A stretch of DNA of 64,000 bases. Origin: Candidatus Fermentibacterota bacterium (GTDB taxonomy: Bacteria; JAFGKV01). Below the pieces are notes generated by a model. That model did no database searches, had not been told where the DNA came from, and worked only from the letters and a program-made list of their open reading frames with translations. The translations under genes were made by a program, and so were the position numbers. Below, piece after piece: positions 1 through 64,000 of the stretch. The stretch is from contig JAFGKV010000096.1 of NCBI GenBank assembly GCA_016928395.1, positions 5,127 to 69,126 of the forward strand, in the 5' to 3' direction. Positions within the stretch are counted from its first letter, which is position 1. Each line of letters opens with the position of its first letter.

Positions 1-32
1 ACATGGGAAAGCTCTTCTTCGTACTCGAATGC

Positions 33-56
33 CCGGCCCCTCGATAGCGGGGCCGG
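33..56. repeat. GC-rich hairpin
   Basis: A perfect 8-bp inverted repeat (CCGGCCCC at 33-40, GGGGCCGG at 49-56) encloses an 8-nt loop. No T-tract follows, so it is not a convincing intrinsic terminator. It lies upstream of the first gene; the rest of positions 1-230 holds only the REP-like element at 83-108. Confidence 0.5.
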
Positions 57-82
57 TAGCGACCCCGAGCGGCCCCTGCGGC

Positions 83-108
83 CGACCAGAGACGGTCGCC
101 CCTACGAC
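83..108 (+). repeat. REP-like palindromic repeat, copy 1
   Basis: A 26-nt sequence beginning CGACCAGAGACGGTCG and ending CTACGAC. It contains a short stem (CGACC/GGTCG) around a 6-nt loop. The same 26 nt, with one mismatch, occurs in opposite orientation at 63557-63582. Two extragenic copies with an internal palindrome suggest a dispersed REP-type family. Confidence 0.55.
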
Positions 109-230
109 GGCGGAGTGTCATCGCTCATGCTCTCAACCTCGTGCAATCTGAGGGCGCCTGCGCCGTCAGCGGCCAGACGAAACCCTCTACCCTCTACCGC
201 CCTGTTCGCAGGTTCCTGAGGAGAATGTTC

Positions 231-866
231 GTGAGTACTCAACCGATGAAGCTGTGCCCAAAGATCATTCTTGAGGGCACCCGCCTGACCATGAAGACCG
301 AGATTGCCTTTCGTCTCAACGAGCATCCCCGGATCGTGGGGCCGCGCAAGTACCGATATCACTCGCCGCTCATCTCGGCGGAGTGGTGCGCATTCACCAA
401 CTACCCCTGGGGTCGCGGTCCGATCAACTTCGAGCCGGAGGAGGCCTCCCGGGCCATGGAGACCTATGCGACCTGGGCGCGGCTGTTCGAACTGCAGCGG
501 TATTACTCCTGGATCATCGACCGGTTTCACGTGTCAACCACAGTGTATCAGGCGAGCCGAGACCGACATTTCGACTTCGGTTGGCTTGAGCAGCGGCTGG
601 CGCCCCTTGGCTTCTGCATCGTGTTATGCACCAGGACGGTCGACTCCTTCGCCCGGGCCCGCCTGGAACGTCTTGAGATTTCGGGCAATCCCCGCCAGTA
701 CGACGACCTGGAGCCTTTCATCTCGGAGCAGGCACGCTTCCGCGAGGCCGTGGGACAATCGATTCTGCCACACATTGAAATAGACGTGTCCTCTGGTGAG
801 CTGGCTTCGGTGTGCGATCACATTGCCGACTGGCTGACCCAGCGCGACCTGCTGCGGGGGCGATGA
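231..866 (+). CDS. dTMP-kinase-like P-loop protein with degenerate Walker A
   Basis: The N-terminus reads like the first strand and P-loop of a thymidylate/deoxynucleoside kinase, KIILEGTRLTMKTE, followed by a helix and a lid-like middle. The C-terminal pattern PHIEIDVSSGELASVCDHIA is the usual last strand and helix of such kinases. In the loop the essential glycine before Lys is Met (GTRLTMKT instead of GxxxxGKT), so phosphate binding may be impaired or altered. I chose GTG 231 because GAGGAG sits 7 nt upstream at 218-223; ATG 225 in the same frame is too close to it. The length of about 211 aa fits the family. No substrate can be assigned, and the nearest downstream gene starts about 540 bases away. 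Confidence 0.6.
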   Translation: MSTQPMKLCPKIILEGTRLTMKTEIAFRLNEHPRIVGPRKYRYHSPLISAEWCAFTNYPWGRGPINFEPEEASRAMETYATWARLFELQRYYSWIIDRFHVSTTVYQASRDRHFDFGWLEQRLAPLGFCIVLCTRTVDSFARARLERLEISGNPRQYDDLEPFISEQARFREAVGQSILPHIEIDVSSGELASVCDHIADWLTQRDLLRGR

Positions 867-1410
867 AGAGGCACGGAGGCGATGGAGTGAAGAAGTGGGG
901 GGATCGTACACGGCGAAGGTCGAGGTTCGGGCTCAGAGTCATTGTCGATATCACTCTCGGAGTCGAGGGTCCGCCGATCTGACCGAGATGCCTATGCTGA
1001 CGGCGATTTCGACGGGAGTCCAACGCATCCTCTCACGATCCCGTGATCCGGAAACCCTCAGACGAGTCAGAGTTCGGAAGCTCAATCCATTCCCATGTCC
1101 GCCCATCCGTTCGCCCACTCGTCCATTCACTCCTCATCATTCCATCTACACGTCGTTCCTCGTTTTCATTCCAGGCTCTGTCTGCGAGGTTAGAAGGCCA
1201 GCGATGGAGTCCGAATGATGTCCAGCACGGGCTCATCGCCGACACGATCTGCCGGTGACATCAGAGGAAGCGACTCAACCGAGGCATACCCGGGAGCGTC
1301 GGCCTCGGAATCGGTGTATCCCTTTGACGTGGTCGCCCCTTCGGGACTTGGCAGCTCGTACTGACGCGGTCTTTTCCCGGGGATGTCCTGAGCAGTGGCC
1401 GGAGCACACT
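867..1410. other. 544-base intergenic stretch
   Basis: No credible gene on either strand. Around 1084-1165 there is a low-complexity, pyrimidine-rich run of CC-ATT/GTCC-like units on the plus strand. The open frames across it are short and compositionally unlike their neighbours. I see no RNA gene. Confidence 0.5.
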
Positions 1411-2043
1411 ATGCCCTCCAGCGATTTTTCCCAGATAAGCGCTGTGGTCGAGTTGATCATCCTCTGCCAGCCCATGAGCGTGCTGGATATTGGGTGCGGG
1501 TTCGGCAAGTACGGCGTATTGGCGCGGGAATATCTCGAGCTGTGGGACGGGCGGGAGCGCTACAGTGCGTGGACGCGGCGAATCGATGCCATCGAGGCTT
1601 TCGAGCCCTATATCACACCGCTGCATCGGTTCATCTACGATCATGTATACGTCGGCGACGCCGTAAACACGCTTATGACCCTTGATCTCTCCTACGATTT
1701 GGTGCTGCTCGTCGACGTCCTGGAGCATTTGGATCGAACCGCGGGCGCCCTACTGCTGCGCAGGGCGGCTGAGCGGGGCCGCAACATGCTCATCGCAACG
1801 CCAAAGAACCCAGGTGAACAAGGCGCCGCCTTTGAGAATCCCGGGGAAGCGCATCGATCTCGATGGACGAATGACGACTTCTCGGGCTTGGTGAATCCCG
1901 TCATACTACCCCATCCCCACTCCCTGCTGGTGTTCGCCGGTGAGGCGGCACCACGGGTGTGGAAAGCGCGGATCAGCGCCCGGCTGAGTACGTCAAAAGA
2001 CAATCCCGCGGCCCGGCCTGTCGCCCCTGAGCCCACGAGATAG
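1411..2043 (+). CDS. class I SAM-dependent methyltransferase
   Basis: A glycine-rich motif I (VLDIGCGFGKYGVLA) lies about 30 residues from the start. An acidic residue follows at the end of strand 2 (IDAIEAFEP), then VYVGDA and a motif IV-like strand YDLVLLVDVLEHLD. This is the Rossmann layout of a small-molecule or glycan methyltransferase. The frame is open from 1255, but ATG 1411 has GGAG 6 nt upstream and begins just before the fold, so the 52-codon extension is probably not translated. The product is about 210 aa. The substrate is unknown. The gene is followed after 16 bases by the diguanylate cyclase and may be co-transcribed with it. Confidence 0.7.
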   Translation: MPSSDFSQISAVVELIILCQPMSVLDIGCGFGKYGVLAREYLELWDGRERYSAWTRRIDAIEAFEPYITPLHRFIYDHVYVGDAVNTLMTLDLSYDLVLLVDVLEHLDRTAGALLLRRAAERGRNMLIATPKNPGEQGAAFENPGEAHRSRWTNDDFSGLVNPVILPHPHSLLVFAGEAAPRVWKARISARLSTSKDNPAARPVAPEPTR

Positions 2044-2059
2044 CCCCAAGGATGCTCCC

Positions 2060-2971
2060 ATGGCTTCCGTGAGGACCGCCGTCGTTGCTGCCCTGGCTCG
2101 GCGGGGCCGCACGTTCTGGATCTGCTCCGGGTTGGCTGCCGTTGCATTATTGGGTCTTGCGGACTATCTGACCGGGCCTGACATCGCCTGGTCGTTCTTC
2201 TACCTGATCCCTATCTCTTCAGCAGCATGGTTCGCCGGCAGGGGGCCTGGGGCCATTCTCTCAGTGCTCAGTGCTCTGGTCTGGTGGGCCGCGGACGTCG
2301 TCCTGGGACACGCCTATGCCGATTCTCTTATCGGAATATGGAACGCAATTGTGGCGTTAGGCTTCTTCCTGGTCGTAACCTGGCTTGCTGCCGCACTCCA
2401 CCGCGTGCTGCAAAGGGAGCGGGCCTTGGCGCGGGTTGACTTCATCACGGGAGCCCTTAATCCCCGTGCATTTTCCGAGGCACTCCAGGCCGAGGCGGAA
2501 CGGTGCCGACGCGATCGTCGGCCCTTTTCGTTGGTCTACATGGATGTCGACAACTTCAAGGCGGTCAACGATGTATTCGGCCACACCGCGGGCGACGAAT
2601 TGCTTCAACGCATCGCGGAGACGATGCGCCGCGAGCTTCGAGGCGGCGACATCATCGCCCGATTAGGAGGCGACGAGTTCGCGATCTTGCTTCCCGAGAC
2701 TCCGTCAGCCACAGCCATGGAGATCATGGGACGTCTCAGAGGCTCCCTTCTCAGAACGACTCGCGAACACGGTTCGTCCGCGACGCTCAGCATGGGGCTC
2801 GTCGCTTGTGAGCGCGACCCCGGTGAAGTAGATGACCTCATCCGCTGCGCGGATGATTTGATGTACCACGTGAAAGAGCACGGGAAGAACGGTATAAGAT
2901 GGGCCCAGTGGAGGGCGAAGACCGAGCAGTCGGCGGATGACGATCCGCACCTCGCGGGCACGCGAAATTGA
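2060..2971 (+). CDS. membrane diguanylate cyclase (GGDEF)
   Basis: Residues 18-115 form about four hydrophobic segments, a small membrane sensor module. A short linker leads to a complete GGDEF domain (about 125-285). The active-site loop RLGGDEF has its GGDEF at residues 203-207, and an inhibitory-site RGGD lies five residues upstream, so product inhibition by c-di-GMP is expected. The metal-binding strand YMDVDNFKAVND is intact. The protein should make c-di-GMP from two GTP at the inner membrane. AAGGA lies 7 nt before ATG 2060. No EAL, HD-GYP or PilZ protein is visible in the window. The gene converges with dnaA across 80 bases. Confidence 0.88.
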   Translation: MASVRTAVVAALARRGRTFWICSGLAAVALLGLADYLTGPDIAWSFFYLIPISSAAWFAGRGPGAILSVLSALVWWAADVVLGHAYADSLIGIWNAIVALGFFLVVTWLAAALHRVLQRERALARVDFITGALNPRAFSEALQAEAERCRRDRRPFSLVYMDVDNFKAVNDVFGHTAGDELLQRIAETMRRELRGGDIIARLGGDEFAILLPETPSATAMEIMGRLRGSLLRTTREHGSSATLSMGLVACERDPGEVDDLIRCADDLMYHVKEHGKNGIRWAQWRAKTEQSADDDPHLAGTRN

Positions 2972-3051
2972 GGAGATCGGAGATAGGGGAGGAAAGCGCT
3001 GCCTGCCGACTGATCCCGCTATGCGGAATACTACCCGCCCGAGGATCTCAG

Positions 3052-4410
3052 CTATCGAGTGTTTCGGAGCGTCTCCTCCAGCGTCTCAACCAGCGACTTG
3101 ATGCCGGCTCTGGTTTCCATGAGATGCCGTACCTGGGCACAGGCATGAATCACGGTAGAGTGATCACGCCCGCCGAAATAGCGCCCGATATCCGTGGTGG
3201 AAAGCGAGGTCAGACTTCGCGTGAGGTACATGGCGACCTGCCGCGCCTGAGCGATCTGCATGGTGCGGCGCTTCGAGGTGAGGGCACCGGCCTGAAGGCC
3301 CGTGGCGGAGGCGGTCGCCCGGATGATCTCCTCCACCGAGACTGTGGCCGGGGTGCTCTGGATGATGTCAGCGAGGATGCGCTTCGCTTCCGCCAGGTCG
3401 AGGTCTTTCCCTAATGCGGCATGGGCGGCAAGCCTCACGAGGCATCCTTCGATCTGGCGGACGTTCCTGCTGGCATTGTTGATGATGAAGGTCATTACCT
3501 CGGGTGGGCAGGAGAGGCCCATCATGGCCGTCTTCTTGTACAGTATTGCCGCACGGGTCTCGAACTCGGGGGGTTGAATGTCGGCAATGAGGCCGGACTC
3601 GAAGCGGGAGATAAGACGTTGCTCCAACTTTGTCTCGTGGGGCGGGCGATCACTGGTGATGACGATCTGGCTCTTCTTCCTGTGCAGCGTGTTGAAAGTG
3701 TGGAAGAACTCCTCCTGCATGCTGTCCTTGCGCGCGATGAAGTGAATATCATCGATGAGCAGAAGTTTCAGCGAACGGTAGCGCTTCCTGAACTCGTGTG
3801 GCGTGTTCTGGTAGATTGCGCTGACCAGGTCATTCGTGAAATCCTCGGAGCTGACGTAGCGAACCGTGGCGCCCGGGTGATGGCGCATGAGCAGGTGGCC
3901 AATGGCGTGGAGCAGGTGGGTCTTGCCCAGACCCGTGCCACCATAAATGAAGAGCGGGTTGTAGTAGGTCCCCGGGTTCTTTGCCACCGTGACGCATGCT
4001 GCGTGGGCCAACTCATTGCTCTTGCCCACGACAAAACTGTCAAAAGTGAAGGCGTCATTGAGGAACCCCACGGCGGGCGGCGGAAGCATGTCAGGTTCGG
4101 GAACAGCAGGGGTCTCGACAGGGGCCGTACCGGTGGTAAGCCGCAGCGGCACGCGGGCTCCAGCTACCACCTCCAAGGCCCGAAGGATGTCGTCCTTATT
4201 GTGCGACTCAATCCACTGCACATGGAAATCGCTGGGCAGAACGATGACCAACGCACCATTGTCATAGCCCGAAGGGTGGGCGGAAGAGAGCAGCGCGAAT
4301 GCGCCTGGTCCCAGTGCTCCACCGCGATACAGGAGATCGACGCACGCGGCCCAGAGGCTCTCGGGGCTCTGTGTGGCTGAGGCCCGGGCAGTAGTCAACA
4401 GGTTATCCAC
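3052..4410 (-). CDS. dnaA: chromosomal replication initiator DnaA
   Basis: All four DnaA domains are present. An N-terminal domain I is followed by a short proline-rich linker. The AAA+ core has Walker A GGTGLGKT near residue 157-164, Walker B LLLIDDIHF near 216-224, sensor I VITSDR and the box VII arginine finger in RLISRFESG. The domain IV helix-turn-helix carries the family signature GGRDHSTVIHA near the C-terminus. The frame is open to 4464, but GTG 4410 (VDNLL...) is preferred because a purine-rich GGGGGG lies 5 nt upstream and conserved sequence starts there. A consensus DnaA box, TTATCCACA, overlaps this start codon and suggests autoregulation. The divergent rpmH operon and the intervening origin region confirm the identity. 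Confidence 0.97.
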   Translation of the reverse strand: MDNLLTTARASATQSPESLWAACVDLLYRGGALGPGAFALLSSAHPSGYDNGALVIVLPSDFHVQWIESHNKDDILRALEVVAGARVPLRLTTGTAPVETPAVPEPDMLPPPAVGFLNDAFTFDSFVVGKSNELAHAACVTVAKNPGTYYNPLFIYGGTGLGKTHLLHAIGHLLMRHHPGATVRYVSSEDFTNDLVSAIYQNTPHEFRKRYRSLKLLLIDDIHFIARKDSMQEEFFHTFNTLHRKKSQIVITSDRPPHETKLEQRLISRFESGLIADIQPPEFETRAAILYKKTAMMGLSCPPEVMTFIINNASRNVRQIEGCLVRLAAHAALGKDLDLAEAKRILADIIQSTPATVSVEEIIRATASATGLQAGALTSKRRTMQIAQARQVAMYLTRSLTSLSTTDIGRYFGGRDHSTVIHACAQVRHLMETRAGIKSLVETLEETLRNTR

Positions 4411-4411
4411 A
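4403..4411 (+). promoter_or_regulatory. DnaA box overlapping the dnaA start codon
   Basis: TTATCCACA is a perfect match to the classical DnaA-box consensus. It lies across the GTG start of dnaA, where bound DnaA could block translation initiation or transcription. Confidence 0.7.
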
Positions 4412-4978
4412 GGTTCCCCCCCGCGGGATTCGGCCCAAGCGACTCCCCGCACGGGGCGGCACATGGCAGGCCTTGCGGTTTACGGCAATCGCTTAAGACT
4501 GAGGTTGAAGTCATTCGAGAAAACCCTTGAGAAACAAGGACATAAAGGGGATGATGATTGTGAAGATGCTGTGAGCGCGTCTCGACGATGCACCGGGATG
4601 AAGACCTTGAAGGGTCATGGAGTTCCGAAATCGCCATCACACTTGTCCACAGGTTGTACACAGCCTTTGTTGACATCTCCGCAGCCTTCGGTCACAGAGG
4701 TTTTGGCCGATGAGACGGTGCTATTCAGTAGCACGGCGGAGGGGATTCTGTCAACAGAAAACACCGGCTCCTCCTCTGCAGCCGTTCAGCCTTGACCCCT
4801 CGCGTTTGCGCCCTAAGTTGCGGGGTCTACCATTCATACGGGTGGATCCCGCAAGTGGGTGGATTCAGGGCGCTTCCGTTCCTCCGCATCATGAACCGCG
4901 TTGAGGTTCCACTCCCGCCCCTTTGTGTGGGGCATCGCGCATCTGAGTCCACACGTATCTCCAGAACAGGGGTTGTAT
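4411..4978. other. probable chromosomal origin oriC between dnaA and rpmH
   Basis: This 568-base gap between divergent dnaA and rpmH holds DnaA-box-like sites TTGTCCACA (4643-4651) and TTGTACACA (4654-4662), which are direct repeats 2 nt apart, next to the perfect box at 4403-4411. Positions 4489-4566 are clearly poorer in GC than the surroundings (TTAAGACT, AGAAAACCC, ACATAAAGG) and are a candidate unwinding element. A 14-nt near-palindrome, TTCTGTCAACAGAA, lies at 4746-4759. Gene order and box content agree with a bacterial oriC. No convincing gene is seen inside. Confidence 0.65.
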
Positions 4979-5113
4979 ATGTCGTTCACCTTCAAGCCGA
5001 GTAATCGGCGCCGCAAGAATACCCACGGGTTCCGGCTGCGGATGAGCACCCGCTGGGGCCGGAAGATCGTAAATGCTCGACGCGCACGGGGCCGGAGGCG
5101 GCTGGCTGGCTGA
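4979..5113 (+). CDS. rpmH: 50S ribosomal protein L34
   Basis: A 44-residue, very basic protein with the L34 pattern [18 protein letters not shown] and the basic tail [12 protein letters not shown]. The usual family length is 44-46 aa. AGGGG lies about 7 nt upstream of ATG 4979. It heads the rpmH-rnpA-yidD-yidC-jag cluster typical of the bacterial origin region. Confidence 0.97.
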
Positions 5114-5459
5114 CTCCCGCCTGCCACGATGGGAGAGACTCCATCGCCAACGAGACTTTGCCCAGCTCCGACAGCATGGTCGCCGCAAGGGAGGTCGGTA
5201 TGTGGTGCTGCTGTGGGAGCCTTGGGATGCCGGCCGCGGCGTCGGATTCGCGGTGGGGCGGACGGTGGGGCCGGCCGTGGTGCGTTCCAAGGTTCGACGG
5301 CGTCTCCGGGAGGGCTACCGTCACCTCCGGGAATCGTTGAAGCCAGCCCATATGCTGTTTATCGCCCGTTCGGCGAGTTCTTCGGCAACAACGTCGGACA
5401 TCGGCGCCGAGATGAGGCGCTTGTGCCACGAAGCAGGGCTATGGCATCCTCCGGAGTAG
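5073..5459 (+). CDS. rnpA: ribonuclease P protein component
   Basis: The protein subunit that assists RNase P RNA in 5' maturation of tRNA. The core starts at about residue 18 ([20 protein letters not shown]), has [20 protein letters not shown] and a basic helix [11 protein letters not shown]. The highly conserved RNR triplet at the start of that helix reads R-S-K, so the central Asn is Ser. ATG 5073 overlaps rpmH by 41 bases in another frame. A later non-ATG start nearer the core is possible. The order between rpmH and yidD is the standard one. Confidence 0.9.
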
Positions 5460-5680
5460 CTGCGGCCGTGGCGCTGGTAATGCTGCGTGGGTACCGCGCC
5501 ATCATGTCCCCTCTTCTGCCGCCAACATGCCGTTTTGTGCCAACCTGTTCTGCCTACGCAATTGAGAGTGTGGAGCGGTACGGCGCTCGCCGGGGCCTTG
5601 CCTTGGCCGCGCGTCGCCTCCTTCGATGTCACCCCTGGGGGCGGGCTGGGTATGACCCGGTGCCCGCCGATGAGGAATAG
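5441..5680 (+). CDS. yidD: membrane protein insertion efficiency factor YidD
   Basis: A 79-residue protein with the family hallmarks: an N-terminal hydrophobic/amphipathic helix, [16 protein letters not shown] and the C-terminal [12 protein letters not shown]. YidD associates with the inner membrane and aids YidC-dependent insertion. ATG 5441 overlaps the end of rnpA by 19 bases; the frame is open farther upstream, but the family begins here. Confidence 0.92.
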
Positions 5681-5683
5681 TCT

Positions 5684-7279
5684 GTGGAGAAACGGCTCGT
5701 CCTGTTTTTTGTGCTTGTTGCTGTCACGATGATCCTGTTTCAGCAGTTCGTGCAGCCTCCGCGGCAGCGTACTCCCTACGTAGTGGACGCGCCGGAGGAC
5801 AGCGCGACCGCGGCATATTCACCTCCCGTCGAGCAACCTCCCCCGGAGCCGCTTCTGAGCGTACCAGATAGCGGGTTCATGGCGGGCATGGAGTCTGCAC
5901 CTGCGGAGACGGCCACGGTGGCGACAGAGTATCTGTCACTTGACGTGGCATCGGTGGGAGCGACCATCGTCTCCTGTCGGCTGCCTGGGTTCCCGGAGAA
6001 CAGCGGTGTCGCGGTATCGCTCTTCCCGGAGGACTATGCCGGCGCTTTGGGCATGACGGTGAATCGCGGCGGCACCCAGGAGCTAGACGCACTGCCGTTC
6101 CGGATGGAGGTCCGCAGTTGGCCCGACAAGGAGACTGCCGCGCGGGTGGTGTGGAGTGCGAGAAGACCGGACGGCGCCTGGCTGCGCAAGACCCTCGATG
6201 TTCCCGCAACGGGGTATCGCTGCCTGCTCCGGCTGGAGAGCCGGGGGTTGAATCTGGCCGGTTTCAGCCTCAAGATGCCGCCGGGCCTCCGCAGCACGGA
6301 GCGAAATGAGCGGGACGATCGTTCCTATTTTGCCGCGATGGCCGGAATTGCGGGGCAAACCTGGAAGCAGCAACCCGGAAAGCTTAAGGGAGCTTCGGCC
6401 AGCATCGAGGGCCCCATGAGCTGGGCGGGACTGCGCACCAAGTACTTCATCGCTGCTTTAGTTCCTGATTCGTCTGCATGGCACCGGGTCTCCACCGTCC
6501 CAGGAAGCACACCAGAGAGCATCGGGCTTACGGCGGAGGGAGTGGCGCCGGGTGGAGCGATGAACGCGCGCTACTCCCTCTACCTCGGCCCTCTGGACTA
6601 CGATGAACTGGCGCCTTTGGGCGGCGGCATCGTCAATGCCGTCGAGATGGGGAACCGCTACCTGCGCCCCATAGGGCGCTTGGTGCTGCTCTTCCTTACG
6701 TCGGTGAGCAAAGTGGTCCCGAACTACGGCCTCGTCATCATCCTGTTCGCCGTGGCTATGAAGGTGCTGCTCCATCCGCTCACGTTGACGTCTACACGCT
6801 CCATGCAGAGGATGCAGGAACTCCAGCCAAAACTCGCTGCCATCAAGGAGAAGTACAAGAACAACCCCCAGAAGCAGCAACAGGAAACCATGAAGCTGTA
6901 CAAGGAGCATGGCGTGAACCCGGTGGGCGGATGCCTGCCCATGCTGTTGCAGATGCCCATCTTTTTCGCCATGTATCCCGTGTTGCGCTCCTCGATTCAC
7001 CTTCGGGGAGCAACCTTCATCCCTGGACTGGTGGGCGATCTCTCACAACCGAATCCGATCTTGCCGATCCTCATGGGCATCACCCAATTCATCAGCGGCA
7101 AGATGATGGCGACGGACAAGCAGAACAAAGCGTTGGCGTACATCATGCCAATTTTCATGACGTACATTTTTTTCCAGTTACCGTCGGGCCTCGTGCTCTA
7201 TTGGCTCACCTTCAATATGCTCCAGATCGGGCAGCAAGTGTGGCAGAAGCGACGAGCCGCGGCAAGACAGGCGTCCTGA
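5684..7279 (+). CDS. yidC: membrane protein insertase YidC/Oxa1
   Basis: Inserts and folds inner-membrane proteins with or without SecYEG. TM1 spans residues 4-21. A periplasmic P1 beta-domain of roughly 250 residues follows, which is the Gram-negative form. The conserved Oxa1 region runs from about 330 to 525 with a cytoplasmic coiled-coil loop (LQPKLAAIKEKYKNNPQKQQ) and NPVGGCLPMLLQMPIFFAMY. The positively charged residue of the hydrophilic groove, usually Arg (R366 in E. coli), appears to be Lys360 here. GTG 5684 has GAGGA 7 nt upstream. The start lies 3 bases after yidD. The length of 531 aa is normal. Confidence 0.96.
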   Translation: MEKRLVLFFVLVAVTMILFQQFVQPPRQRTPYVVDAPEDSATAAYSPPVEQPPPEPLLSVPDSGFMAGMESAPAETATVATEYLSLDVASVGATIVSCRLPGFPENSGVAVSLFPEDYAGALGMTVNRGGTQELDALPFRMEVRSWPDKETAARVVWSARRPDGAWLRKTLDVPATGYRCLLRLESRGLNLAGFSLKMPPGLRSTERNERDDRSYFAAMAGIAGQTWKQQPGKLKGASASIEGPMSWAGLRTKYFIAALVPDSSAWHRVSTVPGSTPESIGLTAEGVAPGGAMNARYSLYLGPLDYDELAPLGGGIVNAVEMGNRYLRPIGRLVLLFLTSVSKVVPNYGLVIILFAVAMKVLLHPLTLTSTRSMQRMQELQPKLAAIKEKYKNNPQKQQQETMKLYKEHGVNPVGGCLPMLLQMPIFFAMYPVLRSSIHLRGATFIPGLVGDLSQPNPILPILMGITQFISGKMMATDKQNKALAYIMPIFMTYIFFQLPSGLVLYWLTFNMLQIGQQVWQKRRAAARQAS

Positions 7280-7300
7280 GGGCGGAAGGGAGAGGGCTGA

Positions 7301-8224
7301 ATGGAACGATTCGAGCAAACAGGCAAGTCAGTTGAGGATGCGCTTCGGGCCGTTGAGGAACGCATCGGGCGGCCGCTTCGGCAGGAGGAGTATCAGATAG
7401 TCGACGTGGGAAGCCGGGGCGTGTTGGGTCTCATCGGCGCGAAGCCCGCTGTCTTGGCGGTGTGGCTCAGGGAGGGCGCCGGCCCGGTCGGAAGCAGTGA
7501 TAGCGCCGCGGTGGAGGAGTGGGCGGTATCCTCCGCGGAGCTGCTCTTGCGACACATGGGGTTGGGCGCCCATGCGACCGCGTCCATTCAGGATGACTGC
7601 CTCCAGGTCGATCTGGAGATGAGTGATGAAGACGGTGGCATTCTCATCGGCCGGCGCGGCGCCACGTTGGATGCGTTCCAGCATGTGGTGCGGCGGATGG
7701 TCGAACGCCAGGCTGGCGAGCCTGTGGCCGTGGTGGTTGATGTGGGCGGGTACCGGGAGCGACGGCGCGAAGCTTTGGTCCAGAAAGCCTTACGCATCGC
7801 GGATCAGGTGAAGCGCAGCGGCCGGCAGGTCACCATGGACCCCATGCCGCCGGGAGAACGGCGGGCAGTGCACATGGCATTGAAGCCCGACAGAGGCATC
7901 ACCACCTATTCGGTGGGCCAAGAGCCAGACCGCAAGGTGGTCATCGCCGCAGCCGAGGGGGGCCGGCAGCGACAAAGGCGGCGGCCCGAAAGAGAACACG
8001 GCGACCGGCCTCGGGATGCGGCACCGGTGGAGCGCGAGTTCCCCCGGCATGACGCTGACGAGGACATGGAGAACCACGAGTCGTTTTCCATGCCGTCCGA
8101 TCGTCCCTCTGCCATCGAGGAAGTGGCGCCACCTGAGACCATGGTGTACGGCCGCCGCCGGCTGTATCGCAAGGCGAGAAACCGACCGACCAAGCCAGTG
8201 AACAACGGGCTTGATTCGCAGTAG
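7301..8224 (+). CDS. jag: Jag/KhpB-type RNA-binding protein
   Basis: Residues 3-55 match the Jag_N domain (EQTGKSVEDALRAVEERIG, then GVLGLIG). A KH domain follows with the GxxG loop GRRG at 117-120. An R3H-like segment follows with PPGERRAVHMAL. These proteins bind RNA in the cytoplasm and are encoded next to yidC in many bacteria. The last 90 or so residues are an Arg/Glu-rich low-complexity tail, longer than usual. The gene lies 21 bases after yidC and is the last of the rpmH cluster; mnmE, often next, is missing. Confidence 0.88.
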   Translation: MERFEQTGKSVEDALRAVEERIGRPLRQEEYQIVDVGSRGVLGLIGAKPAVLAVWLREGAGPVGSSDSAAVEEWAVSSAELLLRHMGLGAHATASIQDDCLQVDLEMSDEDGGILIGRRGATLDAFQHVVRRMVERQAGEPVAVVVDVGGYRERRREALVQKALRIADQVKRSGRQVTMDPMPPGERRAVHMALKPDRGITTYSVGQEPDRKVVIAAAEGGRQRQRRRPEREHGDRPRDAAPVEREFPRHDADEDMENHESFSMPSDRPSAIEEVAPPETMVYGRRRLYRKARNRPTKPVNNGLDSQ

Positions 8225-8281
8225 CAGGCGCCCCGTCACGGGACATTCCACCAGAATGGGGCCAGCGTCAGGAGCGTGACT

Positions 8282-9766
8282 ATGTGTGATACCGGGCGGA
8301 TACATCAGGAGATAGAGGAGGGGATTTCGCGGGTCATGGATCAAGGCGCATCATATGCCGATGTGCGATTTCACCCCGAGGACGTCTCCGAGTCTTTGGT
8401 CATGTATGACGGCAATCTGGAGAACAATGAGACCCTCCAGCAATCAGGTCTCGGCGTGCGCGTCCTCTGGGGAGGCGCGTGGGGCTTCGCGGCCTCCAGC
8501 GACCTGTGCCGCATCGGTGAGTGCTTCGCGCGCAGCCTGGCCAATGCGCGCACGGCAGCCTCTCTGGTGGCCCTGCCGCTGGACATGGGGCGCATGAGCC
8601 CCCACCGCAGCGCCTTCGCATCGCCCGTGGAGATCGATCCGTTTTCCGTCCCTGTGGGAGAACGCGTCGGCCTGCTCCGCCGCATGGACGAACAGATCAG
8701 TGAGGATTGGATCCAGCGGCGCATCGTGGCGGCCGCGACTCAGAAGAAGACAGTGCAGTTCTGGAACAGCGAGGGGACATTCGTCGAGAAGAAGCTCACC
8801 AATGTGTTCGGTACCATCATGATCATGGCGGCGGACAAAGACGGCCAGATGCAGCGCCGCAGTCATGACCTGTACACCCGGGGTTCGGGTACCCGTGGCT
8901 GGGAGATGATCGCCGATGACGAATTGTTTGGTGGTCATGCCCAGCGGGTGAAGCGCGAACTGGCCGACCTGCTGCCCGCCGAGGCTCTGGATCACGGCCG
9001 GCGCTCGGTGATCCTACTCCCGGGCCAGGCCTGGCTTCAGGTGCACGAGACCATCGGCCATCCCCTGGAGCTGGACAGGATCTTGGGATATGAGCTGTCC
9101 TACGCAGGCGGATCGCTGGTGACGCCCAATGACATCGGGACCCTGCGCTACGGCAGCGAGAAGCTCAACGTGAGTTCCTTCGGCGGCATCGCCAATTCGC
9201 CGGGCTCCTTCGGGTTCGACGATGACGGCACGCCGGAGCGGGACTATATGCTTATCGATAAGGGCATCTTGGTCAATGTCCTGTCCTCCAGGGCCATGGT
9301 CAACGAAGTGAACGAGGTCGCAGGCCGCCAAGTAGTAAGGGAGAGCGGCGGCGCGGCGCGGGCCAGCTCCTTCTATCGCGCACCACTGGAGCGCATGACC
9401 AATGTGAACATCGTGCCGGGTGACGACGGGACGCTGGAGGATATCGTGGCATCCACTGAAGACGGTATCATCGTGGACACGCCGACCTCCTGGTCTATCG
9501 GCTCCAACCGGGAGCACTTCCATTTCGGGTGCGAGATCGCCTGGGAGGTCAAGAACGGCCGGCGGACCCGCGTGCTGCGGAATCCTACGTATCAGGGCCA
9601 TACCGTCGAGTTCTACAACTCGCTGGATGCGGTGGGTGACGCCTCGACATGGCGCGTGCACCAAGTCGAGAACTGCGGCAAGGGCGAACCGAACCAGATC
9701 ATGCAGCTTGGGCATGGAGTACCCGTTATCCGATTCCAAAACGTCGAGAGCGGGGAGAAGGAGTAG
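8282..9766 (+). CDS. tldD: TldD-type metalloprotease
   Basis: A TldD/PmbA-family subunit. The metal-binding HExxxH motif is HETIGH at residues 255-260, directly followed by PLELDR. The C-terminal domain contains the conserved glycine-rich region SSFGGIANSPGSFGFDDDG. TldD and TldE form a heterodimer that degrades unfolded or modified peptides. ATG 8282 is preferred over GTG 8276 because AGGAG lies 7 nt upstream. The length of 494 aa is normal. The partner pmbA follows after 3 bases, so the two are surely co-expressed. Confidence 0.92.
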   Translation: MCDTGRIHQEIEEGISRVMDQGASYADVRFHPEDVSESLVMYDGNLENNETLQQSGLGVRVLWGGAWGFAASSDLCRIGECFARSLANARTAASLVALPLDMGRMSPHRSAFASPVEIDPFSVPVGERVGLLRRMDEQISEDWIQRRIVAAATQKKTVQFWNSEGTFVEKKLTNVFGTIMIMAADKDGQMQRRSHDLYTRGSGTRGWEMIADDELFGGHAQRVKRELADLLPAEALDHGRRSVILLPGQAWLQVHETIGHPLELDRILGYELSYAGGSLVTPNDIGTLRYGSEKLNVSSFGGIANSPGSFGFDDDGTPERDYMLIDKGILVNVLSSRAMVNEVNEVAGRQVVRESGGAARASSFYRAPLERMTNVNIVPGDDGTLEDIVASTEDGIIVDTPTSWSIGSNREHFHFGCEIAWEVKNGRRTRVLRNPTYQGHTVEFYNSLDAVGDASTWRVHQVENCGKGEPNQIMQLGHGVPVIRFQNVESGEKE

Positions 9767-9769
9767 GCC

Positions 9770-11140
9770 ATGTTGGACACGCACACCAGAGAAGTCCTCA
9801 CGGGCGTCATCGATGATGCTCGCCACAAGGGCATTCAGGCCTCACTTCTCCTGCACCGGGAGCGAAGCCATCTCCTGCGGATCGGCAACAGCTCGGTGTC
9901 GCTGAACACCAGCGAGTCGCTGACCAGGCTCAAGGCCCGAGTGGTGGACGGTAGGCGCGAGGCAACTCACACGTATCTGGGCGAGCTGGGCACCGACGAC
10001 GCGCGGGAGACACTAGAGGCAGCCGTGGCCAAGGTCCGCGAGGCGCCCGAGCGTGATTTCGAGCCGATCTTGGAGCATGTGGACGAGACAGTGATACAGG
10101 AGGATCAATACGATCCGGCTCTGGCCGAGCTGGATGGGACGTCGAAAGCCGCAGGCTATGCGCGCATCATGCGGGAGATCGGCCCGTCGGTGACCTACTC
10201 AGGGGCCTGGTCCAGCGGTGCCACGGAAACCTACCTGCTCTCCACCGCTTCCGAAGCCGAGGCCTACCATCGCTGCACTGATCAGCAATTCTCCGTGGTG
10301 CTCAAACACCCGGCCGCCGAGTGGGAACTACGCACCGATGACACCGGATGGCGGGTCCTTGACTTCTCGGCAGAGCGGTCCATCGCGGAGATCCGACGTC
10401 TGCTCCCGGTCTACGAGAGCCGAGACGGCATCAAGATCGAGCCCGGGCAGTACACCGTGCTGTTTGGCGCCCAGGCTCTGGCCGAGATCCTCGGGATGGC
10501 GCTGTGGACGGGGCTCTACGGCCGTATGTACGAGGAGAAGCAGGGATGGACCGCGCATCACAAGGAGGGCGACCGGGTTTTCGGCGCCAACATCAGTATC
10601 ACGGACGATCCTGAGGACGCGAATACCTTCCGCTATGGTTTCGATCTGGGCGGTATGCGCCGCGGGCGCTATCCGCTACTGGAGCACGGCCGCATCGCGG
10701 GCTTCATGTACGACATAGAGACCGCGGCCAAGTACAAGCGGCCCCTGACCGGGCACACGACCCAGACCATGAGCGTGGTGATGGACGGCGGCGACGGCGC
10801 GGCCGACCCTCTTGCCGCCGTTGCGGATCGTGCGCGGGTGCTCTGGATTCCGGCCCTGCATTACATGAACGTGCCCAGCAGAGCCAAGGGTCTCTTCACC
10901 GGCAGCTCGCGGTTCAGCGCGGTGGTGGTGGAGCGAGGCCGGATTGTCGCGCCGCTGTTCTCCAGCCGCGTCACGGAGAGCTTCGAGAACGTGTTCAACA
11001 ACCTGTCGGTGCTATCGCGTGAGCAAATCTCGGTGAATCTGTCCGATACCTACGGCCAACGGGCCCCGGTCGCCTGGAGCGTTCCCTCCTACGCCGTGGC
11101 CGACGGCATCCACATCACCGACACTGCCGATTCGTTCTAG
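9770..11140 (+). CDS. pmbA: TldE/PmbA-type protease subunit
   Basis: The partner of TldD. It shares the N-terminal fold (LLLHRERSHLLRIGNSSVSLN) and the C-terminal barrel-like half but lacks the HExxxH motif, as expected of TldE. The C-terminal FSSRVTESFENVFNNLSVLS resembles the closing strand region of the family. Its length of 456 aa is typical. No RiPP precursor or CcdA/CcdB pair is evident nearby, so a housekeeping peptide-clearance role is as likely as maturation of a specific peptide. Confidence 0.88.
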   Translation: MLDTHTREVLTGVIDDARHKGIQASLLLHRERSHLLRIGNSSVSLNTSESLTRLKARVVDGRREATHTYLGELGTDDARETLEAAVAKVREAPERDFEPILEHVDETVIQEDQYDPALAELDGTSKAAGYARIMREIGPSVTYSGAWSSGATETYLLSTASEAEAYHRCTDQQFSVVLKHPAAEWELRTDDTGWRVLDFSAERSIAEIRRLLPVYESRDGIKIEPGQYTVLFGAQALAEILGMALWTGLYGRMYEEKQGWTAHHKEGDRVFGANISITDDPEDANTFRYGFDLGGMRRGRYPLLEHGRIAGFMYDIETAAKYKRPLTGHTTQTMSVVMDGGDGAADPLAAVADRARVLWIPALHYMNVPSRAKGLFTGSSRFSAVVVERGRIVAPLFSSRVTESFENVFNNLSVLSREQISVNLSDTYGQRAPVAWSVPSYAVADGIHITDTADSF

Positions 11141-11311
11141 TCGGAGCCCGCAGGACTGTGTTCGATACGGGCCGGCACTGGCGCGCCCGTGTGGTACGTC
11201 CGGTTGACGGGAGGTCCTCCGGCTCATAGACTGCCCCAGGTGCGTTTTCTGTGACGGGGGCCCCGCCACACCGAATGGGCGCCTGGTTGGCACAGCAAAG
11301 GAGGGCACTCC

Positions 11312-12844
11312 GTGAGGCTACCTGGAAAGCGATCGTCCGCTGCTCCACCCCCGCGATCCGACCCGGCGGAGGAGGCGGTGCACGGAGCGTTCCGTTCCTT
11401 TCCCGATCCGTTCCTGATAATAGAGCAGGATTCCTACCGAGTAATCGCCGCTAATGCCAAGGCTCGCGATCAGGCGCCCGCCGCGGCAGTCACATGCCAC
11501 GAGATGTTGTGGGGATTGCAGGCCCGCTGCCAAGGCCAACAGTGTCCTGTGGATTACGTGATGGCGACATGGATTCCCATGCGGGCTGAACGAGCCGTGA
11601 CCAGGGATGACGGCAGTACGCGCGTCTTCGAGGTGCAGGCCTTTCCCATCAGGGAGGTCATTGGCGATGTGCGCTTCATTGCGCTGATCACGGCCGATAT
11701 CACCGACCGTAAGAAGGAAGAACACTCGGCGGTCTCCGGTGAGCATTTCAGGGCGGTGGGTGAACTGGCTGGTGCGGCCGCGCACAGATTCAACAACCTG
11801 CTGCAGGTGGTGGTCGCCGGGGCCCAGATGGCGCTGGCCGATCTTGAGGCCGGGGATACGGCCCTGGTCCGTGATGCCCTCGAGGATATCCTCACCAGCA
11901 TCGGCAAAGGACAGAATGCTGTCATGGGCCTGTTAGACGTCGCCCGGGCCGGCTCCGATGCCGCGTCGCCAGAGGCGGTGCTGTGCGATCTATCGGTTGC
12001 TGTCGGCCAGGCCATCAGCGTCTTGTCCCCTTCGTGGAGAGACGAAGGTCAGGCCGGCGTCCCCCGGACAAGACTGAATGAGGCTCTGTCTTCCGGATGC
12101 GTGGTGCGGGCTACGAAGCGCGAATTGCTGGAATTGGCCACAGGTCTAGTACGCCATGCAATGGGCGCGGCCCCGGAGGGAAGCGTCGTGCGGGTTGCCA
12201 CGGCAACCCTCGATGGTGCGGTGGTTCTCACCGTCTCTCACCCGGGCGAGCCCGATGACAACCAGCCCTTACGGGGATCAAGCATGCCCATGGAAGGCGG
12301 CCAATGGATGCCGACTGAGCTGGCCGCCGTGCATCTCATCGCGGAGCGTTTGGGTGGAAGTCTTACAGTCGGCAGCGCCGATATCGAAGGGTCTTCCTAC
12401 GTCGTGCGCCTGCCTTCGACAGGCAGCCACCTTTCGGAGGACGGTACGTTCAGCGAGGTGGAGCCACTTTCCCTGCTACTGATTGACGATAATCCAGAGG
12501 TGCTAGCGGCTCTGGAAGACGGACTGCGCCGAGCGGATCAGATGGTTGTGACCGCACCCTCCGGACGAGCCGGGCTTCAGATACTTCGGAGCAGGCAGGT
12601 GGATGCCGTCGTGTGTGATTTCCTCATGCCCGAGATGGATGGCCTCGACGTGGGCCGGGAGATCGCCGAGATCTTCCGGGACCGCGGTGGCACGAAGCCT
12701 CCCTTCGTCCTGCTGACGGGATGGCTCAGCGAGCGGGAACGCAGCAGAATCGAGGCGGCCGAGGTCGATCGCATCCTACAGAAGCCCTTGGAACCCGCGA
12801 GGCTCCTGGGGGTGATCCGGCAGCTCATCGAGTCCCGCCAGTAG
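11312..12844 (+). CDS. PAS protein with degenerate kinase core and receiver
   Basis: Residues 30-135 form a PAS domain carrying a Cys-rich loop (C62, C72 and C78). The following helix reads AAAHRFNN around H158, the place of the GGVAHDFNN H-box in related kinases, so the His survives but the Asp next to it is Arg. The ATPase part (about 255-370) lacks a recognisable N box (ATGLVRHAM) and a DxGxG loop (SHPGEPDD), so it probably does not bind ATP normally. The receiver (388-505) is intact: D392, D393, phosphoacceptor D436, K491. GTG 11312 has GGAGG 8 nt upstream. It may act as a scaffold or a receiver switched by other kinases. Confidence 0.72.
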   Translation: MRLPGKRSSAAPPPRSDPAEEAVHGAFRSFPDPFLIIEQDSYRVIAANAKARDQAPAAAVTCHEMLWGLQARCQGQQCPVDYVMATWIPMRAERAVTRDDGSTRVFEVQAFPIREVIGDVRFIALITADITDRKKEEHSAVSGEHFRAVGELAGAAAHRFNNLLQVVVAGAQMALADLEAGDTALVRDALEDILTSIGKGQNAVMGLLDVARAGSDAASPEAVLCDLSVAVGQAISVLSPSWRDEGQAGVPRTRLNEALSSGCVVRATKRELLELATGLVRHAMGAAPEGSVVRVATATLDGAVVLTVSHPGEPDDNQPLRGSSMPMEGGQWMPTELAAVHLIAERLGGSLTVGSADIEGSSYVVRLPSTGSHLSEDGTFSEVEPLSLLLIDDNPEVLAALEDGLRRADQMVVTAPSGRAGLQILRSRQVDAVVCDFLMPEMDGLDVGREIAEIFRDRGGTKPPFVLLTGWLSERERSRIEAAEVDRILQKPLEPARLLGVIRQLIESRQ

Positions 12845-12895
12845 CGGCGCCGTGCTCACCGCGCCATCCGAAGTGCGCGGAACCTGGGGAGGAGA

Positions 12896-15145
12896 TTATC
12901 CCGGTGTTGCCGTGGCCTCGTCGACAAACTCGGGGTACAGTTTCTTCATGCATTCCGGACAGATTCCGTGGGTGAACTCGGCCTCGGATCGTTGATGGAT
13001 GTATGTTTCCACCTTCTCCCAGTAACCGGTGTCGTCACGAATGCGTTTGCAGCTTGAGCAGATGGGAAGGAGGCCGCTCAGTGTCTTGACCTTCGCCAGG
13101 GCGGTTCTCAGCTCCCCTATCAGCCGCTCGCGTTCCTGCTCCGCCGTCTTTCGCTCCGAGATGTCCCACACGTAGGATCGAGTCCCGACGACCTTGTTGC
13201 CCTCCCTGAGCTCTATGGCATCCACCTCCAGGTGGATGGGGAGACGGTCCTTGCGGATCCCCATGAACTCGTAGTGGGAGAAAGGCGTCATTCCCTGTAC
13301 ACGTCTTCTGTGCTGGGTCAGCACCCGGTCGAGTTCCCGTGGATGCACAATGGTCTCGATGGTCTGGCGGCTCATCTCTTCGCGGGAGTAACCGAACATC
13401 TGGGCAAAGGTGTCGTTGAAGTAGCGGAACGTCCCCTTCGGGTCGTCGATGAGGATTCCGATGCGTGCCCTTTCCACCAGGTCACGGAAGCGTTCCTCCG
13501 ACCCGCGGAGTGCCTCGGTCACGTCCCACCGTTCTACCCGGCGGGCAATCCGTCCGGCGACCTCTTCCAGCAACCTGATCTCCTCCCGGAGGAAGGGGTC
13601 GCCGGCGCCAGGTGGCGGTTCAACCACGTAGCAGACTTCCACCCGGCCTTCAGTGGTCCCCGCTACCACCAGGGGAGACTCCATGCGCCATGCCGATCGC
13701 CGGAAGTCGGGCGTAGCCGCGGTCTCATCTCGGAGCGAAATACACGCAGCCGCGATCTCGGGAAATTGCATGCCGGCAGGGATTGCCTCCACCGCCGCGA
13801 ACAGCAGGGCCGCCAGGGATCCTTCCGCGCGGCCGAGCGCAGTTGACACCGCGGAGAGGCAGTTGAGTTCCTTCACACGCTCGGTGAGTTCAACAGCGAG
13901 ACGTTCCCGCTCCTGCTCCGCCCGCTTGAGGTCCGTGATATCCCGGATCACGCCGTTCATGCGCCGCACGACCCCATCGGCATCGAACTCCAAATCGATG
14001 CGGTCGCTGACCCATCGCGTCCTCCCGTCTCTGGTGATAATCCGGTAGTCGACCTGGTGGGGCCCAGGATCGCCAGGTTTCCGGAAGCACGCGTAGAGGA
14101 AGCGATAGACCCGGGCGGCGTCTTCGGGATGAATGACCCGGCGCGTGTGGCGAAGTGGGTTTCCGGTCAGGTAATCCCTGGGGTAGCCTGTCAGCCGTTC
14201 AAAAGCAGGGCTGATGAAGTCGTAGCGGTTGGTGGGGACGTCATACCGGTAGATGACATCGCTGACGATCTCAACGAATCTACGAAGTGACTCCTCGGCC
14301 TTGACCAGTGCCTCACGGGCGGCCCTCGGCGCAGTGATATCCTCGGCGGTCCCCTCGATGAATCGGGTCGTGCCGTCCGCGGCGAGTACTATGCGTGCGC
14401 TCTCTCGAACCCAGACTGTACGGCCATCAAGACAGCGCCACTGGGTTTCGAAGGCGTGGACGATTCCGTCCTGATGCAGTAGCTCGAGAAAGCACATCCG
14501 CTCCCCGGGATCGGCGTAGCCCCCAGCCGCGCTCTGCGTCACGAGATCCTCCGGACAGGAGTACCCCAGTATCTCGCTGAGGACCCTATTCACGTAGAGG
14601 ATCCGACCTTCTAACGTCGTGCGGTAGAGGCCCACGGGAAGATTGTCCGCCAACTGGCGGAATCGATCTTCCGCGACCCCCAGCGCGCGGGCGGCACGGA
14701 CCTCGTCGGACACGTCTTCAGAGACGACGACAATCTCTCCAGACGGAAGGGGGTATACCCGATGCTTCACCCAGTGATCAACGGAAACGCTGGCGTAGCA
14801 AGCCGGCCCGTGAACGCGTGGGTCTTTAGCTTTGTGAACCTCCCGCAGCACGGCCAACAGCCCCGATCCGGCCACGGCGGGGAGCACTTCGGTCAGACGC
14901 CTGCCGACTGCGTCTTCCCTGGGGATCCCGCTGATGCGCTGCCCAGCGGGGTTGATGCTCTTGATGAGGAAGTCGTCGCCGTCATCGACGGCAGCATAGA
15001 TGGTAACACCGCCACTCATGTGCTCAATGAGTGCCCGGTAGGCAGCTACCTCGCGCTCCAAGGCCTCATCGCGAGTACCAGCATCTCTTTCCCGCGTCGT
15101 TGGCCGCGCTCCAGGGCTGCCCGCGCGGTTTCGAGGAGACTTCAT
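12896..15145 (-). CDS. multi-PAS/GAF sensor with C-terminal Cys motif, no kinase
   Basis: Four PAS units are visible (about residues 35-150, 155-275, 285-410 and 545-665), each closing with the D-I-T/S-x-R type ending. A GAF-like segment lies at 420-540. There is no H-box, N box or G box. The protein ends in a short Cys module, ICSSCKRIRDDTGYW then HGICPECMKKLYPEF, with two CxxC pairs that could bind zinc. This tail recurs at the C-terminus of PAS and receiver proteins lacking kinases in other bacteria. ATG 15145 has GGAGG immediately before it, closer than ideal. The role is probably partner or adaptor to nearby kinases. Confidence 0.78.
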   Translation of the reverse strand: MKSPRNRAGSPGARPTTRERDAGTRDEALEREVAAYRALIEHMSGGVTIYAAVDDGDDFLIKSINPAGQRISGIPREDAVGRRLTEVLPAVAGSGLLAVLREVHKAKDPRVHGPACYASVSVDHWVKHRVYPLPSGEIVVVSEDVSDEVRAARALGVAEDRFRQLADNLPVGLYRTTLEGRILYVNRVLSEILGYSCPEDLVTQSAAGGYADPGERMCFLELLHQDGIVHAFETQWRCLDGRTVWVRESARIVLAADGTTRFIEGTAEDITAPRAAREALVKAEESLRRFVEIVSDVIYRYDVPTNRYDFISPAFERLTGYPRDYLTGNPLRHTRRVIHPEDAARVYRFLYACFRKPGDPGPHQVDYRIITRDGRTRWVSDRIDLEFDADGVVRRMNGVIRDITDLKRAEQERERLAVELTERVKELNCLSAVSTALGRAEGSLAALLFAAVEAIPAGMQFPEIAAACISLRDETAATPDFRRSAWRMESPLVVAGTTEGRVEVCYVVEPPPGAGDPFLREEIRLLEEVAGRIARRVERWDVTEALRGSEERFRDLVERARIGILIDDPKGTFRYFNDTFAQMFGYSREEMSRQTIETIVHPRELDRVLTQHRRRVQGMTPFSHYEFMGIRKDRLPIHLEVDAIELREGNKVVGTRSYVWDISERKTAEQERERLIGELRTALAKVKTLSGLLPICSSCKRIRDDTGYWEKVETYIHQRSEAEFTHGICPECMKKLYPEFVDEATATPG

Positions 15146-15305
15146 CCTCCGTTATCCTCCGCTCTTCGGCTGGGCACCAGCGTAAGACGACGCGGGTGCG
15201 AGACTCTGGCCACACACATCCCGCGGACGCACCGGGGCCAGGGGAGCCCCCGCCACGACGATCAGGGAGGGGATCCTTGACGCGGGCCTGAAAGGCACTG
15301 ACCTT

Positions 15306-16535
15306 ATGCCCCGCGCGTTAGTACGGTACGATTCAGGCCTCCGCATTAGTGAACGGGGTCCCATGGCTTCCGAGCACGTTGAATCAGAATCGATTCTGGT
15401 GGTCGACGACGAACCGCAGATCCGCTCGCTTCTGGGGCGCTTCCTGCGCAGGCGGGGCTCCACGGTACTGGAGGCGGGCTCCGGCGCAGAAGGACTGGCG
15501 CTCTTCCAGAAGCACTCACCGGCTGTGGTGATATCGGACATACGCATGCCAGGCATGGGTGGTTTCGACCTACTTAGGGCCGTCCGGAAGATCGACGCCG
15601 AGGTAGAGGTGGTCCTTATCACGGGGTATGGCGAGATCTCCGACGCGGTGGAAGCCATCCGCACTGGCGCTTCAGACTTCATCGCCAAACCCTTTGATCT
15701 TACCTTGGTGGACCATGCGGTGGACAGCTGCCTGGAACGAAGGCGCTACAAGGCGATGGCGCGGGGCTATACGCGCCGGCTCGAGGAGGAGGTGACCCGG
15801 CGAACGGAGGAGTTGGCACACGCGAACAGGGAACTGGAGAAGCTGGGCAAGACCCGGGAGGACTTCCTGGCCCTCATCTCCCACGAACTGCGGACGCCCC
15901 TGGCCGGCATGGGACTCGCAGAGCTGGCCTTTGAAGAGATAGACTCGTTGACGCGAGGACAGGTGCAGGAGATGCTCTCGGGGATCATTGAATCCTTCCG
16001 GCGCCTGCATGCCTTCTCGGAGCGAGCGCTGCTCTACTCGCGCCTCGCATCGGGCGGGCCGGTTCGGCGCAGGGAGGGGGTCGATTTCTCGGAGCTCGTT
16101 CACGACGAAGTCTCCCGTATCGCTAAGACCGCCGCCGACGCCGACATCTCCGTCCGTTGGGCCCCTTTCGCTGGGTCGATGACCACGAATGGCGATCCGG
16201 AACTCCTCCGATTCGTGATTCGCGCCCTTCTGGACAATGCCGTGAAACACAATCGGCGTGGAGGCTCGGCAGAAGTACACCTTGAACCCCGTGACGATGG
16301 GTTCGAGTTCTCCATCACGGATACCGGCGTAGGCATTCCTGGGGAGGCGATTGACAGGGTTTTCCGGCCACTGGATTCGCCCGACATCCTGCACCGCCGC
16401 TCAGGAACCTCCCTCTCGCTAGCCATAAGCAGGTTGATCAGTCAACAGCACGGTATGCAGCTCTCATGCAGCAGCGAGGGCACCGGCAAGGGGGCGACAT
16501 TCACTCTCACCTGTCCAGCACACCAATCGACATAG
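15306..16535 (+). CDS. receiver-histidine kinase hybrid
   Basis: An N-terminal receiver (about 28-145) has acidic residues D34/D35, phosphoacceptor D78 and K128. A coiled-coil signalling helix leads to a HisKA domain with phosphorylatable H193 in LISHELRTPLAGM. The HATPase has a good N box (LLDNAVKHN) and DTGVGIP. The G2 lid reads GTSLSLAIS where GTGLGLAI is normal, which may weaken ATP binding. ATG 15363 (MASEHV) is an alternative start; neither has a clear ribosome site. It is divergent from the preceding PAS gene, with a 160-base gap, and nearly meets the receiver-AAA+ gene at its end. Confidence 0.8.
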   Translation: MPRALVRYDSGLRISERGPMASEHVESESILVVDDEPQIRSLLGRFLRRRGSTVLEAGSGAEGLALFQKHSPAVVISDIRMPGMGGFDLLRAVRKIDAEVEVVLITGYGEISDAVEAIRTGASDFIAKPFDLTLVDHAVDSCLERRRYKAMARGYTRRLEEEVTRRTEELAHANRELEKLGKTREDFLALISHELRTPLAGMGLAELAFEEIDSLTRGQVQEMLSGIIESFRRLHAFSERALLYSRLASGGPVRRREGVDFSELVHDEVSRIAKTAADADISVRWAPFAGSMTTNGDPELLRFVIRALLDNAVKHNRRGGSAEVHLEPRDDGFEFSITDTGVGIPGEAIDRVFRPLDSPDILHRRSGTSLSLAISRLISQQHGMQLSCSSEGTGKGATFTLTCPAHQST

Positions 16536-16545
16536 CTCCATAGAA

Positions 16546-18354
16546 TCACGATCCCGGTGATTCGGGATCGCCTTCCAGGGCATAGCGAAGCCAAGTTCTG
16601 GCGTTCGAAGGCGTGACATCCGATCCCACAATCACGGGGACCTCGCCGGGAACCCGGAAGAGGCGGCGCATGCTGTTGGCCAGGAGGCATTTCGCAGAGG
16701 AATCAGCGCGATGTTCCGCGCCGGCGAACAGCACCACCACAGCCACAGCGACACCTCGAGGAACGGAAGCAACGAGAAGTCGCGCATCGATGATCCTCGA
16801 CCCCGCGCTGTCAAACACCAGCAGATAGAGCGGCACCTGGCTCCCAGCCACAGCCCACGAAAGATCGTCTCCAATGTTCCAACGATTGGTTCCCACGATT
16901 ATCCACTCCGGTTCCGGCGCCTCAGGGTGGAGCAGGCAAGCCCATCTCTCGCCTTCAGGGATTGCCGACACTTGCCCCCTGATGCCGGCGATGGCATCCA
17001 TGGTGTCGATTACCTGCGCGGGAGATGTGCCAAGAACGATGATGGGGGCTGTCTTCGGCGAGGGAACGATGGCAGCGATCTCCTCCGGCGTACCCCAGGT
17101 GCTGGCAAGGTCACCGCTCTTGATGAACACCTTGACGAAGTCGTGAAGCTCCCCCGGCGGCGCGGGCGGCTCGAGGGTCCTCCGCGGCGGCTCCCCGGGG
17201 ACCGCATCGTCGCGAATCGCCATGATCACCTTGTCAACCACGGCCCGGTCAAGACTGATCGAACCAAGAGTGTGCATCGCGACCAGCTTCTTGACCGCGC
17301 CCTCCAGAGTTCGGACATCGCTGTCCAGAGCCGCGGCAAGGTAATCCAAGAGGTCGAAAGCGATGGGCCATCCGCTCTGCAATGCCTTGGTCTTCAAGAT
17401 CGTCGCCCGGAGTGCGGCGTCAGGGGCGTCAACGCTCATCACCAATCCGGCCGCAAGACCCGTGGTAATCTCGTTGATGAGGGTTGAGACCTCCTCGGGG
17501 CGGCGGTCGCCGGAGATCACGATCTGCTTCTGCTGGCGGTACATCTCTGAGAACACCCCCGCGGCGACGGTCTGCAAGCTCGATGATACCGCCAGGAACT
17601 GGATGTCATCGATGAAGAGGGCATCACACTCCATGTAGCCCGCTCTCAGCCTCTCCACAGTCCTGTGCTCGTAGGCATCTATGATCTGCTGGCTGAATAC
17701 TTCGGATGTGAGGTAAAGAATCCGTGTCTGGGAATTCCTGGAATACAGCTCGTTGGCCAGCGCGCACATGAGATGGGTCTTGCCACGGCCCGGACCGCCG
17801 TACAAGAACAACGGGTTGTGCCGCCGGCCGAGGTTGTCCGCTACCGCCTTGGCGGCTTCCACGGCCCGGGAATTTCCCTTGCCCACCACGAAGGTACCGA
17901 AGGAATACCGTGACAGGCGCTCCAGGGCCGAAGCGTAGAAGGGGCCTTCAGTAGAAGGCTGGGTCATTGCGCGGAACTGGGCTCGTCGGCGCAGCAGTGC
18001 TCTGACACGTGCCAGGAACAGCTCAACATTGAAGGGCTTGACTAAGTAGTCGTCGGCGCCCAGTTCCAGACCTTTGATCTGGTCTTCTTCTTCCGCCTTG
18101 CCGCTCAGGATCATCAGCGGTGTGTGACCTACCACGGGATCTGACCGTAGCCGCCGGACCAGCTCAAAACCGTCAAGCCTGGGCATCATCACGTCAGTGA
18201 TCACCGCGTCGGGATGCTCTCCCTGTACCGCGTACCAGCCCTTCTCGCCATCCTCGGCCGTCACCACCTCGAAGTGCTCTCGCTCAAGGACGCTGCTCAA
18301 GAGCCGCAGGATATGGGGGTCGTCATCAACTACGAGTATGCGATCGGCGGGCAC
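16546..18354 (-). CDS. receiver-DnaA-like AAA+ fusion with GTPase-like C-terminus
   Basis: Residues 5-122 are a full receiver: D10/D11, phosphoacceptor D54 in VITDVMMP, S84, K106. Residues 145-375 match DnaA domain III closely: YSFGTFVVGKGN, Walker A GGPGRGKTH (186-194), Walker B ALFIDDIQF (245-253), sensor I VISGDR (279-284) and sensor II VRTLEGAVKKL (347-357). The box VII arginine finger of DnaA (RLISRF) is replaced by NEITTGL, and no domain IV DNA-binding helix or GGRDHS signature follows. Instead about 200 residues form a third domain that I read as a decayed small GTPase. The protein may sense phosphorylation and act on DnaA or assemble as an ATPase of its own. It is on the same strand as dnaA, about 12 kb away. 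Confidence 0.88.
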   Translation of the reverse strand: MPADRILVVDDDPHILRLLSSVLEREHFEVVTAEDGEKGWYAVQGEHPDAVITDVMMPRLDGFELVRRLRSDPVVGHTPLMILSGKAEEEDQIKGLELGADDYLVKPFNVELFLARVRALLRRRAQFRAMTQPSTEGPFYASALERLSRYSFGTFVVGKGNSRAVEAAKAVADNLGRRHNPLFLYGGPGRGKTHLMCALANELYSRNSQTRILYLTSEVFSQQIIDAYEHRTVERLRAGYMECDALFIDDIQFLAVSSSLQTVAAGVFSEMYRQQKQIVISGDRRPEEVSTLINEITTGLAAGLVMSVDAPDAALRATILKTKALQSGWPIAFDLLDYLAAALDSDVRTLEGAVKKLVAMHTLGSISLDRAVVDKVIMAIRDDAVPGEPPRRTLEPPAPPGELHDFVKVFIKSGDLASTWGTPEEIAAIVPSPKTAPIIVLGTSPAQVIDTMDAIAGIRGQVSAIPEGERWACLLHPEAPEPEWIIVGTNRWNIGDDLSWAVAGSQVPLYLLVFDSAGSRIIDARLLVASVPRGVAVAVVVLFAGAEHRADSSAKCLLANSMRRLFRVPGEVPVIVGSDVTPSNARTWLRYALEGDPESPGS

Positions 18355-18540
18355 GGCAGCTCCTTATCTATCAGATACAAGGCATGGCCACAGGTGGCGA
18401 GGGATTCACGGGGCACCTTAATGTGCGCCGTCTCCGCCTCGCCCACAAGATTGTGGAGTGCGGAGTGGGGAGTGGCGAGTGAGGAAGGGTACATCACGGC
18501 GTGGGTGCGGCCCCCACAGGCGGGTGGGCCGGCCGCGTGC
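18355..18540. other. intergenic stretch with heptamer repeat
   Basis: Between two minus-strand genes. Positions 18453-18487 hold five tandem heptamers of the GTGGAGT/GCGGAGT type, a diverged copy of the repeat family at 44231-44370. No gene is seen. Confidence 0.6.
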
Positions 18541-21500
18541 TCATGCCCCTTCCTTGCTCGACAACCCTGCCGATCTCATGGCCGCGATGACCTCACCGAG
18601 CTGAGCCTCTGCGGCTGCGACCAGCGAGTCCGCCCGCCGGCCGTCTCCCGCGGCGCATGCCTGTTCGATTCGGGAAGCCGTGGCCATGATCGAGGCGGCG
18701 CCCACGGAGCCTGCCGCGCCCCTGAGGGTGTGCGCTGTGCGTGCCGCAGCGCGCAGGTCGGATCGACTCAGCGCCTCTCTCATCGCCGAGATCCGCCGAG
18801 GGACATCGTCGACGAACATTGCAGCAAGCTCGTTCGCCAGTGCCTCATCATCCATCGTGCGTTCCATCAGGCCCGTCAGATCGAACACGAGAGAGGGGGT
18901 GTCCGGCGGAGGTGGGATCCCTGCGGCTGCGACGTTGTCAGTTCGATTGACCCAGCGCTCGACGGCGGCGCGGAGTGCGCCGGGGGTGACCGGCTTGGCA
19001 ATGTAGTCGTTCATCCCCGCCTGCAGGCATTGTTGCCGGTCGCTCTCCATGGCGTACGCGGTCATCGCTATGATGGGGATGTCGTGCTTTAGAACAGAAG
19101 ATGAAGGATCACGAATCGCCCGGCTCGCTTCATACCCATCCATCTGTGGCATCTGGCAGTCCATCAGCACAAGGTCATATGGGGCCGTCTCCAGTGCCCG
19201 GAGGGCCTCAAGACCGTTGGCGGCGACATCCACCCTGCAGCCGAGCTTCTCGAGAACTGCCGACGCCACTCGCTGGCTGGTGGCGTTGTCCTCAGCGACC
19301 AAGATGCGGCCCCCGCGTCGATCGGGTGCGTGGCTGCCGGCAGCAGACGCGACAGTGCCGTCAGGGCAGACGCCAAGCACCATCTCAAGGCTTTGGCGTA
19401 ACTGCACCTGTCTGATCGGCTTCGTCAGGAAGGCGGAGAACTCCCCGGCCACCGCACGCGCATCCATCGTGACCTTCCCCAGCGACGAGAGCATGATCAG
19501 CATCGTGGCGCTGATCCGCGGATCTTCCTTGATTCGCTTCCCCAGCTCGAGCCCGTCCATCCCCGGCATCTGCATGTCGATGAGCGCCACGGTGAACGGC
19601 TGTCCCTCCGTCTGGGCCTGCGTCAGGGCCTCGAGCGCTGCCGGGCCGTCGGCCACTTCGGCATGCGTGCACCCCCAGGATGCCAGAAGCACGGCCAGGA
19701 GCCGCCGATTGGTCTGATTGTCATCCACGACGAGAATGCGTGCACCCGCGATGTCGCCTGCGGGTGCCTCAGCGGCGGTGGGCGACGCGGTGGACTTCTC
19801 GAACACCACTGTGAACCAAAACACTGAACCCTGCCCCGGGTTGCTGGTCACGCCGATGTCCCCGCCCATCATCTCAGCGAGTCGTTTCGAGATGGACAAC
19901 CCCAGGCCCGTGCCGCCGAACCGCCGCGTGGTCGAGGTGTCGGCCTGTCCGAACGGGCGGAACAGGAGCGGCAACGCATCCGACGATATGCCGATGCCAG
20001 TGTCCTTGACCTCGAAACGAAGTGTCACCGAGGAAGGGGTCTCACTATCCACGTCGGCGTGTATCGATACTTCTCCCCGATCGGTGAACTTGACCGCATT
20101 GCCCGCCAAGTTGAGCAGGATTTGCCGGAGCCGCCCCGCGTCTCCCCGCACTATGCGCGGCACATCGGGCTCCACCATGCTGATGAGTTCTATTCCCTTC
20201 CCGTGCGCATCGACCGCCAAGAGGGCCGCAGTCTCGTCCAGGACCGCATGGATATCGAAGTCCAGTACTTCCAGGTCCATCCGCCCGGCTTCGATCTTGG
20301 AGAAGTCAAGAACGTCATTGATGATGGCAAGCAGGCTTTCGCCGCTGGATCGTACGATCTCCGCGTACTCTCGCTGCTCGGGAGAGAGTGGAGTGTCGAG
20401 CAACACGCCTGCCATGCCGATCACGCCGTTCATGGGAGTGCGGATTTCGTGGCTCATGTTGGCAAGGAACGCGCTCTTGGCCTTGCTGGCCTCCTCCGCC
20501 ATCACCGCCAGTTCGTTGGCGCGATCGCTGGCCCGTTCAAGTCTCTCATTGGTCACTTCCAGCTCGCGATTCGCCATGCGGAGCCGAATCTCCGCCCTCC
20601 TGCGCTCAGTGATGTCCGTGAGGATGCCGACCAGCCGCCTGACTACGCCATCGGCATCCACAATCGGGTTCAATGCGGCGTGCCACGTCATGTCGCGACC
20701 ATCGGGCCGCAGATAGGCCGACTCGAAGGAAACCTGCTCGCCCCGCGCGGCGCGCGTGAGCTCTGCCTCTATCACCTCGCGGGTTGGTTCAGGCCACAGC
20801 TTTGGAAAGGCTTGGCCGAGGATGTCGTCCGTCGCCCACCCAAGGGCTGCGGCCCCGTTACGGTTGACCATAAGAAAGCGGCCGGTCGGATCGAGCAGCA
20901 CCACGCAGTTCGGGGAGCCTTCCACGAGCCCTCGGTACCGTCTCTCCGAATCCCCGATCACAGTCGAGGTCTCCTGGGAGCGCTGCTGGACCGCGAAGAA
21001 GACCAGAATCAGTGCGGCGACCAGAAGCGTGATGAGAAGCGGGCCCATGCGACTCATGGCGATCACCTGCGCCCAGCGGGATGCATCTACATCCTGTCCG
21101 AGCACCCCCACAACCCGGCCCGAACGGTTCTGGACGATGGGCACGAGCCCGCTTACCCACGTGCCCCACCGGTCGGTGGCAGGCCCTTCGACGAACTCCT
21201 CACCGGTTCGGAAGACCTCTACCAACTCGGCGCTGGCTTCCTCGTATGTTTGGCCGGGGGGAGAGTAGTCCTCCGAACTCTCGGGCTCCGAATCGGCAAG
21301 GAAGATCACCTGGCGGTCACGCATCCCCATCAGGTAGGCGAACCGGCAGTCCGGGAAGGCCCTCCTCACGGCGACGAGCTGCCGCTTCAGCCTCCCGTAG
21401 TCGGGACTGACGAGGTCGGCTTCGGTACCGGCCAACCGCAGGATCGAGTCAGCGTCTATGGCGGCGGCGGCCGTTCGGGTCACGGTCAGGATCACCCGGC

Positions 21501-22284
21501 GCTGGCCGTGGTCCGCCGCCCGTCCCGACTCCTGCGCGAGGATCCACCCAAGACCGAGGGTGATGACGAGGCCGCCCACGGCCACGCGGCTGATGCGTCC
21601 GGCGGCGCGGGCGGCCCGGTCGCCAAACGCGAGCCTGCGGAGCAGCCGGTACCGCCGGCAGAGCGCCCCAGCGATCGCAAGCGCGAAGACCGCCCGCGCG
21701 AGTTGGATCGAGATTCCCGCGAGGGTGCCCGCGTCCGGGAGCGGGACAGCCATGGGCGGTCCCGCCACCGCGGCGAGGCCAAGCCCCGCCATCGCCACCG
21801 CCGCGATGCCGCTGCCCCGCGCCTCGTGGGGCAGCCCCAGGACGGGCGCACGCCACAGCAGCCATGCAGCGGCCAGCGTGGACACTGCGCCGAGGGAGTA
21901 GCGAATCGCGGCGTCAGGGTCGGCGGCCCCCATGCCGACGCTGCCGCATGCCAAAGCCAGCAGGACAAGATGAACCCAGAAGCCCGGGCCGCGCTTCACG
22001 ACGGAGGCGATCCCCGACCGGGCGAACTCCGCCAGGCACAGAAACGACACTGCATTCAGAAGTGGTCCAACAACCGCCGACACGGGGGAGGGTTCGAGAC
22101 TGGGCGTCAAGAGGCCAAGCCATTCGTGGAGCGCCTGAGAGAACCCGAAGAGTGCGCACCACTTCCATGGGAGGTGACTATCCGTTCGCGCCAGCGACCG
22201 TCCGATGACGCCGAGGCATGCAAATGCCAGCCCTGAGAGCAAAAGCAGGAAGTCCGTTTGGTGAGAGAGGAAGTCAACAATCAT
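18541..22284 (-). CDS. membrane hybrid histidine kinase with two receivers and Hpt
   Basis: Numbered from ATG 22284 (the frame is open to 22353). Residues 10-250 contain about eight hydrophobic segments, a membrane sensor module. An extracytoplasmic domain (about 270-405) carries YLMGMRDRQVIFLADSEP and DRWGTWVSGLVP, shared with two other kinases here. After a TM at 413-432 come PAS (450-565), HisKA with H612 in MSHEIRTPMNG, HATPase with GTGLGLSIS, receiver 1 (D903), receiver 2 (D1042) and an Hpt domain with H1185 in ARTAHTLRGAAGS. This is a complete phosphorelay in one chain of about 1247 aa. The final acceptor is not fused; stand-alone receivers or the receiver-AAA+ protein next door are candidates. 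Confidence 0.93.
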   Translation of the reverse strand: MIVDFLSHQTDFLLLLSGLAFACLGVIGRSLARTDSHLPWKWCALFGFSQALHEWLGLLTPSLEPSPVSAVVGPLLNAVSFLCLAEFARSGIASVVKRGPGFWVHLVLLALACGSVGMGAADPDAAIRYSLGAVSTLAAAWLLWRAPVLGLPHEARGSGIAAVAMAGLGLAAVAGPPMAVPLPDAGTLAGISIQLARAVFALAIAGALCRRYRLLRRLAFGDRAARAAGRISRVAVGGLVITLGLGWILAQESGRAADHGQRRVILTVTRTAAAAIDADSILRLAGTEADLVSPDYGRLKRQLVAVRRAFPDCRFAYLMGMRDRQVIFLADSEPESSEDYSPPGQTYEEASAELVEVFRTGEEFVEGPATDRWGTWVSGLVPIVQNRSGRVVGVLGQDVDASRWAQVIAMSRMGPLLITLLVAALILVFFAVQQRSQETSTVIGDSERRYRGLVEGSPNCVVLLDPTGRFLMVNRNGAAALGWATDDILGQAFPKLWPEPTREVIEAELTRAARGEQVSFESAYLRPDGRDMTWHAALNPIVDADGVVRRLVGILTDITERRRAEIRLRMANRELEVTNERLERASDRANELAVMAEEASKAKSAFLANMSHEIRTPMNGVIGMAGVLLDTPLSPEQREYAEIVRSSGESLLAIINDVLDFSKIEAGRMDLEVLDFDIHAVLDETAALLAVDAHGKGIELISMVEPDVPRIVRGDAGRLRQILLNLAGNAVKFTDRGEVSIHADVDSETPSSVTLRFEVKDTGIGISSDALPLLFRPFGQADTSTTRRFGGTGLGLSISKRLAEMMGGDIGVTSNPGQGSVFWFTVVFEKSTASPTAAEAPAGDIAGARILVVDDNQTNRRLLAVLLASWGCTHAEVADGPAALEALTQAQTEGQPFTVALIDMQMPGMDGLELGKRIKEDPRISATMLIMLSSLGKVTMDARAVAGEFSAFLTKPIRQVQLRQSLEMVLGVCPDGTVASAAGSHAPDRRGGRILVAEDNATSQRVASAVLEKLGCRVDVAANGLEALRALETAPYDLVLMDCQMPQMDGYEASRAIRDPSSSVLKHDIPIIAMTAYAMESDRQQCLQAGMNDYIAKPVTPGALRAAVERWVNRTDNVAAAGIPPPPDTPSLVFDLTGLMERTMDDEALANELAAMFVDDVPRRISAMREALSRSDLRAAARTAHTLRGAAGSVGAASIMATASRIEQACAAGDGRRADSLVAAAEAQLGEVIAAMRSAGLSSKEGA

Positions 22285-22960
22285 GGGAGACCCCGCCACC
22301 TGACGTGCATGCCTCACTAGGGCACTCTGGGCGTGAGCCCTGGCCCATCCCATCGGCTACCAAGGAGACGGAAGCCAGTTCCATCGGCATTGCTCCCCAC
22401 CGGTTGTGTTGCGCCATGACAGCCGGGGCGGCAATCGTGGGCGGATCGCCCGCCGATTGCCGGTTCCGTTCCGACGCAATCGGGGGCCTCGTTCAGTGTT
22501 CCAATGGTTCCGCGACGCGTCAGCGTACTCAGCGTACAAGGAAGCCCCGATCGCACGGTGGACGTGACGGCCATGCCCCATCGGGCCCGTCAGCGGGCAG
22601 TGCACAGTGTCTGTTTAGTCCGGGTACCAAAGATACTGCCAGGCGGCGGCGACGCCAGATCCTTGGAGGCCCCCAGGATCCCGAGGTTCTCCGGCGGCCT
22701 GGGCAGCATCGGACCCTGCACGACACTATTCTAATATTAGAATAGTGTCCCGATTCTCTCATGCCCCCCGAGGAGGAGCCAGGAGTTTCGACAGTCCCCC
22801 GGCGTATCCTGCCCCACGGCGAAGGTTGCCCGCCTCTTGAGGCAGACGTATACTCCAGGGTCTCGAAAGCAGCCTTCGTTTCCCATGGCGACGGCGCGCG
22901 CCGGCCATCCGGGCCGACGCGCCGGCGAGGGACCCTCTGAACGAGGAGGCGCCAGGCATC
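22285..22960. promoter_or_regulatory. divergent intergenic region with large palindrome
   Basis: About 675 bases between divergently transcribed kinase genes. It holds a perfect 28-bp palindrome (22722-22749), a 9-bp stem with one mismatch (GATCCTTGG 22658-22666, CCCAGGATC 22672-22680) and a 9-nt direct repeat, CAGCGTAC-type, at 22521-22538. No credible gene. It probably carries the promoters of both kinase units. Confidence 0.5.
22722..22749. repeat. perfect 28-bp AT-rich palindrome
   Basis: The left arm GACACTATTCTAAT (22722-22735) is followed without a gap by its exact complement ATTAGAATAGTGTC (22736-22749). It is strikingly AT-rich in GC-rich DNA. It lies 212 bases before the 12-gene kinase run. 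It could be an operator for a dimeric regulator, a cruciform site or a mobile-element end. Confidence 0.75.
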
Positions 22961-25543
22961 ATGACACGCCCCCATGCCCGACTCCCCACGTGGGCCACGG
23001 TGGTGCTACCGCTCGCGTTGCTGGTCTTCGCCGTGGGAGGCCTGTGGTTTTACCGCGCCCAAGACCAGGCCATGCGCCGCAAGGTCGAGGAGGAGCTGGC
23101 TACCATCGCCGGGCTCAAGGCGGAGCAGATCGTTGCCTGGCGCCGCGACCAACTGGAGGATGCCGGCCTGATCGCGGAGAACGCCACGCTAGTCGTGGCC
23201 ACGGCGCGCTACTGGGCCGATCCTGGCGACGAAACCGGCGACCAGCTTCTCCGCGTCTTTCGTCGCGTCCAGAAAGGCCATGACTACGCGGACATCCTGC
23301 TGGTGGATGCGAACGGGCATGTCTGCCTGAGTCTGGCCGGCGCCGCAGGCGACGGCCATCCGGAGATGCTCTCGGCGTTGGAAACCTCCCTGCGCGAGCG
23401 GAGGCCCGTTCTCGTCGACCTGCACGCGGGCGACCTCGACCCGTCGCCGCATATCAGCGTCGTCGCACCCGTCTTCTCAGACGCTGCGGGCGGCGAGCCT
23501 GCCGGCGCGCTGGTGTTGATGAGTGAGGCGCGAGCCTTCCTTTACCCCCTTGTCGAAAGCTGGCCCAGGCCGAGCAAGACCGCGGAGACCCTGCTCATCC
23601 GGCGAGACGGTGACGAGGTGCTCTTCCTGAACGACCTCCGCCACCAGGCGGGCACGGCGCTCACGCTGCGCATCCCGATAGATCGAACCGACGTCCCCGC
23701 AGTGATGGCGGCGCTGGGTCGGCGGGGGGTCGTGTACGGCCGTGACTACCGCGAGGTTTCGGTTGTCTCGCACGTCTCCGCTATTCCCGATTCCCCATGG
23801 CTCATGGTGGCAAAGGAGGATGCCGACGAAGCGTTCTCCGAATGGCGGTTTCGCTCAGTGATGATCCTCGCCTTCCTGGCGGGATTGGCTGCGGCCGTGG
23901 GCGCGGTCATCCTCGTGGTCTGGCAGCGGAACGAGAAAGGCCACTACCGCACACTCTATGAGACCGAGTCGGCGCTGCGGGCGTTGTCCGCGCGTCAGCA
24001 GGCCCTGCTGGCCGCGGTACCTGACATCATCATGGAAGTCGACGTGAACAAGAGGTACACCTGGGCGAACCGTGCGGGCATTGAGTTCTTTGGGGAGGAT
24101 GTGGTCGGCACGGAAGCCGCTTCCTACTTCGACGGGGAGCAGGATACCTACGAGACGGTCGCGCCGCTCTTCAAGGGCCAGGAAGGCGTGATCTACGCGG
24201 AGAGCTGGCAGCGGCGCCGAGATGGGGAGAGGCGCCTGCTCGCGTGGTGGGGCCGCGTGCTCAAAGACGCCAAGGAGAACGTTATCGGCGCGCTCTCCTC
24301 CGCGCGGGATATCACCGAGCGTTCGCGGGCGGAGCAGCAGCTCCTCATCCAGAAACGGATCGCCGACATCTTCCTCACGATCCCCGATGACGAGATGTTC
24401 TACGAGGTCTTGCAGGTCGTGCTTGAGGCCATGCAGAGCCCGTTCGGCGTCTTCGGGTACATAGACGAGGCAGGCGCGCTGGTCGTGCCGACCATGACCC
24501 GGCTCATCTGGGACAAGTGTCAGGTTCCCGAGAAGACCATCACGTTCCCGCGCTCCACCTGGGGAGACAGCAGTTGGCCCAGGGCGATCCGGGAGAAGAT
24601 GCCGAACTACTCCAACGAGGTCTCTACCAGAACCCCCGCTGGGCATGTCACACTCACGAGACACATTTCCCTGCCAATCCTGTTTCGTGGCGACGTCATC
24701 GGTCTTTTCCAGGTGGCGAACAAGGCGGTGGACTACACGGCAGCGGATATCGCCGCTTTGCAGACCGTCGCCACCTACGTGGCCCCGGTTCTGAGCGCGC
24801 GGCTGCAGCGCCAGCGGCAGGAAGAGAATCTACGATCTCTGAATCAGGAGCTGGCGAGGGCCAACGCCGAACTCCAGCGTTTCGCATACGTTGCGTCACA
24901 CGACCTTCAAGAGCCGCTACGAATGATCGCCAGCTACCTGCAGCTCATCGAGGGCCGGTACAAGGACAGGCTGGATGCCGATGGCCTGGAGTTCATGGCC
25001 TTTGCCGTTGATGGCGCCAACCGCCTGCAGACGATGATCCGTGACCTTCTTGAGTACTCCCGTGTGGGAAGCCGGGGGATGCCCCTTGAGGAGGTCGACG
25101 CCGAGGAGGCGCTGGATCAGGCCCTGCAGAATCTGCAGGTGCAGATCGCGGACAGCGGCGCGGTTGTGACCCACGACCCCCTGCCGCGCATCACGGCCGA
25201 CCAGACGCAGATCGTGCAGGTGTTCCAGAATCTGATCAGTAATGCCATAAAGTTCAGAAGCAGTGAGCCCCCGCGTATCCATATCACGTCTCGCCGCCAG
25301 GACGACGAATGCGTCTTCTCTGCACGGGACAACGGCCTGGGGGTGGCGCCGGAGCTCAATGAGCGCATCTTCATCGTGTTTCAACGCCTTCACGGCCAGG
25401 AGTACCCGGGAACCGGCATAGGTCTGGCCATCTGCAAACGTATCGTGGAACGCCACAAGGGGAGGATCTGGGTGGAATCCGAGGCAGGCACAGGCGCCAC
25501 GTTCCACTTCAGTATTCCTATCGCTACAGGAGGGAATGTGTGA
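22961..25543 (+). CDS. membrane PAS-GAF histidine kinase
   Basis: TM1 at about 12-30 and TM2 at about 300-320 enclose a large periplasmic sensor domain that starts with the pattern LKAEQIVAWRRDQL. Cytoplasmic PAS (345-460) and GAF (465-620) domains follow. The HisKA has H647 in VASHDLQEPLRM, the type found in phytochrome-like and Rcp-partnered kinases. The HATPase has NLISNAIKF and GTGIGLAICKR. It ends with GTG-TGA overlapping the start of a stand-alone receiver of the Rcp1 class, its likely partner. It is the first gene of the 22961-44222 run. ATG 22961 was taken because TM1 follows immediately. Confidence 0.92.
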   Translation: MTRPHARLPTWATVVLPLALLVFAVGGLWFYRAQDQAMRRKVEEELATIAGLKAEQIVAWRRDQLEDAGLIAENATLVVATARYWADPGDETGDQLLRVFRRVQKGHDYADILLVDANGHVCLSLAGAAGDGHPEMLSALETSLRERRPVLVDLHAGDLDPSPHISVVAPVFSDAAGGEPAGALVLMSEARAFLYPLVESWPRPSKTAETLLIRRDGDEVLFLNDLRHQAGTALTLRIPIDRTDVPAVMAALGRRGVVYGRDYREVSVVSHVSAIPDSPWLMVAKEDADEAFSEWRFRSVMILAFLAGLAAAVGAVILVVWQRNEKGHYRTLYETESALRALSARQQALLAAVPDIIMEVDVNKRYTWANRAGIEFFGEDVVGTEAASYFDGEQDTYETVAPLFKGQEGVIYAESWQRRRDGERRLLAWWGRVLKDAKENVIGALSSARDITERSRAEQQLLIQKRIADIFLTIPDDEMFYEVLQVVLEAMQSPFGVFGYIDEAGALVVPTMTRLIWDKCQVPEKTITFPRSTWGDSSWPRAIREKMPNYSNEVSTRTPAGHVTLTRHISLPILFRGDVIGLFQVANKAVDYTAADIAALQTVATYVAPVLSARLQRQRQEENLRSLNQELARANAELQRFAYVASHDLQEPLRMIASYLQLIEGRYKDRLDADGLEFMAFAVDGANRLQTMIRDLLEYSRVGSRGMPLEEVDAEEALDQALQNLQVQIADSGAVVTHDPLPRITADQTQIVQVFQNLISNAIKFRSSEPPRIHITSRRQDDECVFSARDNGLGVAPELNERIFIVFQRLHGQEYPGTGIGLAICKRIVERHKGRIWVESEAGTGATFHFSIPIATGGNV

Positions 25544-26010
25544 AGTCTGGGTCCAAGAACGAGCCGGCCCTCGGCCGGCCTATCGAGATCCTGCTGGTCG
25601 ATGACAATCCGGGCGACGTCCGCCTTGCCATTGAGGCCCTGAAGGAGGGCAAAGTCCGCAATCACCTCCATGTGACCTATGACGGGGTGGAGGCCATGGA
25701 GTTCCTCCGCCGCACGGGCAAGTACGCCGCGTCGCCGCGGCCCGACATCGTGCTCTTAGACCTGAACATGCCGAAGAAGGACGGGCGCGAAGTCCTGAAG
25801 GAGATCAAGAGTGACGAAGACCTGCGCCGGATCCCGGTCGTGATCCTCACAATCTCCAAGGGCGAAGAAGATATCCTGGCGACCTACAATCACCACGCCA
25901 ATTGCTACATCACCAAGCCGATCCAGATGGATGAGTTCCTCAAGGTCATGCGATCCATCGAGAATTTCTGGCTGACCATCGTGACGTTGCCCCCCGGTGG
26001 GGCGTGCTGA
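25540..26010 (+). CDS. stand-alone response regulator, Rcp1-like
   Basis: A single receiver of 156 aa. ILLVDDNPGDVRLAIEALKEG has the acidic pair, VLLDLNMPKKDGREVL the phosphoacceptor Asp, and ITKPI the conserved Lys. The GD motif after the acidic pair and the long insert before the phospho-site are typical of Rcp1-type receivers that pair with phytochrome-like kinases. There is no output domain. GTG 25540 overlaps the upstream stop, and AGGAGG precedes it. Confidence 0.92.
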   Translation: MKSGSKNEPALGRPIEILLVDDNPGDVRLAIEALKEGKVRNHLHVTYDGVEAMEFLRRTGKYAASPRPDIVLLDLNMPKKDGREVLKEIKSDEDLRRIPVVILTISKGEEDILATYNHHANCYITKPIQMDEFLKVMRSIENFWLTIVTLPPGGAC

Positions 26011-27863
26011 TGTCCGCGGGGGGTGTTCCCGGGTCGAGGAGGCATCGCGTTGACTCGGAACTGATTCGCCTGCTGCTGGTCGAAGACAATGCCGGCGATG
26101 CGCGTCTCATCCGCGAGATGCTTAGGGAGTCGGCGGACATCGAGATCGAGACCGTCGAACAAGTGTCTGCGGCGGTGGACCGCCTTGGACGCGGTGGCCT
26201 CGATCTCGTCCTTCTTGATCTCGGTCTTCCGGACAGCCAGGGGCTCGACACCCTTCGCACGGTGGGTACGGCGGCGCCTCGGCTTCCCATCGTGGTTCTG
26301 ACCGGCCACGACGACGCCGAATCCGGCATGGCGGCGGTGCGGGCCGGCGCTCAGGATTATCTAATCAAGGGTCAGATCCCCGCGGGATTGCTTCACCGCG
26401 TGCTACGGTTCTCCGTGGAACGGCAGCGCGTGCAGGAAGCGTTGCTGGAGAGCGAGGACCGCTATCGGGATCTGGTAGAGAACAGCCAGGAGCTGATCTG
26501 CACCCACGATCTCGAAGGGCGTATCCTCTCCGCGAATCCCTGGGCAGCGAAGGTGCTGGGCTATGGCCTCGATACCATTCTGCACATGAATATCCGCGAC
26601 TTCCTGGCGCCCGAAACGCGTGGAGGAATCGGGGCGTATCTCGCCAGGATTCAAAAGCGCGGCGTTGCCAAAGGGCAGTTGCTCATTCAGACCGCCACGG
26701 GGGAGCGGCGCCTGTGGGAATACCACAACACCCTGAGGACCGAGGACGTCGCCGTTCCCGTCGTCCGCGGCATGGCGCACGACATCACCGAGCGCAAACA
26801 GGCGGAGGACGCGTTGCGCACCAGCCGAGCCCAGTTCTCCCACGCTCTGCAGATGGCCCGTGCAGGCCACTGGGAGTATGACGTGGGCACCGACACGTTC
26901 ACATTCAACGATAACTTCTACCGAATCTTCCGTACGACGGCGGCTGAAGTGGGCGGGTACCGAATGTCATCGGCCGAGTACGCTCGCAGGTTCTGCCATC
27001 CGGACGATGCAGGCCTGGTGGCCAAGGAAGTTCAGGCGGCAATCGCCACACCCGACCCCGCCTACAGCTGCCAAATCGAACACCGTATCCTTCATGCCGA
27101 CGGTGAGGTCGGCCACATCACCGTGCGTTTCTTCATCGTCAAGGACTCCCAGGGACGAACCGTGAAGACCTATGGCGTCAATCAAGACATCACCGAGCGC
27201 AAGCAGGCGGAACGCCGCATCGCCGCGGCTCTGGTGGAGAAGGAGGCCCTCCTGCGGGAAATCCACCACCGGGTCAAGAACAACCTCCAGGCAGTCACCG
27301 CGCTCATCGACATCAGCCGAGCCCAAGTGGCGGATGCCGGCGTCCGGCGCTCCCTCCGGGAGCTGCAGGAACAAGTCCGCACCATGGCGTTGGTCCATGA
27401 GCATCTGTACAGGTCGGAGAACCTGGCGGAGGTCGAGATGCAGCCCTTCCTCGACACGCTGGCCGAGAATGTGCTTCAGGCTTTCGGCGCCGGAGGCCTG
27501 GTCGTCGTCTCTGTTCGAGTAGATGGCGTCTCCATGGATTTGGAGGAGGCGATGCCCTGCGGCCTCATCGTGAACGAGCTAGTCACCAACGCACTGAAGC
27601 ATGCCTTTGCCGGAGGTACCGGCGAGGCCGGGGCCGTCACGGTCTCCCTGGCATCTTCCGGCGACGAGTGGGAGCTTCGGGTCACCGACAACGGAATAGG
27701 GTTGCCGCCCGGGTTTGACTGGCGACGGGCCGAGTCCATGGGGCTGCATCTGGTCAATCTCTGGGCGACGCACCAATTGGGAGGCATCATCGACGTCTCC
27801 GTCTCTGAGGGCACTGCATTCACCATACGGTTTGGTCGGAAGCGGAGGGCACGCCATGACTAG
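26010..27863 (+). CDS. receiver-PAS-PAS-HisKA_2 kinase
   Basis: An N-terminal receiver (about 10-130) has LLLVEDNAGDARLI and VLLDLGLPDSQG. Two PAS domains follow (145-265 and 270-400). The second is very similar to the third PAS of the kinase at 58051. The kinase core is HisKA_2: LLREIHHRVKNNLQ with H419, then MPCGLIVNELVTNALKHAF as N box. ATG 26010 overlaps the upstream TGA by one base (TGATG). GTG 26004 is the in-frame alternative. It is cytosolic with no TM. The receiver may take phosphate from the upstream phytochrome-like kinase and control this one. Confidence 0.92.
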   Translation: MSAGGVPGSRRHRVDSELIRLLLVEDNAGDARLIREMLRESADIEIETVEQVSAAVDRLGRGGLDLVLLDLGLPDSQGLDTLRTVGTAAPRLPIVVLTGHDDAESGMAAVRAGAQDYLIKGQIPAGLLHRVLRFSVERQRVQEALLESEDRYRDLVENSQELICTHDLEGRILSANPWAAKVLGYGLDTILHMNIRDFLAPETRGGIGAYLARIQKRGVAKGQLLIQTATGERRLWEYHNTLRTEDVAVPVVRGMAHDITERKQAEDALRTSRAQFSHALQMARAGHWEYDVGTDTFTFNDNFYRIFRTTAAEVGGYRMSSAEYARRFCHPDDAGLVAKEVQAAIATPDPAYSCQIEHRILHADGEVGHITVRFFIVKDSQGRTVKTYGVNQDITERKQAERRIAAALVEKEALLREIHHRVKNNLQAVTALIDISRAQVADAGVRRSLRELQEQVRTMALVHEHLYRSENLAEVEMQPFLDTLAENVLQAFGAGGLVVVSVRVDGVSMDLEEAMPCGLIVNELVTNALKHAFAGGTGEAGAVTVSLASSGDEWELRVTDNGIGLPPGFDWRRAESMGLHLVNLWATHQLGGIIDVSVSEGTAFTIRFGRKRRARHD

Positions 27864-30297
27864 TGCACGAATTCTGGTCGTCGAGGATGACGCAATCGTC
27901 GCGGCCCACCTTGAGCGGGTGCTGGCCCAGATGGGATACGAGGTGACGCGCCTCGTCGCCACCGGCGAGGACGCCGTGGCTGCCGCGGGGGCGGACAGGC
28001 CGGATGTGGTGCTGATGGATGTACGCCTCCGGGGTGAGATGGATGGGATCCGCGCCGCGGAGGAGATCCGCGCGGGCTACGGGCTGCCGATCATCTATCT
28101 GACGGCCTATGCGGATGAGCCGTTGATCCAAAAGGCCAAGCGCACGGAGCCCTACGGCTACTTGGCCAAGCCCGTGCGCGACAAGGAGCTGCATGCGAGT
28201 ATCGAGATGGCCTTGTACAAGCATGCGACCGACCGGAAACTGAAGCATCTTTCCGACGTGCTCAGGGCCGTGCGGGATGTGAACAAGCTTATCACCCGCG
28301 AGCGCGATCGTTTCCGCATGATGGCGGGTGCATGCCGGATTCTGGAGCACACCAGAGGGTATGTCCTGGTTGTGGTGAACCTCGTGTCAGAGGGCGGCTC
28401 GCCCACCGTGGTGGTGGGGGAGGGGGCCCCGGAGCTCGCTGCCGCGCTGCTGAGGATGAGTGCCGATGACCTGATGCAGACCCCCTGCATGAGGTCGATC
28501 CGCCAGGGGAAGATGGAGGTCTGCGACTGTAGCGAGGCGGTTCAGACGGAGTCGGCGTGGGGCCGGGCGGCCGCGGCCCAGGGGGTGTGCGCCATCGCCT
28601 CCATCCCCATGCGGTATGAGGAGAAGACGTACGGGGCGCTGTGCGTGTACGGCGACCGGCAGGATGCCTTCGGGCCGGGAGAGATGGATCTCCTGGAGGA
28701 ACTGGCGGACGATCTCGCCTTCGCCGTGAAGGGCCTCGCCGACCAGGAGGCCCGACTGGCAGCGGAGCTGCAGCTGCAGGCCAGCGAAGAACGCTACCGC
28801 GAACTGGTGGAGAACCTCAACGAGGTCATCATCTCATTGGATGCAGACAGCCGGATTGCCTTCGTCAGCCCGGCGGCGACTGCCATCCTGGGGTATGCGC
28901 CCGCCGAGATGGTCGGCCGTCCCTATCAGGACTTCATCCACGCCGATGACCTAAGCCCTGTGCGAGCGGCCTTCCAGGACCTCCTGCGGGGCGAGCTCAG
29001 TCCCAGCGAATACCGGATGATCACCAAGAGCGGCGCCGTACGCTGGGTGCGCTCGTCCAGCAGGCCAGTGGTGGAAGACGGCAGGATCACTGGGATCCAG
29101 GGCCTGATCAGCGATATCACCGAGCGCACGGTGCTGGAAACGCAGCTGCGGCGAGCCCAGAAGCTGGAGGCCTTCGGTCAACTGGCCGGAGGGGTCGCCC
29201 ACGATTTCAACAATGTGCTCCAGACCATCGTCGGCTACCTCTCGCTGGCGATGAGGTCCCTCAATCCTGCCCACGAGTCGTACGACGACCTCAAGGAAAT
29301 CGAACGCGCCACCGAAAGGGCGGCGGCCTTAACCCGCCAGCTCCTGGCTTTCGGCCGCCGGCAGGTGCTGGACCTTCGGGTTCAGAATCTCAGTGACGTC
29401 GTGGCGGGCATGCTCAAGATGATGCAGCGGGCGCTTGGTGAACACATCGTGCTCAACCTCCACGCTCGGCCGAGCACTCCCACCGTGCGAATCGATGCCG
29501 GGCAGATCGAGCAAGTCCTCCTCAATCTCGCGCTGAACGCCAGGGACGCCATGCCGGGGGGAGGCCAGCTGGACATCGGGACCGACATCATCCATCTGGA
29601 GCGCGATCATGTGGCGGCCCATCCCGAGGCCACGGCAGGCACATACGCCGTACTCAGGGTGAGTGACACCGGCAGCGGCATGAGCGAGGAAGTAAAGGCC
29701 CATGTGTTCGAGCCGTTCTTCACGACCAAGGCGGAGGGCACGGGCAGCGGTTTGGGCTTGGCCATGGTGCACGGCATCGTGAAGCAACACGAGGGGTTCT
29801 GCGAGATCGAGAGCGAGCCGGGGCGCGGTACATCGGTGGCTATCTACCTGCCCGAAGCGGCGGAACCGGCGTCCCAAGAGGAGGCGCGGATCGAGGTGCC
29901 GAAGCCTGCGGGTGGTACCGAGGTCATCCTGATGGCGGAAGACGAGGGGGCCATCAGGGCCCTGAATGCTCGCATTCTGTCGTCGGCGGGCTATCGGGTA
30001 CTTCAGGCGGCCAACGGAGAGGAAGCCATGAAGGTCTTTGACGACCACGGAGGGGGCGTAGACCTGGCTCTCTTGGATGTGGTCATGCCCCGAGCGGGCG
30101 GGGTCGCGGTACTCCAGCACGTCCGCGCCCACCGGCCCGGCCTGCCCGTGGTCTTCTCCTCGGGCTACAGCGACGACGTGAGCCAGACGCGGTTAGTCCA
30201 AGAGCAGGGGCTGGCCCTCCTTCGCAAGCCCTTCACCCCCAATGAGCTATTGCTGGCCGTGCGGGCCGCCTTGGATTCCGCCCGAGGGACCTCGTGA
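27856..30297 (+). CDS. receiver-GAF-PAS hybrid histidine kinase
   Basis: The receiver (1-130) contains ILVVEDDAIVAAHL, VLMDVRLRGEMDG and YLAKP. A GAF-like domain (150-305) has a Cys-rich stretch CMRSIRQGKMEVCDC. A PAS domain (310-430) follows. The kinase has H449 in GGVAHDFNNVLQTI. The HATPase has NLALNARDAM and GTGSGLGLAM. A C-terminal receiver (about 690-813) follows with VILMAEDEGAIRAL and ALLDVVMP. ATG 27856 has GGAGG 7 nt upstream and overlaps the preceding gene by 8 bases; the longer open frame to 27715 is unlikely to be used. Two receivers in one chain suggest input from, and output to, other partners of the operon. Confidence 0.92.
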   Translation: MTSARILVVEDDAIVAAHLERVLAQMGYEVTRLVATGEDAVAAAGADRPDVVLMDVRLRGEMDGIRAAEEIRAGYGLPIIYLTAYADEPLIQKAKRTEPYGYLAKPVRDKELHASIEMALYKHATDRKLKHLSDVLRAVRDVNKLITRERDRFRMMAGACRILEHTRGYVLVVVNLVSEGGSPTVVVGEGAPELAAALLRMSADDLMQTPCMRSIRQGKMEVCDCSEAVQTESAWGRAAAAQGVCAIASIPMRYEEKTYGALCVYGDRQDAFGPGEMDLLEELADDLAFAVKGLADQEARLAAELQLQASEERYRELVENLNEVIISLDADSRIAFVSPAATAILGYAPAEMVGRPYQDFIHADDLSPVRAAFQDLLRGELSPSEYRMITKSGAVRWVRSSSRPVVEDGRITGIQGLISDITERTVLETQLRRAQKLEAFGQLAGGVAHDFNNVLQTIVGYLSLAMRSLNPAHESYDDLKEIERATERAAALTRQLLAFGRRQVLDLRVQNLSDVVAGMLKMMQRALGEHIVLNLHARPSTPTVRIDAGQIEQVLLNLALNARDAMPGGGQLDIGTDIIHLERDHVAAHPEATAGTYAVLRVSDTGSGMSEEVKAHVFEPFFTTKAEGTGSGLGLAMVHGIVKQHEGFCEIESEPGRGTSVAIYLPEAAEPASQEEARIEVPKPAGGTEVILMAEDEGAIRALNARILSSAGYRVLQAANGEEAMKVFDDHGGGVDLALLDVVMPRAGGVAVLQHVRAHRPGLPVVFSSGYSDDVSQTRLVQEQGLALLRKPFTPNELLLAVRAALDSARGTS

Positions 30298-30692
30298 TGG
30301 AACTCATGCCGAAGCCGGCGCGCCCACAGGCCCTGGTGCTGCCGGCGCTCATGCTGTGCGTGCGAGGGGGGGAGGTGTGGCTCCACCGCGCCCAGGGTTC
30401 GCGGCTGAGAGATGAAGCCGAGACCTCGCTGAAGGCCATCGCAAGACTCAAGGAGAACCGGATCGCCGCCTGGCGCGACGACCAACTGAACGATGCGATG
30501 CTGCTGGCCGGGCCCGGGCTCAGCGGGCGCGATGACGGGGGCGGATCGCAGGCCTCCGTGGCCGCGGACACCGGCTCCTTCGGGCTGCGCATGGTGCATC
30601 TGTGGGCCACCCATCAACTGGGCGGGCGCATCGACATCGGTAGAGAGGATGGGGCCGTCATCACCGTCTGCTGTGCGGAGCCTCAGGCATGA
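30297..30692 (+). pseudogene. sensor kinase remnant: both ends kept, middle deleted
   Basis: Residues 10-70 resemble the N-terminal TM and periplasmic start of the kinase at 22961 (RAQ..LR.EAE, LKAIARLKENRIAAWRDDQL). From about residue 90 it switches to the last strand and helix of a HisKA_2-linked ATPase (FGLRMVHLWATHQLGGRI), as at the ends of the neighbouring kinases. The whole sensor, PAS and catalytic middle is missing, yet the frame is open and both junctions with neighbours overlap (TGATG at 30295-30299, ATGA at 30689-30692). It cannot be a kinase. It may be kept as a spacer that preserves translational coupling, or may be a short membrane peptide. Confidence 0.75.
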
Positions 30693-32758
30693 GAAGGCCG
30701 GCCGGGGCTCCCAGTCCTGCCGTGCGCCTTCCTCGTGTCACGGGCTTGGGAGCCTTGATTCTCATCATCGGCCTTGCACTGTCAACCGCGGCCGTGTTCC
30801 TGGTGACCCGCCGGGCCGACCGCGAACTCCGCTTGGCGCTGGTGCGGCAAGCGAGGCTGGCGGCCTATGCCCTGTCCTTTGAGCGCCTTGCCGCATTGAC
30901 CGGTACCGATGATGACCTGACATCGCCCGACTACCTGCGGATCAAAGCGCAACTTGCCGGAATGAGGATCGCCGATCCACGATGCAGGTTTCTCTATCTC
31001 ATGGGCCGCCGGGCCGACGGGTCGGTCTTCTTCCTCGTGGATTCCGAGCCTTTCGGTTCGGCCGACGAGTCGCCTCCCGGCCAGACGTATGACGAGGCCT
31101 CGCCCCAGTTGCATCGCGTCTTCACCACGATGCGTGAGACGGTGGTGGGTCCGTTTAGTGACCGGTGGGGAACCTGGATCAGCGCCTTCGTGCCCCTGGC
31201 GAGGGATAACGGCAATGTGGTGGTCTTCGGCATGGACATCGCGGCCAGCGGATGGCGCGGGATGGTGGCGGCCAGCGCTGCAGTGCCGGCACTGCTGGCA
31301 CTGCTGACAGCCGGTCTCTCCCTGGCGGTGATCCGCTTGCGTAGGATCACCCAGCACGCCCGCGCCAATGCGCAGAAAGTCGCAAGCATCTTCCGGGGAT
31401 CGCCCATCGGCGTGGGCGTGGCCGTGAACCGCATTATCGTCGAGGTCAATGACCGCTTCTGTGAGCTCTGTGGCTATGCCCGCGAGGAACTCATCGGTCA
31501 GAGCACGGCCAGGCTGTACCCCCACGACAAAGAGTACGAGCGAGTTGGTCGTGACCTGTACGAACCCATCAACCGAGGGGCCATCGGCACGGTCGAGGCG
31601 AAGTTCCGGCGGCGAGACGGCGGCCTGCGAGACATGGCGCTTCGTGCCGCGGCCCTGGATCCTCGGCATCCCGAGTTCGGGGTCGCCCTGGCGGCGGTAG
31701 ACATCACCGAGCGGAAGCGGGGAGAAGACGCGCTGCGTCACTCGCACTCCCTGATTGAGGCGACGCTGGAATCCACTGCCGACGGCATCCTCGTGGTAGA
31801 CCGCGCCGGCAAGATTGCCGGTTTCAACCGGCGCTTCCTGGAGTTGTGGCGGATTCCAAAGCCGCTGGCGGCGAAGGGAGATGATGAAGCACTGCTGCGG
31901 TTTGTGCTCGACCAACTGGAGGATCCGGGCGCCTTCCTAGACAAGGTGCATGCACTGTACGGCATGCCCGAGGCGGTATCGACGGACGAGGTTCGTTTCA
32001 AGGACGGCCGGGTGTTTGAGCGCTACTCACAACCCCAGCGGGTCGGTGACGAGGTCGCGGGGAGGGTCTGGAGCTTTCGCGATATCACCGAGCGGATGCA
32101 GACCGCGGAGGCGTTGCGCGCCGCGGTCGCGGAGAAGGACGTGCTGCTTCGGGAGGTGCACCATCGGGTCAAGAATGCCTTGCAAGGCATCATCGCCTTG
32201 GTGGGGCTTCGCATCGCCAAGATCAGCGATGAAAGCGTCGTGCGCTCCCTGGAGGAACTGCAGGAGCAGGCCCGGGCCATGGCGCTGGTGTACGAGCGGC
32301 TTTACCAGTCTTCCGATGTAACCCAGGTGGACATGGAGCCGTATCTGGAGGCGATCTGTCGGGGCTTGGTCGAGGCGTTCCGCGGCGACCGCGACCTGGC
32401 GGTCACCGTGCACGCGCCATCCGTCAGATTGCCCGTCACCCAGGCCATGCCGTGCGGGCTCATCGTGAACGAACTGGTCTCCAATGCGTTGAAGCACGCG
32501 TTCCCGCCCGAGGTGCGGCCTTTCGGCGGCATCCAGGTCGCCATGGAGCGGGTCGGAGACGGGGTGGTGCTGTCGGTCTCAGATGACGGCGTGGGGCCTC
32601 CGGAGGGGTTCACATTGGGCGGAGAGCACGATTCGGGGCTCCAACTGGTGCGGCTTTGGGCGACCCATCAGTTGGGAGGGAGCATCGAGAGCATCGGAGG
32701 GGCGGGCCTGCGGGTCACGGTGCGATTCGAGGCAGAACGCGTGGCGGCGGAATCATGA
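30689..32758 (+). CDS. membrane PAS-PAS-HisKA_2 kinase
   Basis: TM1 is at about 20-40. The extracytoplasmic domain (45-195) is the unnamed one shared with the genes at 18541 and 41616 (SPDYLRIKAQL, CRFLYLMGRRADG, SDRWGTWISAFVPL). TM2 is at about 203-222. Two PAS domains follow (235-350 and 355-465). The HisKA_2 core has LLREVHHRVKNALQG and the ATPase MPCGLIVNELVSNALKHAF. ATG 30689 overlaps the previous stop. It is a sensor for an unknown periplasmic signal with no fused receiver, so it must phosphorylate a separate partner. Confidence 0.92.
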   Translation: MRRPAGAPSPAVRLPRVTGLGALILIIGLALSTAAVFLVTRRADRELRLALVRQARLAAYALSFERLAALTGTDDDLTSPDYLRIKAQLAGMRIADPRCRFLYLMGRRADGSVFFLVDSEPFGSADESPPGQTYDEASPQLHRVFTTMRETVVGPFSDRWGTWISAFVPLARDNGNVVVFGMDIAASGWRGMVAASAAVPALLALLTAGLSLAVIRLRRITQHARANAQKVASIFRGSPIGVGVAVNRIIVEVNDRFCELCGYAREELIGQSTARLYPHDKEYERVGRDLYEPINRGAIGTVEAKFRRRDGGLRDMALRAAALDPRHPEFGVALAAVDITERKRGEDALRHSHSLIEATLESTADGILVVDRAGKIAGFNRRFLELWRIPKPLAAKGDDEALLRFVLDQLEDPGAFLDKVHALYGMPEAVSTDEVRFKDGRVFERYSQPQRVGDEVAGRVWSFRDITERMQTAEALRAAVAEKDVLLREVHHRVKNALQGIIALVGLRIAKISDESVVRSLEELQEQARAMALVYERLYQSSDVTQVDMEPYLEAICRGLVEAFRGDRDLAVTVHAPSVRLPVTQAMPCGLIVNELVSNALKHAFPPEVRPFGGIQVAMERVGDGVVLSVSDDGVGPPEGFTLGGEHDSGLQLVRLWATHQLGGSIESIGGAGLRVTVRFEAERVAAES

Positions 32759-34479
32759 GTGGCGGGAGACCCAGCCGGATTCCGCGGATGTGCCTGCTCG
32801 TCGGAGTGATGATGATGTCTGAGGCGTGGGCAGAACGCACCGTGCGGGTCGGGGTGTATCAGAACAGCCCCAAGGTGGCGGTGGCTGAGGACGGGGGGGC
32901 CGAGGGCATGTTTGTTGACCTGATCGAGGCTATTGCCGAGGAAGAGGGGTGGTCGCTGGAGTACGTGCCGGGCACCTGGGTCGAGGGGTTGGACCGACTG
33001 CTCGCGGGAGAGATCGACCTGATGCCGGATGTAGCCTACAGCGCCGCCCGCGAGGAGACCTATGCGTTCCATCATGAGCCGGTCTTGTCGGACTGGTTCC
33101 AGGTGTATGCGCGGCGGGGCAGTGGGATCAAATCCATAGTCGATTGTGCCGGCGGGAAGATTTCGGTGCTGGAGCGCTCGATCCAACAGGATGCCTTCGC
33201 GAGGATGCTCGTCGAATTCGACATCATGATATCTCTGATGCCGTTTTCCACCTACGAGGATGCGTTCGCGGCAGTCGCGAGGGGCGAGGCGGATGCGGTT
33301 ATCGCCAATCGTTTCTACGGTGCGACGCATCTGCGTGAGCATCAGCTCGAGGATACTGCCATCATCTTCAGCCCGACCAGGTTGTTCTTCGCGGCGCCCA
33401 AGTCGGGAGACCCAATGGTGCGTGATGCCATTGACAGGCACCTGGCGCGGTTCAAGCGGGATCCTCACTCGGTCTACTTCCGGTCGTTGAAGCGGTGGAC
33501 GTCGGAGGCGGTGCCCGCCCGCGTCCCCGGGTGGATGAAAGGGGCCGTGATCGGCACCATTGGGGTGCTGCTCGTCGTCGGCCTGTGGACCGTCACGCTC
33601 AAGCGCCAGATCGCGGTCAGGACAGCGGAGCTCAGAAGGAGCAGCCAGGAAAACGCGCGGCTGTATACCGAAGTGCGCCGGAGGGCAGAAAACCTGGAGG
33701 GCCGAGTAGCAGAGCGTACCGCGGAGTTGACCCAGGCCAATACTGAACTGGCGGTGGCCAGGGATCAGGCCCAGGCGGCCGACCGTCTCAAGTCGGCGTT
33801 CTTGGCGACCATGTCCCACGAATTGCGGACCCCGCTGAACTCCATCATCGGTTTCACCGGCATTCTCCTCCAGGAGTTGCCGGGGCCGCTGACCACCGAG
33901 CAGCGCACCCAACTGGAGATGGTGCGCGGCAGTGCGCGGCATCTCCTCGCCCTCATCAATGATGTGCTGGACATCTCGAAGATTGAGGCCGGGCAAATGG
34001 AGGTTGTGCGGGAATCATTCGATCTGCGTGCCTCCCTCGCCAAGGTCGCTGGCATCATGCGGCCCCTGGCCGAGAAGAAGGGGCTTGCCGTGCGCCTCGA
34101 CTGCGCGCCGGAGATCGGCCTCGTGGAGGGCGACCCCCGCCGGGTGGAACAGGTGCTCATGAATCTCATGAATAATGCCGTCAAGTTCACGGAACAAGGC
34201 GCGGTCACGGTCACCGCCGGGGTGAGGGAAGGCTGGGTGCGTATCGCCGTCGCGGATACGGGTATCGGCATCAAGCCACAAGACCTCTCTACCCTGTTCC
34301 GGCCCTTCCGGCAGATCGACACGGGATTGTCGAGACAGCACGAGGGAACCGGGCTGGGTTTAGCTATCTGCACGCGCCTGGTCGACCTCATGGGCGGCGA
34401 CATCACCGTCGAAAGCGCGTGGGAGAGGGGGAGCGTGTTCACGTTCGCGCTGCCCATCCATGCAGGGGGGATGGCATGA
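32755..34479 (+). CDS. SBP_bac_3 sensor histidine kinase
   Basis: The N-terminus is a signal-like hydrophobic stretch ending AWAERT. Residues 30-260 form a type 2 periplasmic binding domain of the amino-acid-binding kind (VRVGVYQNSPKVAV, AGEIDLMPDVAYSAAREE, GEADAVIANRF). A TM lies at about 275-295. A coiled coil leads to HisKA with H355 in MSHELRTPLNSIIGF and a canonical HATPase (NLMNNAVKFTEQG, DTGIGI, GTGLGLAI). It resembles BvgS/EvgS-type input without the receivers. ATG 32755 overlaps the previous stop; the frame is open upstream to 32656. The next gene is its probable receiver. Confidence 0.93.
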   Translation: MSGGRPSRIPRMCLLVGVMMMSEAWAERTVRVGVYQNSPKVAVAEDGGAEGMFVDLIEAIAEEEGWSLEYVPGTWVEGLDRLLAGEIDLMPDVAYSAAREETYAFHHEPVLSDWFQVYARRGSGIKSIVDCAGGKISVLERSIQQDAFARMLVEFDIMISLMPFSTYEDAFAAVARGEADAVIANRFYGATHLREHQLEDTAIIFSPTRLFFAAPKSGDPMVRDAIDRHLARFKRDPHSVYFRSLKRWTSEAVPARVPGWMKGAVIGTIGVLLVVGLWTVTLKRQIAVRTAELRRSSQENARLYTEVRRRAENLEGRVAERTAELTQANTELAVARDQAQAADRLKSAFLATMSHELRTPLNSIIGFTGILLQELPGPLTTEQRTQLEMVRGSARHLLALINDVLDISKIEAGQMEVVRESFDLRASLAKVAGIMRPLAEKKGLAVRLDCAPEIGLVEGDPRRVEQVLMNLMNNAVKFTEQGAVTVTAGVREGWVRIAVADTGIGIKPQDLSTLFRPFRQIDTGLSRQHEGTGLGLAICTRLVDLMGGDITVESAWERGSVFTFALPIHAGGMA

Positions 34480-34862
34480 AAGGAACCATACTTCTCATCG
34501 AAGACAATGAGCAGAACCGCTATCTGGCGACCTTTCTTCTGGAGCACCACGGCTTCACCGTGCTCCAGGCGCGCAACGGCCCCGAGGGGATCGCCCGGGC
34601 GGCCGAAGTCCGCCCCGACCTCATCATCCTGGATATTCAGCTTCCGCAGATGGATGGCTACGATGTCGCCCGCACGCTCAGGCAAAATCCAGACCTGCTG
34701 CGCATTCCCATCGTAGCCGTGACGTCGTACGCCATGCCCGGCGACCGGGAGAAGACTCTGGCAGCCGGCTGCACCGGGTACATCGAGAAGCCCATCAATC
34801 CCGCGACCTTTGTCGCCGAGATCCGGGGGCACCTTCCCCCCGTGCGAGAGGAGAGCTCATGA
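34476..34862 (+). CDS. stand-alone response regulator, DivK-like
   Basis: A single receiver of 128 aa with TILLIEDNEQNRYLATFLLE, LIILDIQLPQMDGYDV and GYIEKPI. This compact form with EDN and a C-terminal YIEKPI is the DivK/PleD-receiver type that works as a phospho-switch or carrier. It overlaps both neighbours by ATGA, so its dosage is tied to the SBP kinase. It is closely similar to the receiver at 57659. Confidence 0.93.
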   Translation: MKGTILLIEDNEQNRYLATFLLEHHGFTVLQARNGPEGIARAAEVRPDLIILDIQLPQMDGYDVARTLRQNPDLLRIPIVAVTSYAMPGDREKTLAAGCTGYIEKPINPATFVAEIRGHLPPVREESS

Positions 34863-36346
34863 CAACGGAGCGTATCCTGATCGTGGATGACAGGGAGGAG
34901 AACCGCTACCTGCTGCGGGCCATGCTGCAGGGTAACGGCTACGACGTGCTGGAAGCGCGGCACGGCGCCGAAGCTCTGGAGACGGCCCGGCAGACGCCGC
35001 CGGACCTTGTCATCTCCGACATACTCATGCCCGTGATGGACGGGTTCGCTCTCTGCCGGGAGTGGCTTCGGGACGAGCGTTTGGGGAAGATCCCGTTCAT
35101 CTTCTACACCGCCACCTACACCGACAGCAGGGACCGGGAGTTCGCCCTCGGCCTTGGGGCCTCCCGGTTCATCGTGAAGCCCCAGGAGCCTGAGGCCTTC
35201 ATGGAGATCATCCGGGAGGCCCTGCGACATGTCGTGGCGGGCCGTGCCGCGTTGGCGAGCCCGGGCCCTACCGTGGATGAGGCGGCCTATCTCCAGCAGT
35301 ACAACGAGGCCCTCATCCGCAAGCTGGAAACGAAGATGGAGCAACTGGAGCATGCCAACCGCATGCTGGAGCACGAGCTGGAGGAACGAACCCGGATGGA
35401 GGCGGATCTCCGGGAGAGCGAGGTGCGGTACCGGGCCCTCTTCGAGCACATGGCCTCGGCATCATGCCTGGATGAGGTGATCTACCGGGAGGGTATCCCC
35501 GTGGACTACCGCCTGGTGGATGTCAACCCCGCCTTCGAGCGCGTCACCGGCATCAGCCGCGGGCGGGCCATCGGAGCCCTGGCCTCAGAGCTCTACGACT
35601 CACCCCAGGTCTGGTCGTTGGATGTCTTTACGGGGGTTGCCGAGACGGGAACGCCGGCTCGGTTCGAGGCCTTCGTGCCCGCCATCGGCAAGCATCTCGA
35701 CATAGTCGTGTCGTGCCCCCGCAAGGGAATGTTCTCGACCGTGTTCTCCGATATCACCGAGCGAAAGAGGCTGGAAGACGAGCTCCGGAGCGCGCTGGAC
35801 GAACAGGCATGGCTCCTGAAGAGCATGATGAACGCCTTCGTCGTGTGTGACTCGGTCTTCGACGCCGACGGCCGCTTCGTCAGCTACCGTTTCCGGTACA
35901 TCAACGATGCCTATGAACGCATAACCGGCGTGAAGCGAAACGAGGTGTACGGCAAGACCGTGCACGAGGTATGGCCTGAGACCGAAGAGTCATGGATCGA
36001 GAACTACGGCGCGGTGGCCGTGACCGGCGTGGCGATGACCTTCGAGATGTATCACGCGCCCACGGCCAAACACTACCACTGCCACGTCTACCGCCCGTGG
36101 GACAGCACTGCGCGGTTCTGCGTCGTCTTCGACGACATCACCGCGCGGGTAGAGGCCTCCGCTGCGATGGCGAGCCGGCTTGACGAACTGCGCCGATGGC
36201 ACACGGCAACGCTGGGCCGCGAAACCCGGATTCTCGAACTCAAGCGAGAAATAAACGAACTGCTGGCCGCTGCGGGACAGCCGCCACGGTACTCCAGCGC
36301 GGAGGAAGATCAGTGGCCCCGCGCCGACTCCTCGCGGCGTGGCTGA
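34859..36346 (+). CDS. receiver-PAS-PAS protein without kinase
   Basis: The receiver (1-125) has ILIVDDREENRYLL, VISDILMPVMDGFAL and FIVKPQEP. A coiled coil (140-180) and two PAS domains (185-305 and 310-425) follow. The C-terminus, RWHTATLGRETRILELKRE then ELLAAAGQPPRY, is a tail seen in many PAS proteins that lack kinase domains. No H-box or ATPase. Its receiver is closely related to that of the kinase at 58051, as if the kinase half had been lost or exchanged. It probably interacts with other kinases of the run through PAS or the tail. Confidence 0.9.
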   Translation: MTTERILIVDDREENRYLLRAMLQGNGYDVLEARHGAEALETARQTPPDLVISDILMPVMDGFALCREWLRDERLGKIPFIFYTATYTDSRDREFALGLGASRFIVKPQEPEAFMEIIREALRHVVAGRAALASPGPTVDEAAYLQQYNEALIRKLETKMEQLEHANRMLEHELEERTRMEADLRESEVRYRALFEHMASASCLDEVIYREGIPVDYRLVDVNPAFERVTGISRGRAIGALASELYDSPQVWSLDVFTGVAETGTPARFEAFVPAIGKHLDIVVSCPRKGMFSTVFSDITERKRLEDELRSALDEQAWLLKSMMNAFVVCDSVFDADGRFVSYRFRYINDAYERITGVKRNEVYGKTVHEVWPETEESWIENYGAVAVTGVAMTFEMYHAPTAKHYHCHVYRPWDSTARFCVVFDDITARVEASAAMASRLDELRRWHTATLGRETRILELKREINELLAAAGQPPRYSSAEEDQWPRADSSRRG

Positions 36347-36398
36347 TGACCGGGGAGGATCGTGTCTTCAGGCCGGTTCCGGAAGGAAGGTGGTGGGG

Positions 36399-38942
36399 AT
36401 GAAGCTCAGCACGAAGTTGACCGTGATAATGGGAGGAGCCACGGTTGCGTTCTTCCTGGTTGCCCTGGCGGTATCGGACCGCATTGTCCGCAGCGGATTC
36501 TCCCGTCTCGAAGAGCGGCATGCCCGCGCCGATGTCGATCACGCGCGTGCGGCCATCGACCGAGGGGCCGACGCGTTGGGGGTGACTGCCGCGGACTGGG
36601 CAATGTGGGATGACACCTACCAGTTCGTGCAAGATCAGAACCCCGCCTACGCAGAAGGAAACCTTACCCCCCTGGCGCTCTCAACGCTCAGGATCCATGC
36701 GCTGATGATCGTCGACGAGTCGTGCGGGCTGGCCTGGGGCCAGATGCTGAGTCCCGAAGACACCGGTTTTGTGCCACTCCCCGACAAGCTGCGCCGGCTC
36801 GCGGAAGCTGGCGGGGTGTTGACCACCTTCGATCCCGATCGGGACCGCATCTCGGGGATCGTGGTTCTGGCTGAAGGGCCCATGCTGGTCGCCGCCCATC
36901 GGATCCTCACGAGCCAGCGGGAAGGCCCTGCCCGGGGCACGCTGGTCATGGGGCGATTCCTTGATGCCGACGCCATTGGTGAACTGGCAGAGGCGCTCCA
37001 GGTGGAGGTTAACGTCTTCCGCGTTGATGATCTCGCCGGGCCCACCGTGCCGGATGGGGTCACCGCAGCCTGGGGCGTGGATCCGCCCGTGATCCGGGTG
37101 ATCAGCCCAACGGTCATCGCCGGATACGGTCTTGTGCGGGATCTGAGCGAAACGCCGGCACTGGTGGTCGAAGTCCGGATGCCGCGAGACATCTCTGCGC
37201 AGGGAACCCGTACCTCCGCGGTCTTCGCGGGCACGTTGCTGGCGGCTGCCTCCTGTCTCACCTTCGTCATCGCGGTCACGCTGAGATGGCAGATCATCGG
37301 GAGACTGGCGTCGCTCAGCAGAGGCATCCGGCGCATCTCCACCGCGGAGGATTTTTCGGGGCGCGTCACCCTGGCCGGATCCGATGAGTTGTCCGCCATC
37401 GCCGATGACGTCAACCACCTGGTGACCCGGGTGGCGGAATCCCGACGGGCGCTGGTGAAGAGCGAGGAGCGCATCGGGCAGATCGCGAATAGCGTCGCCG
37501 ACTGGATCTGGGAAGTTGACGCAGAGGGGTTGTACACGTACGCAAGTCCTGCGGTGGAGCGAATTCTGGGCTACGCGCCCGAGGAAATCGTGGGGAAAAA
37601 GCATTTCTACGACCTATTCGCGCCCGAAGAACAGCAGGCCAAGAAGCGCGCGGCACTCGACACAATGGCGCGGCGCGTGAGGTTCATCGCCCTGGTCAAC
37701 ACCAACGTGCACAAAGACGGCCGTCGCGTAGTGCTGGAGACCAACGGCGTGCCGGTGGTGGATCAGCAGGGGAAGCTCCTTGGGTACCGCGGCGCCGACA
37801 GGGATATTACCGAGCGCACCCTGGCGGAGGAGGCAATGAAGGAGGCCGCCGTCGAGACGCAGCGACTTCTCGAAACGGCCGAGCAGTCGCGCAGGGCGCT
37901 GCTCAGCGTGGTAGAGGACCAGAAGCGTGCCGAGGAGGCACTCCGTCAGAGCACGGTCCTGCTGGACACCGCGGGACGAATGGCGCGGTTCGGCGCCTGG
38001 AGCGTGAACCTGGCCGAGAACAGGGTGACATGGTCGGACCAGGTGGCCGCCATCCACGAGATGCCTCCGGGATACTCTCCCACCGTGGAGCAGGGATTGG
38101 GCTTCTACGCTCCCATATGCCGGGAGCGGATCGCGCAGGTGTTCGGCGCGTGCGCCCGAGAGGGGACGCCCTACGACGAGGAGTTCGAGATCATTGCGGC
38201 CGGAGGGTCCCGCGTCTGGGTTCGGACCATTGGCCACGCCATTCGCGATGGCACGGGAGCCATCGTGAAGGTCGAAGGCGCCTTCCAGGATATCACGGAG
38301 CGCAAACGGGTCGAGGGGGCGCTCCACAAGGCACTCGCTGAAAAGGATGTTCTGCTGCGCGAGGTGCATCATCGGGTTAAGAACAATCTCATGGCGATGA
38401 TGGCGCTCATGCAGATGAAACGCGAACGGATTGGTGATGAGCGCCTGAGTCTTGTGCTGCTCGAGCTGGAAGAGCAGGCGCGCGCTATGTCGCTGGTGTA
38501 TGAGCAGCTCTACCAGAGCGACAGCGTGGCCCACGTGGAGATGGGTCCCTATCTCTCGTCACTGACCCAGAGCCTGGTGCCGGCCTTGCGTGGTGAGCGG
38601 GACATTATCGTGGAGGTCGACGCGGATCCGGTCGTGCTCGATGTGGAACAGGCCATGCCGTGCGGGCTCATCGTCAACGAGTTGGTGACCAATGCGCTGA
38701 AGCACGCGTTTCCGCCGTCGCCGGGGAGGAGGGGAACCATCCACGTCTCCCTGGCGAAGGAGGGGGAGGCCTGCCTGCTGACGGTGGCCGACGATGGAGC
38801 GGGCATGCCGCGGGGCGGTGACGCGATAACACGCTCGGGGCTCCGCATGGTGGGGTTGTGGGCCACCCACCAGTTGGGGGGCACCATTGAGATCGTAGAC
38901 AACGCGGGGACCACCGTGACGGTCCGATTCAGCGAGGGGTGA
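36399..38942 (+). CDS. CHASE4-HAMP-PAS-PAS HisKA_2 kinase
   Basis: TM1 is at 6-26. The periplasmic CHASE4 domain (about 30-240) shows AADWAMWDDTYQFVQDQNP, a hallmark. TM2 is at about 275-297, then HAMP (305-360). PAS domains are at 370-490 and 545-650, separated by a helical linker. The core has LLREVHHRVKNNLMAMMAL and MPCGLIVNELVTNALKHAF. ATG 36399 has purine-rich GGTGGGG just upstream and starts directly before TM1; the frame is open to 36339. The 52-base gap to the previous gene is the largest in the run. Confidence 0.92.
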   Translation: MKLSTKLTVIMGGATVAFFLVALAVSDRIVRSGFSRLEERHARADVDHARAAIDRGADALGVTAADWAMWDDTYQFVQDQNPAYAEGNLTPLALSTLRIHALMIVDESCGLAWGQMLSPEDTGFVPLPDKLRRLAEAGGVLTTFDPDRDRISGIVVLAEGPMLVAAHRILTSQREGPARGTLVMGRFLDADAIGELAEALQVEVNVFRVDDLAGPTVPDGVTAAWGVDPPVIRVISPTVIAGYGLVRDLSETPALVVEVRMPRDISAQGTRTSAVFAGTLLAAASCLTFVIAVTLRWQIIGRLASLSRGIRRISTAEDFSGRVTLAGSDELSAIADDVNHLVTRVAESRRALVKSEERIGQIANSVADWIWEVDAEGLYTYASPAVERILGYAPEEIVGKKHFYDLFAPEEQQAKKRAALDTMARRVRFIALVNTNVHKDGRRVVLETNGVPVVDQQGKLLGYRGADRDITERTLAEEAMKEAAVETQRLLETAEQSRRALLSVVEDQKRAEEALRQSTVLLDTAGRMARFGAWSVNLAENRVTWSDQVAAIHEMPPGYSPTVEQGLGFYAPICRERIAQVFGACAREGTPYDEEFEIIAAGGSRVWVRTIGHAIRDGTGAIVKVEGAFQDITERKRVEGALHKALAEKDVLLREVHHRVKNNLMAMMALMQMKRERIGDERLSLVLLELEEQARAMSLVYEQLYQSDSVAHVEMGPYLSSLTQSLVPALRGERDIIVEVDADPVVLDVEQAMPCGLIVNELVTNALKHAFPPSPGRRGTIHVSLAKEGEACLLTVADDGAGMPRGGDAITRSGLRMVGLWATHQLGGTIEIVDNAGTTVTVRFSEG

Positions 38943-38943
38943 C

Positions 38944-41619
38944 ATGGGCCTGGTCGCAGAGGGAATCCACGGAGGCAACGATGAAGGCTCGATGGCGTCA
39001 GTGCCGGCCGATGGGCAGGTGCGCGCGGGAGAAGAGTATCTGCGGGCCGTCCTGGACTCGGTGAATGACGCCGTGTTCGTGGATGACGCGGCTACCGGCC
39101 AGATCATCGATGTCAATCAGCGCACGTGCGAGATGTACGGGTATGCCCGAGAGGAAGTCCTCCGAATCCCCCTCGGAGACCTGAGCCAGGGCGAGCCTCC
39201 GTACTCTCAGAATGAGGCGCTGGAGTGGCTCCGCCGGGCCCGGGAGGGCGGGCCCCAGGTCTTCCCGTGGCTGGCGAAGCGAAAGAACGGCTCGTTGTTC
39301 TGGGTCGAGGTCAGCATCCGGTTCACGCGCATCGGCGCCGCAGATCGGTTCGTGGTCGTGGTGCGCGATATTACGGAGAGGTGGCTGGCCGAGGAGTCGC
39401 TTCGCGTCAGCCGCGAGAAGGCCGCACGTCTGCTGGCCCACCAGACCGCCATGAACCGGCTCGCCCTTGCCCTGGGAGAGACCCTCAGCCTGGATGAGGT
39501 ATATCGCACCATTCACCGCCACATCGGCGACCTGGTCGACGTGTGGTGTCTCATCATTTCCTCCTTCGACGAGAAGTCGGGGCTGATCCAGGCCAGTTAT
39601 GCCGCGGCCGATCAGGAGTACGATGTCTCCCAGTTCCCCGCCATCCCCCTGGGAGAACGGGGCAAGGGCACCCAGAGCAGGGTACTACACTCCGGAGAGC
39701 CACTCTACACCCCAGACCATCAGCAGGCGCTCAGGGATAGCCGGTTCCGCTACACCGTCGAGGATGACGGTGCGGTCCACGAGGAACTGCCCTCGGAGAG
39801 AGACAAGGAGGATACCACCCGCTCCGCGGTGTACCTGCCGATGAAGGTGGGCGGGAAAACGGTGGGAGTCATGCAGGTGCAGAGCCGCCGGTTGGACGCC
39901 TATACACAGGACGACATCGTTCTCCTGGCCGGGATGGCGAACGTTGCCGCGGTGGCCTTGCAGAATGCTCGGCTTCGAGAGGATCTCGTGCGAGAACTGG
40001 CCGAGCGAACCCGTGCCGAGGATGCGCGCGGCAAGAATGAAGCGAGGTTGGAGGGGTTGTTGCGCATCGTGAATTACGAGGCTCAGAGCGAACAGGAGCT
40101 CCTGGACCACGCACTGGAGCAGGCGGTCGCACTCACCGCCAGCACCATCGGGTACATCTACTACTATGACGAGGCCACACGCCGCTTCACCCTCAACACC
40201 TGGTCGAAGGATGTGATGAAGGAGTGCACGGTGATCGAACCCCAGGCCGTGTACGCGTTGGACAAGACCGGTGCCTGGGGGGAAGCGGTCAGGCAGGAAA
40301 TGCCGATCGTCATCAACGATTTCGCGGCGCCGCATCCCCTCAAGAAGGGCTTTCCCGAGGGTCACGCGCCCGTGAAGAGATTCATGACCATCCCGGTGCG
40401 CGTCGAGGAACGGATTGTCGCGGTCGTCGGCGTCGCGAACAAGACGGCCGAGTATGACCAGGGCGACGTCCGCCAGCTCACCCTGCTCATGGATTCGATC
40501 TGGAAGATCGTGGAGCGCCGCCGGGCCCAAGAGGCCCTTCGGGAGAGCGAGCGGCGCTTCGCCACCCTGGCCGCCACCGCTCCCATCGGTATCTTCCGCA
40601 CCGACGCCGACGGCGCCACGACCTATGTCAATCGCCGCTGGTCGGAGATATCGGGGCTCCGCGAGACAGAGGCCCTGGGTGATGGGTGGCTCCGCGCGGT
40701 GCATCCGGATGACCGGGCGCGTCTGGCCGCGGGATGGCACACCAAGGCCCGCGAGGGTGTACGGTCCCGGGCAGAGTATCGCTTCATCCGCCCCGACGGC
40801 ACGGTTGTATGGGTCTGGGGGATCGCGACGCCGGAAGTCGACGCCCAGGGTGAGAGCTCCGGGTACATCGGTGCCATCAGCGACATCACCGAACGCCGCC
40901 GTGCGGAGGAGCAGGTCCGCGCCGCCCTGGAGGAGAAGGAGGTCCTCCTCCGCGAGGTGCATCACCGAGTCAAGAACAACCTCCAGGCCATCATCTACCT
41001 CATCGACACCAGGCTTGACCAGATCACCGACACGGCAACCGAGGCGCTGCTCCGGGGCCTGCAGGAGCAGGCCCGGGCCATGGCGCTGGTGTACGAGCAG
41101 ATCTACCAGAGCGAGGACCTCTCCCATGTGCACATGGGCCACTATCTCGAGGTACTGGTCAGGCAGGTGATCCTCGCTCTCAGCCCCAGGGGAGACATCG
41201 ACCAGGAAGTGAACGTCGGCGATGTCTTTCTGGAGGTAGCGGCGGCGATTCCCTGCGGCCTGATCGTGAACGAGCTGGTGACCAACAGCCTCAAGTATGC
41301 GTTCCCGCCCTCCTTTCAGACCAGGCCGCGCATCGGGATCGCGCTCGGCATCGAGGGCGATCGCTGTTGCCTGGCTGTCGAAGACAATGGCATCGGCATC
41401 GCCGAGCATTCGGAGTGCTCATCGCCGGGTTCCACCGGGCTGCGGCTGGTGCACCTGTGGGCCACGCACCAGTTGGGGGGCACGATCTCCCGCGAAGGCG
41501 GCAGGGGAACGCGGCATGTCATCCACTTTCCCCTGCCGGGCAACGTCGAGCCTGATGCGAGGCGCGGGCGGGATAAACCGTTGACGTTGCGGCACTGCGG
41601 CCCCATCATGCCAGAATGA
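38944..41619 (+). CDS. PAS-GAF-GAF-PAS HisKA_2 kinase
   Basis: A soluble sensor with no TM. PAS (25-150) is followed by GAF (165-345, starting LALALGETLSLDEVYRTIH) and a second GAF (360-525). The second GAF has YYYDEATRRFTLNTWSKD and WGEAVRQEMPIVINDFAAP, the signature of a GAF subtype common in multi-PAS proteins. PAS (530-645) precedes the HisKA_2 core LLREVHHRVKNNLQAIIYL and the ATPase IPCGLIVNELVTNSLKYAF. ATG 38944 lies one base after the previous stop. It ends in a short tail and overlaps the next gene by ATGA. Confidence 0.92.
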   Translation: MGLVAEGIHGGNDEGSMASVPADGQVRAGEEYLRAVLDSVNDAVFVDDAATGQIIDVNQRTCEMYGYAREEVLRIPLGDLSQGEPPYSQNEALEWLRRAREGGPQVFPWLAKRKNGSLFWVEVSIRFTRIGAADRFVVVVRDITERWLAEESLRVSREKAARLLAHQTAMNRLALALGETLSLDEVYRTIHRHIGDLVDVWCLIISSFDEKSGLIQASYAAADQEYDVSQFPAIPLGERGKGTQSRVLHSGEPLYTPDHQQALRDSRFRYTVEDDGAVHEELPSERDKEDTTRSAVYLPMKVGGKTVGVMQVQSRRLDAYTQDDIVLLAGMANVAAVALQNARLREDLVRELAERTRAEDARGKNEARLEGLLRIVNYEAQSEQELLDHALEQAVALTASTIGYIYYYDEATRRFTLNTWSKDVMKECTVIEPQAVYALDKTGAWGEAVRQEMPIVINDFAAPHPLKKGFPEGHAPVKRFMTIPVRVEERIVAVVGVANKTAEYDQGDVRQLTLLMDSIWKIVERRRAQEALRESERRFATLAATAPIGIFRTDADGATTYVNRRWSEISGLRETEALGDGWLRAVHPDDRARLAAGWHTKAREGVRSRAEYRFIRPDGTVVWVWGIATPEVDAQGESSGYIGAISDITERRRAEEQVRAALEEKEVLLREVHHRVKNNLQAIIYLIDTRLDQITDTATEALLRGLQEQARAMALVYEQIYQSEDLSHVHMGHYLEVLVRQVILALSPRGDIDQEVNVGDVFLEVAAAIPCGLIVNELVTNSLKYAFPPSFQTRPRIGIALGIEGDRCCLAVEDNGIGIAEHSECSSPGSTGLRLVHLWATHQLGGTISREGGRGTRHVIHFPLPGNVEPDARRGRDKPLTLRHCGPIMPE

Positions 41620-44222
41620 CGCACCGAATTCCTTCTTCCCGCCATCGCCCGCCAAAGCTGATTCGCCATGCCTTTCCGGTTCACCTATCGCGACCTTCCG
41701 CCGGCGCGGGCGTTCTCGCCGTGGTCCTGTGCGCCGGCGCCATCGGCCTTGTGATCCATCGAACCGATGCCCGGATGCGCGCCGATCTCCTGGATCACGC
41801 CCAAAGCATTGCCGCGGCACTCCATGTCGGCGAGATCTCGGCGCTGACCGGCACTCCCGCTGATACGGCATCCACGGACTACTCCCGGCTGAAGGAGCAA
41901 CTGGCCCGGATCCGCCAGGCCACTCCCGCGTGCCGTTTCCTCTACCTCATGGGGCGCCGGGCCGACGGCGCCGTGGTCTTCCTGGCCGATTCGGAACCTC
42001 CCGGCTCTCCTGATGAATCCCCTCCAGGCCAGGTCTATGAGGAAGCCACGGCGCTCCTCCTCAGGGCGTTCGACACCGGGCTCGCGGCCACGGAAGGACC
42101 GGTCACCGACCGGTGGGGACCGTGGATCAGCGGGCTGGTGCCGGCCGTTGATTCATCCACAGGCCGCGTTGTCGCCCTCGTGGGTATGGACATCGACGCC
42201 GGAGGGTGGACGAGGCGGATCCTGTGGAGCGTCGCGTTCACGATGCTCTCTGTGGTGCTCGCCGCCGGCGCTTTTCTCTTTGCTTTGGGTCTTCACCGGG
42301 CGAACCGGAGGATCCGCGAAGGACAGGAGAGACTCCAGGCCATCTTCCGCGGAACGCCGGTGGGCATGGGTATCGTGGCGAACCAGGTATTCACGGAGGT
42401 CAACGACTGGTTCTGCGAGATGATGGGCTATTCACGGGAAGAGCTTGTCATGCAACCAGCGCGCACCGTGTACCCGAGCGACGAGGAGTTCGACAGGGTC
42501 GGTAGGGAGAAGTACGCGCAGATCGCCCAGAGCGGGATCGGGGTCATCGAGACACGGTTCGTGCGAAAGGATAGGGCCACTCTGCACATCCTGCTCAGCA
42601 GCGCAACCCTCGACCGAGCGAACCTGGAACGGGGGGTCGCTTTTGCCGCCCTGGACATCACGGAACGGAAACGGGCGGAGGAGGAGCTTCGCGTCCGGGC
42701 AACCTACCTCAGCGAGCTATTTGAAGGGGCGCCCGAAGCGATCGTCGTGCTCGACAACCACGACGTGGTGCAGCGGGTGAATCGAGAGTTCACGCGACTC
42801 TTCGAGTACACGCCTGACGAGGCCATCGGTCGCAGGATCAACGACCTCATCGTCCCCGCTGACCTCAAAGATGAGGGGGCCAAGGCAACTGCCGACGTGG
42901 CAGCGGGGACCCATGTCTTGTTCGAGACGATTCGTCAATCCAAGGGCGGCACAAGGATCAATGTCTCTGTCCTGGGGAATCCGATCAGGCTGGGCGCCGA
43001 CCAGCTCGGCGTGTATGGCGTCTACCGGGATATCACCGATCTGAAGAAGGCTGAGGGTGAGCGTGACCGGCTTCAGGCACAACTTCTGCAGGCTCAGAAG
43101 ATGGAGGCCGTGGGGAGGCTCGCGGGGGGGGTCGCCCATGATTTCAACAACATGCTGCAGGTTATCTTGGGGCATGTTGAGATGGCGCTGGGGCAGCTCG
43201 CGGAAACCGACCCCCTCCGCGTCGACCTTGAGGAGATCCGCCGCGCCGCCAGAAGGACCGCCGACCTGACCGGGCAGTTGTTAGCGTTTGCCCGCAAGCA
43301 GATAGTCCAACCGAAGCTGCTGGATCTGAACGAGACCATCGGAGCTATGCTGAAAATGCTCGAGCGCTTGATCGGTGAGGATATCAGGCTGACCTGGAAG
43401 CCCACGGCGCGGCGAGCCACCGTCAAGATCGATCCATCACAGGTGGACCAGATCCTCGCCAATCTCTGCGTCAATGCCCGAGACGCGATACAGGGGATCG
43501 GAGACATCGTGATCGAGACGGATTGGGTGACGTTGGATGCAGAGTTCTGCGAGACACATCCAGGGGCGCGGCCGGGAAGCCATGTGAAGCTGTCGGTGAG
43601 TGACACCGGTCGCGGTATAGCGCCCGAGGTTCGCGATCGCCTGTTCGAGCCCTTCTTCACCACCAAGGGCGTTGGGGAGGGAACAGGGCTGGGATTGGCG
43701 ACGGTGTACGGGATCGTGGAGCAGAATGGCGGCTTCGTGCGTGTGTACAGCGAGCCGGACAGAGGGACGACCTTCTCCATCTTCCTGCCTCACCAGGGCG
43801 GTGACGCTGCCGGAACTCACACCGAACTGCCCAAACCCAGGCGGGGGGTCGCGGCGGGAGAGACGGTGCTCGTGGTGGAGGACGACGCGGCAATCCTGCG
43901 CATGGGGGTGCGGATGCTGGAGGGATTGGGGTATCGGGTGCTCAGCGCGGAACACCCTAATGTCGCCCTCCGGTTGGCCGAGGCCCACGACGGACGGATT
44001 GATCTGCTGCTCACCGATCTGGTCATGCCTGAAATGACCGGGCGTGAGTTGGCGACGCGCGTCGAGAGGATGAAGCCGGGCATAGGATGCGTGTTCATGT
44101 CGGGGTACACCGCCGACGTGCTGGCCCGACGTGGCGTTCTGGACGGATCGGTGCGGTTCCTCCAGAAGCCCTTCACCCTTGACGAGCTGGCGCTGAAGAT
44201 GCGTGAGGCGCTGGAGGGGTGA
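41616..44222 (+). CDS. membrane PAS-PAS hybrid histidine kinase
   Basis: TM1 at about 30-48 and TM2 at 210-232 flank the unnamed extracytoplasmic domain (STDYSRLKEQL, CRFLYLMGRRADG, TDRWGPWISGLVP). PAS domains lie at 240-355 and 360-480. HisKA has H508 in GGVAHDFNNMLQV. The HATPase has NLCVNARDAI and GTGLGLATV, and the C-terminal receiver (745-868) has VLVVEDDAAILRM and LLTDLVMPEMTG. It is the last gene of the run from 22961. Heptamer repeats begin 8 bases after its stop. The kinase-receiver half is close to those at 44662, 51881 and 58051. Confidence 0.93.
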   Translation: MTHRIPSSRHRPPKLIRHAFPVHLSRPSAGAGVLAVVLCAGAIGLVIHRTDARMRADLLDHAQSIAAALHVGEISALTGTPADTASTDYSRLKEQLARIRQATPACRFLYLMGRRADGAVVFLADSEPPGSPDESPPGQVYEEATALLLRAFDTGLAATEGPVTDRWGPWISGLVPAVDSSTGRVVALVGMDIDAGGWTRRILWSVAFTMLSVVLAAGAFLFALGLHRANRRIREGQERLQAIFRGTPVGMGIVANQVFTEVNDWFCEMMGYSREELVMQPARTVYPSDEEFDRVGREKYAQIAQSGIGVIETRFVRKDRATLHILLSSATLDRANLERGVAFAALDITERKRAEEELRVRATYLSELFEGAPEAIVVLDNHDVVQRVNREFTRLFEYTPDEAIGRRINDLIVPADLKDEGAKATADVAAGTHVLFETIRQSKGGTRINVSVLGNPIRLGADQLGVYGVYRDITDLKKAEGERDRLQAQLLQAQKMEAVGRLAGGVAHDFNNMLQVILGHVEMALGQLAETDPLRVDLEEIRRAARRTADLTGQLLAFARKQIVQPKLLDLNETIGAMLKMLERLIGEDIRLTWKPTARRATVKIDPSQVDQILANLCVNARDAIQGIGDIVIETDWVTLDAEFCETHPGARPGSHVKLSVSDTGRGIAPEVRDRLFEPFFTTKGVGEGTGLGLATVYGIVEQNGGFVRVYSEPDRGTTFSIFLPHQGGDAAGTHTELPKPRRGVAAGETVLVVEDDAAILRMGVRMLEGLGYRVLSAEHPNVALRLAEAHDGRIDLLLTDLVMPEMTGRELATRVERMKPGIGCVFMSGYTADVLARRGVLDGSVRFLQKPFTLDELALKMREALEG

Positions 44223-44230
44223 CAAGGAAC

Positions 44231-44370
44231 GCGGAGCGCGGAATGCGGAGCGCGGAATGCGGAGCGAGGAACGCGGAGCGAGGAGCGAGGAACGCGGAAC
44301 GCGGAGCGAGGAGCGCGGAACGCGGAGCGCGGAACGCGGAGCGAGGAGCGCGGAACGAGGAGCGCGGAAT
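44231..44370 (+). repeat. 20 tandem heptamers G[C/A]GGA[A/G][C/T]
   Basis: Twenty uninterrupted 7-nt units (GCGGAGC, GCGGAAC, GAGGAGC, GCGGAAT and similar) start just after the stop of the hybrid kinase at 44222. Because 7 is not a multiple of 3, all frames stay open and give Arg/Glu-rich shadow ORFs. Shorter runs lie at 18453-18487, 44456-44483, 48254-48267, 48733-48753 (inverted), 54747-54760, 60920-60954 and 61043-61056. Confidence 0.9.
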
Positions 44371-44379
44371 GGCATGAAC

Positions 44380-44441
44380 TCCCGCAGAGACCGAGAGCTC
44401 GGAGCGCCATGATTTCCCGCAGAGACGCAGAGGCGCGGAGA
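44380..44441 (+). repeat. two copies of the TCCCGCAGAGACGCAGAG repeat
   Basis: TCCCGCAGAGACCGAGAG starts at 44380 and TCCCGCAGAGACGCAGAG at 44415. They belong to the same family as the inverted repeats at 48275-48302 and 48688-48715 and a diverged copy at 60999-61028. The rest of 44484-44661 has no recognisable feature. Confidence 0.75.
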
Positions 44442-44661
44442 ATGCAGATCTCGGAGTGCGGAGCGCGGAACGAGGAGTGAGAAATGAGCAGGATGAACTG
44501 AGGGAGAAAGCGAAGGCATTCGTCCTCACGAAGGTTAGACTGGCGAACCCGCTGCCTACCACCCCAGAGGGGCGACATAAGCCCTTGGCGTCGATGGCGC
44601 GGGAGCAGGTGGCCGGACCGCGCGTCCCCGTGGCTCGGGTGACGGCTGTGGAGGAACAGAT

Positions 44662-47600
44662 GTGAGCAAGAACGCCGCGATCTTGGTCGTTGACGATGAT
44701 CCCGCGCTGCTGCGGGCAACCTCTGCGGTGCTTGCCTCGGCCGGACACACCGTGCATGAGGCCAGAAGCGCCGCCGAGGCGTTGGAGAAGGTGAAGACCT
44801 GTTCGCCGGACCTGGTGCTGGTGGACGTGGTCTTGCCCGATATGAGCGGCCTCGAAGTCAGTCGCCGGATCAAGGCCGATTCGTCCTTGACCGACATCAT
44901 CGTGGTACTCATGTCATGCCTTCGCACCGACTCGACAAGCCAGGCCGAAGGGCTGGAGGGCGGGGCCGATGACTACATCGCCCGCCCGGTCTCCAATCGG
45001 GAGCTTGTAGCACGGGTGCACGGCTTCCTGCGGACTAAGCGCGCGGAGGCGGCGCTGAGGGCGTCTCTGGAGCGCAGCCAGCAACAGCAGGCAGTGGTCG
45101 CTGCGGTTGCCACGTCTCCCCACCTCGCTGCGGGGGATGTGCCTGAACTCGCCCTTCAACTTACTGAGCTCGCCGCCAAGGCACTTGGCGTCGAGCGCGT
45201 AGGAGTGTGGCTGTGTGACGACGACGGAAACGAATTGCGCTGCGTGGACCTCTATGAGGACTCCGCGGGGCGTCATTCCGCGGGCGCGGTGCTGCAACGG
45301 CATGAATACCAGAATGAGTTCGACGCCCTGAGCGCGGCGAAGTACGTGGATGCCGATGACCCGTTGACTGACCCACGGACGGCCGGGTATGTGGCGGGAT
45401 ACCTGAAGCCACTGCGTATCACATCAATGCTGGATGCGGTCATCCGGAGTGCAGGGCGGATTCTCGGAACCCTCTGCTTTGAGCACGTGGAGAGGACCCA
45501 CCGCTGGGAGCCGGATGAGATCGCATTCGCGTGTCAGCTCGCAGACCAGGTCGCGCTGGCAATAATGAACCAGGCGCGCAGGAAGGCGGAAGAGGCGCTG
45601 CGGGAGAGCGAGGAACGAAATCGCTCCATTGTGGCGGCATTGCCTGATCTGCTCTTCCGAATATCCGCCGACGGACGCTTCATTGACTGTCGGGCCAATA
45701 GCCCGGAGCTATTGCTGCTCCCACCTCACCAAGTCATCGGCAGACGAATAGCGGAGATCTTGCCGCCGGACTTGGCACACCTCACCGAGAAAAGGGTGCG
45801 GGAAGCGCTCGATAGCGGACAACTGCAGGTCTATGAATACTCGCTCACCCTGGAAGGCCATGCGCACTGGTTTGAAGCTCGAATGACAACCAGTGGGGCC
45901 AACTCCGTGCTGGCGCTCATCCGCGACATCACCACACGCAAGCTGGCCGAACGGGCGCTGCGGGAATCGGCTCAGAAGTGGAACACCACCTTCGACGCCA
46001 TTGGGGACTGCATGGCCCTGATGGACACCGAGCAGAACATCCTCCAATGCAACAGGGCCTTCGCCGAGTATCTGGAGAGGCCCCTCTCTGAGATCATCGG
46101 CCGGAAATGCTATAGTCTAGTCCACACCGACGGCCGACCGGCAGAAGGCTGTCCCTTCGACCGGACGCTGCACAGCAAGCGGCGCGAGACCATGGAGATG
46201 CAGGTCAACGGCCGCAGCTTCGAGGTCCTGGTGGACCCCATTCTGAGCGAGGATGGCGAGATCACCGGCATCGTTCACATCCTAGCCGAGACTACCGAGC
46301 GCACGCAGGTCATGGACGCGTTGCGACGGAGCGAGGAGCGGTATCGCACGCTGGTGGAGGGCATGGCCGAGGGCCTCATCGCGGGAGACAACGACGATCG
46401 GATTCAGTATGTCAACGCCCGGTTCTGCCAGATGATTGGGAGGGATCCCGAAGAGCTGATCGGAAAGGTCGGCTACGAGGTCTTCGCGCCGGAGGACGAG
46501 CGGGAGTCGATCAGGGCGAAGACCCGCCTGCGGCAGCGAGGGGTCAGCGACACCTACGAAACGAGAATGACCACTGAAGACGGAAGGGAGATCTGGGTGT
46601 CCATCTGTGGTTCGCCGGTGTACGGCCCGGATGGGGCGGTCGTCGGCTCGATCGGCCTGGTCACCGATGTTACCCAGCGCAGACTGGCCGAGGAGGAGCT
46701 GCGGGAGAGCGAGGGGCGTTTCCGGGCAGCGTTCGAAGGGTTGCATGATGCAGTCACCATCGTCACTGAAGACGGGAAGTTCCTCGACTGCAACCAGAGG
46801 GCGCTGGAGATGTTTCGCGTCGAGAGCAAGGCCCGATTTATTGCGCGGCGCCCCGCCGATTTCTCTCCTCCCTTCCAACCTGACGGGCGCGAATCCGTCA
46901 CGGCATCGCGCGAGAGGCTGAGGGAGGTCCTTGAGAAGGACGGATTCGTGCGCTTCGAATGGCTGCATCAACGGGCCGACGGAGAGGCGTTCCCGGCCGA
47001 GGTGGTGCTCACCACCTATCAACGGGGGGGGCGGAGTATCATCCAGGGTGTGATCCGCGACATCACCGCCCGCCGGCGGGCGGAAGAGGAACGCGAGAAG
47101 CTTCAAGGGCAATTGCTGCATGCGCAGAAGATGGAGGCTGTCGGACTGCTGGCGGGCGGGGTGGCGCATGACTTCAACAACATGATCCAAGTCATTCTCG
47201 GGCATACGGACATGGCGTTGGGGCAGGTTGCCTCGGTGGATCCGCTGCTCGCCGATCTTGAGGAGATCCGCACGGCCGCTCAGCGGTCGGCTGCCCTCAC
47301 GCGGCAGTTGTTGGCCTTCGCCCGCAAACAGATCGTGACACCCAAGGTGCTGGACCTGAACGCAACGGTCGAGGGGACACTGAAGATGCTGCGTCGGCTG
47401 ATCGGCGAAGACATCGCGCTTTCGTGGAAGCCAGGAGCCGGGCTGTGGAGCGTGAAGATGGATCCATCGCAGGTGGACCAGGTTCTGGCGAACCTGTGCG
47501 TGAACGCGCGGGATGCGATCAGAGGGGTGGGCGAGGTCGCCATCGAGACGAAGAACGTCACGGTCGACGAGGCATGTTGCGCGGATCGCGCTGGCTTTGT

Positions 47601-48246
47601 TCCGGGGTCGTACGTGCAACTTTCCGTGAGTGACGACGGGTGCGGGATGGACAAGGAGACCCTCGGGAGGGTGTTCGAGCCGTTCTTCACGACGAAGGGC
47701 GTGGGAGAGGGAACGGGGCTCGGGCTGTCGACGGTGTACGGCATCGTGAAGCAGAACGAGGGATTCATCGACGCATACAGCGAGCCGGGAGCAGGTACGG
47801 TGATCACGATCTATCTGCCGTCGCAGGGAGAGGGAGTGCAGGAGGAGGAGCAGGAGAAGGGATCGGGGGTGCGTCGAGGCGGGGGAGAGACAGTGCTGTT
47901 GGTGGAGGACGACGGGGCGATCCTGCGGATGGGGGCGCGGATGCTGGAGGGTCTTGGGTACCGTGTGGTGACGGCGGGGACGCCGTGGGATGCCATACGG
48001 CAGGCGGAACGTGCGGGAGAGATCGACCTCTTGATCACAGACGTCGTGATGCCCGAGATGAACGGGCGTGAGCTGGCGAGGCGGATCGGCGGGATGAAGC
48101 CGGGTTTGAGATGCCTGTACATGTCGGGCTACACGGCGGATGTGATTGCACACCGGGGTGTAGTAGATGCGGGTGTGCGGTTTCTACAGAAGCCGTTCAC
48201 ACTGGAGGAGTTGGCGCGGAAGGTGCGCGAAGCGCTGGTGGGATGA
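44662..48246 (+). CDS. very large receiver-GAF-PASx4 hybrid kinase
   Basis: The receiver (1-125) contains ILVVDDDPALLRAT and VLVDVVLPDMSG. A GAF domain (140-310) follows (ALGVERVGVWLCDDDG). Four PAS domains occupy about 315-805; the second has a Cys pattern CYSLVHTDGRPAEGCPF. HisKA has H836 in GGVAHDFNNMIQV. The HATPase has NLCVNARDAI, and the receiver (1070-1194) has LLITDVVMPEMNG. GTG 44662 has GAGGAA 5 nt upstream. No TM. It is flanked on both sides by the two repeat families, unlike the genes upstream. Confidence 0.92.
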   Translation: MSKNAAILVVDDDPALLRATSAVLASAGHTVHEARSAAEALEKVKTCSPDLVLVDVVLPDMSGLEVSRRIKADSSLTDIIVVLMSCLRTDSTSQAEGLEGGADDYIARPVSNRELVARVHGFLRTKRAEAALRASLERSQQQQAVVAAVATSPHLAAGDVPELALQLTELAAKALGVERVGVWLCDDDGNELRCVDLYEDSAGRHSAGAVLQRHEYQNEFDALSAAKYVDADDPLTDPRTAGYVAGYLKPLRITSMLDAVIRSAGRILGTLCFEHVERTHRWEPDEIAFACQLADQVALAIMNQARRKAEEALRESEERNRSIVAALPDLLFRISADGRFIDCRANSPELLLLPPHQVIGRRIAEILPPDLAHLTEKRVREALDSGQLQVYEYSLTLEGHAHWFEARMTTSGANSVLALIRDITTRKLAERALRESAQKWNTTFDAIGDCMALMDTEQNILQCNRAFAEYLERPLSEIIGRKCYSLVHTDGRPAEGCPFDRTLHSKRRETMEMQVNGRSFEVLVDPILSEDGEITGIVHILAETTERTQVMDALRRSEERYRTLVEGMAEGLIAGDNDDRIQYVNARFCQMIGRDPEELIGKVGYEVFAPEDERESIRAKTRLRQRGVSDTYETRMTTEDGREIWVSICGSPVYGPDGAVVGSIGLVTDVTQRRLAEEELRESEGRFRAAFEGLHDAVTIVTEDGKFLDCNQRALEMFRVESKARFIARRPADFSPPFQPDGRESVTASRERLREVLEKDGFVRFEWLHQRADGEAFPAEVVLTTYQRGGRSIIQGVIRDITARRRAEEEREKLQGQLLHAQKMEAVGLLAGGVAHDFNNMIQVILGHTDMALGQVASVDPLLADLEEIRTAAQRSAALTRQLLAFARKQIVTPKVLDLNATVEGTLKMLRRLIGEDIALSWKPGAGLWSVKMDPSQVDQVLANLCVNARDAIRGVGEVAIETKNVTVDEACCADRAGFVPGSYVQLSVSDDGCGMDKETLGRVFEPFFTTKGVGEGTGLGLSTVYGIVKQNEGFIDAYSEPGAGTVITIYLPSQGEGVQEEEQEKGSGVRRGGGETVLLVEDDGAILRMGARMLEGLGYRVVTAGTPWDAIRQAERAGEIDLLITDVVMPEMNGRELARRIGGMKPGLRCLYMSGYTADVIAHRGVVDAGVRFLQKPFTLEELARKVREALVG

Positions 48247-48274
48247 TGATGAGCGCGGAGCTCGGAACAATGGA

Positions 48275-48302
48275 TCCCGCAGAGACGCAGAGGCGCAGAG
48301 AT
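48275..48302 (+). repeat. left inverted repeat of the GxxExxY element
   Basis: 28 nt starting TCCCGCAGAGACGCAGAG. It matches the reverse complement of 48688-48715 at 26 of 28 positions and runs into the start codon of the GxxExxY gene. Two heptamers (48254-48267) lie outside it. Confidence 0.8.
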
Positions 48303-48687
48303 GATGAATGAGAACGAGATCGGGACGATCATCGTCGAGTCGGCGATCGCGGTTCATCGAGGCTTGGGACCAGGACTACTCGAGACGGTCTACGAGGTAG
48401 TCCTGGCGCGTGAACTGCGGGACCGTGGCTTGTCTGTTGAACGGCAGCAACCTATCGCAATCGAGTACAAGGGAATCACGTTCGACGAGGGGTTCAGGGC
48501 TGACCTCATTGTTGAAAGACGAGTGATCGTGGAACTCAAGTCGGTCGAGCGGGTGACGGCCGCGCATGCAAGACAGGTCCAGACCTATCTGCGGTTGACG
48601 GGATGCAGACTCGGGTATCTTCTCAACTTCGGCGAGGCGCTGATGAAAGAGGGTATCACGCGATGCGTGAATGGCCTTGCAGAGTAG
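48301..48687 (+). CDS. GxxExxY protein
   Basis: A 128-aa protein with the family-defining pattern GPGLLETVYE near residue 23, then FRADLIVERRVIVELKSVE and a C-terminal QVQTYLRLTG..LGYLLNFG. The conserved acidic, E-L-K and Q-x-x-x-Y residues resemble the PD-(D/E)XK nuclease core; the biological role is unknown. ATG 48301 or 48304 may be used. The gene fills the space between two 28-nt inverted repeats and is the only non-signalling gene between 11 and 61 kb, so it looks inserted. Confidence 0.88.
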   Translation: MMNENEIGTIIVESAIAVHRGLGPGLLETVYEVVLARELRDRGLSVERQQPIAIEYKGITFDEGFRADLIVERRVIVELKSVERVTAAHARQVQTYLRLTGCRLGYLLNFGEALMKEGITRCVNGLAE

Positions 48688-48715
48688 CTCTCTGCGTCTC
48701 TGCGTCTCTGCGGGA
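48688..48715 (-). repeat. right inverted repeat of the GxxExxY element
   Basis: The reverse complement starts TCCCGCAGAGACGCAGAG and matches the left repeat with two differences. It begins immediately after the TAG stop. Inverted heptamers (GTTCCGC, GCTCCGC, GTTCGGA at 48733-48753) lie outside, mirroring the left flank. Confidence 0.8.
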
Positions 48716-48801
48716 TAGAGCGTATGTCTTCCGTTCCGCGCTCCGCGTTCGGAAGGCTCTGCACGCCATCGCTGTTCTGCGAGTATGAGGGGAGGAACGT
48801 C

Positions 48802-51800
48802 ATGACCGGGAAGAAAGGGAACACTCAGAACCGGAAGACCAAGGCGACGCCCGCCACGCCAGCCAAATCGCCCCCAGTCTCGGCGGAGACCGATCAGGCT
48901 GAACCGGGCCCGGTCCCTACGCGGCAGGCGCATTTTCCCATCGTCGGCATCGGCGCCTCGGCCGGGGGCCTGGCGGCCTTCGAAGCCTTCTTCTCCGGCA
49001 TGCCCGCCGACACCGACCCCGGCATGGCCTTTGTGCTGGTGCAGCACCTGGCCCCGGACCATGAGAGCATCCTCACTGATCTGATCCGGCGCCATACCCG
49101 CATGCAGGTCTTCCAAGTCGAGGACGGGATGGTGGTCCAGCCCAACTGCGCGTACGTCATCCCTCCAGGCAGCGACATGGCGTTTCTGAACGGCACGCTC
49201 CAATTGATGGAACCGTCCGCCCCGCGTGGGCAGCGCCTGACGATCGACTACTTTTTTCGCTCCCTGGCCCAAGACCAGCACGAGCGGGCCATCGGCATCG
49301 TACTTTCGGGCACGGGAAGTGACGGCACCCTGGGCGTGCGTGCGATCAAGGGCGAGGGTGGCATGGTTATGGCGCAGAACCCCGCATCCACTGAGTACGA
49401 TGGCATGCCGCGCAGCGCCATTGCCACCGGCCTGGTGGACTATGAGCTGCCTCCGGCCGAGATGCCCGCCCAGCTCATCGCCTACGTAACTCATGCGTTC
49501 GGCACGCCGCCCCGGCCCTCCACAGCCACGGCGTCCGCGGTCGAGAACGACCTGAAGAAGATCTTCATCCTGCTGCGCGCCCACACCGGCCACGACTTTT
49601 CCCGGTACAAGTCGAGCATGATCAACCGCCGCATCGAGCGGCGCATGGCCGTCCACCAGATCGAAACGATGGACGGGTATGTCAAGCATCTGCAGCATGC
49701 GCCTGAGGAGCTTGACGCACTCTTCCGGGACCTGTTGATCGGCGTGACCAGTTTCTTCCGCGATTCGGAGGCCTTCCGGGCACTCGAGGAACAGGTCATC
49801 CCAAAGCTTTTCGCCGGCAGGCCCGCGAGCTCCGTGATCCGCGTCTGGTCGCCAGGATGTTCCACCGGCGAGGAGGCCTATTCCATCGCAATCCTGCTCG
49901 CCGAACGTCAGGAGGCGATGAAACAGAGTTTCAAAGTGCAGATCTTCGCCACCGACATCAGCAGCCAGGCTATTGTCGCGGCCCGGGCCGGCCTCTATCC
50001 GGCCAGCATTGCCGCAGACCTCTCGCCGGAGCGGCTGATGCGCTTCTTCACGGCCGAGCCCGACGGTAGCGCGTACCGAATTCACCGGGGCATCCGCGAC
50101 ATGCTGGTCTTTTCCGAGCAAGATGCGATCGAGAACGCACCCTTTGCGAAACTCGACCTCATCAGTTGCCGCAATCTCCTGATCTACATGGGCGGGGACC
50201 TGCGGAGGAACCTCATACCCATGTTTCACTATGCGCTGAAGCCGGGCGGTTATCTCTTTCTGGGCACTTCCGAAACCGCGGACGAGTTTGGCGATCTGTT
50301 TACCGCGTTAGACCGGAAATCGAAGCTATATGAGCGCAAAGAGGAGACTCACGGCACAAAGCACACGGCGATGAGGCGGTTTCTCCCGGCCATGACGGCG
50401 ATAGATGTGGCGCTCCCGCGAGCCGTCGAAAAGGCCGCGAACGCTCCGAAGCTGCCGCTGCGCGAGCTGACCGAACAGGCGCTGCTACTGCAGGGCGGGC
50501 TGGCCGGCGTACTGGTCAACTACCACGGGGACATCCTCTACCTCCACGGCCGCACCGGGCAGTACTTGGAGCCGGCCCCAGGCGAGGCTGGAACCAACAA
50601 CATCCTGAAGATGGCCCGCGAAGGGTTGCGGCGCGAACTGACCGTGGCCCTCCGCAAGGCCGTGAGGACAAGAGAAGTCATTCGCTGCCCGGGCCTGCGC
50701 GTCAAGACGAATGGCGACGTTTCCACGGTCAACCTGACCGTGCGCCCGGTGGCCCCGAGCCTGGCCGCACCTGCGCAAGGCAAACCCGGCGCGGCGATTG
50801 AGACGCCCCTGTTCCTGGTCGTCCTGCAGGAGACGCGGTCGGACAAGTCGGACAAGTCAGACGCATCCGACACACCGGACGCCAACGCGCGCATCGCGGC
50901 GCTCAAACAGGAACTACGGTCCAAGGAGGAATACCTCGATGCTACCATCGAGGAACTGGAGACCTCCAACGAAGAACTCAAATCATTCACTGTGGAGATG
51001 CAGTCGGTGAACGAGGAATTGCAATCCACCAACGAGGAGCTGGAAACATCCAAAGAGGAATTGCAGTCGGTGAACGAGGAACTGGCCACGATCAACGCCG
51101 AACTGCAGACCAAGGTGGCCGATCTGTCGCGGGCCAACAACGACATGAACAACCTGCTGGCAGGCACCGGCATTGCCACCGTCTTCGTGGACCTGGACCT
51201 GCGCATCCTGCGCTTCACCCCCCGCGCCATTGAGATTGTTAAGCTGAGGGTGAGCGACGTGGGCAGGCCCGTGGGCCACATCGTCTCCAACTTGGTGGGC
51301 TACGATCGCCTGGCGATGGACGCGCAGGCCGTGCTGGATACTCTGACTCCCAAAGAGCTGGAGGTGCAGACCCGTGCAGGAGTGTGGTACGCGATGCGCA
51401 TCCTGCCCTACCGCACGCTGGACAACGCGATTGAGGGCGCCGTGATCACGTTTGTCGACATCACCGAGACCTGGAAGATCCGGGAGGCGCTGCGGAAGGC
51501 GAACGAACTGCTCCGCCTGGCGGTTGTCGTGCGCGATGCGCACGATGCGATCACCGTGCACGACCTGGACGGCCGCATCATCGCCTGGAATCCGGGAGCG
51601 GTGAGGATGTATGGCTGGAGTGAAGCCGAGGCGTTGGCGATGAATGCCCGCGAACGGATCCCGAAAGGGCTTCGAGACCAAGCGTTGGTCAAGGCACATC
51701 AGCTCAGCCAGGCTCAGGTTCTAAAGCCGTTTCGCACAGAACGGCTCACTAGGGACGGTGCCGTCGTGGAGGTCTGGATGACCGCCACGGCATTGGTGAA

Positions 51801-51897
51801 TGAGACCGGGCAAGTGTATGCGATCGCGACAACGGAACGGTCGATCGGATCAACGAATGCCCACACGAAGGAGGCCCGCGATGGCTCGCAGGGATAA
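48802..51897 (+). CDS. CheB-CheR fusion with PAS domains
   Basis: Residues 45-225 form a CheB methylesterase domain with Ser53 in GIGASAGG, QHLAPDH and LSGTGSDG as the catalytic triad regions. Residues 245-510 form a CheR methyltransferase with the SAM loop GCSTGEEAYS at about 352-361 and ISCRNLLIYM. A long heptad coiled coil with SNEELKSF and VNEELQSTNEEL follows, then two PAS domains to the end. There is no receiver in front of CheB and no kinase. ATG 48802 has GGGGAGGAA upstream; the frame is open to 48724 through repeat sequence. No chemoreceptor, CheA or CheW is present nearby, so it probably modifies or couples to the kinase encoded 17 bases into its end. Confidence 0.93.
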   Translation: MTGKKGNTQNRKTKATPATPAKSPPVSAETDQAEPGPVPTRQAHFPIVGIGASAGGLAAFEAFFSGMPADTDPGMAFVLVQHLAPDHESILTDLIRRHTRMQVFQVEDGMVVQPNCAYVIPPGSDMAFLNGTLQLMEPSAPRGQRLTIDYFFRSLAQDQHERAIGIVLSGTGSDGTLGVRAIKGEGGMVMAQNPASTEYDGMPRSAIATGLVDYELPPAEMPAQLIAYVTHAFGTPPRPSTATASAVENDLKKIFILLRAHTGHDFSRYKSSMINRRIERRMAVHQIETMDGYVKHLQHAPEELDALFRDLLIGVTSFFRDSEAFRALEEQVIPKLFAGRPASSVIRVWSPGCSTGEEAYSIAILLAERQEAMKQSFKVQIFATDISSQAIVAARAGLYPASIAADLSPERLMRFFTAEPDGSAYRIHRGIRDMLVFSEQDAIENAPFAKLDLISCRNLLIYMGGDLRRNLIPMFHYALKPGGYLFLGTSETADEFGDLFTALDRKSKLYERKEETHGTKHTAMRRFLPAMTAIDVALPRAVEKAANAPKLPLRELTEQALLLQGGLAGVLVNYHGDILYLHGRTGQYLEPAPGEAGTNNILKMAREGLRRELTVALRKAVRTREVIRCPGLRVKTNGDVSTVNLTVRPVAPSLAAPAQGKPGAAIETPLFLVVLQETRSDKSDKSDASDTPDANARIAALKQELRSKEEYLDATIEELETSNEELKSFTVEMQSVNEELQSTNEELETSKEELQSVNEELATINAELQTKVADLSRANNDMNNLLAGTGIATVFVDLDLRILRFTPRAIEIVKLRVSDVGRPVGHIVSNLVGYDRLAMDAQAVLDTLTPKELEVQTRAGVWYAMRILPYRTLDNAIEGAVITFVDITETWKIREALRKANELLRLAVVVRDAHDAITVHDLDGRIIAWNPGAVRMYGWSEAEALAMNARERIPKGLRDQALVKAHQLSQAQVLKPFRTERLTRDGAVVEVWMTATALVNETGQVYAIATTERSIGSTNAHTKEARDGSQG

Positions 51898-54745
51898 CCC
51901 GCCTGGCGACGCCGCCGAACTGCGCCGGGAGGCCGAGGAGATCGCCCGGAGAAAAGCCGCCCATTCGCTGAAGAGCATTGAGACCCTGTCGACCGAAGAA
52001 GTACGGAAGGTTCTCCACGAACTAGACGTGCACCAGATCGAGCTGGAGCTACAGAACGAGGAACTGCGCCGGGCGCAGGCGGAACTGGAAGCGTCGCGGG
52101 CGCGATACTTCGACCTGTACGATCTAGCCCCTGTCGGCTATTGCACCCTTAGCGAGAAGGGGCTGATCCTGGAAGTCAATCTCGCCGCCGCCGCCCTGCT
52201 GGGCGTGGCCCGGAGCGCGCTGGTCAACCGGGCGTTGACCAGCTTTGTCTACCCCGAGGACCAGGACATCTACTACCTGCATCGCAAACAGCTCTTTGAG
52301 ACCGGTGCGCCGCAGGCGTGTGAATTCAGGATGCTGCGTGCCAACGCCGGCCCTTTCTGGGCACATGTGGCGGCCACCGCGGCAAAGGACTCCGATGGCG
52401 CGCCCGTGCGCCGCGTCGTGATGAGTGACATCACGGAGCGGAAGAAGGCGGAGGCAACGCTGCGGGAGAGCGAGCAAAGGTACCACCTGCTGGTCGACAC
52501 CGCTCAAGAATCGATCGTTGTCGCGCAAGACGGCCTGCTCAAGTTCGTCAATCCCGTGACGCTGGGCCTGTTGGAAGGGCATTCGGAGCAGGAACTCATT
52601 GATCGACCATTCACCGAATTCATCCACCCTGATGATCGGAGCATGGTGGTTGCCAACTACCGGCGCCGGATCGCAGGAGAACCAGTACAGTCCCGGTATG
52701 CCTTCAGGCTGGCTACCCGTGATGGCAGTATCAAGTGGGTGGAAATCAGTGCCGCCTTGATTGAATGGCAAGGCAGACCGGCCACATTGAACTTCCTCAC
52801 GGATGTCACAGAGCGCAAGCGGGCGGAGGAGGAACGGCAGTCGGCGAGAGAATTCCTCGACAGGATCATCAACGCGATTGCGGATCCGGTCTTCGTCAAA
52901 GATGACCAGCGGCGTTTTGTGCTCGTCAATGACGCGCTGTGCGCGATCGTCGGCCGCCCGAGAGAGGCCCTCCTTGGCGAGGATGGCGACGATATGTTCC
53001 CCGAGGACCAGGTCGCGGTCTTCCGGAAGATGGACGCCGGTGTTCTCGACACCGGCAACGAGAATGTGAACGAGGAATCTCTGAGCAACTTGTCCAGCGG
53101 AGAGGTGCGCACGATCGTCACGCGCAAGACCCGCTACATCGATCCGGCCGGAAGACGGTTTCTCGTCGGAGTGATCCGTGACTTCACCGAGCGCACGCGG
53201 GTGGAGGCGGCGCTACGGGAGAGCGAGGGGAGGTACCGGTCTCTCGTGGAGCTGGCGCCTGATGCGATCTACACGATAGCTCCGGATGGCACCATATCGT
53301 CGCTGAACCAGGCCTTCGAGAAGATCACGGGCTGGTCGTGCGAAGAGTGGTTGGGGAGGCCCTTCGTGGGACTTGTTCACCCGGATGACCTGCCGGGAGC
53401 CGTGCAGTCGTTTGAATGCTCACTCCGCGGCGAGTTTCCACCGCCCTACGAAATGCGGATTCGGCTGAAGACGGGCGGTTACGTGGTCGCCGAATTCACC
53501 AGTTGCCCGCTTGTGGAAGATGGGCGGGTCATCGGCGAGCTGGGGATGGCCCGCGACATCACCAATCGCAAGCGTGCGGAGGAAGAGCGTGACCGGCTCC
53601 AGGCGCAACTCCTTCAGGCGCAGAAGATGGAATCCGTGGGGCGGCTTGCCGGCGGGGTGGCCCATGATTTCAACAATCAACTGCAGGTGATCTTCGGATA
53701 CACGACCTTTGCGCAAAAGCACGTGGACCCACACGAGCCCCTGTATGCCGACCTTGAGGAGATCCGCAAGGCCGCCCAGCGTTCCGCCGACCTGACGCGC
53801 CAACTGCTGGCCTTTGCCCGGAAACAGACCATCGCCCCAGAGGTGCTGGACCTGAACGTGACGATTGAGAGCATCCTCAAGATGCTGCGGCGGCTCATCG
53901 GGGAGGCCATCGACCTGGCGTGGCTGCCGGGCAAGAACCTGTGGCCGATCAAGGTGGACCCGGCGCAGATCGATCAGATCCTGGCAAACCTGTGCGTGAA
54001 CGCGCGGGATGCGATAGGCGGCGTAGGAAAGATCACCATCGAGACGCGGACCGCCAGGTTCGACGAGGTCACCAGCGCGGGACATGTGGGATGTGTCCCC
54101 GGCGAGTATGTGATGCTGGGAGTAAGTGACGATGGGCGCGGGATGGACAAAGAGACCCTCGATAGGGTGTTCGAGCCGTTCTTCACGACCAAAGGGGCAG
54201 GAGAGGGAACCGGGTTGGGGCTGGCCATGGTGCATGGCATCGTGACGCAGAACAAGGGATTCATCAGCGTTCAGAGCGAACCGGGGGAAGGCACGACGTT
54301 TTGGATCTATCTGCCCCGGCACGAGGGCGAGGCGGTGGATGTGTTGAAGGAGCCCGTGGAGGAAACGCCGAGGGGCCAAGGCGAGACGGTGCTGGTGGTG
54401 GAAGACGAGGTCTCGATCCTGCGTCTGGCGAGGAGAATGTTAGAGGGTCTCGGTTACGTCGTTCTGACGGCAGGGACCCCTGGCGACGCCACACGACTGG
54501 CCGAGGAACATACTGGCGAGATCCATCTGCTCATGACCGACGTGGTGATGCCCCAGATGACGGGGAAGGATCTGGCGGAACGGATCATGGGGACGAGGCC
54601 GGGGCTGAGATGTCTGTACATGTCGGGGTACACGGCGGATGTGATCGCGCCCTTTGGCGTGCTTGAGGACGGTGTGCGGTTCATGCAGAAGCCGTTCACG
54701 CTGGAGGACTTGGCGCGGAAGGTGCGCGAGGCGCTGGAGGGGTGA
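51881..54745 (+). CDS. PASx4 hybrid histidine kinase
   Basis: The N-terminal helical region (1-75) contains VRKVLHELDVHQIELELQNE, a segment typical of kinases encoded after CheB-CheR fusions. Four PAS domains (75-570) follow. HisKA has H595 in GGVAHDFNNQLQV. The HATPase has NLCVNARDAI and GTGLGLAMV, and the C-terminal receiver (825-954) has LVVEDEVSILRLA and LLMTDVVMPQMTG. ATG 51881 has AAGGAGG 6 nt upstream and lies 17 bases inside the preceding gene. The kinase-receiver half is nearly the same as in the gene at 58051. Confidence 0.93.
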   Translation: MARRDNPPGDAAELRREAEEIARRKAAHSLKSIETLSTEEVRKVLHELDVHQIELELQNEELRRAQAELEASRARYFDLYDLAPVGYCTLSEKGLILEVNLAAAALLGVARSALVNRALTSFVYPEDQDIYYLHRKQLFETGAPQACEFRMLRANAGPFWAHVAATAAKDSDGAPVRRVVMSDITERKKAEATLRESEQRYHLLVDTAQESIVVAQDGLLKFVNPVTLGLLEGHSEQELIDRPFTEFIHPDDRSMVVANYRRRIAGEPVQSRYAFRLATRDGSIKWVEISAALIEWQGRPATLNFLTDVTERKRAEEERQSAREFLDRIINAIADPVFVKDDQRRFVLVNDALCAIVGRPREALLGEDGDDMFPEDQVAVFRKMDAGVLDTGNENVNEESLSNLSSGEVRTIVTRKTRYIDPAGRRFLVGVIRDFTERTRVEAALRESEGRYRSLVELAPDAIYTIAPDGTISSLNQAFEKITGWSCEEWLGRPFVGLVHPDDLPGAVQSFECSLRGEFPPPYEMRIRLKTGGYVVAEFTSCPLVEDGRVIGELGMARDITNRKRAEEERDRLQAQLLQAQKMESVGRLAGGVAHDFNNQLQVIFGYTTFAQKHVDPHEPLYADLEEIRKAAQRSADLTRQLLAFARKQTIAPEVLDLNVTIESILKMLRRLIGEAIDLAWLPGKNLWPIKVDPAQIDQILANLCVNARDAIGGVGKITIETRTARFDEVTSAGHVGCVPGEYVMLGVSDDGRGMDKETLDRVFEPFFTTKGAGEGTGLGLAMVHGIVTQNKGFISVQSEPGEGTTFWIYLPRHEGEAVDVLKEPVEETPRGQGETVLVVEDEVSILRLARRMLEGLGYVVLTAGTPGDATRLAEEHTGEIHLLMTDVVMPQMTGKDLAERIMGTRPGLRCLYMSGYTADVIAPFGVLEDGVRFMQKPFTLEDLARKVREALEG

Positions 54746-55007
54746 CAAGGAGTGCGGAGTGCGAGGCTGAATGATTTCCCGCTCCGCCACTACGCGCAGG
54801 GCTGGATGCTGTCTGTACTGGGGGTATGTGCTGAGAAGTGGTGCGCGGGAACCCACCAGCGAAATCGGATTCGACATGAGCCTCGCCTAGGAGCGGGACC
54901 ATTGACGCCGAAAGGCCAATGGCTTTGCGGAAGCGGACAAAGGGAAGCGTTCTGTCGGTGACAGGCCGACTGCCGGTGTCGGCATCGATGGGGAAATGAG
55001 GAGCCGG
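54746..55007. other. intergenic stretch with short heptamer repeat
   Basis: 262 bases. Two heptamers at 54747-54760 follow the kinase stop. The remainder has a few small GC stems (for example around 54953-54982) but no gene and no recognisable riboswitch. Confidence 0.5.
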
Positions 55008-57662
55008 ATGAGACTCAAGACGAAGCTGCTCGTCCTTTTGAGCTCGACAGCGGCCTTCATCGTCCTCGCCTTTGGTGGGATCATCTACACAAGGCTCCGG
55101 CATGAGCGGCTGACGCTGGTCCAGGAGAGCATCTCCCAGCAAGCGCGGGACTTCGGCTTCTCCTTGAAGAGCTTCTTCACCGAGGTGGAAGGCAACGTCA
55201 GTGCCTTGGCGGACAATGAGTTGGTCCGTTCGAGGGATGACAGTCGATTCACCAGCTTCCTGCACGCCGACGAGGACGGCTTCGAGTACAACTACACCGA
55301 GCAGGAGAGGAAGATCATCCAGATCTTCAACACCCACCGGCTCACGCACCGGTACGTGAACTCGGTCTACATGGGGAGAGAGAGCGGAGCCTTCGTCCGT
55401 TCCCACCCTCGAGAACGTCCTACCCGCTACGACCCCCGGGAACGGCCCTGGTACATCCTGGCCAAGGCCACACCTGGGGAAGTGATGAAGACCGACGCCT
55501 ACCCCTCGCTAACCACCCGAGACGTCAACATCGGCGTAGTCAAGGCCTTGGTGGACGAAAGTGGGACGGTGTTCGGGGTGGTGGGCATTGACGTCACGCT
55601 TGTCAACCTGACGGACTATATGCACAGCTTCAAGATCCGCCCCGCCGGGACGGTCTTCCTGGTGGACCAGAATGGCGTGGTCCTTGCCAGCCAGGCACAC
55701 GGGCTGCAGGGGAAGAAGATCGAGCAATATTCCCCGGCGCTCGCATCCGTACTGAGGAGACGCGACGCGGGAGTCGCATCCCTGAACATCCGGGGACAGA
55801 AGACGCTCCTTTTCTGCCAGAGCGTCACTGAACAGGATTGGAGGCTGTCCGTCCTCGTCCCCGTGGCTGACATCGAGCGACAGATCCGTGGCCCCATTCT
55901 CTGGACGGTTCTCAGCCTCTCCGCCGGCCTGGTGCTGCTGAGCATCCTCACCCTCTCCGGCCTCCATCTCTTCGTCATCCACCCCCTCAAGAGGCTCACC
56001 AGGGAGACCGACGCTATCGGCCGCACCGCGGATCTGGACCGACGGGTTGAGATTCGCTCCCGGGACGAAATCGGCGATCTGGCGGACTCCTTCAACGAGA
56101 TGGTCGGCACCCTGAGACAATCCAAAACCTTGCTCCAGGAGAGCGAGCAGCGCTACCGGCACCTCTTCGAACGCAACCCGGCGCCGATGCTGATCTACGA
56201 GCGCGAGTCGCTGCAGATACTGGCCATGAACGAAGCCTTCCTGCGCCACTACGGCTACGCCGAGCGGGAAGCCCTGTTCCTTCACCTCCCGGATCTCTTC
56301 CCCGAGGCGGAGCGGGACCAAATCGTAGCCTTGGTCCCCCGCCTCAGCGGCTACGCTGACGTCGGCGAGTGGCACCACCGTCGCAAGGATGGTGCGCTCA
56401 TCACGGTAGTGGCCAGCTCGCACGACATCCCCTATCAGGGGCGGATGGCCCGGATCGCGGTCATCACCGATATCACCGAACGCAAACAGGCCGAGGACGC
56501 GCTACGCGTCTCCGAGCAGAAGTTTATGAAGGCCTTCCACGCCACACCCGACGCGATCGTGATCAGCCGGGTCTCCGACGGTGTGCTGCTGGACGTCAAC
56601 GAGGTCTTCCTCCGGTACACCGGACACACGCGCGAAGGGGTACGACAGCGGTCCGCGGTCGATTTGGGCCTTTGGGCCAACGCTGGCGATCGGGAGCGGT
56701 ACATCTCGGCCGTGCGGGCCGAGGGTCGCGTCCGGGACATGGAGGCGGCTTTCGTCACCACATCCGGAACGGTGCTCGACGGCCTCGTGTCCGGAGAGGG
56801 CATTGAGGTGGACGGGGAAGCCTGCCTGCTGACCATCATTCGCGACATCACGGAGCGCAAACGCATCGAAGCCGAGCTGGAGCGGCATCGGTTGCACCTC
56901 GAGGAACTCGTCGCGTCGCGCACAGCCGAACTGGCGGCCGCCAAGGAGCGCGCTGAATCCGCCGACCGCGTGAAGTCCGCCTTTCTGGCGACCATGTCGC
57001 ATGAATTGCGCACGCCGCTCAACTCAATCATCGGGTTCACCGGCCTCTTGTTGCAGGGCTTGGCGGGGCCGTTGAACGCCGAGCAGAGCAAGCAGCTCCA
57101 CATGGTCAAAGACAGCGGGCGACACCTGTTGGCCCTCATAAACGACGTGCTAGACATCTCGAAGATCGAGGCCGGTCAGATCGAAGTCGCAAGCGCGCCG
57201 TTTGACCTGCCGGAGTCCATTCACAAGGTCGTGCGAACCGTCACCCCCCTCGCCGATAGGAAGGGTCTGCAGTTGATCGTTCGGATCGCGCCCGAGGTGA
57301 GCCGGGTCACCAGCGATCGCCGTCGCGTCGAACAGATCCTCCTGAACCTGTTGAGCAACGCGATCAAGTTCACCGAGCAAGGCCACGTCACGCTCACTGT
57401 GGAGACTCTACCGGACGCAGTCCGCATCGCCGTTGCGGATACGGGCATCGGCATCAAGGCGGAGGATCTCGACAAGCTGTTCGAGCCGTTCCGCCAGCTT
57501 GACACCGGCCTGACGCGCCAACACGAAGGGACTGGGCTGGGGTTGACCATCTGCAAGCGCCTGATCGAGCGGTTAGGCGGGGAGGTTCACGTTGAGAGCG
57601 AATGGGGCAAGGGCAGCACGTTCCGTTTCACGCTGCCGATCCACCCAGAGAGGGGACCATGA
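55008..57662 (+). CDS. dCache-HAMP-PAS-PAS histidine kinase
   Basis: TM1 is at about 8-30. A double-Cache periplasmic domain (35-285) has YDPRERPWYILAKA and FGVVGIDVTL, both typical. TM2 is at 290-315. HAMP (320-370) ends in RSRDEIGDLADSFNEM. PAS domains are at 380-495 and 500-620. HisKA has H665 in MSHELRTPLNSIIGF, with a canonical HATPase (NLLSNAIKFTEQG, GTGLGLTICKR). The kinase half is very close to that of the SBP kinase at 32755. ATG 55008 is chosen for GAGGAG 4 nt upstream; ATG 54996 is the alternative. It overlaps the next receiver by ATGA. Confidence 0.93.
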   Translation: MRLKTKLLVLLSSTAAFIVLAFGGIIYTRLRHERLTLVQESISQQARDFGFSLKSFFTEVEGNVSALADNELVRSRDDSRFTSFLHADEDGFEYNYTEQERKIIQIFNTHRLTHRYVNSVYMGRESGAFVRSHPRERPTRYDPRERPWYILAKATPGEVMKTDAYPSLTTRDVNIGVVKALVDESGTVFGVVGIDVTLVNLTDYMHSFKIRPAGTVFLVDQNGVVLASQAHGLQGKKIEQYSPALASVLRRRDAGVASLNIRGQKTLLFCQSVTEQDWRLSVLVPVADIERQIRGPILWTVLSLSAGLVLLSILTLSGLHLFVIHPLKRLTRETDAIGRTADLDRRVEIRSRDEIGDLADSFNEMVGTLRQSKTLLQESEQRYRHLFERNPAPMLIYERESLQILAMNEAFLRHYGYAEREALFLHLPDLFPEAERDQIVALVPRLSGYADVGEWHHRRKDGALITVVASSHDIPYQGRMARIAVITDITERKQAEDALRVSEQKFMKAFHATPDAIVISRVSDGVLLDVNEVFLRYTGHTREGVRQRSAVDLGLWANAGDRERYISAVRAEGRVRDMEAAFVTTSGTVLDGLVSGEGIEVDGEACLLTIIRDITERKRIEAELERHRLHLEELVASRTAELAAAKERAESADRVKSAFLATMSHELRTPLNSIIGFTGLLLQGLAGPLNAEQSKQLHMVKDSGRHLLALINDVLDISKIEAGQIEVASAPFDLPESIHKVVRTVTPLADRKGLQLIVRIAPEVSRVTSDRRRVEQILLNLLSNAIKFTEQGHVTLTVETLPDAVRIAVADTGIGIKAEDLDKLFEPFRQLDTGLTRQHEGTGLGLTICKRLIERLGGEVHVESEWGKGSTFRFTLPIHPERGP

Positions 57663-58054
57663 AACACACTATTCTCCTCATCGAAGACAATGAGCAGAAC
57701 CTCTACCTTGCTACGTTCCTTCTGGAACAGAATGGTTTCGATGTGATCCCGGCCCGAACCGGACCTGAGGGAATCGAACTGGCCGGCCGGATCGTGCCCG
57801 ACCTTGTTATTCTCGATATCCAATTGCCCCAGATGGACGGCTACGCAGTGGCGCGAGCCTTGAGACAGAACCCGACTCTGAAGGACGTGCCCATTGTGGC
57901 AGTCACCTCCCACGCGATGGTGGGCGACCGGGAGCGAACGCTGGAGGCTGGATGCAACGGTTACATCGAGAAACCCATTGACCCCGATACGTTCAGGAGC
58001 CAGATCGAAGAGCATCTGAAGACCCGACCGACGAGTGGAGGGACTGAACCATGA
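57659..58054 (+). CDS. stand-alone response regulator, DivK-like
   Basis: A single receiver, 131 aa: TILLIEDNEQNLYLATFLLE, LVILDIQLPQMDGYAV and GYIEKPIDP. It is coupled by ATGA overlaps to the kinase before and the hybrid kinase after it. It is the counterpart of the receiver at 34476 in the duplicated module and has no output domain. Confidence 0.93.
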   Translation: MKHTILLIEDNEQNLYLATFLLEQNGFDVIPARTGPEGIELAGRIVPDLVILDIQLPQMDGYAVARALRQNPTLKDVPIVAVTSHAMVGDRERTLEAGCNGYIEKPIDPDTFRSQIEEHLKTRPTSGGTEP

Positions 58055-60918
58055 CCATCCTCATCGTGGACGACAATGAGCAGAACCTCTATCAACTCCA
58101 AGTGCTTCTGGGCGGTAATGGGTATGAAGTCGTGGCCGCCCCCAATGGCGCGGAGGCGCTGGCCAAGGGCCGGCAGAATCCGCCGGACCTCATCATCAGC
58201 GACATCTTGATGCCGGTGATGGACGGGTTCGCCCTCTGTCGGAAGTGGAACCAAGACGAGCGTCTGCGGTCAGTCCCCTTCATCTTCTACACTGCCACCT
58301 ACACGGACGGGCGGGACCGTGAGTTCGCACTCGGCCTTGGGGCTGCGCGGTTCATCGTCAAACCGGTGGAGCCGGAGGTCTTCATACAGACGATTCAGGA
58401 AGTCATCCAGCAGGTTCAGCATCCTGCCTCCGGGGCGACCCGCGAGCGGATCGAGGCGCCTCCGGGCGATGAAGCCGGGTACTTGAAGCAGTACAACGCG
58501 ACGCTGATCAGGAAGCTGGAAGCGAAGATGCAGCAACTGGAGCAGACTAACCGCGAATTGGAGCTGAGCCTTGCGGACCACAGGCATATGGAGCACGATC
58601 TGGAGGCGTCCGAAACGCGGTACCGTCGCCTGTTCGAAGCCGCCAAGGACGGCATCCTGATCCTCGATGCGGACACGGGAATGATCGTTGACGTCAATCC
58701 GTTCCTGGTGGAGTTGGTGGGGTGTTCGCGCAACGAGTTCCTTGGTAGGCACCTCTGGGAGATCGGCCTGTTCCGAAACATTGTAGCCTCCAAGGCTTCG
58801 TTCGCCGAATTGCAGGACAAGGGATACGTCCGTCATGAGGATCTCCCGCTTGCGACCCGTGACGGGCGGGAGATCGATGTCGAGTTCGTCAGCAATGTGT
58901 ACCGTGTCGACAACCAGAGGGTGATCCAGTGCAATGTCCGTGACATCACTGAGCGAAGGCAGGCGGAGAAGGCCTTGCGCCAGAGCGAGGATCTCCTGAA
59001 TGAAGTCGGGCGCATTGCGAAGATCGGCGGGTGGAAGATGGATCTGATCACCCGCAAGGCCGCCTGGACGCGAGGCACGTACGACATCGTTGAGATCGAG
59101 CCCGGCCAGCCCATCCCGGGCCCGGACGAGCACGTGGACTACTACCTCCCGGAATACCGGCCCATGATCGCCGAGGCGATGCGGGCGTTGATCGAAGACG
59201 ACAAACCCCTGGATTTCGAGGCCCAACTCCGCACCGCCAAGGGGAACATCAAGTGGTGCCGTGCCCAGGCGAGGGCTCTCCGTGAAGGGGAAACGACGGT
59301 TGAGGTCCGCGGCACCTTCCAGGACATCACCGCGCGCAAGCAGGCGGAGGAGGCGTTGCGTGCGAGCGAGGCTCAGCTTTCTAACGCACTGCAAATAGCA
59401 CGCGCCGGTCACTGGGAGTACGACGTGGGCCGCGACCTCTTCACGTTCAACGACAACTTCTACCGAGTCTTCCGCACCGCCGCCTCGGAGGTGGGTGGCT
59501 ACCAGATGTCCTCGGCGGACTACGCTCGACGGTTCTGTCATCCCGACGACGCAGCCATTGTGGCACAAGAGGTTCGCGCGGCCATCGAGTCTGCCGATCC
59601 GGACTACAGCCGCCAGATTGAACACCGCAGTCTTCGTGCCGACGGAGAAGTCGGTTACATCACGGTACGTTTCTTCATCGTCAAGGACCCCCAAGGGCGC
59701 ACCGTGAAGACCTACGGCGTCAACCAAGACATCACCGAGCGGAAGAAGGCGGAGGAAGAGCGAGCGAAGCTGCAGGCGCAGCTTCAGCAGGCGCAGAAAA
59801 TGGAATTCGTGGGGCGCCTGGCCGGGGGTGTCGCCCATGATTTCAACAATCAACTCCAGGTCATATTCGGGTACACGACCTTTGCGCAGAAACGGGTGGA
59901 TCCCGGCGACTTGCTGTACGGCGATCTGGAAGAGATCCGCAAAGCTGCCCAGCGGTCGGCGGACCTGACACGTCAACTGCTCGCCTTCGCCCGCAAGCAG
60001 ACCATCGCCCCGGAGGTACTGGACGTGAACGCGGCGGTGGAAAGCACTCTCAAGATGCTGCGGCGGCTCATCGGGGAGAGCATCGACCTGGCCTGGCTGC
60101 CGGGCAAGAACCTGTGGCAGGTCAAGGTTGACCCGGCGCAGATCGATCAGATCCTTGCGAACCTGTGCGTGAACGCCCGGGATGCGATCGAGGGGGTCGG
60201 CAAAGTGACGATCGAAACGGGAACCGCCCAGTTCGATGAGATCTCCTGCTCTGAACATGCCGGATGCGTGCCAGGGGAGTATGTGGTGCTGGCGGTGAGC
60301 GACAACGGCTGCGGGATGGAACCGGCCGTCCTGGAGCACCTCTTTGAGCCGTTCTTTACGACCAAGGGAGTAGGTGAGGGAACTGGATTGGGTCTGGCCA
60401 CGGTGCATGGGATCGTCACGCAAAACAAGGGATTCGTTAGCGTTCGGAGCGAGCCAGGCGAAGGCACGATCTTTCGGATCTACCTGCCGCGACACGAGGG
60501 CGAGGCGGTGGATGCCTGGAAGGAGAAGGCGAAGGAAGTGCCGAAAGGGCGAGGCGAGACTGTGCTCGTCGTGGAGGACGAACTCTCGATCTTGCGCCTG
60601 GCGAGAAGAATGCTGGAGAGCCTTGGCTACGTGGTACTGACGGCAGGGACCCCCAGCGAGGCAGCGGGGCTGGCCTCGCACCACACCGGTGAGATCCATC
60701 TGCTCATCACCGACGTGGTGATGCCTGAGATGACGGGAAGAGACTTGGCGGCACGGATCGCAGAGACGAGGCCTGAGCTGAGATGTCTCTACATGTCGGG
60801 GTACACGGCGGATGTGATCGCACCCTTTGGCCTGCTCGAGGACGGCGTGCAGTTCATGCAGAAGCCGTTCACGCTGGAGGAGTTGGCGCGGAAGGTGCGG
60901 GAAGCGCTGGAGGGGTGA
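58051..60918 (+). CDS. receiver-PASx3 hybrid histidine kinase
   Basis: The receiver (1-125) has ILIVDDNEQNLYQL and SDILMPVMDGFALC, like the gene at 34859. A coiled coil and three PAS domains (about 190-570) follow. The third is nearly the second PAS of the kinase at 26010 (ARAGHWEYDVG, FTFNDNFYR). HisKA has H596 in GGVAHDFNNQLQV, then HATPase and a C-terminal receiver with LVVEDELSILRLA and LLITDVVMPEMTG. It looks like a chimera of modules found elsewhere in the window. Heptamer repeats start immediately after its stop. Confidence 0.93.
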   Translation: MTILIVDDNEQNLYQLQVLLGGNGYEVVAAPNGAEALAKGRQNPPDLIISDILMPVMDGFALCRKWNQDERLRSVPFIFYTATYTDGRDREFALGLGAARFIVKPVEPEVFIQTIQEVIQQVQHPASGATRERIEAPPGDEAGYLKQYNATLIRKLEAKMQQLEQTNRELELSLADHRHMEHDLEASETRYRRLFEAAKDGILILDADTGMIVDVNPFLVELVGCSRNEFLGRHLWEIGLFRNIVASKASFAELQDKGYVRHEDLPLATRDGREIDVEFVSNVYRVDNQRVIQCNVRDITERRQAEKALRQSEDLLNEVGRIAKIGGWKMDLITRKAAWTRGTYDIVEIEPGQPIPGPDEHVDYYLPEYRPMIAEAMRALIEDDKPLDFEAQLRTAKGNIKWCRAQARALREGETTVEVRGTFQDITARKQAEEALRASEAQLSNALQIARAGHWEYDVGRDLFTFNDNFYRVFRTAASEVGGYQMSSADYARRFCHPDDAAIVAQEVRAAIESADPDYSRQIEHRSLRADGEVGYITVRFFIVKDPQGRTVKTYGVNQDITERKKAEEERAKLQAQLQQAQKMEFVGRLAGGVAHDFNNQLQVIFGYTTFAQKRVDPGDLLYGDLEEIRKAAQRSADLTRQLLAFARKQTIAPEVLDVNAAVESTLKMLRRLIGESIDLAWLPGKNLWQVKVDPAQIDQILANLCVNARDAIEGVGKVTIETGTAQFDEISCSEHAGCVPGEYVVLAVSDNGCGMEPAVLEHLFEPFFTTKGVGEGTGLGLATVHGIVTQNKGFVSVRSEPGEGTIFRIYLPRHEGEAVDAWKEKAKEVPKGRGETVLVVEDELSILRLARRMLESLGYVVLTAGTPSEAAGLASHHTGEIHLLITDVVMPEMTGRDLAARIAETRPELRCLYMSGYTADVIAPFGLLEDGVQFMQKPFTLEELARKVREALEG

Positions 60919-61242
60919 CGCGAAACGCGGAGCGCGGAACGCGGAACGCGGAGCGACTTCAGTCGCGATAGAGCGAAGCGGAATGGGGAAGGGCATGATC
61001 CCGCAAGGACACAGAGGCGCAGAGATGAAAAGACATCAGAATGCGGAGTGCGGAGCAGTGAGGCAGGATCGCCCGTCCCTCGAGTCCGTTCAGGGTCAAC
61101 TCTGCGCCGCCGCGGGGCAGTTCCTCGGTCTCGATCTTCGGCATGTGCGGCTGGCTTCCGCGAACGCGAACACGTGCAATTCAACTCGGCGTGGTGTGCG
61201 AACCCGGCCGCGCACCAGCCCGCGAATGGAGAGCAGACAGGA
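60919..61242. repeat. repeat-bearing intergenic stretch
   Basis: Five heptamers (60920-60954) directly follow the kinase stop. A diverged TCCCGCAAGGACACAGAG copy lies at 60999-61028 and two more heptamers at 61043-61056. From 61060 to 61242 I see no gene or RNA. Confidence 0.65.
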
Positions 61243-61935
61243 TCACACGTTGAAGCGGATGTCCAGAATGCTGTTCTCCGGAACGATGTAGTCTCGGTCA
61301 ACAAGCTTGGCGAGGCCCTTGGAGCGCGCATCCTGCATGTTGTGGGCGGTCATCATGTCCGCACAACTGACGAGTTCGGCCTTGATGAACCCCCGGGCCA
61401 GATCCGAGTGGATCCTGTCGGCACACGTGACGGCGTCCGCGCCTTTACGCACCAACCATGCATGAACCTCCTGTTTGCCGACCGTATAGAAGAACATCAT
61501 GCCCGCCTTGTCCAATGCCTCGTGGCACAGTTCGTCTGCATCCGGTGCCCGGTCGCTGGAGACCACGGTCGGCGTAAAGCTGAGCGGCCCAAGCGCCTTG
61601 ACAATGGCCCGCTCGTCTTCATCCAAGGGCAAGTCACAGATGGGCTTCAAATCCTCGAGCTGCGCCATGCATCGTGATAGGACCGCTCGTTCAGCCTCAT
61701 CCTCTGTCCGGGAGAGGCGCCCTTCGATCTTCTCCATGTCAAGAATGAGCAGGTCGAGAAGCTGTTCGTGCAGTATCGCGATGACATCTGATGATGTGTA
61801 TGCGTCCGGACGTAGCTCGAAGTAAAACGGGGACACCTTCGCCGGTCGAAACTTGTCAACGAGATCTGCGAACGTCTCGTCGTTATACTTCCTTTTCCCT
61901 TCGGGCAGGCTTAGGCCTGTGTACGCGATCTTCAT
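61243..61935 (-). CDS. YchF-like TGS/DUF933 protein lacking the GTPase domain
   Basis: The C-terminal half matches the TGS-type end of the Obg-family ATPase YchF: FFYTVGKQEVHAWLVRKGA, IHSDLARGFIKAELVS and a final strand DYIVPENSILDIRFNV. YchF is normally about 360 aa with an N-terminal G domain; here only 230 aa exist. The first residues, MKIAYTGLSLPEGKRKY, look like the first strand and a ruined P-loop (GLPNVGKST in YchF). No DxxG or NxxE motif remains. The middle (DLLILDMEKIEGRL) resembles the YchF coiled coil. It cannot hydrolyse nucleotide but may keep the ribosome- or RNA-binding role of the TGS part. Confidence 0.75.
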   Translation of the reverse strand: MKIAYTGLSLPEGKRKYNDETFADLVDKFRPAKVSPFYFELRPDAYTSSDVIAILHEQLLDLLILDMEKIEGRLSRTEDEAERAVLSRCMAQLEDLKPICDLPLDEDERAIVKALGPLSFTPTVVSSDRAPDADELCHEALDKAGMMFFYTVGKQEVHAWLVRKGADAVTCADRIHSDLARGFIKAELVSCADMMTAHNMQDARSKGLAKLVDRDYIVPENSILDIRFNV

Positions 61936-62695
61936 ATCCCACTAACTCCTCTGCTCCAACCACGTATGATCAGAGCAATCCTTTGTGCCCACGAATCAGT
62001 CTTCGCTGCAAGTCTCGTGTGAGTCATGCGCGGGTCACGCGTGCACAGACGTGCACAGCAGGACCCTTGCCTTAGGCCCCTAAGGGCGACAAGGCTCGCT
62101 GCGACGCATTCCTGATAGACCGAATTCCTCGACCCTTCGTCGGTGAGTCGTGGCCCCGGCTCGCCTTGATTGAGTACGCACGGCGGTTCGGTGCCGTCCT
62201 TGGAAGAATCCGACGAGACGGTTGGCCCGCCCTGATCCGGCCTGCGTTGGATCCGGGGCAGTTGTCTCTCTGACATGGAGACGCATCCGAAATGGCTCAA
62301 CCTCGGCGCGCACGGCCCGTGCGGCCGCATCGAGCACACTGCCAAGTCGGCATTGATGTGCAGCAGGCTGCGCAAGTAAGAGACTTCGATACGGGGGTCA
62401 AGCGGCACGCCGGCAGACTGCGCGTGGCTCAGGCCCCGACCATCCTTGACTCTCTCCGCCGGGCGAGATGAACTATGACGGTCCTCAGGGGTCATTTTCA
62501 ATCTTCGCCGGGAGTCGCCTGGCGTGAGCCCGAGTGATGGAAGGAGGAGAATCGGCAGGTCAGAGTACCGGGTGACCCCGGATGCGGGGCCGCGTGCGAG
62601 TTGACCGATGCGCGGGCGGATCTCCGCGACAAGTCGGTGCCGCGGCCTTACCTCCCCGCCCCCTTCTCCTCGCCCCTAACCTTCGCTGCCAGCCC
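61936..62695. other. 760-base stretch without a recognisable gene
   Basis: A 189-codon minus-strand frame (61932-62501) is open but has no recognisable domain, skewed composition and no ribosome site. I see no tRNA, no insertion-sequence ends and no heptamer repeats. It may contain gene debris. Confidence 0.5.
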
Positions 62696-62941
62696 TCAGT
62701 CCGGCAGATTGGCCAGCGAAATGAACTGGCCATCGCGGATTTCCTGACGGGCCTCGGCGATCTTGGCGAGGAACCGCTCGTCGCACTCCAGTCGATAATC
62801 GAACCAGTCATCTTCGTCGCGAAACGCGATGACGACGGCCGCCGGCCTCCCGTGACGAGTGATAAGCACCCTCTCGGTCTCTGCCTCCCGGATGATGCGG
62901 CAGATGTCGTTTTTTGCTTCGGTTATCGTGCAAGTCTTCAT
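62696..62941 (-). CDS. Phd/YefM-type antitoxin
   Basis: 81 aa. The N-terminus KTCTITEAKNDICRIIREAE then VLITRHGRPAAVVIA is the Phd/YefM fold that binds operator DNA, and the C-terminal part is acidic and would wrap the toxin. ATG 62941 overlaps the toxin stop by ATGA, so it is the second gene of the pair. Confidence 0.88.
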   Translation of the reverse strand: MKTCTITEAKNDICRIIREAETERVLITRHGRPAAVVIAFRDEDDWFDYRLECDERFLAKIAEARQEIRDGQFISLANLPD

Positions 62942-63237
62942 TCTGGCACTCCGTGCCGCTCAAGCCACGCTTCGACGCTGGCCTTCCTGACAAACCCGAG
63001 AACTTCGACCCGGCGAAGTGCGGGGTTCACGTCATAGAACACGCGCATATCATCCACCCGCAGGCGATACTGGGGGCGGCGGAGGGACCGCAGACGCTTG
63101 ATCCGGCTCTTGCTCTCGCGGGTCGGCTCAAGCTCGAGATGGTCGTGCATGACGCGCTTCAGAGCTGAACGCCGGCACGCATCAAGGCCCCGGAACTCCC
63201 GCTCGGCGCTTCTTGCGATGATCACATCGTATCTCAT
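62938..63237 (-). CDS. RelE/ParE-family toxin
   Basis: 99 aa. The pattern YDVIIARSAEREFRGLD, then RIKRLRSLRRPQYRLRVDDM and RVFYDVNPALRRVEVLGF is the RelE/ParE toxin fold. Basic and aromatic residues on the central strands (R-L-R-V-D-D-M-R-V-F-Y-D-V) suggest a ribosome-dependent mRNA interferase of the RelE type. It is the first gene, ahead of its antitoxin, the reverse of the usual relBE order. Confidence 0.88.
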   Translation of the reverse strand: MRYDVIIARSAEREFRGLDACRRSALKRVMHDHLELEPTRESKSRIKRLRSLRRPQYRLRVDDMRVFYDVNPALRRVEVLGFVRKASVEAWLERHGVPE

Positions 63238-63709
63238 TCTGGGAAGAACATAGCCAGAATTCCTCCGCAGCGCAAGCCATCCATCCGGTCCGAATCGCTC
63301 CCGCGCAGCGGATACGGCATCTATCGTCGAGCCTTGAGGTGGGTGCTGCCGGACCTGCGAAAGAAGGTGAATCCCGGTCGCGGAACCGAGGGTCCTGGAC
63401 TACCCCGGAGACCATGGGAGCGAGAAGAGCGCCTCAGACGTCGGTGAGGCCTCTGGATGCAACTGCACCCAGGTCTTTCGAGGTGGAGAGTACGGCCGCT
63501 GTCAGCTATCGGCTCTCAGCTATCAGGCCCGCCCAGCGCTACGAGAAACCGTTGCCGTCGTAGAGGCGACCGTCTCTGGTCGCCCGCCGGGGCGGGGTCG
63601 GCATCGCGATCGCCATCGGAGTCGCATCTCCATGCATCCAATCGGCCGCTTGTCCCCCTGTTCATTCATCCCTTCAGTGTTCCATACCCTGCTCTCGCCC
63701 CCGAGATGT
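63238..63709. other. 472-base stretch with repeats only
   Basis: Contains a direct repeat of CAGCTATC/CTCAGCTATCAG at about 63501-63525 and the REP-like element at 63557-63582. No credible gene. Confidence 0.55.
63557..63582 (-). repeat. REP-like palindromic repeat, copy 2
   Basis: The reverse complement matches 83-108 at 25 of 26 positions. This copy carries a longer stem, GCGACC/GGTCGC, around a 6-nt loop. Confidence 0.55.
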
Positions 63710-64000
63710 TCACGGGCACACTATGTCGTTGAGGTCGGAATCCCAGCAATGCCAGAGGTTGTCTCCGAAGTGATTGGGATCACGAACGCGGCCGTCCAGG
63801 TTCACCGGATCCCACTCAGCATCGGTATGGTTGTCTGCTCCCTTGTTGTACACATCATAGAACGCGGCGTAGGGCTCGCCCGTCGTAATACCCCAGAAGA
63901 TATACCCGCCATTCTCAGGGTTCCCGACTTCGACGTTCGTGTACCGGATATCCGAAGTGCCGTTCTGCACGTCGCGATGCCAGGTGATCTCGATCAACGG
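63710..64000 (-). CDS. C-terminal part of an unrecognised protein, runs off the window
   Basis: The frame is open to the window edge and ends at 63710, giving at least 96 residues, beginning ...LIEITWHRDVQNG. The segment is rich in Trp, Tyr, Asn and Asp and poor in Lys, as in secreted or surface proteins, and ends WHCWDSDLNDIVCP. Two Cys near the end could form a disulfide. TTG 63997 could start it, but no ribosome site is visible, and a start beyond the window is more likely. I do not recognise the family. Confidence 0.45.
   Translation of the reverse strand, partial: PLIEITWHRDVQNGTSDIRYTNVEVGNPENGGYIFWGITTGEPYAAFYDVYNKGADNHTDAEWDPVNLDGRVRDPNHFGDNLWHCWDSDLNDIVCP

Follow-up and report, generated by a model that had tools for sequence, protein, structure and literature searches.

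A gene in the 64,000-nucleotide stretch of Candidatus Fermentibacterota DNA analysed here (the window; contig JAFGKV010000096.1) encodes a response regulator in which a receiver is followed by a DnaA-type AAA+ ATPase. Domain III of DnaA is usually taken as a sign of replication control. The question raised by this locus is whether the protein links two-component signalling to replication initiation, as a first-pass annotation of the sequence proposed, or serves a different output.

Domain architecture

The open reading frame begins with a GTG start codon, preceded by a Shine-Dalgarno sequence (AAGGAG, 18360-18365); a promoter scan gave no match. An intact receiver joined in one chain to a DnaA domain III with Walker A, Walker B and sensor motifs had been recognized from the sequence, and Pfam searches and structure prediction bear this out (Table 1). 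The receiver pocket contains the acidic residues D10 and D11, the phosphoacceptor D54, S84 and K106, and the predicted model matches receiver structures with Z about 22-24. The Bac_DnaA family covers residues 149-306, and the model aligns with DnaA domain III (8btg) at Z 24.6 (237 residues aligned, rmsd 2.8), with K192/T193, D249/D250, D283/R284 and R348 all present. The relative placement of the domains in the full-length model is poor (pTM 0.41). Domain IV of DnaA is absent, as had been noted: Bac_DnaA_C is unmatched in the Pfam search, and no helix-turn-helix for DnaA-box binding was matched after residue 383, where the predicted fold is that of a GTPase.

We rejected the possibility that a sequencing error or assembly join fused two genes, because the identical domain order recurs in 12 proteins from three metagenome-assembled genomes (MAGs) and the gene neighbours in Candidatus Eisenbacteria Prado127 match. 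A chimeric MAG was also rejected, given that the Prado127 orthologue (78% identical) has the same neighbours.

Table 1. Coordinates of the features discussed, in the window unless another locus is named.
Feature	Position	Strand	Basis or content
Response regulator REC-DnaA(III)-putative pseudo-GTPase, 602 aa	16546..18354	-	ORF, Pfam, alignment
Receiver domain, residues 6-117, phosphoacceptor D54	18004..18339	-	Pfam Response_reg E 4.9e-30; structural matches
DnaA-type AAA+ domain III, residues 149-383	17206..17910	-	Bac_DnaA E 1.6e-43; 8btg match
C-terminal putative pseudo-GTPase domain, residues ~414-595, without GK[ST] P-loop	16570..17115	-	Predicted fold
Canonical DnaA, 470 aa (comparator)	3052..4464	-	Box VII arginines intact
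Hybrid histidine kinase HisKA-HATPase-REC-REC-Hpt	18541..22353	-	Pfam; H635, Hpt H1208
REC-HisKA-HATPase kinase, convergent, ending 10 bases from the response regulator stop	15306..16535	+	ORF, Pfam
Type IV pilus locus G000:C299	L029 4939-14338		Pilin-like, PilD, MshEN-DnaA, PilB, PilT, PilC
Type IV pilus locus G002:C14	L048 1310-12924		Pilin-like, PilD, MshEN-DnaA, PilB, PilT, PilC

The C-terminal domain

The first-pass annotation was right about the REC-DnaA(III) core but overlooked a conserved C-terminal stretch of about 180 residues that is predicted to adopt a small-GTPase fold. This tail (residues ~414-595) is conserved across 12 homologues and matched no Pfam family; the best match of its profile among PDB sequences was the GTPase Der, at an E-value (0.02) that alone is not significant. 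Its fold was resolved only by predicting the domain separately with AF2 (pLDDT 80.7, pTM 0.82). The resulting model aligns with YsxC/EngB at Z 12.4 (164 residues aligned, rmsd 3.5) and next with Arf, Arl and Ras proteins at Z about 10-11; all 50 of the 50 matches listed are GTPases, and Foldseek concurs (E about 1e-4).

The tail shares its predicted fold with these GTPases but is only about 10% identical to them. When judged as a small GTPase of the TRAFAC class, the predicted model has the G-domain fold and lacks the P-loop: the G1 motif GxxxxGK[ST] is replaced by GTSPAQVI in the window protein. Since GK[ST] is found in 0 of the 12 members, we read the tail as a putative pseudo-GTPase.

The AAA+ domain and its lost residues

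Membership of the AAA+ part in IstB/DnaC, which the first-pass annotation had named as a result that would refute it, was rejected by Pfam, where the DnaA match is far stronger (IstB E 1.2e-7 against 1.6e-43). The domain is a genuine DnaA-type domain III. The protein scores 228.7 bits with the NCBIfam DnaA profile, below the equivalog cut-off of 343.9, and 85 bits with the Hda profile, so far under the cut-off of 194.8 that we rejected Hda membership. Sigma54_activat is absent from its Pfam matches, and on this basis a sigma-54 activator of the NtrC type was rejected.

We mapped residues by hand from alignments to E. coli DnaA (offset 14), with residue roles in the E. coli numbering taken from PMC5742627. 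Walker A and B, sensor I, the sensor II arginine R334 (R348 here) and the AID-2 residue L290 (L304) are kept. The protomer-contact residues R227 and K243 have become M241 and S257, and the Box VII arginine R281 and the arginine finger R285 have become E295 and G299. Within the single-stranded DNA-binding H/B motifs, V211 is conservatively replaced by I225 and R245 by S259. With the Walker and sensor motifs kept and R227, K243, R245, R281 and R285 replaced, the ATP face is intact, but the protomer-contact face on the other side is gone, as is the basic residue for single-stranded DNA. Three of the 12 full-length members (C20, C199 and C65) keep the equivalent of R285, and the canonical DnaA of the window has both its Box VII arginines and its arginine finger.

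A paralogous family in a narrow lineage

The gene recognized in the first-pass annotation is real, but the multi-copy nature of its family was overlooked. The genome carries four REC-DnaA-pseudoGTPase proteins of equal architecture, including the window protein, and the full-length members number four per genome in three MAGs (n=12), the related ones being Candidatus Eisenbacteria Prado127 (G001) and Candidatus Fermentibacteria CSMAG_2897. There are also two shorter REC-DnaA types, the C150 type and the C311 type, the latter with a receiver that lacks the phosphoacceptor. Paralog tails are 31-46% identical to that of the window protein, compared with 50-56% for the REC-AAA part. Of 49 receivers encoded in the genome, six sit in REC-DnaA proteins, as is typical of a general signalling family. 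The genome has 13 Bac_DnaA matches, two of which (L069 and L070) look IstB/DnaC-like. At L034 (5271-6785), L041 (1850-3322) and L047 (5932-7452), a REC-DnaA type whose receiver is without the phosphoacceptor Asp ends C-terminally in a conserved basic motif, W[YF]DR.

Comparison of domain order across genomes, a check suggested at the outset, recovered the 12 proteins of the three MAGs and none in the other genomes sampled. The GTDB phylum of this genome is represented by three genomes in the comparison set. Outside the lineage, no match spanning REC-DnaA was found in overlapping samples of 386 and 289 genomes, searched under strict E-value limits and with scoring confined to the few top candidates of each genome, and no REC-DnaA was found in the G131 phylum (two genomes). 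A scan for the tail over 84,980 species with one peptide pattern matched only Prado127 and CSMAG_2897.

Genomic context

The location within a kinase cluster, beside a phosphorelay kinase, was confirmed. The hybrid kinase lies upstream of the response regulator on the same strand with 186 bases between them. Prado127 has the two genes in the same order (L036). A terminal Hpt domain usually requires a separate receiver. Because the gene follows a hybrid kinase with a terminal Hpt, the response regulator is likely a phosphorelay output, and this kinase is likely its phosphodonor. Other family members have other kinase neighbours: the order dapF, histidine kinase, response regulator and dihydropyrimidinase-like gene occurs at C218 of this genome (G000) and at C253 of G002, with the kinase directly upstream, its stop 3 bases from the response regulator start; C384 in G001 has the same flanking genes, and a kinase with a cNMP-binding domain adjoins paralogs C78 and C49. 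A dense island of PAS and hybrid histidine kinases spans about 11300-63500 of the window, and this contig accounts for 18 of the 49 receivers.

The gene had been described as about 12 kb from dnaA and oriC. The distance to dnaA stands, as 12,082 bases separate the start of dnaA from the response regulator stop; oriC is only weakly placed, since the window holds one exact consensus DnaA box against 0.68 expected, and its location upstream of dnaA is a weakly supported possibility. This placement draws on two near-consensus DnaA boxes at 4643 and 4654 (4643-4662) and on a rise in A+T upstream of dnaA.

Across genomes, the proximity to dnaA is kept in the sister species G001 of the same genus (L036) and is absent in G002 of the same family (L065), where the region around dnaA holds gyrA, gyrB, recF, dnaN, yidC and jag and no REC-DnaA gene. 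The linkage thus holds only within the genus. The other REC-DnaA paralogs of the genome are on other contigs and not near dnaA. With six REC-DnaA genes per genome, a single one near dnaA is weak evidence for a role in replication.

Descent of the AAA+ domain

A maximum-likelihood analysis of 56 AAA+ domains clusters all 18 REC-DnaA domains together (support 99/91) and joins them to MshEN-DnaA proteins (100/98); the type IV pilus operon encodes two of the latter. The canonical DnaA of the window falls with other canonical DnaA sequences; constraining it to form a clade with REC-DnaA incurs a penalty of 34.9 log units (AU p 0.012, a value that is indicative because the test was devised after inspection of the tree). 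The tree indicates that REC-DnaA shares descent with the type IV pilus-linked MshEN-DnaA proteins.

Several MshEN-DnaA proteins of 983 to 1,993 aa lie between PilD and PilB/PilT/PilC in the pilus operon. Some combine a pair of DnaA domains with long regions rich in repeats, and the largest retain the arginine finger. The window protein has a receiver at its N-terminus in place of MshEN, and none of the loci read has a REC-DnaA gene next to pilus genes; a pilus link for REC-DnaA is suggested by descent only.

Candidate functions

The protein could in principle terminate a DnaA filament, because it presents the ATP-bearing face and has no arginine finger. E. coli DnaA forms head-to-tail oligomers through bound ATP and Arg285 (PMC5742627), the window's own DnaA has an intact finger, and dnaA lies 12 kb from the gene, with the two also close in G001. 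A phosphorylation-controlled regulator that acts at oriC by capping or poisoning oligomers of DnaA-ATP would fit these observations; however, only one of four full-length paralogs is near dnaA, the linkage is lost in G002, the AAA+ lineage differs from that of the resident DnaA, the R227, K243 and R281 contacts are lost as well, and the DNA-binding domain is absent. Paralogy, lost residues, the tree and the non-conserved linkage led us to set aside the proposed link to replication initiation as improbable, and less likely than a signalling role. An Hda-like inactivator that stimulates hydrolysis of DnaA-bound ATP is scarcely credible: the similarity to Hda is weak (5x06 E 1.1e-4, in addition to the sub-threshold profile score), E295 and G299 stand where the Box VII arginines should be, and the N-terminus is a receiver instead of the clamp-binding segment of Hda (PMC5742627).

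The existence of several paralogs with differing neighbour kinases, and the greater divergence of their tails than of their REC-AAA parts, would suit a phosphorylation-gated AAA+ adaptor or scaffold concerned with neither pili nor replication, in which the pseudo-GTPase tail sets the target of each paralog. This is possible, if on balance unlikely, since most members have lost the arginine finger, contrary to self-assembly of the DnaA type, and this reading does not account for the ancestry shared with the pilus group.

The reading that we prefer, tentatively and a little short of an even chance, is that of a phosphorelay output protein from a lineage-specific response regulator family, with a DnaA-derived AAA+ docking switch, a pseudo-GTPase tail and likely pilus partners. 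The hybrid kinase would hand its phosphate via Hpt to D54, and phosphorylation there would gate ATP-dependent docking of the DnaA module. Docking would be one-sided, because only the ATP-bearing face appears intact, onto a partner with a retained arginine finger, and the tail would bind the regulated target. This one-sided switch, inferred from motifs, would not be general, because three of the 12 members keep the R285 equivalent. The likeliest docking partners would be the MshEN-DnaA proteins encoded in the pilus operon, in which case the output would affect pilus or surface behaviour and not the origin. The least secure step of the proposed mechanism is the target, the pilus being a hypothesis drawn from descent. 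We regard as fairly unlikely the wider proposal that a whole clan of DnaA-derived AAA+ proteins has left replication to become a switch for type IV pili controlled by phosphorelay and second messenger, with REC-DnaA docking onto MshEN-DnaA through heterotypic ATP/arginine-finger contacts and a dead GTPase as targeting tail.

Relation to known systems

REC-DnaA shares with DnaA the domain III fold, Walker A/B, sensor I and the R334 and L290 equivalents, but has a receiver in front and a pseudo-GTPase-like domain behind in place of domains I, II and IV, and M, S, S, E and G at R227, K243, R245, R281 and R285. Hda is likewise a DnaA-family AAA+ protein without domain IV; unlike Hda, REC-DnaA has no N-terminal clamp-binding segment or Box VII arginine, and has the two flanking domains. 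NtrC-type response regulators also place a receiver directly before an AAA+ ATPase, whereas here the ATPase is of DnaA type instead of a sigma-54 activator, and the C-terminus carries the GTPase-like tail and no Fis helix-turn-helix. The MshEN-DnaA proteins of the pilus loci (L029, L048, L066 and L068) belong to the same AAA+ clade and similarly combine a signalling-type N-terminal domain with a DnaA domain III without domain IV, but have MshEN where REC-DnaA has its receiver, and no pseudo-GTPase tail.

We found no description of REC-DnaA, MshEN-DnaA or Eisenbacteria DnaA pili in a literature search that left subscription papers mostly outside its scope. REC-DnaA is a new response regulator output architecture in a narrow lineage, and its domain composition is firm. 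The DnaA ATPase is an exaptable switch module that a whole paralogous family has fused to receivers and apparent pseudo-GTPases, and such proteins should not be annotated as initiators. If the pilus link is true, a phosphorelay would control pili through DnaA-type modules, a route open to experimental test.

Further DnaA domain III proteins were seen at other loci. Other lineages (L057, L058, L060 and L062) encode proteins of 560-710 aa that lack domain IV; an N-terminal domain precedes their domain III, and a conserved C-terminal domain (VGYFYP...) follows it. L055 (5958-12356) and L056 (2480-7732) encode very long proteins that contain TPR-like repeats and end in a DnaA domain III; at its N-terminus the L055 protein has a zinc-finger-like region that resembles DnaG. 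A tandem DnaA-DnaA protein is encoded in another phylum at L061 (3393-5498), and at L071 (4205-5728), also in another phylum, an MshEN-DnaA protein adjoins an MshEN-only protein.
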